A stretch of 64,000 nt of DNA from Paragonimus westermani (Eukaryota; Platyhelminthes; Trematoda; Plagiorchiida; Troglotrematidae). The notes beneath the pieces are model-generated. The model did not search any database. It was given only the letters and a program-made list of their open reading frames with translations, and had not been told where the DNA came from. Where the stretch lies: the NCBI GenBank assembly GCA_008508345.1, contig QNGE01000269.1, forward strand, positions 209,552 to 273,551, in the 5' to 3' direction. The position numbers were made by a program, and so were the translations under genes. Positions 1-64,000 of this stretch are shown in pieces (the first letter of the stretch is position 1; each line of letters begins with the position of its first letter).

Positions 1-3000
1 AACTAGACTAAAACAAGATTTTGATTATAACCAAGTATACCGGTCCAAATCCTTATTTTAGATCAATTGAAAAAAGTTTGAATACACCGAAATCGAATGT
101 AACATATTCACTGAATACAACAAATTAACTGTAAGGAAAATTTGATTCTTTTTAGATAATGCTGTACACTTCCGGATGTGTGTATGTAATTTCATGTCTG
201 TATGCAGATGGGTGACGTTTCAGATTAATGAATTACTGATTCCACATTGTCTCAGTTACGTATTGTAACGTTGAAAAGCAGATCTGTGTATTTAACAGAC
301 ATGTTTCATATGTCAGAGGGAGTCGATGTAGTGGACACGAGGAAAGTTAAGGTAGTGGCGCGGGGCCAGATTCCTCTAGACATAATTCACAAGAACTCTG
401 GGAAGGTTGTCTACTAGAGAAGGAAAATATGCACGTAGGTGAACTTATCCTAATTCTGTGGACGCGTTACTTCATTGGTTCAAGCAGACCGTAATGCGTC
501 TGTTTTGAGCAACGGATCGACGTTACCTGAAAATTCAAAGCGCTGAGTGTGCAGTTTGACTGATGGTTTCATAAACGGCTGTGACTGCAGTAAGTAAGGT
601 AATACGTAGCATGATATTAAGATTCACTCCACTAGGCCTTGATTGGTCAGAAGATGTTATCCACTTGACAGGCATAGATATGTCACAACTTACTACTCCT
701 TACGAGAGCAAAAAAGTAACCAATATGGATGAAGCTGGTCTCTTTCGTCACCTCCTCTCAAATAAGTAGTTTCGCATCAGCGTTAAAACTTGTATAAGCA
801 GTAAAACAAGCGAAGATGGGATCGCCATCCTCTTGTTTTACAGTGTGGTCAATGAGGAAAAGTGAGGTCCTTTTTCATTGGCAAGGTGGGAGCCAAGATT
901 TTTCTAAGATATCAGATATTTTTCTACGCGTCACGATGTGAACATGAAGGCTTCCGTGACGGGTCCATCGGTTGAGGCTTGAATGTGACCTGACAGGAGA
1001 GACAATCATGACAACTGTGTGTTACGTACGCTGGATATTCAGGTTTTAAAATAAGTCAACCTACCATTGTTCTCACTACGCATGACATCGAAGTTGCAGC
1101 CATACTGTTAACAGGCTCACCTCCAAAAGTAGCAATCAAATCGAATCGCTCGAAACTGTTCGACTCAAGGTCAAGGTACCATCACATTCGCGTCTTACTC
1201 CAATTAGCCAATTTAATTCCATCTATGCATTTACCCTTAATTTGTATTGCTTTACATCGTTCATCTGTTAACGCCCCCAAATAACCTCATTGGTTCTAAC
1301 GTCATGGTTGTCCTATACGGCCGTTGCGTCTGACTCGCCCTTGTTTGTGGTCGACTTGCCCGCCTTATGTAGTCGGAGTCTCCAGGGTGCAGTTTTGGAC
1401 TCGTTCCCAGTAAACATCAGCGCTCATGCCTTCTCCTTCTGGGCTTGGGAATCAAGTGTAGTGAGGAGATACGGTCGCACCATACTACTCACACCACTAT
1501 TCAGTAGCAACATGAATCGAGATGATCGCGTGATAAATACGGCAGAGATACGGGATGGATCGTTGGAGGGCAGAATGACATATAATGGCTTTCGCTACAT
1601 GACGGAACTGATACATGGTGTCTAAAGTGACTGGAGTATCCTCAGAAGAGTATGATGTGCAAATGAGTGTTTCCGTTTCTAGTCGTGCTCAGACGCTTAA
1701 GTAGTGTGTTGATTTCTCCAATAAAGTTACCTCGGTGTCATCTGCCTTCCCGGCTCACAACACAAGGAGTACTATCAGGTGTGTAACTGTAGCACCGATG
1801 ATCCAATACATGTGATCAAATTATCTAGAGTCCCAAGGAGTTTTACAGAACACGACTGAAGAAACGATATATGACGGTATGCTGATCTGAAGCAACCTCT
1901 GAACTTTGTGTTCCACCTAGTGAACGTGTGTAATTCCGTAAACGATGGCTTTCTGGCGGCTTCAATTCCTAATCAGTCTGAGTAAAGTGCCTTATCCCAT
2001 TGGGTCAATTAGCGCAATGGTAGATCGGATGGGTACATTTGATTCAATCGCTTTAATCGGATGCATCAAATCCTTAATTTTCCACTAAAACTGAGCTTTG
2101 AGAAATATACGAGTGAAGCAATTCTAAGCGGCCAGGGAACTGCTGGTAGAGTTCAAGGGTTATAGTGTAGTACCTAGATAATGAGAATACTGTCACTCTA
2201 CAATCGTACTATAAGTCTGTTTCCTCATTGTTGAGGTTACTCCGTGAACGTCCTTCGGGAATTGAACGAACGGACGAAAATCAAGACAAGTACCCAGAGC
2301 ATTTTAACGAGAAACGAAATTAAAATGGGCAATCAATAATCATTTCCTACTGGAACCTACTTAACACAACCCCACAAAAATTGATTCACCTGAAATGACT
2401 TTTGGAAGCCTTCATGAATTTATGGGTTGTCACTTTAGTTGATGCTTCCGATCAAGGACACATGAGACATTATGTAGATTAGAAAGTATGCCACCGGCTA
2501 AAATAATTCATCAGTCCATGACGGTTGAATTCAAAACAGTAACATGTAAGGGAAAATTATCTATCTGTTCTTTAACAAAGAATACAGATCCCGATGTAAC
2601 AAACTTCGAATCTATCGCAGAGCTTTTCAAGCGATTAGCATTTCGCTACCGACGAGATTAACTGTATTGTTACGCATAAACTTATATTAGTTGCCATTCG
2701 ACGACTTGGAGGAAGGGTGATTCCATGGAAGAGCGCATGTATGAAAAAAGACGCCGGATTAATCTCTCGGTATACTTAGACACACTGTTTGGCTCTGTCT
2801 GTTTGGAATCACGTTTGGAGCCTTATCCTCTCACAGTGTGATGCCTCTAACAATGCATATCATTTGTCCAACTTGTGGTTTTTAAATCACACTATCGAGT
2901 GTTTCGAGTGATTTGTCGAAAGAAACTGACCTGAACCTCATAGGGGATATAAGAAACAGAAAGCACATGGAAAAATCGGTTACGTTTTCAAAATAAGGGA

Positions 3001-6000
3001 GAACTGCGAAGCATGTGAGTGACGGAAACTGAACAGCAGATTTCTATAATACATGACCTGATAGCTGAAAGGATGTTTTTTTTCAAATAGAAAAATGCTT
3101 ATTTCGTCAATGGAATAGCCGTACGATTGGTGTTCTCTCTAGCATAAAAAGAGAGAGGTGACTGTTCTGTTTAACGGTACGATCTAAGAAAAACGTGAAT
3201 GATTCACTACTATCAGATATGTGACAGTGGTTGTTTAATGGTTTACAAGTGAGTTCTTTCTTGAAGAAACAGCCAAATTAGCAATAGCGGATTGTGAACA
3301 AGAGTCATCTTACACCAATAAAAATATAGTATGGCTTTTTTCCTTTGCATTAAAACGGAACTCTGTTGCTTCTAACAACATGTGTATCAATGTCTGTGGT
3401 TTGTCTATCCACAAAGACGCTTTCACAACACAGTGTCCGGTGCCTTGATAGGCTTGCATATAGCCAGGACCAAATTCACATGTAAAACGTACAAATACTG
3501 GGAGCTTTTTAAGTTAAGGAGAACTTGAGAGGTTCACTTAGGAAGAACAAGAGAAAATATTTAATAGATTTAGCAAAATCTCCAGTAAATAATATGCAAG
3601 ATATTCGTTTCATGTACTAGCTGAAACTATTCAAGTCGGTTATGATAATGTTTAGGGCTTACAACGTCGTTTCAAGTTTTGCGTCGAATGAATGCATACG
3701 GAAGCCCCTGAGATCAACATACGCCTATGTTAACCACTGTGAAAATGTCAACCTGGTCTTACGAAAAGATCGAATTAACATCACACTGAGTGAATCCGAC
3801 AAAAGAGACATCGGATGTGCTACCAGTCAGTTCCACGACTGTCCTCATAAATGCACGCACACAGAGGGCAATGTCCAGGGATGGAGGTTAGTTACGAATA
3901 CACGGAAAAGAGACACGATCAGATCACCTCTTTGCTAAACTGTCACATTCATGTAGATGTTTGTTCGAAATTTTGTGTTGTGAAAGATTGCCTGCAGCAA
4001 TCGAAACGTGCGAATCAGTGGTTGATTCCAATACGATTGTTTTGGTGATTTCTGTGAATAACACCAGTGTTTCATTTGACAAAGAAAAGCATATATATTA
4101 GTTTCCACCGAAAACATCACGGACGGAGACGACCAGAAGTGATCTGTTCTGGTGAATAATCTCACTTTGGAGAGGAGATAAAGCAGACCACGCAACAGTG
4201 TAAAACATGACACCTATATAGAACTCATTTTAGTAGTTTATAAAGAAGTTCTTAATGTCCACGTGTGTAATGACTTCTGATTTTGAATATCATGCATTCG
4301 ACAGTACAGTTCTGATGCTGTTCCCGAGTTGTTCATGTAATTTCCTCTTTTCCACTGCACGGCTTATGATAGAGTAAAAAGCTGGTTCTTTGGGGCATTC
4401 CTTCTGTTCTTTATGTCTTATTCGAAGAAAACCCGATGAGTTGTTAGGTAAGAATTGCCAGTTGCCTTGAGCATACCTGGAGGCTAGAGTCCGGGCGATG
4501 TTTGTAACCCACAGCTCATCTGTAACTTAAAGTGTTACAGAAGGGTAAAAGAGACGTGTTACATGAACAAGATAACCACAGGTTGGGGTAACCCAGCCTA
4601 TTTGCAAAGTGGACAGGTGAGCTGCCTCGCTTCAGTTTGACTGACTATTTCAACGGATTAAATTGTGATTTAAAGCCCACTGTCTTTTTGGGTAAGAATC
4701 GGACCAAACTTTAACCGGGACTGTATACGCGGGATGGCTTCATTAAACAACTGACCCTTCTCACGTGGGACTTTTCAGGGCTACTACTGTATTCCGTTAA
4801 CTATTTGTAATTGAGTCCCAGCATTAGTGTTCTGTGACCTTCTGTGTATTTATCGCCCATTTTCGAGATTTATCGTTCTTGTTGGTTTGCTGTCATTCAC
4901 GTAAAAAGAAAAGTACCATAAATCCTATACTCCGTGTTACTGCTGACTTATAAAAAAGAAACTTTCAAGCTAAAACCTGCTAATGATATTCCAAAAATAG
5001 GAGTGGCCTCCCCAATGGTACAGACGAACCTGGTGAAGAGCAGCAAGTAGACTGTCAAGTGGCTCAGGACCATACAAAATTGGTATGCGATGGTAAGAGG
5101 CAGATGCTGGATCACAGTCAGTAACTGTGTTGGACGATCGATACGTTAAAGTTATCAGTAAAAATGAGCACCTGAAGTACACTAGGACCAAGTTCACTCG
5201 GTAATCAGTCTTTGTCCCGAGTTATCCACAAGAACCAGCTAACTTCAGGCACTTTAAGTGTAATTAACTCCGAGCTTGGTTTTGATTTGTGTAAAAGTTC
5301 ACGTGATCCACCGTCTCAATAATGAAGTGAAACACTAACTGAGACGTTTCCCATAGTTTATATTAATCTCTCGACCAAATCAGTCGTTTGTTCGTTATGC
5401 CCTTGAGCAGTTACTGTAACCGATTCCCGATCGGCCTGTTGAACGCTGTTTTCACCGAGCCTTGCTGTAACGATGTGGGCTTGCTCGTTTCTTGATCCTG
5501 TGACAATGGTAGACAATAGAAGATGCTTCAATGTGTATTGGTGTTTTGCTTGCTGTATGTTTGTTGTTTTTGTTAGACTGTAATTGCTTGTCATCCGTGG
5601 TGTGCCTTCCACCGCGTTTCTCATAAGGCCGACCAAACAGTAATGTTGAGTCATGGTCATTTTCTGTAACGCTTAAATACTTGAAAACATGTGCTCGAGC
5701 ATACTTACGTTTCAATTTTAGTCGGGATATATTGCTAACGTAGGCCAGTTCCTGATTCACCAAAATCGCCTCCGGCTTGGCCATACTGTAAGAGTCATGT
5801 ATGATTCGAAACTCCGTTTTGTTCTGTTCTCAGACGGAAAAGATTTGCAGTGCTCATAAACACGATCAGTTGTTATCGGTGTGAGTTTCTTCCCAATTGG
5901 TAACGGCAGATACTGTCCAAGATAACACTGTCAATAATGTAGTGTGTTAATCCTTAAAAATTGATTACTCGTCCCGGTGACCATTGCAATGGTACACGAT

Positions 6001-7746
6001 GCTTGAAATCTTTTTTGTAACCAAGTTGAGAACAGTAGAGACTAATCGAACATAGTTTTTTTCTCTGAAGTGGCACAGAACCCAGTCGACTTGACATTAG
6101 CACGTGTGTGCTGCACATTCCTCTCATATATGTACAACCATTTTTAAGGGAATATGAGGTATCAATTCTGGGAATATCGATTTTATGAGGAAATCTTGCT
6201 AAAATATAACGGAAACTTTGTTACAGTCTGCTATATCCGTAGATAAAAGATTAAGGTAAAATTTTGGTTGAAAGTATACTGACCGTAGACATACTAATCT
6301 ACGTTAAACAATTTAGTTTGTAGGTTGTAAATGTAGATGTTTCCCTGGTGATTGTTCAGGTCACCTCCCTGGTCATATGTTGATCGAATTAAAGGCAGCC
6401 CATGCATATCGATTTACTGAATAGAAACTGTCCACAGACTGGCAGCATTATAGACTAATGGCGAGTCAGAGTTGGTTGACATTGGCTGCCCTACAGCACT
6501 CGGATTTCCTGTTGCTCATAGCAGTTGGCCTGAACCATCACTGGGTTGGAAGTTGGGATGTAAACAATTAGTCATGAACACTATCAGATTAATCTGCTGT
6601 GACAGTAACCAATGCAAACTTGGTGCCTGAAGATAACTGAGTCCATTTAGAGTAACATGGTGTAAGCCCCTCACCGGTTGACTGTTTCATCCTCCTCATC
6701 AGATACGATGCCCATATAATGGACTGTCTAGTGAGCTGATTCTCAACGTGTTAGGTCAACTCCGCTTTTATGTTTCATCGTTGTTTCATTTTTTCCCGCC
6801 TAAGATACACTGAGAGAAAGCTAAACATTACCAAAAAACTTAATATAAACTGATGCCTAGTCTGGCGGCCATTATGATTAACTGTTTACAAAAATCTCCA
6901 GCAACTCCTTCTGGTGCCATGCTACATGACAGTTGTTTTACAAGCCAACAGCTGATCGATTTCAGCCTAAGAAAACACAAACTAAGAGAAATACACTAAA
7001 CACTACAATTTTTAGTTCAACTTACAGTTCTTTGTACGCATTCAGCTAGTTCATGTTCGATTATTTTATGTTTCAAGTATACTCAGTGTGAGTTTAACGG
7101 TTGCATTTGCAAACCGATCGACGGCTTAATGCTAGGCATTCTTTTTCAGCCACACACGAACAATGTAAGGTTTCAGGCTCCATGGGCTGAATCTGTCTGT
7201 ACACACTTTATGTAGATGAGGATTTTTACCAAAGACGCTCAGTTTCATGTAAATGGCAGTCTTTTTTAATTTTGTGCTTTCTGATCGATCTGCTTCTTGT
7301 GTAGAAAGAGAGGGTTAACTGAAACCTGACCTTTCTAGACGGCGATATGGCATATTTAAGAGGTCTTTTAGTAAAAAGCTATAGAGAATAGTTGAGATTA
7401 ACACTTTTCGTCAGTTGCATCTACGATACATAAGCAAGATCTAGCGTGAACGTAGTACACTAGCCCAAGATAGCTCTTTTTCACCAGCAGTAACTCACAG
7501 CAATAAGGTGAGCTTTAGTGAGGAAATTTCCGGTAAACTGCTCTCCACGAAAGTTCGTGGTAAACCACAGCAATTGAAGAACAACTAAAAGTGACTTCAT
7601 AATGTTTCGAAAAAAAGTAGACAGTTCTTTATGATTTCGATTATCTATTGTTTTCCAATTCGCTGTACTTTACGAGCATGGTTTTCGTATGCGGACATTG
7701 ATACCAAGGCAACATGAAATTATTAGAAGTATGTTGGTAAATTTGG
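1..7746. other. Intergenic or intronic stretch, no recognisable gene
   Basis: No family motif is recognised on either strand. The longest open frames are about 110 codons (1290-1625 on plus, 5452-5784 on minus), which is within chance. A tiny minus-strand exon near 5717-5828 is conceivable: an open frame ends at a good donor (GTAAGTATG), but its acceptor side is weak. A weak tRNA-like A/B-box pair lies near 2005-2050. Confidence 0.5.
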
Positions 7747-8219
7747 TCATCATCATCATCATAGACAGCAATACATCAGTGGTTAACACTAATGCTTAAC
7801 TGCCACACAACCATGAAGAAAAAGCAAACCCTACACAGAAAGAGAGAGAGAGGAGGAAAAAAGAAAGGGACGGGAAGGGACCTAACTACTGAAAATGACT
7901 ACGTCCATATTCAAACACTCAACATCAACGTGCCTACACCTTGCAAACAAACAACCGAGCTGCAAATGAGAGTAAGGCGTCATCAGCAAGACAGCTTTCT
8001 TACGGCTTTCACTGCCCCGCGTCATTAAATGCACTGACTTCACAAACAACTCGGCCAGACAACGACAACATTCACGCCACTGAGCTCGATTAGCCGCCAT
8101 CTCACCTAGAGTCTCCAGCCACCGACTCTGTGAGTCGCAAGGGCTCCAGCCAGGGAGACGACCACGATCTACGGTGGCCAACCCCCTGGTAAATTTTGTA
8201 GCCATGGTTGATGGTTTAA
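7747..8219 (-). mobile_element. RTE-like LINE 3' end with CAT/ATG microsatellite tail
   Basis: Read on the minus strand, this is the last part of a LINE reverse-transcriptase ORF followed by a 3' UTR. The translation contains GRLPGW, RWLETLGEMAANRAQWREC and CRCLAELFVK, which resembles the C-terminal end of trematode non-LTR polymerases (GRP.RW....EMAANR.QWR). The ORF probably ended at ELFVK, because the copy at 33.7 kb has TAA there while this one has TCA and reads on. After about 270 bp of 3' UTR the element ends in a short (ATG)n tail at 7747-7762, a typical RTE ending. It is strongly 5' truncated. The clade call rests on the tail and the C-terminal motif only. Confidence 0.6.
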
Positions 8220-8693
8220 GTATCCGGCTGTACGAAGTAGTAATACTGAACAATGTATATTTTCTTGTTATATTGCTAAAATTGCTAAAAAGGGCATAAT
8301 GTTTCAAATTCTCCATCTTGATTTTCAACGGTGAACGCTTAACCGGTTAAGCAAGTAGTGAGCTGTTTTGCGACAATTATCTGACCGCTGATTTGTCCTT
8401 GTCTCTTCTAATCAGTCGGATGGTTTTCATTTTTCTGCTAGGAGTTTGTTCAGCCTCTTGTCTCTCACCTAATCTACCAGTTCAAGTGTAATTGAGGCAA
8501 CGCATAATTTGGTAATTTTTTGGTTTTGCAATGTGCTAGAGCCTTTCGCGGACATTCTCACATGATGCATCGAACGGCACGAATCCATTGGCTGTTAGAG
8601 AGTATCAGTACTAGAGAAGAGTACACCACATTTTCGGCGGCTTACTGGTACATTAGTGGCGTTGCAAATTTTTGGGAAATTTTCCTTTTGTAG

Positions 8694-9173
8694 AATAACT
8701 ACACGGTTGCATATAGATTTACGTATTTCAGTTCCAGTCCACCGTCGGAGCTTCGGCATTTCAAAATTGTCGCTCTCAACGGAATTCAAAATAATCCCTC
8801 TATGCTTCCCGTGTTAACACAATGGTTTCAGTTGCCTCTACAAAAAAATGATGCTCCTTTTTCCACTTTCGACCTCTTTCCTGGACGTGACAGCCGATTA
8901 ATTTCTAAGTTGTTTTCATTTGTAAAGTCCTTCTTACTCCCCACTATTTTCGGTGTTCTCCACCGTACGCCTGTTTTTCCACTTCCACCTGTTGTTAACT
9001 CAGTGCCTGTTTCAAAGGATCCAGTTCTGTTAAATTATACTGGTACTGTGGCCTTCACAGATGGCTGGTCGGCCATATCCTCTTTCGTCGTTCAGTCATT
9101 CCTCCCCACGAGCTATGGAGTGGATCAGAGGGTATTATGGTTCAGGCTACTGATCACCGTAACAGCGAACTGA
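8694..9173 (+). CDS. Weak candidate exon, unknown product
   Basis: An open stretch of 160 codons including the stop begins directly after a strong acceptor-like sequence (TTTTCCTTTTGTAG just before 8694) and ends in TGA at 9171-9173. The frame is open in phase 0 from the acceptor and passes an internal ATG at 8802. The translation is rich in Phe, Leu, Pro and Ser, with a hydrophobic segment around SFVKSFLLPTIFGVL, and no domain is recognised. No partner exon was identified. It could be the last exon of an unseen gene or simply chance, since stop-free runs of 110-150 codons occur several times in this window. Confidence 0.22.
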   Translation, partial: NNYTVAYRFTYFSSSPPSELRHFKIVALNGIQNNPSMLPVLTQWFQLPLQKNDAPFSTFDLFPGRDSRLISKLFSFVKSFLLPTIFGVLHRTPVFPLPPVVNSVPVSKDPVLLNYTGTVAFTDGWSAISSFVVQSFLPTSYGVDQRVLWFRLLITVTAN

Positions 9174-11082
9174 AATAACCCAGAAGAAAACAAGTTTCCC
9201 CACACAAGGATAAATACTGTGTGAATGGAGACAGATCATTGACTGAAGCACAGTCATCTCAACAAGAGTTTCTGGCCAGCGATTACACAGACCACGCGTA
9301 CTTCCAGCCGGGCAATTGACCCCAACCCACCTTACTCTATGGAAAAGTCAGGGTCCTCGTATTTCGTGACCACACTGTTACTGGACCCCCAAGTGGATTT
9401 AGCCAAACGTTGGCGATGGCAGTATATGACTCCCTGTGCGGCAAACATTCAGCTACTATGCGCAGTGCGCGAGCCAAATATTATGGGCTGGACAGCGTGA
9501 TTATTTCTTCTAATGATCGCGGTTCCGCGGCGTTCCGAACCACGCGCTAGTAGTGGCCGCCTTGCCCACCCAGTCAATTCACTTGATGGGAACTGAGTGG
9601 CAGAGACAACTATAGTCAACCACAGCATAACTGAGTTTGGAACATGCCACGTTTTTTAGCCACTGAGTGAAACCGAACGAACACAAGCATTAATGACCCT
9701 TTAGCCCTCAACCCGTAAGATAGTTTATGTGAACTAGTTAGTTGGTGTAACACTCCCCGTATCGCTGAATATTTCCAAATGTATTGGCGTTTTCTTTCGT
9801 GTTGTTGATAAGTGGCTTCGTAGCTGAAATGATAGGGCGATTTCTACGTCTGTGTGTGCCGGTTCTGACGCTGGTCTGAACCCAGCCGTAGTCCAGAATG
9901 TTCGCAATCGGGTTTCTTCTAACTTCGGAATTGTAATAAGCCACAGTTTAACACAGTCTCTTCGTGGCACTAGTTTTCTATTGAGATGCGTGGATACAAA
10001 ATCTGCCTTGTACGCAAAATGCTTTTTAACCCATGTAACATAATTCTTAGTTTTGTGAATAGATAAGTACATCCTTATTGAGTTTGTTGTTTTCCGGCCA
10101 TTTTTCCCGGTCATCTTACTATAATACCTTTTAACTCTTTCTAGATCCAACAGGTATCTGTCTAACCGTAGTAACATCTCTCATTCCAGTCTCAATGAGT
10201 TTATTGTGCTTCAATATTTTAAAACAAGCACGTTGTTCGGTTGCAAAATTGTATTCAGTTCTGGGCATCCCCCTTGTTTCGAAATGTACATCCACAACTT
10301 TAAGTAGGTTTAATTGTAGACTTATATCTGGTTGTCTCAAAATCCACGATTCATTTGTTAACCTTTATCCAGTATAGTTTCTTACTGCCCTACTAAATGT
10401 TGGCAAAAAAAATGGCGATTACAAAAATTGTCGACTAGTTTGTTTTTCTTAGAAAATCTTCCGGATATCGAAAACGTACTGACTACTTACCTAGTGGAGC
10501 ACAAGATGCACTTTCTTTGCCACAGTTGCTCGATTTGAATAATCGAACAAAACAGACGACAACAACAGAGGTTTGATAATCTTTCCAAAAGATTGTAAAA
10601 AAATATAACAAAAAGGATGATGAAAACCCAGCTTTTTAACTGGAGCCCAGTTTGTTATTGCTTGGAGTGTTGAAGTCAGTAGCTCGGGTTGATTGTTCGG
10701 ATGTTCGGTCGTCTGCCAAGATTGGTATCTAGACTGAAAACTCACACACCTTTACACAATGATGATGTGGCCTCATTTGACGATCAAACGTTTGCAATTT
10801 AATTATCAACCTCTGCGAACAACCAAACATCCAGAAATCCGGTCGAATCGATCAGGAAGCACGTCTCGAAGACAGGTCATTTGGCTGACTTGATGAACAA
10901 GCTCAGGTTGTCATTCTGCTGCCAAAACCCGTAGTTACCAGCATTCAAGGAAGGAACAGTCGTCAAAAACGTCGTTCGACCCTATGTTTCCTAAAATTGC
11001 TAACGCAATGCTGTGTTACCTCCGCGGAACTGATCATCTTTATTGGCCATCGGTTTGGTACGGACAACAAATGCAACATTAT
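9174..11082. other. No recognisable gene
   Basis: A minus-strand frame open at 9734-10177 (147 codons) overlaps another open frame at 10131-10340 shifted relative to it. The translation is basic (Lys/Arg-rich) without a recognisable motif. It may be a decayed transposon ORF with a frameshift, but nothing confirms that. Confidence 0.4.
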
Positions 11083-11174
11083 GTTGATATACAGATTGGG
11101 AATAACACAACGTTTCGAGCAAGTTGTAATACTCTACGTTTCAACCACCTCGGGTGGCCTTCCTCAGGAGTGGC
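11083..11174 (-). repeat. GAGGAAGGCC repeat, inverted copy
   Basis: The reverse complement of this segment matches the two direct copies at 27.5-27.8 kb. Shared landmarks are GAGGAAGGCCACCCGAGGTG, TTGAAACGTAGAGT, the run GCTCGAAACGTTGTGTTATT and a CCCAATCTGT end. This is an interspersed repeat of unknown class. Confidence 0.7.
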
Positions 11175-13480
11175 AACATCATGTTGTTCACTATCAAATT
11201 GCATATTTTCTTCCAATGCAAAACGGCACGTTCATCCAGGGGTAGTCAGACGAGTGAATTTACCGCAGTGTTGTCAACTAATCAACGTCAGGCTGAAAGG
11301 TACTCAGAAGTTTCGAACCCTTACGTTCAGAAACAGGAACTTTGTTTGAATGTCTGAGAAGAAGTGGAACGAATTGTATGTGTCCCCCTCTAAATATCTA
11401 GGAATGGACTTATCATTCTGGTTGAATGCCTGATGGTCAGGACATACTTAACTCGTACAAGCCTGTTTGTAATACCCACCCAGGTGTTCACAATATACAT
11501 CAGGCACATCAATCAAAACTGTCTTTCTGGTTCTACACAGCACCTGAAGAACAATTTTGCACCTGAGATGAATTCACTTGCACAGAGCTGCATATCCGGT
11601 TGACGTTACTTTCATGAAATTCGCATGATTCATTATCCTACATTGCAATTTAACTTGATCCAACTTTGTGAGTAATTGTAGCGCTTAGTGATATCATTTT
11701 CGATATTTTTTGTTACTGTGATTAACTTGTTTAGGAAAATTTTTTATCATCATTTCAAGGTGTGTAAAAAAGCGAATCAGAAAGTTTTCATTCGAGAGTT
11801 ATTGCGACGTGGAGGTATTCGTGTTTCTCACTGTAAGCTCGTTTAAAAAAGAGTAGAGAAGAGACAGTATGCGAATTCAGCTTGATTAATGCAGCAGTGT
11901 TGTTCAATCATGTGTTTGGTGGATCAGTCAAATCTTTACCCACGAAAAATGGCCTATGAACTGAAATGGAACTGACTACAGCCACAGTCCTGAGAGCGGT
12001 AGATCGCCAGTAACGACCTCATTCATGGTACATCAATAGCGTCTCGCGGATAAGGACTGTGCTCTGTAACACAATGATCACCGGTTCGAATATCGTTTAG
12101 GCTGTCTGTGATTATCTGGCATAGCCAAATGAGGGCAAAGCCGATCTTGATGAGGTTTTAACTAAATATTGACCACCCTGACACTTAGATTAGAAAACGA
12201 TTTTATAAATTTGTGATTTTAGTCACTGAGATACTGGCAAACCAGGAGGTAGAATACATTCGCCTAAACCAGTAGGAGGAGATCTAGTCACTCATTTTCA
12301 GAAATAAAGCGAGAACACAAACTGATCTATCACTGATTACAGGTTATCAATGGCAGTGGCTGCAGTAGAGATGAAATGGCTGGTACGATCTCGTCAGAAG
12401 CAGTGCATGCCACCTGACAATATACACACTGAGTAACCGGCGGGGAAGAAAGAATTGCGAACAAGGACACTCGACGACAGTCCAAAATGAGGAGAAAAGA
12501 TAAGCGAATGCCAGCCTAACAAACTCATTAAGACTTAAACTTAATTTGAGTATCCGGGTGAAAAACTAGCATGCACAAGTTGAGTTACTCATCTAAACGT
12601 TGTTTGTTGCATCCTGCGATCACGTCCGAGTTCAACAAACTATAATGAAACGAATTAAGATATATCAGTTTTGTTTAATCGTTCACTGCTGTGTTGGACT
12701 AGCACAAGTGCAATAACTGAGGGCCGGAGTTTTAGCATAGTACATACTTCACAACACAAAACTACCCCAGTGGATAACTTGATAGGTCATCACCGTTCTC
12801 ATTCGGCCTATTCATTCTACTAGACCTAAGCAAAGTATTCGACACTATTACCAACCACTCGCTTGTGTGTGAGAGCCAAATAGTTGTGAACTTCGTCTGT
12901 GTGAGTTCACCCGCGAAACGTGACTCAAAGAGGCTGAACAGGATCGCCAAGTGAGAGTCAGTGGTCACGTTCTATCGATGATGCTTGATTAGAAAGATAT
13001 TTTTCCGATTATGTCGTATTGTCAACAAATGCGGTAGCTAAGCCATCCGTCTTCGGAAAGACGCGCATTCTGTGCAGCGTAAGCTCAAAGACAGTTCCAA
13101 AAACAAATTCACGTTTATCTGGTTGAAAGAATGCGTATAAAGGTAGACGCAGAGTTACCCTAGAATTTTGAACAATTATTGAAAACCAGCTCTAAGACTT
13201 CATTTTATCATGATAACTGATGTTTTTCATTTTTAGTCAAAGAACTGTGACTCCCGACAAACTGATCTCGCATGTGTGTGCGCTAACATGAGTTAGTGGG
13301 TTACAGTGCCGAGTATCACTGTGCAGGTTATTTTCTTCGCAATCTGCTATGCTTGCAATGTATTCACAGTATGAAATGGCTAGCTACGTGATTCGGGACA
13401 TTTCCAGGAATACATGACCTAAACCAGGCTTGCGTATTTCAGTTTATTGACGGCGCGATTAATGTCTTGTAAGCTGCAGA
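11175..13480. other. No recognisable gene
   Basis: Only short open frames occur here. A tRNA-like run near 12040-12110 contains GGTTCGAATATC, close to a B box, but no cloverleaf could be built by eye. Confidence 0.4.
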
Positions 13481-14758
13481 ATGGAAGCAAAATTTCAGGC
13501 ACATTTCACTAAAGATTCGTTTGAACTGACCGGCAACTTGAACAAAATCAATCTTCCTAACGAACTGACGTGCTCTGTAGACGTTCAGTCACTGTTCACA
13601 AATGTTCCGCTGCATGAAACGATTGACCAGACATGTGAGCTCGTTGAAATGAGTCACATTTCGTTGCCGCCTCCTGCTGACACACTGAGGAAAACTTTGC
13701 TACTCTCTTCTAAGAATATCAGTTTTCGTCTTCTCGAGCAGTCCTACTGTCCGACAGACACGGAGTAGCCAAGGCAAACCCATTAGGTCCCCTATCAGCA
13801 GAATTGTTTATGTTAAAAATTGAGCAACAGCTACGGAGATAAGAAGCTTGTCATATTACAAGCGTAAAGTCGACGACACATCAATATTCAGTCGATCTGA
13901 ACAGATGATGGACAACCTAGTACAACATCTAAATGGCTGTCAACCTATTCTGAAGGTTACTTGTGAATTTGGGGTCAACAATTGCTTGTCATTGCTAGAT
14001 ATCCTCATAAGTCGTCAGGAAGATGGCTCGGTTAGAAGAACTGTCTGTAGGAAATCCACGTGGTCCGGTCAATACCTAAACTTCAGCTGTTTCACACCGG
14101 TCCGACATAAACGAACACTAGTGAATACTCTGCTCACACGAGCAAGGTGAATCGGTATGCACGACAGCCTTGTGGACGAACTAGGTCTGATTATGTCTGT
14201 CCTACAATCAAATGGTTACTCCAGAAGGTTCATAGGTAAGCACGATAGACAAAGAATACCACCCGAATGGGTGGTGACTGTAGAGAAGATTAATGTCTAC
14301 ATAGAGCTGCCTTCTAAGCGTTCAGTGCAGCTGAACTCCGTGTAATTGATGGGACTCAGTAGTTACCAGTGCATTCAATCAAGAGAGATCAGCCTATCTG
14401 TGCCACATCACATTGTGTTTATCAATTTGTGTGTAACTGCAGCGAAAGTTACATGGGTAGAACCGAGAGACGCCTGAACTCCAGAATGAAGAGACATTTA
14501 CGTAAATGAGTGCACAAGTCTGTGTTACCGGAGAATGGCAGTGTTGCTGAAGCGCGTAAACAGCCAGCTTCCCCAGTCGTCAAACGCATCCTGACCACTG
14601 TTCAAGCTATCGATTCATCGTGTGCATTCAGAATCCAGTTACGTCATTTTAACCCGAGATGATTACGGTTTGCTGAAGCAATTGCCATCAATCGACTCAA
14701 ATCAGGTCTCTGTGTTCAGAAACAATTGTTCATGAACCTGACCTTTCCCTGGGCTTGA
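13481..14758 (+). pseudogene. Decayed Penelope-like element (reverse transcriptase + GIY-YIG)
   Basis: The coding remains of a Penelope-like retroelement run in order. RT motif A region is SVDVQSLFTNVPLHETID (about 13580-13630). Motif B region is HGVAKANPLGPLSAELF (13759-13808). Motif C region is YYKRKVDDTSIF (about 13854), where families usually have Y-V-D-D. A LDILISRQEDGSV segment follows. The GIY-YIG endonuclease begins VYQFVCNCSESYMGRTERRL (about 14417), and the C-terminal part has LRFAEAIAINRLKSGLCVQK, ending LTFPWA at 14758. The pieces lie in three reading frames: shifts fall between motifs A and B, between B and C, and before the endonuclease. Further in-frame stops occur at 14148-14150 and after the GIY-YIG core. 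The copy is dead. It is clearly divergent from the copy at 42.8 kb, so two lineages are present. Confidence 0.85.
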
Positions 14759-15949
14759 TGATCTATGCTAACGCGCTTATTAATTATCCATCCCTCTGAT
14801 TGTTTGCTATAAATAAAACCACCCACGTAATTGTAAATTTGGTACTTATGAGTCAATACGAAATGCTTGTATTTCCCGGTTTTCGTGTTCTAACTACCTC
14901 GTTCAAACCGTTCAAGGGAACCGACTGTTCAGAATAATCTTTGACTATTACGATACTAGGGTTAATTGAGGGCTTTATAACATTATTATCGGTCGGGTTG
15001 ATTACAGTATCGTAGAGTTTACTCCTAAACAACCATGTATTTTACCAAGCGGAAGAACTTTCGAGGTGTCTTCTTGTTCCAGCAAATGACCGTATCAAAC
15101 CGCACAGATTGCTCTGCTTTGGGGAAACAGTATGCTTGGGTCTTGCATTCTTTTTCGTCTCCGTCAAATCCTCCCTCCACCGAGGAGACCGAGCTAACGA
15201 CCAGTTTAGGTTTACATCCTGGGCACACCCATTGTTGGACGACGAGAACATCTACTGTCACACGGCTACCAACGTCGCAACTGACTCAGCGTGTGACCCA
15301 GTTCCCATCCGCCTTTCACTGGCATAATCGTTTCTCTCCCCATTTCCCTCACTCTCTTTCGCCTCGTCTTACACACGCGCATCGCCCAGCGAGGCCAGGC
15401 CCAAGAGACGTTGTGGCCAAGCGTGAGCCTGCTATCGATTCGTGTCCTGAACAAATTGTAGCAAAGCTTTAGAAGGCAGAGACATACGTAAAGCCCGGCA
15501 AGGTCAATCAGGCGCGCAGAAGGCGAAAAAAGGATACGCGCCGCTTTTCACTGTAAAACTCAGTAGGACAATTATCGACATTCAAAAATCGGATGTGGAA
15601 AGCGAGCACCACTTGCCTTTGGAAAATAGGAAATCCCCAAGTAAATCTCATTTTAGAGTTGGGTGTCATTGCGAGCTTATCGCAAATTCAGATCTGTCAG
15701 TAAGATGGTAACATTGTACAAATTCTCTGAATTTAGTGCACCATGGAACACGTTTAGTATTCGCTCAAATTGTATGCTCGGAAATCAAGTCACCTCCATC
15801 AGTGGGTTTGTGTATTAGCGTACACATATCTTAGCAGGCCAGTGTCGGTCCCATCAACGCATCAAATCATGTCACAATTATGGGCTGCTAACCTTCCTAT
15901 AATACGAACTGAACATCACTCACAACCGTCTTCATTTCGTGCATTCTCA
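14759..15949. other. Downstream of Penelope remnant; GC-richer block
   Basis: TATAAATAAA occurs at 14808-14817, 50 bp after the Penelope remnant, and could be its polyadenylation or terminal-repeat sequence. A GC-richer block at 15030-15550 is open in several frames on both strands and has no recognised protein motif. Confidence 0.35.
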
Positions 15950-16035
15950 TAGGTTATTCCATTCAGTTCCTTTCGAAAAGAAGCATCATATTCGAGTTTC
16001 ACACTTGTTAGAGCTCATCAGCAGTGTGTAGTAGA
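15950..16035 (-). mobile_element. Hammerhead SINE, 3' half
   Basis: On the minus strand this matches the 3' half of the SINE described at 49.67 kb. It has an intact CTGATGA core at 16021-16015, a degraded stem II, then GAAAC at 16000-15996. The cleavage-site GTC is mutated to ATA, so this ribozyme should be inactive. It lies downstream, in element orientation, of the matching 5' half at 16585-16672, which suggests one SINE split by an insertion. Confidence 0.65.
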
Positions 16036-16584
16036 CAGGTGGATTTCAGCTCGACCGTCACTCGCTAACACTTCAATATGCTTTTTCTGGAGTACAATCG
16101 AACTGTGCTCACAAAAGCTGCAGGGTTTAGATTCAAACCTTATGTTTTAAGTAATGTTTTGGAATATTATAGGTAATTAGCTCCAGCCTGGTCTGGGATC
16201 AAGATAGGGGAAAGGGAAAGCGTGAAATGGGTTCCAGTGCACTCGGCGGCAATGAAAGTTGTAGCAATCGCTAAAGAAGACGGAGGTCCACCGGAACCCC
16301 ATCGATCAGGAGGACTCAAACAAGTATTTAAATGGTTTGGTGCCATTTTTTAATGATAGCGGTTGAAACACGGTTAGCCCAGTGAGTAAAGTCTACAACA
16401 GTGGCAATGATGCAGTTTTACTACACAACAACGAGTCAAGATGCGGTACATACGCCGACACACTATCTTTGATGTTACTGATTTGTAGTAAATTTATATG
16501 CTAAAGGTAATATAAATGGGTATGAAGATATTAGTAAGGCAACTTACTATAGATTTTAAGATCTTGGGGCGTCGAAGACGATTT

Positions 16585-16672
16585 CACTACAAATGCATGT
16601 CTTTGTCACTGATTGGACTTGAACTCCGAGCAAGCTTTAATGAGGCAACCGTGTTGGTCAATGCGTCAGTGA
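16585..16672 (-). mobile_element. Hammerhead SINE, 5' (pol III promoter) half
   Basis: Minus-strand match to the tRNA-like head of the SINE: A box TGACCAACACG, then GTTGCCTCATTAAAGC and a good B box AGTTCAAGTCC. Homology stops just after GACATGCA, about where the 3' half at 15950-16035 picks up. The intervening 550 bp is not part of the SINE consensus. Confidence 0.6.
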
Positions 16673-19600
16673 TTGCACACTTGGATAAACCGAACTAGTA
16701 TATGCAGCATGTGCGTACTGTTCAGATTGCCCGATCGTTTGCGGAAGTGATACAATAACTGTCAAGGTAACCCCAATCGGTGACCCCATGACTGAGACTT
16801 CTATCCTAGCTGCAGTCACAGAAGACACTAACTTGTTGAGCAGTATTTTGATTACTGATAAGTGGTAGAGGACTTCCGGCAGGTGTTTTGAGAACCAGAA
16901 ATGTATTGTCCCCTATAGAAAATTGTAATTACCGAATCCCAGTGTCACTTGTCTGCAAGTGAACTCAGCACCCTGTGACCTGGCTCTGCCGGACCAGTGG
17001 TTCGTTTTGTACTCGCTCTGCTCCCGTCACGCCACAAAAAATGTGGGACGACTTTAAACTTTCAACATGCAGAGTTGGAAATACAATTAAGTGTTAGTAC
17101 TCTAGAAATGTCGTTAAACGTTGGTTGTGAAGATCAGAGTACACTGTGCGGACAGTCCTGTCAAGGAGCGGTAAGCAATGAGCATTATAAGCAAATTCTA
17201 GTTCAACAAGGATGACTTCAGGGCTCAGACTGACGACTGAACTCAGTGTATCCGCAGGAATTGTGAAACGGATACTTAACAGAAGTTCATAGATTGTTCG
17301 TACAGATAAAGCATAAGTAGGAAAAAATAAGATAATTCCTGTGAATCAGTTGCCCACGTTGCACCGCCTATAACTGGGAAAAGCTCATACTTCTTGGGCT
17401 TGTCGGTCAGTTCGTTCTCCTCATTGATGAGACAGTATTCAACATATATTGGCTAGGCACATGAGGATGTTGCTGATGTGATCCTCGGATTGAGGAAATA
17501 CGTTTCACTGACGATGAACGTCGTTACTCACATAGGGAAATCCTACTCCTTGTTGGAATGATGATGTTTCTAATCATCAAGCTCCGGACCACGTGAGTTG
17601 TGTGCTAGCTTACCACATAAACACAGATATCGGTATGCGCAGCCCGACGGGCGAATTGACGCTGGCTTTGAGGTGAAAATGAAGGAATTTGGGTTTACAT
17701 GTACTGGAGTCTTTCACCGGAATTTTACCCAGTCGACATCGAAATGTTGACACTAAACAAAAACACATTGCACTAATCCTCTTCAGAAACATGACACACA
17801 GAGTGATGACATAACTCGCTAGCATGACCTTACGCATAAGTCCTTCATTGTAAAAGCCACCGAAACACACTTTTGCTCAACAATTTTTTAGAAGAGATGC
17901 AAGTTGGCTACGGCGATAAGTCTCTCCACGTGATTATGTGAAAGGTATCGTTAAAAGAATGGATACTCGTACAGTTTTGCAGTACATAAATCCGAATGAT
18001 GATCTCTGAGTTGCTGATGTTACACGATATCAGTAATTGTTTTCAGGTTATCCAATTTCAGGATAAAAGACTGTTAACCTTAGGTCTTTAATCAAGGTCA
18101 AAACGGATGGTTACTGATACTGTATCGAGTAGATCAGGGTCAAAGTAAATCACTCATCTTGAAATTTTCATGTCGCCGACAACCGCCCTGGACTGTTCGT
18201 TTTGTCAGCTTAAAACAAGTGTGATTGCCAAACCTACTTTTATTCTAAACTGAGCCAGAAAAGATATACGCGTCTCCTGCTTAGTTTAACTCTACAGTTC
18301 CAGCTATTCGAGGGTTAGAGTGAAGTGGGAACGAATAATCCCACTCTTCGAATTATTCATAGATCGATTACGATATGTTTACTTCTGGTTACTTGGTGTC
18401 AAAACGAGTTGTACTTAAAAGGACGTCATTGGTGTACTTGAATAGCATGATTTCTTCTGACGAAGAGCACTTGAAACACTCCAAATGAATGTGAATCAGG
18501 CCAGAATTGTCATGTAGGATGTATGCTGAGAAAACTCTTTGTTCGTAATCATCATTTAGGCGCACAAAATGATAACCAAATGGATAAAGCAATGAATGCG
18601 TAATGATGCTTGCCCCGCTAGCCATCACGGCCTGGTTCAAGAAGCGTGTGTAACGTTTGAATAAGTGAATTTTTTCTCAGAATACAAAGAAATGAGGAGG
18701 ACAGCGATTTAGAGGAGATGCAGACTGGTAAATGAGTAAGTAATCCAAGCGTCTTACATACAGTAAGCAATCAACAAGCGATGTGAACAATTGCTTCAAT
18801 TAGTCAATTCATATTGGATTCACATGAACAAACCAAAGACAAGGGTTTTATGAACACAGTATGAAAGTTTGGTAAACAACAATAATTCCACAGTACACTG
18901 AGTAGGGCCAATCACTAACTGGATTTGTATCTTACTGTTTCATCTCTCCATCGTAGAATTCTTGTCATTTTCTACAGTTTCCCGTTGCGTTCACACTCCC
19001 TTTCCAATATGAACTTAATGACTGCATGCCATTCACTTTACTTGCTAATCTCCTACATCTGTTTACTACCAGCCTGTATCCTTTCCATTTCATTGCTATT
19101 TTCGATTTTAGCAGTCTCAACTATCACTACAGTCCAAGAGTCTTAGGATTGCTTTCTGGTGTTGACGTAATACGATTGGCAAGGCAGGTAACAGCAGCTA
19201 GCTTCGATCTTTAACTTCGAGAAGAATGACAGACAGTTCCATTGACTTGTTTCACTCTAGTCCCTGTAAGCAACCGACTTGATCACAGTTTTGTACTGTT
19301 GCAAATGACTATTGATGCATCCATGACGCAATCATAATAGTTAGCTAATCTGGCTGTGATTTCAGTGGTGCAATGCCCGTTTGTCCAGCCGACCCCGTAA
19401 GGAGGAGTGCACTTTTGGTAAACCCTTTGATTTAGACTGCTGATTTTGTTGCCCGGATCACAGTTCCGGAACTTATGGTAATGGTCATTTTGTGGTCGAC
19501 CGACATGTCAAACCCCTGGTTTGCTTTAAACCAACATAACAAGCATCCTCATTCTCCTGCTATATGCAGTAAACACTGCTCGGTTAATGTGAGGAATGTC

Positions 19601-22178
19601 ATAACACAAATACTTAGCAGTATGAGGCATGAAAATAGTTGTGCGGTTACTAAAAAGTGGGCAAGACTTTACAGAGGAACTACGATGGCTTTGACCTTTG
19701 ATGGGCGGAGACAACTTGCTGTGATAATACGAAATATTATGTAAGTGTGCGGCGGAAAAATCTGTCCACCAGTTGATTAAAACCATTCTTCAAAAAAGTG
19801 GATGTGCAATCACCGGGATTAGAATGTCCAAGTTCACTATCATCAGCATATTTGAAAAGAAACGTGTCAGAAGATGATGGCGAATTGATCACATCAACAT
19901 AAGAGCGTCCGAATTAATTTACATGATAGTGGTTTTTTAGTTTTAAATCGATTTGCTAATTTCGACCAGTAGATGTTAGACAAGCTGATTGAGAGAGTAC
20001 TCAGCACTAAGTTCTATAAGAACCTTAGGAAAAAACAGGTCATTTAGTTAACTCCCCTCGTTTCAAGTACTGTTGCGCAACCGGAATCCTAAGTTTCTTG
20101 CAATCACCCAGTTGATGTTAATCAATAGTTGTCGTCCAACCCTGAGTGCATAAAGTGTTGACTCATTCAGTTTGCCCACCCTGGAAATGATGACAGTCTT
20201 TGTTTCACGTTGACCTTTTCTATTGCTGTTGTTAACTTTACGACTTATGTGTTTGTTTTATGTCCGTGACTGAAAGGAGTAAGGGAAATATTAACATCCC
20301 ATGATATGTACTTTATCGTTATTGATGAGAAATGCATCTTTAGAAGCTGTAATCCAGTAAACATGGTCCTGAAGTTTTGCATTTTGACCGGGGAAGCTAA
20401 TAGTATACCAACTAAGCAAGTGAAGATCCTAACGGTAGCGTGTGGCCGACTATAGTCGAAATGTCAAGAAGACAATCGACCGAAATTTTTAAGTGAACTA
20501 ATTTGTTAATATTCGCAATTTCTCAACAAAGAATTTCAACGCAATTTTTTTTTAAAAAACAGTTGATTATATTCTTCTGCCCTCCAGAGTAAACAAAGAT
20601 AGAACAAGCAACCTGTGTCAGTGATAAGGAGAGGGTTAACTTTGGAGGTCGTGAACGGTACTTAAACATGCTCACGATGCACCGGCGTCAAAAACTCAGG
20701 AATCGGCTAAAGTCGGTCAAATAGACAGAAACCAGACCGGAAGATTTTGTCTAGATTGGTCGGCGGAAGTAGGACCAGCGCAATGGAAGGCGCTAAGTTC
20801 ATTTTTCTCAGTCTGTCAGAAACCGCCGAGTAAAATTCGTGAACCAAATTTGTACAATGGAACCAGTTCATACAGGCATTGGATCCACGCCCATTTCAGT
20901 ATCTTTTATTGAAAACCAGTTCAGCATAAAGCACCTGTTGATTCTGGCCGAACGTAATATTGGGATCACTATAAGTGAAATTGAGGGTACGATGACAAAG
21001 ACCTGACTGAAGTCTCCAACCACCGAAACTCCACAACTGGCCCCGCGACTCCACCGCCCGGCTACCCATGCACGACCGGCGGTCTGCACAGTGTCAATCT
21101 CAACTGCCCCTATAATCTAGTGGTCAAACTATCGTACTGTATATTCTTTATATATCCCCATGTACTGATTACATACATGTTACGTAGTCCGAATTGGTAC
21201 TACGAACTCTCGTTTGAACTCTCCCCTTTTCGTGTATTTTGTACCACCTATTGAATCGCTCACACTACCACATTATTGACTGATACCCGCTGACGGTTAA
21301 ATTCCGTGCTCAGAGTTCACTTGGTTGTAAGTTGTATAATTTGCTAACCATTACTTATTTATGTACAGAACCAGTTTTATCCGGGTAAACCTTCAGTATT
21401 CTATCTTTTTCAGCCCTGGATCAAGAGGTTCACAGCTGCCTCGATAGACTGCATATAGCAATGAATCCTGACTGACTCTAGAGCTCCGTTTAAATTTTCA
21501 AAGGTCATTTTTTTCTTCACATTCATTACTAAACTACAACGGTATAAAATATGTGGCTGACAACCTATCGTTGACTTTGATCTTGTTAATACATTGTACA
21601 ATACAGAGACTGATGATTCAGGGTCGGGTTCAAGTAGTCAACAACTGAGGTCTTCGTTTAATGCTATTGTCTTACGGCTGAGGTAATTAGCTGTTACGCC
21701 CTATCGCATGGCATGTACAACGCCAATTAGTGTTTTTCTCAGCTTCGAAGCACCCAGTCGAAATCTATAACTTGTCTCAAGGGAAACCATAGACCTGATA
21801 GCTTACTATAATAATCGGGTTGTTAGCAAACTGGTCTTACCGATTGCAAAGTCTATCTTGGTTGTTTTTGTATTTGAACTCAGCGCTGCTTTCAATGTCG
21901 TGGCGATATGTAGCCAATAACATGGAACGAAATGCATTCGAGCGTGAAGTGCCACTTGGGATTCAACAACGTCATAGAAACCGCCTAAGGGACACGTGAT
22001 ATCAACAGTGATTAACGGCTTAGTTATTACGGTATATTCACTCCTAACCACAATGGACATCTTCATGTTTCGTTATCACAGATATGCATGAAATAGTGGC
22101 ATCCAAAGGTTTAATATGGATGAGGCTGTCTTTTAAGTAACCGATTGCCCAATTTGTGATCAGTTTGGACTGTAGCAA
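16673..22178. other. No recognisable gene
   Basis: Scattered short open frames only. One on the minus strand, 18389-18640 (83 codons, extendable upstream to about 18680), reads smoothly but has no good acceptor, no motif and a TTG rather than ATG start. It is probably chance. Confidence 0.4.
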
Positions 22179-22400
22179 TTTCTTGACTGGAGAATGTTCA
22201 GCCAATCAGTGTTCGCGCACAAACTGCTACAGGCCAAATTATGGTCAGACTGGCGCCAACCAATCACAGATGGCGACCCGCTGCAGTTGAGGTGTTTGGT
22301 CCAAGGGCGTGGAACAACAAAGTAACGAACTGGCCAATCAAAACTCGAGTACGTCTATCGGTTACTGGCACTGGTAAATGCTGTTGTTCCACAATAAAAT
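22179..22400 (+). repeat. CCAAT-rich promoter-like repeat, copy 1
   Basis: Similar to 38109-38420. Shared blocks are TTCTTGA..G.AGAA.GTTCAG.CAATCAGTG, a CCAACCAATCA block, a GGTCGTGG-like block and GGCCAATCAAA. Three CCAAT-type boxes sit in the same order in both copies. This copy lacks the stretch inserted in copy 2 (about 38200-38290) and has no clear TATA box. It may be a solo terminal repeat or the 5' region of a retroelement. Confidence 0.6.
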
Positions 22401-24838
22401 GTGCTCTTTTTCCAATAACATGGGATCGCTAAGTGCCGATCAGACTTGTGTTCCAGTTTTCCCTCGACTGGATAGCTCAGTACGCGAGACAATTGTTGGG
22501 GTCTCTAATCTGATCGTGAAAGGTGGCTTGTAATGGCGTCGCCCACTTGCATGCTTTTGCACTTTCACCTGGGACGAATCGCCTTAAACTGGGCTTTTCG
22601 CATTGACTCAAGATTCTTTTTGGACTGAGCCACAATATTCAGCTGATGAGAAGAAACATACTCGGCCTCTTGAGAAACCTACTACCCCAAAATCAGTCAT
22701 GTACGCAGATGAGCACGATGGAGTAACAGAACCATCGTCCCAGCTATTGGTTGCACACGTACGTATCCATGAGTGGATGACGGAGGTGAAGCAACCCCAC
22801 TGACAGGCGAACACACTCGTCGAGTGGAACTGAGTAGCAGTAAACCTTCAGCTTGAACAGTTTCGAATTATGGCCTGCTGCACCACCAATCAGATGTGAT
22901 TGCTAACTAACTTACCCTATTGTTCCACTGTCCACATTTGATCAGACGTTTTGACACCAATAACCGTGTGGATGTCAAGTTGTTTTGCTGTTTTCTGAGT
23001 CGAAGAATGAGAACGTTCACCACATTCAGTGCAGACTGGTGGTCAAATGGTGCAAACCCCTTCACGGTGGACTACCCTAGTACGCCGATGTCAGTTCGTT
23101 GAACTAGGCTAGGGCTCGGTTGTGCATGTTAACGGGAGAACAACTACTTAATCCTTCTGACGATTTCTAGTTCTCACGTGGTTTGACTATGCCGCACTTG
23201 CCAGTCTGTGATTACCATGGCTCGGATTCTTCTGCCTCTAAAAAACAGAGTGAACGTTTTGTTACTCATATAAGGTAGTAAGCAGACGGTTAATAACCCT
23301 CATCCAACCAGTGGACCTGTTGAACCAACCCAGTAACTATGATTAAACAGGTTTAGAAATTATCAGTAGTTGCGCGCAAACGAATGTGTCTTAAGTCATT
23401 TCTGTCTATGGATGTGCCGGAACGACACTCACCAAATGCTAAGGTATCATATCAATATGGAACAAGAACAACTTCACCTAGCACCTTTAGATCGTATCGT
23501 AATTTAAAAATTCAGTTCAGTCGCAAAAAAAACTATGGGTACACAGCAGATTCATCTGACAAAGTCGACCCCGAAGAAACCCAAGTAAATATATGGTACC
23601 CGTACGAAACTTAACAAATTTGACCAACAGATGTCTGTAAGTGTGGTGAAGTTTGCTAGTAATGCATTGGCTCAAAATCACAGTAGCTGACGTTTTTCAC
23701 ATTCGTAGATCTCCAGCTTACTGCCGTACAACGGTTGTGAATGGGACGATTGTTATATGATAGTTTAGCTGTTCTGAGGGTTACAGTTAGCCCAAAATTG
23801 TTGATGTGTGTTAGAGGAACCCACTTTTTCCGTCCAAAACAGCCTCCTTACTCGAGGAAACGATCCTATCCAATCATACTAAGCAGAAATGTCGTTAACG
23901 TTCGAGAGGTGACCTTCACCATCCACTTGGTGGCTTAGTGGCCTTAACTACTTTTTTGATGTCTGTCCTTCGGTTTCCTCGTTCGAGAATGTTGGTAGGT
24001 CACCATGCAACCATAAAATACCATGCAATTTCCTCCTTGTCGCACACGTTGTCAGAGCAGGACAAAGTTGCTTTTTGCACCCCTCTTTTGGTTTGTCTTC
24101 GGCGCAATTAACGGGGACCGCCACGTAATTTTCGGGACAAAGATCTGCCGTGTTGATTATATCAAGGAGAAGAATCCGATTTTCTATAAATCGCCCTATC
24201 ATACCATGGACGAACCAGCGTCTTGCGTCAAGGGTTTACAACAATATGTTGCAAAAACTTGGTGGTTCTAGTAAACAAGTGAGATCAACCTACACGTTTC
24301 TATTTTTTCATACAAAAATGCTTGTCTAAACGACGACTTTGTTGTTCTAGTGTCATCAGACTACATGCTGAACCTCTTTGGTTGACAGACATGCCTATTC
24401 ATACTCTGCTCCCCGTACGCGACTATACAATCAAGTTGTGCGCACACTTCTTCGGAAAGTTCCCTAGTACAGTACAGTTATCTGAAAATCCAGCGGCGTT
24501 TCTACGCTTTGACAAACAGTGGGCGGTTTTTCTCAGTAGAGTTTGGAATGCTGTGCTTTTTGTTTACACTGAACGAATAGCTTGGATAACAGTTGGAGCT
24601 CTGATCATCACCACAATGATGATTCATAAATGAAACAACCGATGAGTGAGAATGCTAGTGGGGGTTGTTAGAAACAGTTTGAGAGCGTGATTTTAGTTGC
24701 CATAATGAAGACCAAAGTGTTTACATGGGTACGCATGGAGAGGAACACGGAGGCCTGTGATGCCTCTTGATGTTCGTCTGTTCAAACTGAAGTCCAGCGA
24801 CCGATTTTGTACTTGTTAGAACTCAGATAGAGGTAGTC
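22401..24838. other. No recognisable gene
   Basis: Open frames up to about 100 codons (24322-24633 on plus, with a hydrophobic C-terminal run) carry no motif and no convincing splice context. Confidence 0.4.
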
Positions 24839-24892
24839 CGAATGGGGAACCGTACCGGCTACCGCTCGCGTTACGAGTCCACTCGGCCACCA
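24839..24892 (-). repeat. tRNA-like (pol III) SINE head or tRNA pseudogene
   Basis: On the minus strand a perfect A box TGGCCGAGTGG (24890-24880) is followed about 40 bp later by a partial B box GGTTCCCCATTC (24851-24840). The spacing and the GGCCGAGTGG motif resemble Leu/Ser-class tRNA promoters. No acceptor stem pairs well, so it is not a functional tRNA. A similar A box occurs at 45533. Confidence 0.3.
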
Positions 24893-25302
24893 GTTCTAAA
24901 GGCGCCGCTTGTGAGGAGGTGAAAATAAACAATGACTCATTAGTCAAGGATGGTTTAAAAAGGTCTGGAGACTTTTCTGCGAACCATTGTCAGAGTTGCG
25001 GTTGTTAAGGTTTGGTAATCAGAGTAATTTCAAGCGATGTGTGACGAGTGATCATCCTAGCATTCGTTCATCGTCGGTTACCATGATTCTGTTACAACGG
25101 TGTCCAGCACGAAAACATGGCTTTCGTGTGGTCCAATTGGTTAAACTATTGTCCGTATCTCCTGGTGACAGAATTTAATGACACGAAAGTTTTCGCTCAA
25201 TTTTCGTACTTGGTTGATACCAGTGTATGAACCTGGATGACGACAAGAAAGTTGCTGATTAGGCTATTGAGGAGTGGACGTTGGAATAAAAAGGAAATGT
25301 TA

Positions 25303-25506
25303 TTTCAAATTCAGTATCACTCACATTTGACAATGGCCTTCACACTCAGAGAGGTTTACCAACAAGCCTCTTTCGACAAGAAGCTCCAGACTCGAATTTC
25401 GCTCTTATCAGAGCTTATCCATAGTGCATATCCTTGTCACTACCAGGGCTAGAACTCCGTCCACGTTTTCATGAGACAAGCTTGTTAACCGCTGCGCCAC
25501 TGACCT
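25303..25506 (-). mobile_element. Hammerhead SINE, nearly full length, dead ribozyme
   Basis: The minus strand shows the tRNA-like head (GGCGCAGCGGTTAACAAG, then B box AGTTCTAGCCC), followed by the hammerhead region and a 3' body ending near GTGAGTGATACTGAATTTG. Stem II is preserved (GCTCT/AGAGC), as are GAAA and GTC. The CTGATGA core is mutated to TGGATAA-like sequence, so self-cleavage is not expected. It aligns over most of its length with the copy at 30010-30214. Confidence 0.7.
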
Positions 25507-27510
25507 CTGACTAGGGATAACCAAATAATCATAACCAACTGCTCAACCAACTTCGCTAATGAGTGATGGTCAGGGTGCTGGATCGTCTTGATAGGAAACA
25601 CGGTTAGCGTGTTCACTCCAATCGATAACCCTGCGATTGTGACTTCCGAGACCGATCGAAGTGAACAGTGTATCAATAAAAAAATAACCAAATTCTCAAT
25701 TGTTTATCAGATGTATCATTTCGTTCTGACTGGGACCGCATTGTTCTGGGACCCAGGGCGATAAATTGTGCTTGAACAGAGCGGTCAAACAGAAGTGCAG
25801 AGAACCCACCAGATTGTAATTCCTTATAATCCGAATTGCTTTTCCAGAAGAGCGGTCTTGCTCCTTCCAAATGATTGATTCCAGCATGATCACAAACAAC
25901 AGTGATCGAACAAACGGCTGGATAAAATATTCCTCAGAAGGACATACAATCCACCATGCACAAAACAATGCACATTCAGAGGGCATGGCACCGAATTTGG
26001 ATAACTGTTTTCCAGAGCAAGCAGACAGGTATAAATACGTACAAAAAATGTGCGCAGGAGTATACCGGCCATTGTCAGGAACCTTGTGAAAATTACACTT
26101 TCTCTGGGTACTGCTGTGCGATCTTCAAGGGACCGGTTTAGAGCGTACAGATCAGATCGACTAATGGGATGAATGACTGCAGTCAATTTCGCTAAAAGTT
26201 TATTCAACACTACATTAATAGCTTATCAATGTATGGTTGTAATAAACTGCTAAGCAGGTTGCACTTTGACTATGTACTATGTTGGTACGCAACGACTAGC
26301 GGCTAGTTCACTGCAATTAACTTTGTAGACGGATATGTAACATTGCATACACAAATAACACATTCACCGTTGCACCAAGGGTAATTCTAGGACTATATGC
26401 ACACCAAAATATTCTGGAAAACTTTGAAAGCTGTTTTCGATGTTGTTAAGTGAAATAATACTTTGTTTCTGTCAGTACTTGTCCAAACCTGGGGTAGTCC
26501 CCTTCATTCCCTTTGAACGTCGCGAGTAATTCAGCAGAATACCGCAGGGACGATTGTGCTTCTTTGTAATTTGTTACAGAATGTCCGCTTGTTCCGTGGT
26601 TGGCTTCTGTGGACCACCGGCGTAGAAAGTGACATGAAACAGCAGTTCATAATTCAGAGATATGTTAACTTTGAGACCTGTGTAGCCCTCAATACAATGG
26701 CCTGATTCATCCGTCAATAACATAAACAGTAGTTATAATTTCAGTAATTTATTGGTAATGATATTTATTTTGAGCATCAACCGGGAGTGCAGTTGAGCCA
26801 TCGCGTCACTGCACACACTGAGCAACTAGGTGTAAGACTGTGGATTTTTCACTCTCATAGGACTACCAACCATTCTCGATTGAATACATGCCATATGCTA
26901 AAGTTTTTTTCTGCTAACAGTTCATCAGTAGTGAACCAACACAGAAAGGTCTCTCCTGAAATCAAGATATGACAAAAACATTGTTAGCTAATTATTGTTG
27001 TCACGATGGCCAACATAAAGAGATGTGTAGGTGCAACACTCCCATTTGCCACTTGATGAGTTCTGGCAGAATAAGAAAAAGTGGACCCGAATGCGGTTTT
27101 TCAAAGATGACCGTGCCTACGCACCACAAGCATGGGCCTGGCCACAAAATCCGAAATCCGAACCAAAGAGCTTACCCTAATCGGTATTCATGGCTCGCGA
27201 GCGTGGGCACGTCTGATTAGTTGAATTCTATCCTCACCGAACTCTAACCCAAACGGTTCGCACAACGAACAGGTTTGGCAATCGAGGCCGGTTAGAGAAT
27301 GGGCACAACATATCGCGGTGTGAGAGGCGTACGCGCAATTCCAATCAAGTCGCTCGACCCCATTGTCTGAGTGTTTTGAACAGCACGGATCACCCGCGCT
27401 AAAACCACGCTGGCCACACGCCCTTCGGCGCTTGAAAGGCAACGCTGGTCTGGGAACGAGCACGCATCAGTGAGGGCAAATGGACGAGGTTGTAATGACG
27501 ATTTCGGCGG
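25507..27510. other. No recognisable gene
   Basis: A GC-richer patch at about 27100-27460 is open on both strands (minus 27188-27463, Cys-rich by translation) without a finger-like spacing of Cys and His. Nothing else is recognised. Confidence 0.4.
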
Positions 27511-27813
27511 ATTTCGATTACAACACTTCTGAGGAAGGCCACCCGACGTGGTTGAAACGTATAGTAACGCAACTCACTCCGAACGCCGTGTTATATTCAA
27601 ACTGTTTATCAGCAAAATGACGATATCCGCACCAAATGTAGTACGAATGAAGTTGAATAGATTGGGCGTCGTGTTTAACATGTTATTGACGTGTTATTGA
27701 TTTCGATTACATCACTCCTGAGGAAGGCCACCCGAGGTGTTTGAAACGTAGAGTGTTACAACTTGCTCGAAACGTTGTGTTATTCCCAATCTGTTTATCA
27801 AAATGACGATATT
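27511..27813 (+). repeat. GAGGAAGGCC repeat, two direct copies about 189 bp apart
   Basis: Copy one runs 27511-27627 and copy two 27700-27813. Both contain TTTCGATTACA, CACT..TGAGGAAGGCCACCCGA, TTGAAACGTA, a CTC..GAAC/AACG..GTGTTAT block and CTGTTTATC...AAAATGACGATAT. About 70 bp of unique sequence separates them. The third copy, at 11.1 kb, is inverted. The arrangement suggests terminal repeats or a tandem duplication of one element. Confidence 0.7.
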
Positions 27814-30009
27814 TTCTTAACAGATTGTGCTATCACAATGATTCTTTCACCAAACGCTGAAAAGTGAAAATCTTCATTCATGAACGGAGTAGATTCACAA
27901 AGTACCGAAAGATCGATCAGAAAGTAGTAACCTTCTGAGACACGTCATGCTGTGATTTTAGGTTTATCACGCCGTTTGTGGACTCTGACGTGACGTTTTG
28001 TAGCCATGCTGTTAGACGGATAAGCGTCACCTGACCTCCACCAATTCTGTTTTCCTGTTCTGAACCGTGTCGTTCCACATCCTGTTAACATGTCTTATTT
28101 GACCATTTTATCCGTGCATTGACGAAGGCAACGTGTTGCGCTATCGTTACCGGCGTGAACGGCTTGTTCAAAAACGCTGTCACATTGAAGCGCCTTGTCT
28201 TCGGAAAACCTGCATTTTCTGGAAAACTGTCATACTCAAATTAAACTGGACAACATATCGTGCCGGAACAAGACCACACTCGCGGACCGCGACCAAGAGG
28301 ACAGTGTGCCGTTTTAGGAAAACAGCTACCGATACTAAGACCATTCATGCACTGTACCGGCGAACCATACACAGATGTAGATAATGCTGGACACCATTGG
28401 CTGGAACTGGCTACATCTCGGTGTACGGTTGTCGGTTCCGTTTACCACGACGCTGTACGAGACAATCTGCACATTCCACACAGTCGATGTTCGGTCCCCA
28501 CTGCCAACGGCTTTTCATATACTGCGTCTGGTTAACGCGCACCTGTGACTAATGACTTAGTGCGTTGCACACTCAAATATCTATTCTGTACTACTGAAAT
28601 ACGCACCAAACCTACGGTACCTTAAGGAGACAGTAATCTGCAGTGTGGTTGCACAGACTCCGTACTTTAATCAGAGTCAATTGAATCTGTTGCGCATATG
28701 CATCAGCCAATCAGCGCTGAAGATATGCTGCTCTGTTGACGGGTCGACATTATTGTCAAGCGAAGGTGAAGAGAAAAGGGGGCATTCGTGGATACACCGT
28801 AAACTCACAAGAAATGCTCAAAATCTTATCCGTGGTTTCAGTTATACATTGGTATTCTCAGGGATTGTATTGCATTCCAAGATTGTGGCCACTTCCGGTC
28901 CCTCTGGTGTTTTTGCACGTTCCCTGTAGACCCTGTGTTTGTGGAGGCCTGAACGAAAGCAATCAGGTGGAGCCCTCTCGTCGCCCGAGTGTTTCATCCA
29001 GTTATTCACGTGCACACAGCACATAGTGTGGTTCTACGTCATCTTGTTGAAACCGAACCTATTGAATTAGAGTCGATTATTTTCGTATTGTTACACCATT
29101 TTGCTGTAACATCTGAAGGTAAGAATGATCCAGTTTATGACTACGTATACCTGTAAGGGTTTTATCAAAAACGAAATGTTCAATAATGAATGTTTATCTC
29201 GTGACTTTTATATCAAGAAAGTCTCTGTAAGTCATGTTCCATCGAGCTCCACCCAAACCATTAGCTTCGGGCTATACTGACTACGGATTGGTGCAAAACT
29301 AATAGGTTTCTTCATATCTCACGAACCGGAATTCATTTAACATATTTTGTTGAATATATATATATATCTGATAAGTGCCACATACATCGATCAATTATTA
29401 TGCGGGAACGAAATTGCGTACGTCTGTAGAGCAGTAAAATCGTTTAAAAGCAGAGTTATGGCACATATCCTCAAGGGGCTGAGGAATGTTTAAGTACACC
29501 CGTTCTTTGAGGACGAAATGCCGTCTCGCCCACCGCAAGGCAACATTCGTATATAGCTACATCAGTTTTGAACTGTCAGTTATGGTCCTGATGAAAGTGA
29601 GAAATTGAGAAATTCAGATGCTTACCCAAAACCGTTGACAGATAACTGTATGTGCCCAAAAACGACCAGCCGTCAATCGTTGCTTGTCTTGGCTTCATCT
29701 GTGAGTGTCCTACAAGATCCAGATCACTGTGTACATTCAGCAACATCGTTTTCGTTTCAATACGACCGGAAGTTTACAACTGACGAAAGTGTACGAGGTG
29801 GAATCGTACCTCACTCTGTTTTCTGACTATACGATGCAAGTGAAATATATTTGTTTATGAGCTTTGAACGACCACATGCTATGTATTGTTCTGTGGCTGT
29901 TCACATCACTGACATGACAATGTGTAGCGATCAATGGCTTGCCTTTATACAGCCTACTGGCAAGTATGACAAAATTCTACTCTAGGTTACTGATGAGTAG
30001 CTGGGGATT
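27814..30009. other. No recognisable gene; short TA repeat
   Basis: Contains overlapping open frames at 28133-28535 without motifs and a (TA)n run at about 29354-29367. A 26-bp segment at about 28978-29003 (minus) matches 50291-50316 (plus) with about three differences, hinting at another low-copy repeat. Confidence 0.4.
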
Positions 30010-30214
30010 TGGTTAATTTCGAGTTGAATATCGCTCACATTCGACCGTAGCCTTCGCATTCTGACAGACTTTCCATCCAGCCTCTTTCGAGAAAAGCTAT
30101 AGACTTGAGTTTCGCTCTCATTAGAGCTCTTCAGTAGCACATGTCCTTGCCATGGCTGGGATTAGAAGTCCGGTCACGCTTTCATGAGGCAACCGTGTTG
30201 ACCACTGCGCTACT
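30010..30214 (-). mobile_element. Hammerhead SINE, nearly full length, one core mutation
   Basis: On the minus strand the head has a perfect A box (TGGTCAACACG) and a B-box-like CTTCTAATCCC. The ribozyme region (about 30140-30097) has a perfect stem II (GCTCT, loop AATG, AGAGC), GAAAC, loop TCAA and GTC. The core reads CTGAAGA instead of CTGATGA, a change at an essential core position. The 3' body ends around GATATTCAACTCGAAAT. It aligns with the 25.3 kb copy. Confidence 0.75.
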
Positions 30215-33200
30215 GTTCTTTTTGAAAGAGGCTGGCGGGAAAATCTATCCGAATGCAAAGGTTGCACTCAAATGTGTACAACTTGAAAAATTATATTTCT
30301 TTTGTGCTGTTTTCATTCCTTTCCACAGCTCATCACCAATTTTAACGCACAAAGCAGGTCAAGTTGCAGTATAGTTGGAATCGCATCGGTAACTGGGTAG
30401 GGGGACCAATCAAAAAGCTAAAATGCTTATCAAGCGTCCTCAATCTTATTTTCTTCGCGCCCTTCCCCTCTCTTTCTCTTTCTGGATATCGACCGCAAAC
30501 AAGTGGCTTTCAAACCAATCAATCAAAGTGAATGCATCGATTTCATTAGTTTCCTCATTTTCACATTTTCTCGCTCTATGTGAAGGGTTAACTTCAAGGC
30601 AGCTGTGACTTCCATCCGTGTACTCTTGACCAATGACCTATCACCTCCTGACTATTGTATTCGGTCGTTTTTTGCTTGTCTTGAATACTCTATAAGGTGC
30701 AACTAGTCAACGTGGTCTGAATACGTTTTGGGGTCATTATTAAGCTTAACAGACGATATCACACAAATTGTTCCCCAACTGTAATTTGTCAGTCAAGTAA
30801 AATCACATCCCAAATAATCTTTCCATCTAAGTATTATGTCAATCCATCAGCAGCTGTATAGTCTGAATTGCATTCGCTTATTTCCAATTGACCATTCTCT
30901 GTTGTGAAGAGGATGATAGCTTGGTTATAGTGCCCTTGATTTTCGGGATCTATAGATCCATATGAAGGTGCACCCAAACGGAATTGCATTCTAATCAGTT
31001 TAATGTACGTGGTTGTCAATACATCCGTGGAATCATGGGTTGGTTTTGATTGCTCTTTCCAAGTATATACAGTTCAAGCCAACTGCCATACCTCCAAGCA
31101 AATCGATTATCCTGGTGAACACGAAATCAATGATATTTACAACTTAATTCGGTCGGAAAATTAGTTCTGTTCCCAACACATCTTGTCCCTATTCTTACTT
31201 CCGTTTCTCGTTCTCGCCACTAAGCCGTCCTCACAGAGTTTGTCCTGGAACAAAGTAAAGCGTTGTAGCTAGTTTTTTTTTACGTGCTCACATTGATCAA
31301 ACCAACACAACGGTGCGAACAAACGATACGCGTGTGGGTGAACGACATCCATGGTATCCAATGAACCTCCAGAAAGCAGTCGACATAAATCTGCCTGTAT
31401 GATGGTGTGAATATGCTGGATCGATGGATCCGTTTCAGTTCTATCGAGGCCATAGAACCGTCGAATTTGGTGTACAGCTGTGAACTTTGATTTTCCAAGT
31501 GTGTACATGTGTGTGTGTGTGCTATGAATGAACTAGTGAATACATACTCCATTGATGAGGTATGGTCTTTGGATTCGTGCCCGGTACTGGAATGGCTATG
31601 AGCTAGCAAGAGTCCGAGACTCCACTGTTCTTCGTTCGTCTACTTAATCCGTTGAATCATGATACCCATTTTTTTTAAACCTAAGTTGTGCTCAGTCCAC
31701 ATGTGTAGTCTACCTCATAAAACTCTTATGGCTGCACAAGCACCTGTAAGAACTATCATTGTACGGGAACGGTTGTTGACAGCTCTGTAATCGTCCCAGT
31801 TGTACAGACACAGTACAGGTGACAGTGAAACTGAATTAGAAGAATGTAGCTGGGAAATGGTTCAAAAATCGGTGATTAATCAGTTCTCACCTCAGAGCGA
31901 CAACAAGTGTTCGCTTTCATTTTCATTTGAACTCACCAGTTAATGAGTGTGAACGTGGTTCGAACCAGTGACTTTTATGTGATCGTATAGAGCTCATTTT
32001 CGTTGTCTTGTAGGTATTGCTTATGATAAGGCTGGGATATGTAGTTATGCGTCAACTCTATAACAATATAGTAAACACTAGTGTCACGGTAACAAGAAAA
32101 GAAATAAAGGAATATACCAAGGATGTGGCATACAAGTCCTCACATTAGAAGTGTCACTGAGCCCGAGTCCGTGCCAGTTCCGACAACAGTTACAATCACA
32201 AATTAAAAACGTGTGTAAGGCAGTTTCCAGGAAGCTTAGTTTACACTAAAAAAATTCAGGCTTTTCGTTAGAATTATAATCCTACGGATCTACTTCGTAC
32301 ACTGACCATCTGACAGTTGGTTTTAGCCTAACCTAGGTTGTGTGTAAAGTACACTGTTCTGCATGTAATGGATTGGCATTCGTAGAATGTGTCCGCGAAG
32401 AGGAACTGGCCATTGACGTTGCCATTGCCTAGCTACTTCGATGGATATGCCTATACGTATCAACTGGGTCCAAATAACGAAGCCGGATATAAATCCACGT
32501 ACACATACACATCACGAACATTTGATAGAAACTTTCATGTTCAGGTAGACTTATTTCGGCTAACCCTGATAGAGAATTGTACTGGACAAGTGTTTCATTG
32601 TTGTTAGAACTAATCAATAGGGCACATATTTTCATGATCTGGATTTGAACAACAGAAACCGTATTGATCCGACCTCGCATTAGGCACCACCGTGCCATCA
32701 TAGCCACACAATCATTTACATTCACTCGGGAGTGGTGCTGAGCTTTCTCTAACATTTCAAGGGAGCACATGTACATTTCATGATTGTACTGGAATTGCAG
32801 CAAAGCGTCTGTCCGCTGATACAAGAAATTTTGTGGACATTTGAGCAAGTCACGTCCACGTACTGAACGTTATGGGCATCGAGGTCTAAGAAAGACTCGA
32901 TATGTATAACTGTTAGTACTTCCAAACCGTAAACAAGACGGAACTGAGAAAACATACTGCGTGTTTTGCTGATACTCGTTATTAAGTAGCTCCGTGGTTA
33001 GGCCACGACGGGTTAAAGCCGAAAGAGAGAGTCAAAACGTTGGGAGACCCATAATTCTTATAGTTTTAACACGTTATGGTTTAACCAAAGAATCATTTAG
33101 TAAAATATGACCGTGTTTGACGAACGTCGACTACTTAAACACGCTGAATTGCTTGCGGGCGGTAAATCCAAACAGACGAGTTTCCTGTCCTGTCACGTAC

Positions 33201-33419
33201 GGAATTTTGAGACCTCATGAACCTTCGGATATGTAGCTGAAAGCTAAAAATGCAGCGGAACTTTTAGGTATGTATTAAAATCATCCTTCGATTGAGCATG
33301 TGATCTTTTCATTCACGGTATGTGTCTAGGCTGCGAAGTTATTGAGAAGGATTTGACTGCATCTAGTGCACACAACTTGACGGTTAGAAAGTGTTCTCAC
33401 GATTCACCAACTGTTTGCA
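30215..33419. other. No firm gene; weak minus-strand exon candidates, GT repeat
   Basis: A minus-strand frame at 31283-31508 reads GLDRTETDPSIQHIH...CWFDQ and ends at a GTGAGC donor-like site. A second open frame follows at 30834-31070. They could be neighbouring exons, but no splice pairing keeps both in frame cleanly and no family is recognised. A (GT)n run lies at 31507-31521. Confidence 0.3.
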
Positions 33420-33451
<32 letters not shown>

Positions 33452-33752
33452 CAGCAATACACCAGTAATTCTCATCGATGCTTACCTGCCACACAACCAT
33501 GAAAAAAAGGAAGTCCTCGCTTGGAAGAAGAAAATGGAGGAGGGCAAGAGAAGAAATAAGCGAAGGGGAAGAGGAGGGACGTAACTACTGGAAACAACTA
33601 CATTTATATTCAAATATTCAACATCAAGATGTTTATACGGTGCAGGCAACTGAGCTACAAATGGAAGCAGGGTGACGTCAGCAAGACAGCTTTCTAACGG
33701 TTTTCATTGCACCGAAACATTAAGTACACTTACTTCACAAACAACTCGGATT
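33420..33752 (-). mobile_element. RTE-like LINE 3' UTR with (CAT)n tail, second copy
   Basis: Matches the 7.75-8.05 kb copy: ELFVK followed by a TAA stop, the CAGCAAGACAGCTTTCTAACG block, a purine-rich middle and the CTGCCACACAACCATGAA block (plus-strand sense). It ends in a longer (CAT)n run at about 33421-33450. Sequence upstream of 33752 does not match the other copy, so only the very end of the element was inserted or has survived. Confidence 0.65.
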
Positions 33753-34496
33753 AACGTGGGACTTGCAGAGTGTTTACCAGAAATGGAGACAGGGAGGGGT
33801 ATGAGAGCTGACCTTGATAAGACGGTAAGAGATGGGTCAGTAGTGGGATGTGTCAGCCTATCCATCCTACTGGATGCAGCGGAGATAACGATCCGGTTTA
33901 TGCTATGAGATGGCCAATTCGGTATGGAGTTATGGGTGCTGCGAATAGTGAAGTTGTGGGCTGAGATACTGCCACGGTACCCAAACCTAGACGTAAGAAC
34001 GACCAAAGACTATGGATTGAAAGCCTGTACGAGTGAGTGGCAGTGTACCAAAAAGCACTCGTTTTTGTACACTGTTTGCACATACCATCAACATGACTGA
34101 CTTTTTATTTGACAGACTAACGCTACGTGGCTCGGTATAGACTGAACACTGTACCTGAGTGATTGCAACGGCAAATCTTGGCAACCTGACAGGGCTCTGG
34201 GATGCACATCAGAACATTATTGTGGTGGATTGCCAGGTCGGGGGTGCGAGTTTTCGAACGCTCGGCCGAATACCTCAACGCGGAACGAAGGTACGTTCAA
34301 AAGCATGCCACGATCGAATCAAGAACAACGGGCGCGACCGGATGAGTCATCGCTCGACTAGATCGGACCAACGGGCGGGGCAGGGCAGGCGAAATACGAC
34401 AGACGGCCAGATCGGAGGCGTGGTTTTTCCAACATTCAGAGGAACATCTCGACACGAGGTTGGAATACGGTCAAGGCCAACACTGGGTGGATGGCN
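33753..34496. other. No recognisable gene; ends in an ambiguous base
   Basis: Open frames on both strands (33704-34006 minus, 34159-34530 plus) have no motif. The part after 34290 is GC-richer. The single N at 34496 is the only ambiguous base noticed. Confidence 0.4.
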
Positions 34497-34604
34497 TTGG
34501 TCGTTTCTGTCACATGGTGCTTGTAAGTAAACCACAAGGACGCATATATATATATATGCGTCCTTGTGGTTTACTTACAAGCACCATGTGACAGAAACGA
34601 CCAA
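34497..34604. repeat. Perfect 108-bp inverted repeat
   Basis: The two 54-nt arms are exact reverse complements with no spacer, centred on the TATA-rich run between 34550 and 34551. The left arm starts TTGGTCGTTTCTGTC and the right arm ends GACAGAAACGACCAA. It sits directly beside the N at 34496. Perfect arms without a loop, next to an ambiguous base, can be a fold-back assembly artefact. They can also be a very young foldback element. Confidence 0.95.
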
Positions 34605-37600
34605 CAACCCTAGTGACTCCTACAGAAAACCCGGTTATCTATCATACCTCCATTCAAGTATCGTACGAACCCTTTCCAGTTACTTGTAACTGTAATCGGC
34701 ATCTGATAAATCGAACTCTTCCGGCATATATCTCCGTCATCTTCAAAGTCCTTTCTTCGAACCTGCACCTGGTAAACAAAATGTCATAACACAATAAACG
34801 AGCACTTCTTGTTTACTGTATGCTGTGTAGCACGTTGCCTGTATTTACGCGAAACAATTATATAGATACTAGTATTGCTACCACTACTATTACTACTGAC
34901 AACAATGACAGGACCTTAACATGTCTCGTGGGTTCGAACTGATCCTAGCTGTCATATTGTATTCTGGGGATTAGACGCGTTTTGCTCGGAAAATGCAATC
35001 ACTGACTCCTTGGCGAACTGGGCAAGTGACTCTTAAGTTTGTTTCCAACCCACAATTTTGCTTACGAGCAAACAACAGAAATCTGGAATTGTAAATGTGT
35101 AATTGGTTTAAAGTCAGCATTAAGAATACACACACACCCATGTGATCCAGGTAGTAAACAGGACGTTGTGAGAAATTTAAAGCATCTCAACTTGTTTGAT
35201 GATGAGCAATGCCTGACTTCGTGAGTAGTTGACACAAGGAAAACAGGAAAATCGATTTATAAGATTTGTGAATCGATTAACCACATTAGGTTGATCATTT
35301 AACCGATAGATTGAGTGGCAGAGGAAGACTACCGTTCGTGAAAGATATTCTAGGGTGAGGAGTTGGGAAATATTGCACAGAAATGGTCTTAGATGAAAAG
35401 TGGTTGTAAAAGACAGTTGGTAGTCGTCGATTTAGTTCATTGAATGAGCCTGACAATGATATCTGGCTGCAAGCAGCTGACTGGTGGGCAGCTGTCTCAA
35501 TCTTGTTAGTTTCAGCGACACTATGTTGACTAGGGATTTGAACCTAGGAATTATGGGCAAAGGCCAGAAAGGCACTCCAGACGTTTATTCTGTAGGTTAC
35601 AAATTTCAGGCTACTGCTGTCGGAGAAAGGTACGTCGGTTACCTCTGTTAGCTATTGCACTTAGGCAAAAATGAATTAGTGATATGACCCTTTAGATGAA
35701 GAAAATGCATCTGCCAACGAAAACGAGATCATTTCTTGTCAACTTTCTATTCTCACTATCACTGTCACAAGAAGACACAATAATTGGGAATTTTATGCTA
35801 GGTGGCTAGTTTTTGTTGCCATATCGACCCAATTTCAAATAACCGGCTTTGATATCCTAGTGACGAAAGTGCGAGAAAAACTTAGCCAAAATAGTGGACT
35901 GGAAAATAAAAACTGCTTAGTAGAATTTCTCCTTTTTACCCATTACGAAAGATCCGTTTCATGGTCCATTTCTGCACTCCCGATAAAATATAACTAGGTG
36001 GTGAATAGTAGCTATTTCTGGGTTTCGTGTTGAATGTCCTGGTTGCTAGATTGCCACTTATCCCATTGGCGTAACTTTTCTAGTCAAGACTGTTGCTAGT
36101 TGCCAACACTACGCTCGTTTGAAGTTTGCCTAAGACAGAATTACTCGAAAAGATACAGTGTGCAAAATAATGACAGAATCACTCCCCTTTAACAATATAT
36201 CGACGGGTTATGGATTTGCAATACTCTGTTTGGCCATGATTTGATATATATGGTTCCACCCTCCAGGTACTGAAAAGTAACGAAAAACTCAAACAACAAC
36301 TACTAGAATCCAAGTTCACCGAGTTACCGTAGTCGGTATATGCCATGTCAGCCACAGCGTATTACTACCATAAAAGTGTGGGTAAGAATGTTTACCGGTT
36401 ATCAACCAGTCATTCCACCTTAATAATTTCACAGATTGGTAGAGAATAAGGAAGGGGCAAATACTTGTGCCCCTGACTCTGGGTGGATCAGAAAATGAAA
36501 TTTGCTGAACAGTTGATAATTGTGGAGTGAATGGTCTCATGTATGAAGAAATAAAAAGGAATGTGAATAAAAACATAGGCTTGTAACACGCCAATATAGA
36601 ACGTTTAAACATACTGAGGAATCATACGGATAGAACGCATAGCGAGAGAGAGAACAGCGAACGATCAGACAGTCAGATCGACGTGTCTGCTGACCTGGGA
36701 CCGACCGTCAGAGGATACCTAATAGGACTGTGCCATTGATCGGCTCAGCGATGAATTATCTCGCGGTGGTATTAAACAGTAGTAACCGATTATCAGTGAT
36801 TTAGGTTTGTACACACTGCAATCTACTGAACTGGCCCTTTTGCTGCACTAACTGGCGTTGGATAGATTGAGTTAACGAAGTGTAACAGCCGTGGTGATTC
36901 AGACTGTTCCACCTAACCCCAGGAAGTTCGAATACCTCATTCAAGGGTGGCTCTCCACCATCTGTTTCCCTCATTGCATAGTATCTGTTCAGCATCTAGG
37001 CAGAATTTAACGCCCATCTAAGGTTTGTGAGTTTGTGAAGACTCCTGAACGTTTCAAGTTACTCATTCATAGTGTGTGAGTAGTGGGCCAATTCGACTTA
37101 TCATAGGACGAGATGTGCCTGTAACTGGCCTGTTTGAGAGCATGTGCGTCTTAAGTTCCCTCTATCGACTTGTAGCACGTGATTCGGTTTTGGAATAGTC
37201 GCTGGTATTCGGGAGTGTTTCATTTGATGGTTAATTTAACACACCGACGTGATCCTTGCACCGAAATGTTTTAACCCACAACATAAAGCGTGTACAGAAA
37301 GCATTCGAACAGGAGATCCTGGGTTCAGCCAAGGCACCGGTCGCATAGTGTGTAATGGGAGCACTTGGTAGTTAATATTTCTCAATCAGGGTCCTCTTTC
37401 CTAGCAAGGTACAGTGGTCGGGTTCATGTACAATACAAGTTGAGAAGGCACCAGCTGAAGTACCGATGAGATGAAAAGTCATTCTCAACATATTTTTCGT
37501 AATAAAAGCGATTAAAGGACTTTAAAAAGTTGAATTATGAGGTGTCGGGTAAAATAAGATAACGCGAACTAACATTATGTTGCAGACAACCGATTTAAGC

Positions 37601-38108
37601 TGGACTAGAAGTTGATTACAGACCATGTTACGTCCAAAAGGGACGTTGATAAATGGATCCGGCGGCTACAGGGACAGAATAGAGTTCGTGTGAAGGCACG
37701 GGTTGGCTTTCTGTCATCCAAATGCGATCGACAATCAGTGACTAAAACTTCCCAGCTGCAACTCAATCAAATTCTGCGCCGCAAAATCTAGTGGCAAGAA
37801 ATCAATTTTCGACTGTCAGTCTCTAACCTATAGAAGCTGTCCTATGGTACACTGTTACCATTTAGATTATACTCAATGGTGAGTGCTACCAGCGATAGTC
37901 TGACTAGTTAGCAATGAAATTCATAACTGGCTAACGGTGTCTTAGTAGTGGCAAATTCAGTCCTCCATTCAATCCAACGATATATTCGTCATCTCACATC
38001 CAACGGACAGTGTAACGTGCCTTCTTTGACTTTGTAGTGTTGTACACATATCCGTAAACCTATCGTAGTCGAGCACGAACAGGCTGTAACGAGATTAAAC
38101 TGGAGGGG
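34605..38108. other. No recognisable gene
   Basis: Only short open frames without motifs (for example 36316-36612 and 36801-36995 on minus). No repeat shared with other parts of the window was found by eye. Confidence 0.4.
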
Positions 38109-38420
38109 TTTCTTGATTGAAGAAGGTTCAGTCAATCAGTGCCCCTGCACAAGTTGCTAAAAGCGGAATTCTGGTCGATTGGCCCCAACCAATCAAAAAC
38201 AGTGATCATTTGCTACATCGAATTTTTTTGTGAAAGGTAGTGACTAAAACAGTTTGCACAAACGCTTATCACATTTAAGCGATCGAGTTGTTTAATGCAA
38301 GGTCGTGGGACGTAATGACGAACGGACCAATCAAAGCGCGATATGCCAGTCGCCCAGCTGCATTCGTTACTATAAATACGGTTGATTCCCTATAAAACAG
38401 GATTCCAGGGATCGAAGAGT
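38109..38420 (+). promoter_or_regulatory. CCAAT/TATA promoter-like repeat, copy 2
   Basis: Three CCAAT-type boxes (GTCAATCAG, AACCAATCA, GACCAATCA) are followed by TATAAATA at 38371-38378, a layout typical of a pol II core promoter with a start site expected about 30 bp downstream. The block is shared with 22179-22400, so it belongs to a repeat family rather than a single-copy gene. No coding frame follows closely. It could be a terminal repeat or 5' UTR of a retroelement. Confidence 0.45.
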
Positions 38421-39789
38421 AGCCGATATTACTACAACTTTCGTTTGAAGGGATTATTGCAGAAGGAAAGGTTGTTCGTCATATCTGTCGATGCCTTGGT
38501 CATGCTTACCCAGGAGTAACCTTGTGAGATTGATTCAACACAGCATCGAGTGCATGGTTAGACGTTTGTTTGAAAGAATCAAGGAACACCACCAAAAAGG
38601 GTTATCAGCGGTGCTGTGATCACCGATGCTAACCATCACACAGACATCCTCATGTGATCGATCGAGTTGTCATCAATCACCGTGAGGTGTCTTGTTAACT
38701 AAATTTAGTCATTACTGAGCTGATCACAATTAGATTATATAACCTCAGCTTGCGCTACCACAAGTCGGTAGTTACAACTTCTGTGATCACAGGTCAGTCA
38801 TGATGGCTATGGTCCTCACAAACATCTTACCCTGATCATGTAGCACAGTCTCCAAACACTTTCCAATATTTCAACATTGAACTTGTATTCTCATGTTAAG
38901 GTCGTAATCTATCAATCGTTCCAAGAGATGACGTTATTGAATGAAGTGTCCTAGATAACAGTTCCTACAAATGGGAAAGGACAATTGAAAGTACCTGTTT
39001 TTGTGTGCCCTGGTTCACATTTCAGTGGGAATATACATAGGTGTTCACGTATCTAATTGCTCTCGTTTCAGTGCCTATTAGATGATAAAATGAACAATTT
39101 GGCCCGTCTTCTGGTTCAGTATTGTACACTGTTTCCACCTCCACTCAATGCATGGGAACAAGGACCGTACCGCTTGTGTACTTTAAAAGAGAGCGAGCTT
39201 CCAAAGAGAGCTGATTCCATTCGTCGGTACGCTGCTGGCTAGCCGGTGGCCGATCTTCAGGTTCACCTACTTACCAGCCAGATAAAACCACGACAGTTGG
39301 ACTCTCGGCCAAGTAATTATCACGCTATCGAGTACAATGTTGAAACCACACATCTAGAGGTTGTTCTATAGGTTGTTGTACACCTGGAAAGGAAACGGAT
39401 ATTCCGGGCCACAATGTTACACATGTACACACATTGCATTAGTGAGTTTAATTTCCCTAATGTATGACTCCAAACGAGGAAGAAGCTGATCACAAGGCGA
39501 AGGTTTATATGGGAATATTAAGAAGTATGATAAAATTACTGCTGATCCATCCTTATTCTCATACGTACGACTCTACCTTCGATGGGAGGAAGTGTTATTG
39601 AATAACCTTCGTACCGAGAACTGAAGCATTTTTAGGCATGGCCACCACTTTTGTGTTCATTGAACAAATAGCTGGCTCACCACATCAGTAATCTGGTTCT
39701 CATCGTAGCAGCCTCTAAATGATGTCAGGGTTTTGATTGAAGCACATCAGTTCTTTCCGTTGTCCCAATCAGCAATCGCTGCGGGCGAC
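38421..39789. other. No recognisable gene
   Basis: No motif or shared repeat was found. The frame at 39057-39242 is short and unremarkable. Confidence 0.4.
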
Positions 39790-40720
39790 TATTCTGAGAC
39801 AGATAGACATGCAGGCGCGACCCGTCCAACACACGCACACAGGCCAACACCCTACCAGCCAGGCAGCCCGCAGGCAAATAAGAAGCAACAGGACGTGATT
39901 ACCGGCCACCGAACGCCAGCAAGCTTCTGATGCATTCGACCGCTTGCAACGCCTATCCAGCATCCAGTCGCTTATGCGCGCGAGCGCATACGTGCGCACG
40001 TAAGCACGCCTTTGACCTAGCTGCCTCTCGCGTACGTCAGTGCGTCCACACTTCGATCCGTCAACCAGACATTCCGACCAGTCCTGTAGCCTACCCTTCC
40101 CTTTCCGTCCCGTCGTTCGTCGTTGCGACCAGCATCGCTTCCTTATCTCTCTCTCTTGGCCTGTCTGTGTGACCGTAGTAGGCCTTGTGCACGTGCGAGC
40201 ATGCGCGCGCGTGTGCATACGACGGTGTGGCTGCGCCGTTCGTTGCTCCGTTCCGGGTCTATCGATTGAATGGATCCATGCAAGCGGACCAAACCACCGG
40301 ACAGCGGCCAGCAGACGCTTCATGCGCGGCTCCAGCACTGTTCAGTCGAATGTGACTGAGCCAGCCAGAGATGGACCGATTGACTGACTGACTGGCCATA
40401 TGTAACCCGACCGCCAACACACGGGCGCGACTTGGTCTAACCGAATCAGCGCCAGCAGATATATGCATCCACACAACCAAAACAACACACCCACACAAAA
40501 CGGCCAGGCGTGACATCGAGTCGCGGAAGCAACCGAACAGATTGTTGGCGTAAGACCTTAGCGTTGTGAGTGTTGGTGACAGGCGACTTGAACAAAGTGG
40601 CTGAGACAAACCAAGCACATGTATGGAGCATCAGCCGTTAATTGTTAAACAACCGGCCTGCGATCGACAGCAGCGTCGCAGTTCGTGCGCGTAAACTAAC
40701 GTGGTAAACCGTGCGATCAA
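39790..40720. other. GC/CpG-rich block with alternating purine-pyrimidine runs
   Basis: Base composition changes sharply: many CG dinucleotides and alternating runs such as GCATGCGCGCGCGTGTGCAT (about 40199-40218). Open frames exist on both strands, up to 189 codons on minus (39769-40338), with low-complexity Arg/Cys/Trp-rich translations. This is what GC-rich non-coding DNA gives by chance. It may be a CpG-rich regulatory region or a GC-rich repeat. Confidence 0.5.
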
Positions 40721-42848
40721 GTCAGACATGTTCAACTGTACCCGATTGTGACGGGGTGGCTCGGTTACACGTTGTGCTCTACATCCACTATACCCATCAG
40801 TTCAAAATCACTAGGCCCGAACATACCATTCGGTCTTATCATCCCTAACGAGACTCGAGTTATCCTCTTGCTGGTGGTTGACAGTAATACACATCTTCAT
40901 CATAATCACGAACCTCATAATTAACGAATGAGCACCCTCGGTTGCAGATGACCTGTTTTCCAGTTCACCCAAGAGAAAGTTTGTTTGTTTTTTCTTGGGA
41001 TTTCTCTGAGCATTCGAGCTCGCATGAATGAACACGAAGCCAGGAAAATGAACTCAATAACTGATTGAGTGTGATATCACAACTTTTGACCACACATGAA
41101 GCTAAATGGTTCTATCCGTACCCATTGTCAATAATTCTGTATCCTAGTGGTTCCGTCAGGTTGTGAGCAAACCACAGACTGGCCACTGGAGTGTTCAGAA
41201 AGTGGAAGTTACTCGACTGTGTTCTTGTATGGTACTGGGGATTGCTGTGCCATCAGAATGTGATATAGATGTGGAACACTGTGAGAAAGTTTTGACAGTT
41301 TGCGAGTGTAATGATACTAGGGATTATTGATCTACATCTCAATCAGAGATGCATCTGTAGAATTGCTGATGCTGACCACCATTCAACAATATGGACTATA
41401 GAAACTCGTGACTATATCGATATTTCATTCAGATGAGCAACATTTTTCTGAGTAGTCATATGACACAATCGACCTGATGAGGCCTTATTGATTAGCTGAA
41501 GCAACTGTGCTAGTTCTGTTAGGTCACGTCGCGTGCACGCACCGAGATGCAGACGTTGTCCTCATCCAAGCTTGTTTGGTGTAGACAGTGGAGCAGTATT
41601 TGTGCATCTCTGATCTGAAATGCTGGTGTGATTGTACTCCCAAACCAAATCACCAGGACCCGCAGACAGTACAGTTGAAGTTAGTGGTCAAGGATCTTGC
41701 GACGACCAGTATTAACTGGGCTAAAATGACGAATGGGACACGAGAAGTGGTGTTGAGACTTCAATAAAATCTACAAGGTCTTTGTAGGCACTTCAAACCA
41801 GTAGACTGTAGATGATAAACTGCTTCATGCAGTATTCTGGTCTTCATTTGATTAATCTAATTTTGGTAACTGCGAGGATGTATTGTTTACTTGGCTTATA
41901 GGCTGTCTGTGGACGGATTATATTACCAGCTCATTAATCTCGACTAGCAGAGACATAAGCGGGGTGAGCTAAACGTGCCCACCTCGATTGCTCATGAAGA
42001 CATGCTGCATATATAGGAACTGAACAAATCTGAGGCTAGAGTATCAGTACGAAGGAAGGGATAAGGATAACTGCCCTGCTATCCGGTTGTGCTAGTCGAC
42101 AGTTTGTAGGTGAGACTATCATTTTTCTAGAAACGAATATACCTTGATAATTGCTCCCTCTAAATACGCACATATTGATGAGTAATACTACTTTTCTATC
42201 ACCATCCACCATTTTGTTTGTTTAATCGCCGAGAAAACTAGCCTGTTTGCGATTTCTTCTAAACCGTACCGGTCTGGTCTACATACTATTCGCTGTATCA
42301 ACACACAGCCACGCAGACAACAGCCAGATTGAGCTCACGTCAACAATTATCACCTTTTGATGTTCTCCAAAGAGTTGAGCGCTTTCGATTTAAAGAAGCA
42401 ACGGAGTAATACTTTCGAATATAACTAGTAGAAAAACGTTTCTTATTGACAATTGGAGCTGGTCGAATTACGATTAACAAGAAAGTGCGTAACTTAGCCA
42501 ATGCAGATGCAGTACCTATATCCACAATATTTTTCATTTAGTGTGAAGCCTATATAACAGTAACACTTTCGAAATATTTGTCGCAATAGGTATGCCAAAG
42601 CTTGATCGTTCAGTATGGTTTCACTAATAGACATGCATGAATATTATGACACTTCATAAATTCAAGTATTCGATCTTAGTATTAACAAAAAGTGCTCATC
42701 AGAGCAGAAAGAAGACATATATTGCGATATGTTAACATTTCATTTACTCTCATCAGTCGCAAACGTAAAACATGCCAGTTATATACAACAAATATTTAAC
42801 GACACACAGGGACTAGACACACATACAAGCACACCAGTTATTATGTAA
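40721..42848. other. No recognisable gene; 3' flank of Penelope-like element
   Basis: The part next to the Penelope-like ORF (about 42680-42848) is probably its 3' UTR. CTGATGAG occurs twice there on minus (near 42700 and 42755) without a proper stem II plus GAAA, so no ribozyme is called. The rest shows nothing. Confidence 0.4.
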
Positions 42849-43990
42849 TCATGACCATGGCAACCCGACCGGTTGTTTCAACCACTTCTGTGCACATAAC
42901 GTCGGTTGGTAAGTTCGAATGAGAATCGCTTCGCAAAAGGCTAGTAACTTCGGATTTCGGTTGCGCAACAGTATCTTGAATGAGTTAACCGGGTCAACTT
43001 GATGACCTGTTGTCATGAGATGTTTTGCAATCGATGACGTTGGATTTCGAGTAGTCAATGCGTCAATTTGGGACTGGTGCGTCATCTGATGTTTCAACCA
43101 CTTCGGGATGTGTTCCGCGACTCGCTGTGATAGTTGTCGGTCTGTTCTGCCTATGTAAACGTCACTGCAACTGCAAGTGAACTGGTACACAACATGGGAG
43201 ACAGAACAGTTTGACAAACTACTTTTGCGTTTTCGGAGAACTGGTCCACTAGTGGTATGAAATAAGCGCAACTGCGCAGCCGCATACGTTCGAGCTAGGG
43301 CTGATTTTAATTTGTGCTTTATGTCATTGGATAGATGATCACCCTTGAATGGCAAGAATAGGCAAACATCCTTCTTTTGAACCGTCAGTACAGGCTCAGA
43401 GCTCTTCTTCACCGTATTATGTGCATCAATGAATTTGTCGGGGTATCCATTTGTTAGTAAAGTTCGCCTCAACAACTCCTGTTCTGTCTTCAGAGTGTCC
43501 GGAGTACAAATACGTTTGGCTCTCTGAAACAGTGTCTTAACTAAACCCCGTTTGTATGCAATAGGAGCAAAACTTGAAAACTGCATATATTGACCACCCC
43601 AAGTTGCTTTGCGGTGAACTGAGCGTTGTAACGTACCATCCGCGCGTCTAGTAATAAGTACATCCAAAAAAGGTAAACTATTGTTCGATTCCACTTCGTG
43701 AGATAAAGATAGGTTTGGGTGAATATTATTGAGAAAGTTAAAGAACAAGTCAAAATGAATAGCGTCAGTAAAAATTAAAATATCATCAACGTATCTTTTG
43801 TACAATAACGAATCGGCTATATAATCCGGGACTTGCCGCTCAATCATTCCTAAGAAGATAGCTGCTAGTGTTGGGCCCAACGGACTAGCCATGGCAACAC
43901 CGTCTATCTGTTTGTATGCAAGTCCCTCAAAATAACAAGCTGAACACACAAGTTCAATTTGAATACATGCACGATCAACTGAAGGAACTG
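42849..43990 (-). mobile_element. Penelope-like element, 5' truncated: RT C-terminal part + GIY-YIG endonuclease
   Basis: A single open frame of 366 codons (43949-42849) encodes the second half of a Penelope-like polyprotein. RT motif B is YKQIDGVAMASPLGP (residues 12-26) and the catalytic motif C is YKRYVDDILIF (50-60). These are followed by SLPFLDVLITRRADG (91-105) and the thumb-like KATWGGQY segment. The GIY-YIG endonuclease spans about 250-345: VVYQFTCSCSDVYIGRTDRQ, H310 and E340 in FCEAILIRTYQP. It ends LKQPVGLPWS. Homology to the family continues about 40 bp upstream of the first ATG (TVPSVDRACIQIELV), where a TAG stops the frame. The N-terminal half with RT motif A is missing, as is common for 5'-truncated copies. 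Both catalytic signatures look intact, so this insertion is fairly young but not autonomous. Confidence 0.9.
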
Positions 43991-45529
43991 TCGCCTACAT
44001 CTCCTGATGAGACAGGCTGGTTCCGTGCAACTGAAGTTCGCCCTGTTCAGGTCATGCTATAACGATGAAAACCTATCAAACTGGAAAAGGGGGAGTGTTA
44101 GCTCTTCAGCAGTTGTAGCTGGGCGTATCCGGAAGAATAAGTCGTTCGTGTGTAATAGAAGAGTTAGGAAACCGGAATCTAACTTCCCATAACGTGTTCT
44201 TCGGCAATTTGGAGAAATTAAACGGTGCACCGTCCTACGGTGAGCGATTATTCATACATCAACTCGGCCATCCGTTATACCCCGCAAGCTCCCACTGTTT
44301 CAATTTTTGGTTCGCAAATCATTTCTACTGTGCTATCAAGATTTTGATAAGTATTAAGATGTTGTTATATAATTTCGTTATTTCTGTGTATTCGGTACAC
44401 TGCTACTTATATGTCACATATGTATTTTTTATTGACGTTATTCAGTTTATGATTATATGTGAATTTCACGTCAAAGGACCCAATAGGAACTATGTCAGTG
44501 TTCCTAGGTGGTTACTAGACAACCTCCTCATGTTGTAATTTGGACGGTAGAAGTATTCGCCAAATAATCACGGTTTGTCTTTCTGCTAGTAGGTTTAGCC
44601 ACTAGGACTTACTGCAAGAACACATACGATCTGTACTGTTCGTCCATAAAGACGAGTTATCTAAAGACATTATACTGTGACGTACCGATAAACCATTGCG
44701 TGAGTACTCACTTAGTCCCACAACGAAAGCACTGCCCATTTGAAAGAGCATTCATGGTTCACCTATTGGTCAACTGTATACGATACGGTAGACACGGTAG
44801 AGTGTCCAGTCACGCAAAGTGGTGACAGGCATGATATCGAATGACACTCAGCAAGTTTTACGTAGGTGACCGATGATGAAGAGCGAATGCACATCAGTAA
44901 AAGTACAGCCAGCCAAACGTACCAGCTGTACACTACTCGATACCAGGTTCAAGACTGCCAGCCGATTATAGTCGGTCCTGACCAGTTGTCTTATTCAACA
45001 TTACCAGATGTGTAAACATGAGTTGTGTGGCTGAGCCGACCTCTCTTTTATTCAGGAGTGTCTGCTTGTCACTGCGATCCGAATCCCTGTTGGATGTATT
45101 ACTTTAGCTCTGGTAGTAATTTGATACTTTATTTCATCGAAGTGATCCAAAAGGAGTTGAGTCAAATGTTGTTGTCATATCGGGATCAATCGGATAACGT
45201 GGTAGTGCGTCTGACTCTGAAGCGGACGGCAGAGTTCAGGGAGTTTTAAGTTTAGAGCTTCACTGAGGCCAGTAAAACGACTATGTTTTACGTTATCTCG
45301 AGTAGTGTGCTCAGACGCTCGAAAACCAGTCAGAGATACCTACTGGAAAGCATTCGTGCGTAAACATGCAAAGCTTAACGAATTAATGTCGTCACGTACC
45401 ACGTGAGTCTCGGGTTAGCTAAGCGAACATCCTAGGAATATCTTGTAATGCCTAATTTGATTGGTGCACATCGCGTAGAGTTTTCGTGCCACAGTTTGAA
45501 CCTATCTCAAAGAACGGTTTTAGGAGGAT
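43991..45529. other. No recognisable gene
   Basis: The frame at 44194-44538 has a hydrophobic Phe/Tyr/Ile-rich stretch typical of AT-rich non-coding DNA. No motif was seen. Confidence 0.4.
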
Positions 45530-45582
45530 AGGCGGCCGAGTGGATTCTGTTGATAGAATGAAATCTGTTGATTTGAATTCTC
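45530..45582 (+). repeat. tRNA-like (pol III) sequence, possible SINE head
   Basis: A-box-like CGGCCGAGTGG at 45533-45543 and B-box-like GATTTGAATTC at 45570-45580, with normal spacing. It resembles Ser/Leu tRNA genes, but the acceptor stem does not pair well, so a decayed tRNA or SINE head is likelier than a working tRNA. Confidence 0.3.
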
Positions 45583-48500
45583 GTCCTACCATCGACTCAA
45601 ATACAAACACCGTTAAAACGTTCGAACACATCAATACCAAAACGTTCGAACCTTGTTTTCCCTCTTGTCAACTAACGCCAACACCGTTAGAACGCAGACT
45701 TTTTATGGTGATCAGCAAACTCTCAATTTTACAAAACGTTTGAGTAGAAAGGACCCGAGTGGATTGAATTCACAGAGCTATTACACTGCCATAAACCACT
45801 CCCAAAGAAAATTATAAACATGGCATTCTGACAATCATTCTTTGGACGTCATTCGCCATAGCTGGTTTTGAGGGATTGATTACTTCATCAGTCCTCTCCA
45901 GACGTTAAAAGATGCTCACGTATTTGTAAGCTGTTTGGGGACGCGAATGAATCACCGTGTTAACCTGGGGACCTAACTAAGACGTAAGCAGGAGTGCACC
46001 TCCGGTGCTTCAACGATCGAGTGGTTCTCATTGCATGGTGGTAAGTTCAGAAAGAAAACGGTGCACACTCTGTTATGCACACTTGAGATCAATTGTATGG
46101 ATGATTTTTGCCGAGCGTGATGACGTATTCACATACGCATGAACGCCTGCAACACGCAAACAAGCACATACTGACCTGTTTTGCATGATACAATCTGGAT
46201 CGTCAACCAATCAATTGGCCCAGCCAGCACGAACGTACGCATGCACATCCAAGCGGCCACGAAGCCAACAAACACGACTGCGCTGATCGGACCTGATGCA
46301 CTCAGAGTGGCAAGTTCCGAGTGATGTGAAACCTACCCGACCCTAACATTTGTTGACGCGATCGGATGGAACACATTCCATCCACACTGCACTGTGCTCT
46401 AGTCGGGGTCGGTGAACAAAAAATAAGGAGCCGGTTTCCGCGCATAATGCATGCTAACTAGCTCCGTGAGCCGCAATCCGATAGGCTATGCATGTACGGA
46501 ATTTCAGCATTTCGCTACATATTAGCAGGTCGATAGGAATGCTGCGAGATCGTACTTGAAAAAGCCTCCAGCTACCAGCCTAGGAGACAAAATAATGACG
46601 CATTTAACCTTCCCTGTCAAACTCATTTTGACTGAGAAGACAGGTTCCAGATATTGAAACAAGATCAAACGACGACGGAACAACGTACACTGTTCGTCAA
46701 AATAGCATCCAAGCTGAAACATGACCGGTCAACAGTGCAGTAATAGGTTGCTCCTCTCCGTGCAGATAGCTATTCGAAGCACATCACTTTGTGTTGACTG
46801 AGGCCTCTCTGCACCACTGTTCTAAATTGTGATGATGAATTTAAAGTCAATCCATCAAACGAGGCGTGCCTAATCCTCAAAGTTGCTTACGCTCTGCTAA
46901 AGCTATGGTGAATGGAGTGACTTCGCATTCTAATGGCTAATTTTGGATGAATATCTTTTCAAATGAAAGGCAGAGGGAACAAACTATGACCGTAAGGGGC
47001 AGACAATTTACTGAATTGGGAACACTCAGAACGCACATGCATGTTTGAATAAGCGTTTCAAAAGAAGAGAAATCAGTAGGTTGTTCGAAGTTCAGAAGGT
47101 CGGCAACAAAAGGATTACTAGTGGGGAAAAGTCAGAGGCGCATGAGCAGACAGGAAATCCAATCAAACACCGGAAATGCAGTGCAGAATGATACAGCCAA
47201 CAGCCAACTGACAGCAACACTGAAAGACTCAGTTCTTTTGTTCCACCGAAATGATTCTGATGACAAAACTTTCGAAATTAGCTTAGTGTCTCAGACGTGT
47301 GTCAAGTCTGTGATTGATTTCTTTCAAAAATAACGTTTGTAAGACAGATGCGGATAGGTTGTTCCAGACTGCACGCACCCGGATGTCAAAAATGTTCTCA
47401 ACGAGTTAGGTGGTTCAGCAGACACAACATCCTTAGTGAGTTGCCTCTGAGACGGTCCTTTGGCCTAGACAGATCGATCACGATACTGGAAGGGAGAGAG
47501 TGGGGAACAATATACATTGTGTTACGTTAAACGTCTGAATTCGCTCAATCTAACCCAGTTAGTCAATGACTCCAATGACTGTTCTATTCTACAAGCTTTA
47601 GTGTCCACAACACTTGTGTCAAAATCGCGTGATGTCAGTAGCACCACTGTGGACAACGAGTGACGTATCAAATTGACAGGCCGATGTCTTCGAGTATACC
47701 GGCTCCTGATCGGAAATGCCGACATGTTGTATCGGGTGGCTTGTTACACATGTTACTGTAGGGCTTGTGCTTCAAGTGCATCTCAGTTTTTGCCATGTCG
47801 TTTTTCTCGGTCGCGTTTATCGTGACTACTGTGTGTGTGATCCCCTTCTTGCTGTTTGTGTTCGTGCATCTCACTAACTAACTGAGCTAAACTGGACGGT
47901 GTGTTGATCACACAGGGTCACTCACACCACGCAGGTCAGTGGGTACAGGATGGACGAGTTAAGTTGCGGGTTGGATGAGGCTAACCTCTTATCTCAGGAA
48001 AATGGTATTCGGTCAAGTCCACTGCCATCCACTGGTTGCATTACTGTACAGGCTTTTGAATCAAAAGCTTTGGTTGACAGCTTTAGTCGTTCTCTTGTCT
48101 AGGCCTGGATGTCCTAGCAGTGTCCCACGCCCAAATAAACGATGGTAACACAGAGTAAATCAAACGCGGTACAGCAGAACATGCTGCAATACTAAGATGT
48201 TATCTTAGTAATTCTTTCGACTCGTAATATTGATCTTAGATCACGGAACTAATTAGCCTTGAATCGGATAGCCTGGAGGAGTGCGATCCGGCCGACCGTC
48301 CGTAGGATCAATGACCGACAGTGACGCGAGTGCGGATTTAAGCGCACTGTCCGCAGAGGAACTGTAGGTGCTATGAAACGTGGTGATACAGTTATACGAC
48401 TCTTCGATGAATGCGTCCCCGAATGTACCGGCCGTCCTAGACTGGTAGGTCATCCGTGTACCGATAGTACGTCTTAAGCGAAGATACAACGAATGCGTTA

Positions 48501-49670
48501 GGCGTTCGTATCGACCAACGACTGCTGTTGTTTAGTAGATAAACTGCACCACGGTAGACTTCCACCTTTTCTTTTCTTCGCATTTGTTGGTGCAGTGGGT
48601 GAGGGAGATTTCATTTGGTTTACAGTCCAAAGTTAGATTCGTTTTTCTCTCTCATCGTTTCTAGAGTGCAATAATAGCAACTCGTATGGACCACTTCCAA
48701 TATTTTCTTCCCAGCTTATATCTTGCCATTTTAATCTGTCTATATTTGTCTCCGAGAGACAAGGGCTACACTTCTATACTTGCTTATCATATGGCTAACC
48801 AGCACTGACCGGCTGAACAAACAATTCCACTCACACACCTCCCGGTATTACTCTATCGGGTTTAGACTGGTTATATAGTACGTAAGTGGAACTACAAGCG
48901 GTGCCGAGCGAGTTACTTGCGGTGAGTGTAGTACATAGACATCCTTTGGCTTCGGTCGCCGTGATAGGCTAATCCGAAACGGACGCCATCAGCCGTATCT
49001 AACTTTCGCTGTGTTAGATCACACTTCGCCCTGTTTATCTGACAGGTTGGTGGCTGAACTCAACTTGATATGAGCTACATATCATGCCGAAACTATCCGA
49101 TGTAGACAGTGCATTGGATCTTTCATTTCATTTATGCGACATGTAGTGGAATCGTGGAAGAGACCACGATTGGTCACCAGTAAGTTCAATCGAAGGCAGG
49201 TGAAAAAGTATGTTACAGTGTGTGCTATTTATGGCCTGCAACGAAGTGATCGACTGTGCATACTAATAAGCAACTGTTATGTTGGTGATGTTTTGTGAAG
49301 TGTGGTAAACAACCCCCGAATTAGCGTCCATCGGCTTGTACGAAAAGCTGACAAATAGAAGTCCATTGTGCACAAGGTACACAGAAGTATAAGCATCGTC
49401 ATTATAGGGAGGTCCAATTATCGGAGAATTGATTACCGGATGCAGGCAAACGTAATCCATTTTGCAAGTGGAAGGTATCGGAAATGGACACACATTCCAC
49501 AGTAGTTACTGAGGAGGCAATGTTCTGCCTGAATGGACTCGTGCACACCAACAGCCGCAGACACCTAGGTGCGGTTTGACCTTAACATAGCCCAAAGCCT
49601 ATGGTTTCGGCGGAAGTTTTTAAGAGTGCCGGACCTCTTCCCCGTGATAAGAACGTCAACTAATGTGAGA
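45583..49670. other. No recognisable gene
   Basis: Short open frames only. The one at 47121-47333 (Ser/Asn/Gln-rich) and the minus frame at 49263-49493 show no motif, and alternative frames at the same places read equally well. Confidence 0.4.
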
Positions 49671-49870
49671 CCAGTGTCGCAATGGTCAACACGCTTGCCT
49701 CATAAAAGCGTAGCCGAAGTTCTACTACCAGCCGTGGTAAACATATGCACTGCTGATGAGCTCTAATGAGAGCGAAACCCGAGTCTAGCGCTTCTTTCCG
49801 AAAGGAGCCGACTGGAAATTCTGTGGGAATGAGACAACTGCGACCAGTGGTGGGGTTCCACTTGGAACTT
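49671..49870 (+). mobile_element. Hammerhead SINE, best-preserved copy
   Basis: The element starts near GACCAGTGTCGCAATGG. It has a perfect pol III A box (TGGTCAACACG, 49683-49693) and a B-box-like AGTTCTACTACC (49718-49729), then a hammerhead ribozyme at 49747-49791 and a 3' body (TTTCCGAAAGGAGCC...). The order tRNA-like promoter then hammerhead is that of the Schistosoma SmAlpha SINE family. Direct sequence relatedness to SmAlpha was not tested. The 3' end is uncertain. Confidence 0.75.
49747..49791 (+). ncRNA. Minimal type I hammerhead ribozyme
   Basis: Stem I strand GCACTG (49747-49752) is followed by the core CTGATGA (49753-49759). Stem II is GCTCT / loop AATG / AGAGC (49760-49773, five perfect pairs), then GAA. 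A two-pair stem III is AC / loop CCGA / GT (49777-49784). The cleavage nucleotide is C49785, and the stem I return strand is TAGCGC (49786-49791). Stem I has five pairs (one G-U) and one A-C mismatch. All core nucleotides agree with the hammerhead consensus. The very short stem III is the form reported for retroelement hammerheads, which usually act as dimers. Activity is inferred, not shown. Confidence 0.8.
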
Positions 49871-52800
49871 CAAACGTCTCAAGCAGTCACCAACGGTGAG
49901 AGAATACTATATTAGGAAATCATGGATTACTCATGCAGTAAGCAAAATGTGTGAAGGTAAGTATGGCTATAGCTGAACAGTAACACCGGAAACTGTTCCT
50001 TCTTTCCGGAAAACTCTCAGAACCTTTCAGAACCTACTAAAACCCAGACAGTTAATCAAATTCGTCAAATTGCTAACCTCATTCTGAACAAAACACCTAG
50101 CTCGATCCAGAGTGTACATCCGAACTCGAGTTAAGAGAATATTAATATCGGTAGCCTGACAAATGAACAGCGTACTCTATTGTGTTGGTGTGGACTGTGG
50201 TGAAAGCGTGGAGGTGACCACTAGCAATTTCGATGCACAGTATGTAGGTACGTGGTCAGCTATTTGCAACAGCTTTCAGAGACTGACAGTAACTGGGTGA
50301 AACATTCGGGCGATGATAAGTCGGTTGCGCTAAGCCACTGTTCACCAGAACTTACTCAGGCGGTTCTTTCCATTGAGGACACTTCAGAAATAAGGTCTAC
50401 AGGGAGCGTCCACAGACACCGTAGGAGCTCAAAATGACCATAAACCTGTAACGCAATACAGTCTCTGAAGCTAATTCTCAAGGTATGCTACCATCACGCC
50501 CGCGAAGAATGGTTCATTTCAGCAAAACTACAGAGCAGTTCGACCATCTATCATGGTCGTATCGGCTAAATACGAATGCATCCGGCTCCCTTCTTCTCCC
50601 CGTAACCATAATGCTCACATAGCCGCAGAACAGAATGTCTCCAACACTAACTCACAGGTTCGGTCACCTGGCAGATTCAGTTAGCTCTGATTGAACTAAG
50701 GAATCTGAACGTTACTGCCAAGCGCTGTCTCATTAAAACCACTGTTAATTCCTTGCGTGGTGATATATCGAAGGGAAGGTACCGTGATGTCGCGTTCCAC
50801 GAATTCAATTAGTTCGGACAAGAAGACAACCGATTACCGATAATGGGATTCAGTGATATCTACTTAGTGCGTACGGTTCATGTCCAGGACATAAAACCTC
50901 AGTTTAATTCTCCTCAGTCGTATGCACCTGCACAGAACCGAATGTAGCGTCACCCGATGTATGCACTTCAGAGAGTTCTGCAACGTTTCACAGGAATCAA
51001 GAGGCAACAGGATATATTGACCGTATGGCTCAATACCGAGTTCACAACATTGCGAAATGCCAAACACCGTCTGGCGCTTCGGTGACAACGCCACATCGCG
51101 GTCCACAAATGGTGTAGTGAGGCTGGGAATATGTGACGTGCCTCAGTTCCTATGGGAAAATTGCTAGTTTACAGTCAAACTCCCACTAATATGCAAATAT
51201 GTTCCGGTCGCGAGTTCGGGTTTTTGCTGTCAACGTGCTAGCGAAAAAAATTCTCGTGTCAACATAAGCCGTTAGGGTCGTCGTAGTTTCGCTTTGTCCA
51301 TTTGCACTCGTTGATGATGCACGCTGGTTCTTAGCATTGTGTTGAGTATCAAGCACGGAGAAGCATGACAACAGCCAGAGGCGGACTGTGGTGGCCAAAA
51401 CGCTGGGATATGGAGTCGAGCGATTTGGCCTGAAGTGGGCCACACTCCCGCGTCAGCGAGCACGAGCATGTGCTTCAGTGGTATCGTGGCGCTGCTAACT
51501 TACCCGGACCTGTTAGGAGGTCTGTTTCAAGCAAGCCCAACGGATGAAGCGCTCAGTCGGGATTTCCACGACATGCCGTGACTTCCAAGATGTTTCGTGA
51601 GGGGCCCAAATTCGGAGTGATCGGTGTACCGTGAGGATCAACTTGCATCATCAACTCTACTCATCGCTTGAACAGCTGTGTGACGCTCAGAGGACATGCT
51701 AATGCCACGGTCTAATTAAATAAACAGTCGTTTTGCAAGCCCCTAACGTGTACGGACGTGTCATGCTGAATGCTGCTGTTTGGATGCTAGGTGGTCACGA
51801 GGTACACATGTACAACACCTAGAATGACAGCTACGGTTGAGGGAGTGCCCGATTGTACCTCGCACATTCCGTATGCAAGCTTTAAGTTAGCACAAGCTGA
51901 CCACGCGAATGGTGACGACTGGGACGTCACTGCTGTTGTTTTAGGGGCTCTCCAGACTTCTAACAGTGGAATGGGTAGGCTGTTCGGTGATCATGGACTG
52001 CAGCATTTGTTTGACAAACAGGTCGATCAACTAACAACGTGGGTAATGAAGCCCGCGGATCTGGGTCTCTAGTGAGAAGAACACGAGGATGTCTCCGTGA
52101 CACCACTGACAGCTGATTAGACGAGGGCTGATAAGTCTAGAGACCACATTTAGGCGCATATGTGTCAGGTTGAACGGAGTGGGGAAACACTTCGATCAGC
52201 ACGAAACCACACACAGCAGCGGAGAAATCGATCAACTGAGTCGATGAAGGTAAAAGAGGCAAATGCATTTGAGCATCTTTATTCACACAGTTTCTTCAAT
52301 CGCACCCGCGGAAGTGAAGTATGAGGAGAGAAGGAGCATGCAACCGTCGCTAGCAGCCGGGAGAACTGTCCATACCGTCAGCGCCATTGCAGGACTAGGC
52401 CTGCGGTGTAATAGAGTCTAGCGGATGGCAAAAGAAGGAACTCAGTGGTGGTCTAACGATACGCTTTATTGCAAATGCCTGAGAAATAGAATAAGCAAGT
52501 GGTGTGGGCAGGCACCGAAAACAGCAAGTGATACGACACAGCGACGAATTCATGATTGCATGTGATCCTACAGAAATACTTTCCCAACATGAATTGTACT
52601 CGGGGGTGCGTGAACCTGTCGGCCAGAGGTCAGGACTATGGTTACAGTACTGTGCTGTCACAACATAAAACATACAGTCGTTCCATCAGACAGTGCTGAA
52701 TAACTAAGACGATGTCCTTTTGTTTTGTCACGAGTGTCTTTTCAGGTGATAGGGTATGTCCAACTCCGGTTCACTCTGTGAGTGACGTAAGTGAAGGGGC

Positions 52801-54773
52801 CTAATGCAATTTTAGACAATGGCACGTAGTATAGCTAACGAAAACTTGCACAGAACACAGATCTGTGGAGAGAACAATGCGGGGAAAGTTAACGTTGATC
52901 ACAATTGGGGATTAGTTCGACCATTCTGGGAATAACTTTCGGGCAATATCAGCGAAACAGAACGGATAGCTGGAGTGCGATTGGTTGGTTCAGACAGTTT
53001 ACTCGTGCATTATGTCGACAATTCTTTCGAGTTGTTATTGCACGAAGTTTGTCACTTGATGCAATAAAACCGCTGATTACGCCTTATTCGTTGTCAACCT
53101 CACTGTTCAGCTAGCACTACAGACAGCAGACCTCTCGCCATCTGTACCAGATAGTCCGCTCATGCCAGGGGGAACGCACCGCTTGAGAATCGTGACAAAT
53201 TGGCTACACTGGGTGTTTCAGTCCTTCTCTTAAGTGTCATGGCAGCCACCAGGCTAGTTCATCATGGACCACCCAGAAAGTTGTTCAACTTACCGGACTG
53301 CTTCGACGACTGTAGCTGATGCCCACATTCAGCTGCAATGTCAGACGGGCAACCAGTTTGCCAGATGTGTTGACACTCGAAACACATCGTTGTGTCCGTG
53401 TTGAGTGCAACGCATACGGACATTCCCGGATGCTCAGTACTCACCGTAAACAGCGGAGACACTGCATGTACGGATGGGGTGGTGTTAATCCGTGTCCCGG
53501 GCAGCCCAGTAACTGGGTAGAGACGACTGTGTTCCGTTTAACCCTGCATCCTTCGTATACCCATGTCCCCATGACATGCGAGCCAGCCGATCGGTCTATC
53601 AGCCTACTCGTGTACACATCGGAAGTGTCTTTGTTGGTCACCGAGCGACGGGTAGCAAACCTACAGAAACCTTTTGAAGGTATTTGGGCTGACATCGATT
53701 GATGCGAAATTGATATCGGCTCATCTTGAAGTACAACCAAAATACAGCGAATTAGTCCAATGCTGGAGATGAAGCGGAAACTATCGTTCTATCCGGTTCG
53801 GGAAAAGTGTCCCCGTGAATAGCCAATACACAAATTTAACAACAAATTAAGAAAGTACACGTTTATATCACTTTGGCATTGGTTCTCAACAAAGTATATA
53901 TGTGAAAAAATGTAACAGTGCTCATTGCAGTCATCGAAAAGAGAACCAGTGAACCAACAAATAGGAGCCAGGTGGGCTACAAGCAACGATGGTACGTGAC
54001 AACATTGTTCGTGAAATATCAGGTTGCGTATACATATACTATAGCATAGACGTAAATGAGGAGTAGGTTTAGAAGGTCTATGAATCGCGAATGTACGACA
54101 GGGGTGGGGAACATTGGTAGTAACAGCAACACATATCATTATGCTTGATCGGACAAACAATAAGAAAAAACACAAAGAGAAACACTAACCATGTCGGATC
54201 CGACAAAATGACGGGGGAGTTGTGGGACTACATGGTCACGAGAAGCACAGAGACGAGGAGCCCGAATACCACTTGATCACAAAGTCACAAAACAAATCAC
54301 AAGTGTATGTGTGTACGTTCCGTGTGTATGAAACATTGAACACTAGAACCAGAGCACTGACCAGAATGCAAAAGGATCGGGACAGCAGTGTGGAAAGACT
54401 TCACCGTAATATCTTTGTGTGTGCGTATATGTGTTGAAAACCAGCTGATTGATCAAAAAATATACACAAACGACCCATCATGAACCCTCGAGCATTCAGG
54501 TTTACTATTGAAAATATATGTAGAGTCAATAGATAGCTGTAGATTTAAGAAGCATCAGGAGAACTTCTTATGCTGTCTGGTTCAAATATACGAGTCAAAT
54601 CGTTAAGTCAACGCATATACACGCATGCACACAATAGGCCTATGGATAAATGCTTTCGTTATTTCAGTATAAGTTTACTCTTAACAGGGTACTCAGACAA
54701 CTCAAATGATTGATTGTACAAAGGACAGTATAGGATAGAAGTAGGGCTGGGTTTCAATGTAGGTGACTGCATG
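49871..54773. other. No recognisable gene
   Basis: Region 50291-50316 matches 28978-29003 on the other strand. The frames at 51186-51469 and 53319-53740 are open on both strands without motifs. No polyadenylation signal for the zinc-finger gene was recognised. Confidence 0.4.
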
Positions 54774-54899
54774 TCACGCGCCTGAGTACTTATCGGACGC
54801 ATCTTCGTTAGGAGTATCATTAGTAACATTATAGAGATAGTTTACAACTGCGGCAGAAATATACACAAATTGTCCGGCAATGATGAGTCCGGAATCAGT
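54774..54899 (-). CDS. Weak candidate alternative last exon of the zinc-finger gene
   Basis: A good acceptor (ATTATTTTTCAG) precedes 54899. The following 42-codon frame (TDSGLIIAGQFVY ... DASDKYSGA, TGA at 54774-54776) is open in phase 0. It could be joined to the previous exon through the non-ideal donor AAC/GTTAGT at 55196/55195, also phase 0, which would skip the TGA at 55181. It is hydrophobic in the middle and has no known domain. It may instead be 3' UTR or intergenic sequence. Confidence 0.25.
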   Translation of the reverse strand, partial: TDSGLIIAGQFVYISAAVVNYLYNVTNDTPNEDASDKYSGA

Positions 54900-55180
54900 C
54901 TGAAAAATAATGATTCCGGAGAGTGGGCAAAATGGGAGAACGAATGTAGGAGGATAAACATATAGAAAGAGAAATACATATGTAAACCCTCCAAAAAAAA
55001 CGAGAACGTTAAGAAAGCTAAAAAAAATACAATGACGGAACACTGAGGGCAAACGCAATCAAAGATCAGTGGACGTGAGTAGACCAGGGTGTGCAGCAGT
55101 GGGGTAGTGGGTTACCGGACTGAAACGAATCGAATGTCACGAGTATGTGCAAGCGTAAATTTATGTACAAGGCTGACAAA

Positions 55181-55750
55181 TCAAACCTCACTAACGTTGG
55201 GCATTAAGTTAGCAGGCGCTTCAGACTCATGGCCACATGTGTCAGGCTTCCCAACAAGACCGGAGATAGAGCGAACATCACTGTTTTCAGGTTCCAAAGT
55301 GGGTTTAAGTTGCACCAGTTGCAATTTGCTCGGCTTCCGTCTACTCGAACCACTTGGACCGGATCGGGCGATAGGACTGGCAAATTTGCTGGACTCCGCA
55401 AGGCCGTTTAACACAACTATTGGGCGTGTCATGTCTGAGTTGCCGTTTGGTACATCAGGGAGGTCATCAGCTGTTGTGATGATAGAATCGGTGTCTAATC
55501 GGGCAATTTTTGCCGGCTTCCCTGACTCATCAGTATCGGGCAAGCAGCGTATCCGTCCCAGATCACAAGTCCCCTCGTTAAGAGCTACTGAGAATTCCTC
55601 GTAATCCATTTCCGCTTCAAATAAAGCGGCATCTTCCCTGTCCCCGGCATCTTCGGGCCGCTTTTCGGACTCGCTTACACGAGCGCGCAGAAGTTGTTTG
55701 AGCTCTGTTACGCGAGAGGCTGGCTCCGATTCGATATCTGTTACAGAGAT
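55181..55750 (-). CDS. Zinc-finger gene, 3' visible exon (probable C-terminus)
   Basis: The acceptor is TTCTTCTAG before 55750, and the frame continues in phase 0 from the previous exon: ...YRDFMSK joins ISVTDIESEPASRVTELKQ. The 189 residues are mostly acidic and Ser/Pro-rich without a fold signature. There is a possible short coiled-coil at the start (RVTELKQLLRARVSESEK) and a basic SSRRKPSKL patch that might help nuclear localisation. The TGA at 55183-55181 is taken as the stop. An alternative donor at 55195 could extend the gene to 54774. Confidence 0.65.
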   Translation of the reverse strand: MSVTDIESEPASRVTELKQLLRARVSESEKRPEDAGDREDAALFEAEMDYEEFSVALNEGTCDLGRIRCLPDTDESGKPAKIARLDTDSIITTADDLPDVPNGNSDMTRPIVVLNGLAESSKFASPIARSGPSGSSRRKPSKLQLVQLKPTLEPENSDVRSISGLVGKPDTCGHESEAPANLMPNVSEV

Positions 55751-56023
55751 CTAGAAGAATCAGAGCAAGGAAAACGAACAAATCGTTCATAAAGCCTTCA
55801 AACGAAAGCGAACAAGGATACATAGATCAGTTATACCTTCGTGATCCTGTTTACTTCCAAGTGTTGCCTGTTCGTGTCCAACCTAAACATGAATTTCTTA
55901 TAAATAGATTGAGTTTATTTAATTGTGGGCTCAGCTACAACAGCTATAACACTCGGATAATGATGGATTGCGTCCGGCAGTAAACAGCGATATTACAAAG
56001 ATCAGCATTAAAAAATGGCTTAC
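55751..56023 (-). other. Intron of zinc-finger gene (273 bp)
   Basis: Donor AAG/GTAAGC at 56024/56023 and acceptor CTTCTAG/ATC at 55751/55750, with a pyrimidine-rich tract in front. Phase 0. The frame hits stops if it is read through. Confidence 0.75.
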
Positions 56024-56905
56024 CTTAGACATAAAGTCTCGGTAAACCATTCGGTGCTGGTCAACCGCAAAGTCCAGTCGCGTGTGCACAGTCTGATGAT
56101 GATTCAACGCATCTTTGCTCGTTTGGAATGTTTGGTCACAATGGGGACAATCATAGGCCGGTAGGTGTATATGTGTACGAACAATGTGGGCCCGAGCTGC
56201 GCTTGCATAATTGGATAGAAACGGACAAGCGGAGCAGGCATAAACAAGAGCGCAACCCTCGGTAATTTTGCCGCTAGGGTCCGCATTCATCCGAATAACA
56301 TAGGGCTGGGCTTCGTCCGATTCATTATTACCACTTTCTCGTTCATGCGGTTCGGATACGAAGTCGAACTCAGTGTCCTCTGTCTGATCATCGAACGCAC
56401 ACGAGGCAACTGTGCTGTACAGACTGCTGCGGAATTTGTCCAAGCCGGCAGTGGAAGATCGGTGCCCCGCACCAGCAGTCGACGCAGCAGACGGAAGTGC
56501 TGTCAGCTTCTCTGAGTCTCGGTGTTGTGTTGAGGGTTGATAAACCTGGGAAGCAAACTGCCCCGTTTGTCGAACCAGACCGACAGCGGATGCTCGTCGT
56601 GCACCGAATTGAGACAAATCCATCTCGGCCAACGGTTTGATCACCGTGCCTTTCCATTTCATTTTAGCTAAGTGCAACAAGACGTGGTTAGGCAACAGAG
56701 TGTTATCTTCTCGACTTAGGCGACTGCAGTGCATGGCAGCTGCTTTATAACGTTCCGGAACCTTGGCATGCACTCCAAGAATATGTTTGCGGATATCACC
56801 CATCCCATGGGGAGAAGAGGAAGAGCAACCGGAACAACAGAAATAACGTCGGCCACGACGTCGGCTGATAAATACCTTCAGCGAACTGTACACGTCCATT
56901 TTTTC
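56024..56905 (-). CDS. Zinc-finger gene, middle exon: module 4 and two C2H2 fingers
   Basis: 294 codons, phase 0 at both ends (acceptor TTCTGCAG before 56905; donor AAG/GTAAGC at 56024). Residues 1-85 complete module 4. KMDVYSS is followed by a finger C24-x2-C27-x13-H41-x4-H46 with the signature GDIRKHILGVH, then CSRLSRE and LLHLAK. Residues 100-215 are a Ser/Thr/Glu-rich linker. Two ordinary C2H2 fingers follow: C224-x2-C227-x12-H240-x4-H245 and C253-x2-C256-x12-H269 (or H270)...H274. The fingers suggest DNA or protein binding in the nucleus; the target is unknown. The apparent longer frame up to 57001 is intron read-through. Confidence 0.88.
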
Positions 56906-59190
56906 CTGCAGAATGAAAAGAGGACGGCAACTGTTGTAATGTGTGTGTGGGGGGAATGAAATAGAACTCGGCAGAAAAAGGGTAAAATCGAAGACAAACA
57001 TGTACAGTTCGAAAATTTCGGACAGGAACTAATGGGGAACAGTCTAATGAAAAATAAAACACACATGGATACGGGACTATCAATGGAATACCAAGCTGTT
57101 CTCGTAAATCAAGCAATACGTAACGGAACCGATGAAAGAAAGTGAAACTGACTTCCGGAAACTACTGACAAAGTAAGAAAATGCGAGTTTGCCCCTTTTT
57201 AACCCCACGTATGAAGCCGAGTTTGTTGTCAAATGAAACTACACTACCGATCTGAATAACAGCATCTGCGGCGTGTGTTAGGCGGCCGGAAGATGGATGA
57301 TACCCCAGTGTTGTAAATAAACGATCGCATTGGATGGACTGCCTGAACCGTTTCCAATGCGTAAACGCTGAAACCCACGCATGGGGTGGCCCAAACAGGC
57401 AAACAGGAATTAAGATTGGAAACAGATATTCAGTAGCAGAGATCAAGTGAGTTCAGTCGCTTACTGGTGAAGGTTGAACCATGCAATAAGGACATCAGCT
57501 AGAGTACATAGCATAGATAAGACAACGGATAATTCACCTTAAAAAGATAAGGAGAGCTACGGGTAAGTTAGTCCCGATACACGAAAAACTTTTGTCGACT
57601 GAGCAAGAGTAACACAACGCTGGACTGTAGATGGTTGGGTATGCTGTTGTCAGGCTTGGGTGACGTACAGTACACCGTTTTTAATGAAGCGACCATAATT
57701 AACAGTGGCCAACGAAGATGCTGTTCAGTGTGGTTGCTAACGGCTGGAAGAGAGCGGAGAGTGGTCGGACGACAACAGGGTCACGAGCAGTGAACGCCCT
57801 GACCACCCTACAGAGTAAGATAGGGAGATGTCATTTACTAGGCTGAGGGAGTTCGCGATCATCTGTACCGCCGACTGGAAACGAATTCCGAAATGAAAAC
57901 GTGTCGCAGCCAATGATGAACATGTATCCGCAAAATTGTTGATTCTTCTTCCACCTTATGAACTTCCAGTGTTTTCGGTTAGTTTTTCTTCAGTGTAAAC
58001 GTGTACCCATTGATTAAGCAGTCAGGGGTGGTACAACGCACTAACAACAATCGAGTGGCTGAATATACAGGCTGTGATATAACACATTAAGAAGCACTGG
58101 CCAAACCATGAATTCCAATGAAGGACACTTATGCCATGGTGCATGTTGGAAAATCGTGTGCCAGGTCAGAAAACATTGCCTAATCAGTGCAGATAATTCT
58201 GTGCGACGCAAAGGTATTAATGCCGACGATCGTTAGATGGAAACAGGACGCCAATGCAAATTGCTAAAACTGTGTAAACAGATTGAATATCAAAAAGGAG
58301 AAATGCATGAAAAACCGGTTTGATGCGACCACAGAAGTGCATGAACGGTAAACAATCTACCATGTGCAAGCACGCAAACACCCGCACAGGTAGGCAATCA
58401 CAGCTAGAAGCCTTGAGAAATGCGTTTTTCATTCCATTTGCTAGGGGCTGTTGACGGTGTACTAGTCCAGTTGCATTGCATGCATGACGAATACGTTGTG
58501 GAATTTGTGGACGACGGATGGGTAAATGGAGGCACGCAAAGACAACTACAGAGAAATACAATACAGCGTACATAAATAAGATAACCTTACGCACGCATAC
58601 GTAAAGTGATCTATCTACAGGCGCAATCCAGTATGAGCAAGAACTCTAACGAACAATGAAAACATGTTGAGGGTGCAAACAGCATTACAAGTGATAGGAG
58701 TAGCGTCTAGAATTGCAAAATATGTCAATGATCTGGCGAAAGAACTATGTAGGTAGACGACTGGATTGGGTTAATCAGTGACGATCTCGGAGGCCTCCTA
58801 TAATTACCTGCTTAGCCGGATTTGATTGTCAACCGAAAGTAAATTCAGTTCGAAAGCCTCTTCACCGTCACTGGAATTTAGTTAAAATATACTAACAGTG
58901 CGGCTAACAGAAATGCAAAAATCGTCAAACGGCCCTGAACATGTCGAGTTACACACTGGTTCGCCGTTTAAAGTCAATGCCCGGGTTCGGGATGCTCAAA
59001 TATCTCTAGATACCACCATCCATCCGATTTGGAGCAAATAACCTGACGGGAGTAAAGAAATAGACAGAACTTAGCTTCTATGTGCACTTTAAAATGCTTG
59101 TTAGTTGGACGCATAAATTAAGCGAGTCAAGACGATCAGCGAGGCCGCATCGTGAACAGAATGCCAGCGTGTGTTGAGAAAGAGACTTAC
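56906..59190 (-). other. Intron of zinc-finger gene (2285 bp)
   Basis: Donor GAG/GTAAGT at 59191/59190 and acceptor CATTCTGCAG/GAA at 56906/56905, phase 0. The splice is supported independently of its consensus: joining PILE to EKMDVYSS recreates the KMxxYS region of the repeated module (compare EFLEHKMQLYS in module 2). Nothing else is recognised inside, apart from short chance frames at 57162-57446 and 58217-58594. Confidence 0.85.
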
Positions 59191-61944
59191 CTCTAGAATG
59201 GGAAAGTAGCTTGGTGGACAGTAGCCTTCAACGAGACTGTGCAGTGCTTCAGACGAATAAGGCAAATCAATCACTCTTTCTACTTCCTCGTTTGGAGAAG
59301 ACTGCGCCAAAGACAAATGAGACAGAGGGTCTTCTATGCTTTTAGAAGCCTTTTTGTCAGTCGATTCTGGAGACTCTTTGTCCTCCACAATTGTCAATCT
59401 GTCATCCTCGACAGAGTCGCGAGGGCCGCCAAAACCATCCGCAGAGCTGACAGACTGAGCCTCAGAATTATCAACCGATACTGAATTATCCATCGTATCA
59501 GACTGACTGGGTTCAAAGTTATCCTCCGTTGTCGCATACTTCCCGGAAGCTGGTGCATTTAAACCTAAATCCCGCAACGGCCGCAGTGGAGGTAAGGAAG
59601 AGCTGGGGCGACTGACTGGACAACTAGCCGGAGGGAGATTGGTTAGTTTGATCGGTCGATCCATAGCCAATCGGAGAAGCATATCATCTGGATAGATTTC
59701 GAAATCGTATTCACGAGTGATCCGAGAAGCCTGACAACAAAGTGTTATGAACTCATGCGGAATTCGGGCATGCACGCCCATTACATGACGTCGGCTATCA
59801 GCTAACGTGGCCGCGCGAATCTTGCTATCTGGCTGCCTGGTTGTCATGAACAAACGTCCACAAGGGCATCGAAAAGCGATCGTACGGTCGCCCTTACAAA
59901 TGCGACTCATGGTGTAGGTGGAGTAGATACGCATTTTGGAAAGTATTTCATCCATGTGGGCTTTTGTTGCTCCGGCTTGGTTCATTAACTGCCTTAAGAC
60001 CGGCTCTGAAAAGGGTAGTGCAAGGTGTACCACACGATCAGCTCCCTCAAAGCCCGGAATCGAAGGCAAAGTATTCAAATCCAGGCTGTCTACCACGTTA
60101 GCTGGTTGCGGTTCGAATAAAGAGTCCGGGGAATCCGGGGACCGCGGAGGTGTTGCTGGAGAAAGATTTATAGTTGAAGGACTGGCAACCACAGGTGGGC
60201 CAACGACGGCGTTCGTACCCTGGGCATTGACTGAATCTGGTGGAACTGGGGGACGAATGCGTACAGTGACACGATTTTTTGAGCCCGGGACCACGGCAGT
60301 GAAGTGAGACACATAGGTGTCCTGAGGTTTGTGCTCTGAATCCGAATTCGAAGTACTGGACACAACTGAGTCGAGTTCTGTGAACCCGTTATGACTCGTC
60401 CCATCGTCCGGTGAAGGAGAGCGACTTCCCGTTGAGATGAATGCTTCCGAACCATGTTGGCGGTGCATATAGTCTTTAGCGAGACGAGCCAATTTCTCAT
60501 CGGAAAATAAAATAAATTCAACTGGATCCAACCGAGAAGCCTGGAGGCAATGTCGAAAGTGTTTCGTAGAAATGCCACAGTGTGAACCGAGGATGTGTTT
60601 GCGAACGTCAGCGAGCGCATGTGGTGAGGAATAGCTACAATGATTGCATCGATAGCGTCGTAGACCACCCCGCGTATCAACAATTACTGATAAACGACTA
60701 TACAATTGCATTTTGTGTTCCAGAAACTCCCGTGTACCGATTGGTAGATGACGTGTTAGCCGGCGCAGAATTATGATAGAGTATGGTAATGGAACACGTC
60801 GGCGACCGGCTTCCAACAAACGGGGTTTCATTTGCCTCATTGCTAATTGCTCCTGTACTTCTTGAAACTTTTCTTCGCTCTTGGGCAAATAAGTGAATCG
60901 CAAACAATCTTTCAAATACTCGCGTGGAACCTCCAGGTGAACGGTGAGCAAATGACGCTTGAAGTCACCGAGGCCGTAGGGAAACACTTTATCACACTCT
61001 GGGCACACTGGAATACGGCGGTGATTCTCTTTCCCCAAAATTCGGACGAAGTATGAAGAGAACTGGTACATCTTTGTCACTAGGGAATCGAGCACGTTCG
61101 AACGAATGTGTTTGGACAGTTCACTACGAAATTTGGTCTCGTCAAATGGAAATGATACCAAATCATCCCCAGCGCGGCCTGTATCACATTTCTCATCGAA
61201 ATCTGGCTTTTCTGATGACTGCTCTGGGCCACCATGTGACTCGGGTACGGAATTCTCCGTTGGACCGTTCGACTGTGTCCCATCTCCATTATTACTAACC
61301 TGTGGACTGGTAAACTGTACAACGCTTGCAATCGCAGGAGCTGTCAGACTCGCCAGGGAGGATGCATTTATGCTGGTCAAAATATCCGCCGAAGCGGTCG
61401 AACTAGTAACATCGAATCCAGTTAGACCACTGAGGGCAGCAGCAGCCATCGCCGCAACCGCAGAGGCAGCTTCAGATGTGACATCATGTCCACCAGCACC
61501 CGTCAGTTCTTGTAGAGTCTTCAAAGCAGCAGCACTCTGTAGCAAGGAAATAGAAGAAGCATCACTGACCCCAGTCTGTTTTATCGAGTGCCATGACGAT
61601 GTGGTCACCGTGGAGACGGCAGGAGCGGGTCGAATGGACGGTAATATCGGTACCGTCGGAGTTATTTGCGTATAGTTCCGACCACAAGGACCGGCTAGCT
61701 TTGAAGCTGCCGGACGAGCCAATGCGGCCAAATTCATAGGTGATTCTGTCTCCTCATCATTCTCCGGGGATGATGGCCACATTGAGTTCACATAGAAAGG
61801 AACAAACGAATTCGTTTTGGACACGGGTGTGCTAGACACGGAAGGTGAACCTGGTACGAAGGACGCACGGGAAGAGTCCGAAGTTGCCGATTGGACCTTC
61901 GAATCGAGAAAGTCAACATGGAGTCTCTCGTGTATCACAATGGC
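59191..61944 (-). CDS. Zinc-finger gene, large exon: modules 1-3 and start of module 4
   Basis: 918 codons, phase 0, from an acceptor TCTCATTGCAG before 61944 to donor GAG/GTAAGT at 59191. The upstream ATG at 61974 lies in the intron. Residues 1-265 are Ser/Pro/Ala-rich, with an Ala-rich tract around 158-172. Module 1 spans about 265-375, finger C314-x2-C317-x13-H331-x4-H336 (GDFKRHLLTVH). Module 2 spans about 385-495, C433-x2-C436-x13-H450-x4-H455 (ADVRKHILGSH). Module 3 spans about 638-765. It is degenerate: C693-x-C695, then 24 residues, then H720-x4-H725 (ADSRRHVMGVH). Module 4 begins at about 891 (VIDLPYSSEAL) and continues in the next exon. Linkers are acidic and Ser/Pro-rich. It is probably a nuclear regulator of a flatworm-restricted family. 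The 5' exons are not found. Confidence 0.9.
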
Positions 61945-64000
61945 CTGCAATGAGATAAGAATGGGTGAGTCCAAGTTAGGCTATGAAAACTCCCATGAGG
62001 TGTAATTTGAAGAAGGGAACAGACAACACATTGGTCAAAATGCCTATCATAAGAGAAGAAAGTGAAGTCAGTACAACAGTCAAGCATGTTTCAATAAGGG
62101 GTAGAAGTTAACGGTGTATAGAAGAATGGAGATAAACTGTCCATTTCGGTACGTATTTCTCAATGCTAACTGACTGTGATTGGACTGCAACACGGAGAAA
62201 CGGTAGCTCGAAAGTCACACAAAACACGTTATACAGAACACTACTATATGGTATAAGCTTGTAATTACTACTGCTGCGACTTGAACTATGAATTGCAAAG
62301 AATTGACGACCATAACAATGCAAGAGGGCCACAGGGAGGTGGACAGGCCATCGTGACTCAGAAAGTTTTCTGCCACTGATGCGAACAGATCACAGGGTCC
62401 AAAACAAGCAGATGACAATATCCGACCACAATCAACGAAAAAACGAGTTTCAGAAGACGAGCCTGAGCCAGTAGTTGGTCAAACACCCACGGCCTGTATC
62501 TACGATACTGAGATCATACCTTAGAGCGAAGTCTGGTAATTCAAACACTCTGACAACGGACGAACTTGCAAGCAATCGGTAACCATAAGAACGACCGGTG
62601 GCATACAGTGTTTTGAAGCCAGGATATGGCAGTTAGTCACAAACCAGCTTCGGGTTTCTTGATCTGTTTGATCATACCTGTAATTACGAAGTTAAAGCAC
62701 GAAGTAAGTTGTGTCAACAAAAACAATCAGACTGCTTCAATTGTGTCCAAAAAGCGTTAGGCAGTATGAAGCAGCAAATGCAGATCCGAGCAGTGAAAAT
62801 CGATGGCTCGAAAAAGTCGTGCACACGGAGAACGTGTAACGTAGTAGAACAGAAGTAGCATACATATAAATTCAATAGCCCTCAGAGGTCTTGGTAAAGA
62901 TGAGCGAGACTCGATACCTATCTCTTGAAGGATTCACAAGATAGCGCACTTCATAGAGATTCTGTAGGAGTTTTGCTAAGTCATTATAACAGATGAGTTG
63001 CTCTCACCAATAGAATGAAGCGAAAGTTGACGACTGAAGCTGTGACCAGGGATTGCTGATCTTAATCGCACATACTCCACGAGAGACCACCCACAGATAA
63101 TCAGCAAAGGATGTGTAATCAATCGATACTGAGGAGTAAGCAATGAAAAGTGCAACGATTAATTTCATCTACTCCAATTGAGTGGATAGTCAACTAGAGC
63201 ACGCATGTAAATCTGCGATGCAACCGTCTCGCGTCAAGTTGGAGTCAACCAGCTGACGCTAATCCCTTTGCCTATTGGTTTATCCGACCGTTATGAAGCG
63301 GACCGTAACAGCCGTTGTGAACGTGTCTCCTCGTGATCGGATAAAAGCATACCGGAGCTTGACACTGTTCAGGGCTGTAGACGACAGGGACCGCCAATTC
63401 GCTAGGTCACGCAGTGGTGCATGAGCCATCGCACTAAGGGTGAAAGTAAACGCAAGAAATCTAGCTTCCTTAGTGTTTATGTGGTCACAGTGACTTAATG
63501 ATGGTTGAGGAAGTGCGGTGGGATCAATCCTCCTAGGTGTCACCTGGGACGATGACATGCATCACAGACCCAAGTTCCTGACACAGTGGGGTTTTGGGAC
63601 AAGATGTTCGCAAGTGGACGTTGCAAAGTGACCCCGATTTCGGACGGACCTGGTCGACGCTTTTGACATCGCGATAGCTCATCGATCGATCGACCAACGG
63701 GCGTGTTTGGGATGTGTACTCGTGGTGAATTCAGAGTCCAGATTTTCCTAAAAACAGAAACCATTGAAACGTGCCCTAGGCTGCACAGCAGAGGATTGAG
63801 GTAAGAAGCTAGCGAAGTCGAATATCGTTAAAGCGTTACCGAAATGACGACTGGTTCGTCAATCCGGCTCGTGCACATTAAAATGGCACATGGACAGGTG
63901 GCTAGCTTGCACAAACGTTGCGACTGTCACGAAAATAGGACTTCAGAAACGACAAACAAGATCAACAGCTAGCTGAATAGTATACACATTAGATCGGCCT
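61945..64000. other. Upstream intron of the zinc-finger gene; no exon recognised
   Basis: The acceptor at 61945 means at least one more exon lies upstream, but none was identified to the window end. A short open run ending in a GTGAGA donor-like site near 63005 is too small to call. The frames at 63280-63764 have no motif. Confidence 0.45.

Follow-up and report, generated by a model that had tools for sequence, protein, structure and literature searches.

A candidate zinc-binding domain, so far confined to flatworms, occurs fourfold in a putative nuclear regulator of Paragonimus westermani

A gene on the minus strand of a 64,000-nucleotide stretch of Paragonimus westermani DNA, hereafter the window, encodes four copies of an apparently undescribed zinc-binding domain that is flatworm-only so far and is carried, as we hold with moderate confidence, by a putative nuclear DNA-binding regulator. 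"Undescribed" refers here to searches of the open literature and of Pfam, and zinc binding is suggested by the ligand residues. We infer that the protein acts in the nucleus as a DNA-binding regulator and combines four integrated zinc modules with classical fingers.

Results

Gene structure

Three minus-strand coding exons, separated by phase 0 GT..AG introns, together encode 1401 residues of the protein within the window. Exon A (61944-59191, 918 aa, beginning and ending in phase 0, with the AG acceptor and GT donor read from the sequence) has a reading frame uninterrupted over its whole length and encodes an acidic lead-in, units 1, 2 and 3 (U1, U2, U3) and residues 1-25 of unit 4 (U4). A GT..AG intron of 2285 bp (56906..59190) lies inside U4, and the relatives' proteins are collinear across it; a 142-aa open frame (58217-58645, minus strand) lies within it. 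Exon B (56905-56024, 294 aa) contains the remainder of U4, a linker and two classical C2H2 fingers downstream of the units (56171..56236 and 56084..56149), and the last coding exon, C (55750-55181), encodes the 189-aa protein tail and the stop. The sequence-only reading had given the span as 56768..61160, which ends within the last unit; the gene continues to the stop at 55181.

The closest protein, P0036 from Paragonimus skrjabini miyazakii, is 96% identical in exon A, 91% in exon B and 83% in exon C, the last aligning with residues 1773-1961 of P0036 and terminating at the same point; from this identity alone the window would be placed in Paragonimus or a closely related fluke. Residues 1-559 of P0036 had no match within the window at E 1e-3, and 5' exons therefore probably lie beyond base 64000. 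In full-length relatives C2H2-like motifs that match known C2H2 proteins precede the units, in a region outside the window.

The N-terminus of P0036 (residues 22-64) also gave a Spin-doc-type finger match below cut-off, and the database lists PF03221 and PF04218, which we take to be CENP-B-type helix-turn-helix families, for P0038, also from Paragonimus; these extra matches may reflect gene models fused with mobile elements close by. Elsewhere in the window, a 381-aa open frame (42849-43994, minus strand) matches reverse transcriptase (PF00078) in part, below cut-off at E 0.0015, and has a tail that by eye we take to be GIY-YIG nuclease-like, perhaps that of a Penelope-like retroelement.

Four copies of one unit

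The units, 111-124 aa long against the approximately 125 residues first proposed, are U1 (61152-60820, aa 265-375 of the window part, finger 61005-60937), U2 (60789-60457, aa 386-496, finger 60648-60580), U3 (60018-59647, aa 643-766, finger 59868-59770, with a longer finger loop) and U4, which is divided between exon A (59265-59191, aa 894-918) and exon B (56905-56648, aa 919-1004, finger 56836-56768). All on the minus strand, they had been described as a tandem array, which holds for U1 and U2, 10 aa apart, but not for U3 and U4, which follow gaps of 146 and 127 aa. The claim of four copies in one protein stood up well: unit-versus-unit local alignment placed all six pairs far above shuffled sequence (z 10.7-28.1; true scores 81-176 against best shuffled scores of 44-52 in 300 shuffles per pair), and hhalign between the four position profiles, each of 35 rows (34 relatives plus the window), gave 96.4-99.6% probability for all six pairs. 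A unit HMM, whose training units include these four, recovered the first three units and the exon-B segment of U4 from the six frames of the window and found no fifth copy there (next best i-E 0.097; reversed-sequence best 0.61).

The finger spacing C-x2-C-x13-H-x4-H, proposed for every unit, was found in 35/35 rows of both U1 and U2 and, by regular expression, in 34/35 rows of U4, where the one exception (P0016) was misparsed at an extra Cys and fits on direct reading. U3 departs from it, with C-x1-C-x24-H-x4-H in 26/35 rows and x25 in the other 9/35; its spacing is a consistent variant, not an error. Outside the finger, KM lies 25-27 residues from the start of the lead-in rather than 24-26 after it, the P at +4 is present in U1, U3 and U4 but is S in U2, SRL is found in U2 and U4 but reads SRI in U3, and the closing L-x-R-LA occurs in U2 and U3 but as L-x-H-LA in U4, SRL and the closing motif both being absent from U1. 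The consensus of the sequence-only reading over-generalises U1 and U3.

Conserved residues and predicted fold

In an alignment of 20 units chosen out of 140, six columns (M27, C48, C51, D61, H65, H70) were invariant in 20/20, among them the four putative Cys2-His2 zinc ligands C48, C51, H65 and H70. Five of the six fall within the finger and one outside it, a distribution that, together with the C2H2 ligands of the finger core and weak Pfam matches to the zf-C2H2_4 and ZNF462 models, would suit ordinary C2H2 fingers that are slightly stretched and whose flanks are incidental. We consider this explanation highly improbable, as in 30 proteins many columns of the flanks themselves are invariant, most clearly in U2 and U3, and in the U2 prediction the flanks pack against the finger with pLDDT of at least 90; U1, whose C-terminal flank diverges, does not follow this pattern. 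Among the best-conserved parts is the helix that follows the finger.

AlphaFold2 predicted U2 alone (128 residues given) as one compact domain with pLDDT 91.5 and pTM 0.83. When several units were predicted together, ten-residue blocks in U1-U3 mostly had pLDDT 79-97, falling to 56 near the U1 end, where the model is least certain, and to 70 at the U2 end; most linker residues were below 50. The predicted order within a unit is two strands and two helices, a beta hairpin, the C2H2-type finger and two further helices, and each unit would fold as a single body round the zinc. The U2 model thus agrees with the earlier proposal of a larger fold around the zinc site rather than a lone finger with disordered flanks, and the interpretation as a distinct larger zinc domain is supported. 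No convincing structural match for the U2 model was found in the PDB; the finger alone resembles classical C2H2 fingers, and structure comparison weakly likens its core to DNA-binding ones.

The view that the unit is not a named domain was upheld, as no unit match with listed bits reached the Pfam cut-off. The best Pfam match of the exon A protein was zf-C2H2_4, at 20.2 bits against a cut-off of 27, and 20 single units matched 17 families weakly (best E 0.0008; bits listed for U2 only). The sole match above cut-off, zf-C2H2_jaz in P0016 (22.8 against 22.6 bits), falls outside the units, on a classical C-terminal finger. The unit motif strings had no occurrence in the open-licence PMC literature, and no description of this domain appeared there in the titles and abstract openings of the matches listed.

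Relatives, paralogues and selection

Three protein database searches, which rely on shared 5-residue words, returned 41 relatives; two of them scored the 7986 and 7977 candidates with most words in common, and the other scored 4346 candidates. Species names, one per 90% cluster, were available for 35 of them and cover 27 species, all of which we take to be flatworms, in keeping with the suggested lineage specificity; the remaining six are assigned to the family by their units. The flukes with units comprise Schistosoma, Trichobilharzia, Heterobilharzia, Fasciola, Fasciolopsis, Echinostoma, Calicophoron, Clonorchis, Opisthorchis, Dicrocoelium and Paragonimus, the tapeworms Echinococcus, Taenia, Mesocestoides, Hymenolepis, Rodentolepis, Anoplocephala, Spirometra, Schistocephalus and Dibothriocephalus, and the free-living flatworms Macrostomum lignano. 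No non-flatworm relative appeared among the scored candidates even at E<=10 (7977 scored), all 34 matches at that level being proteins already found. There was likewise no planarian or named monogenean match in a database whose representation of these groups and of other phyla is uncertain. As far as these sequences indicate, the unit occurs so far only in Platyhelminthes, both free-living and parasitic. That the module derives from a DNA-binding domain of a transposon, domesticated early in flatworm evolution, seems to us very improbable.

Exactly four units above 40 bits were found in 34/41 relatives. The other seven (P0003, P0004, P0012, P0025, P0026, P0027 and P0028) have two or three at that level, some adding a weaker extra unit match, and are taken as fragments or incomplete gene models. 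In the Macrostomum protein P0041 a second C-terminal C2H2 pair (residues 1594-1662) lies beyond the first and scores a weak 9 bits against the unit profile; these extra fingers perhaps hint at an origin of the module from ordinary fingers.

The same units also occur in a second paralogue (P0017-P0025 and P0027-P0029), whose 11 named members are all flukes. When the arrays of 35 rows were concatenated, the tree separated paralogue B, with nine rows that all come from named flukes and support of 100/100, from the A group, which includes the window gene; the A and B labels were assigned by the analyst and, for rows without a species name, from similarity. The U3 finger of paralogue B is one residue longer, the nine U3 rows with x25 equalling the number of B rows, and x25 was seen in 4/4 B rows displayed.

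In a tree of 80 units from 20/35 rows, flagged for few columns and long branches, each position formed one group (U1 100/100, U2 100/99, U3 100/98, U4 weakly at 84/61). Because each position groups separately, the four-unit array probably predates the split between Macrostomum and the parasites. Macrostomum itself joins paralogue B in U1 but the A group in U3, and long branches meet in the concatenated tree. U1 is the most divergent unit, with 32-34% identity to paralogue B. Identity to Macrostomum is 45% in U1, 61% in U2 and 55% in U3, and 9-13% in the lead-in and linkers; this comparison shows modules maintained by selection while the lead-in and linkers drift.

Discussion

The reading that we favour is that the units act on DNA. 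Each unit carries a charge of +5 to +10, and the lead-in and two linkers carry -8 to -13, with Ser, Thr and Pro making up about a third of their residues, the linkers being predicted to be disordered. Four copies in one protein, each held distinct by selection, would then present basic modules on acidic, disordered linkers and press the finger helix (D-x-R/K-R/K-H) onto DNA; the conserved helix after the finger may also contact DNA, and several modules might jointly read a long composite site. Several observations stand against this. In all units small residues or Pro occupy the -1 and +2 positions of the finger, as numbered back from its first zinc His, and such residues make for poor base reading in the usual code. 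The units are separated by gaps of up to 146 residues, whereas classical C2H2 arrays use short linkers. U1, moreover, combines missing flank motifs with an uncertain model end and the greatest divergence.

The near-identical helices of the four modules could equally reflect a shared protein partner. The units would then bind proteins or RNA and recruit partners through the same conserved face, leaving it to the classical fingers to find the DNA. The D-x-[RK]-[RK]-H pattern in 140/140 unit rows, the long flexible spacing and the conservation of the post-finger helix all suit such a role, and because two usual base-reading positions hold small residues or Pro we keep it as a possibility, if a tentative one. 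The basic charge of the units and the weak likeness of the finger core to DNA-binding C2H2 fingers argue against it.

A more ambitious form of the DNA-binding reading is that the module is a zinc-domain fold invented by flatworms and the protein a phylum-specific chromatin-architecture factor, whose classical fingers and four zinc modules would together hold a long composite DNA site. Such a role, unlikely as we judge it, is a fair idea because CTCF is reported absent from Platyhelminthes, which appear to lack it altogether according to a review (PMC10658182); the accessible parts of PMC10658181 and PMC7854359 add nothing further on CTCF in flatworms. Given that reported absence, the protein bears on how flatworms organise gene control. 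A strongly conserved, apparently undescribed domain is added to the zinc-finger world, so far in one phylum that includes major parasites; flukes, tapeworms and a free-living flatworm all have it fourfold in one protein, and it is a ready target for structure work.

Comparison with known systems

The published proteins nearest in kind are the zinc-finger proteins ZFP-1 and ZFP-1-1 of schistosomes, likewise flatworm-restricted, which form two groups reported in macrostomids, planarians and parasites; ZFP-1 has three C2H2 fingers, the second with QRSNLQR and the third with RKDHLxR, and little homology outside the fingers (PMC5927768). These published motifs, by which the comparison was made, are absent from the units, whose helices read xxxDx[RK][RK]H in 140/140 rows. 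The Kaiso (ZBTB33) fingers (PDB 6dfa, 6df8 and others) match the U2 model in the noise range at 18% identity, over less than half of its 128 residues and beginning after the N-terminal helices. The best PDB sequence match of the unit profile, ZNF512 (PDB 2ctd), is not significant (E 0.025) and aligns with the finger only.

CTCF, an eleven-finger array with conserved recognition helices, is likewise a multi-finger protein and is the best PDB match of the family's N-terminal array (E 1.7e-14). The match is generic, because Aart, which we take to be a designed protein, scores almost the same (E 1.2e-13); among the best 60 of 177 PDB matches no best stretch spans the four modules. The classical C2H2 finger (zf-C2H2 / zf-C2H2_4) has the spacing C-x2-4-C-x12-H-x3-5-H and folds independently over about 25-30 residues. 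The units share with it the Cys-Cys-His-His ligands, H-x4-H, a beta hairpin followed by a helix and, in most units, a hydrophobic residue three before the first His. They differ in having x13 rather than x12 (x24/25 with C-x1-C in U3), in falling below the Pfam cut-off, and in forming a predicted fold of about 110-128 residues in which conserved helices flank the finger.
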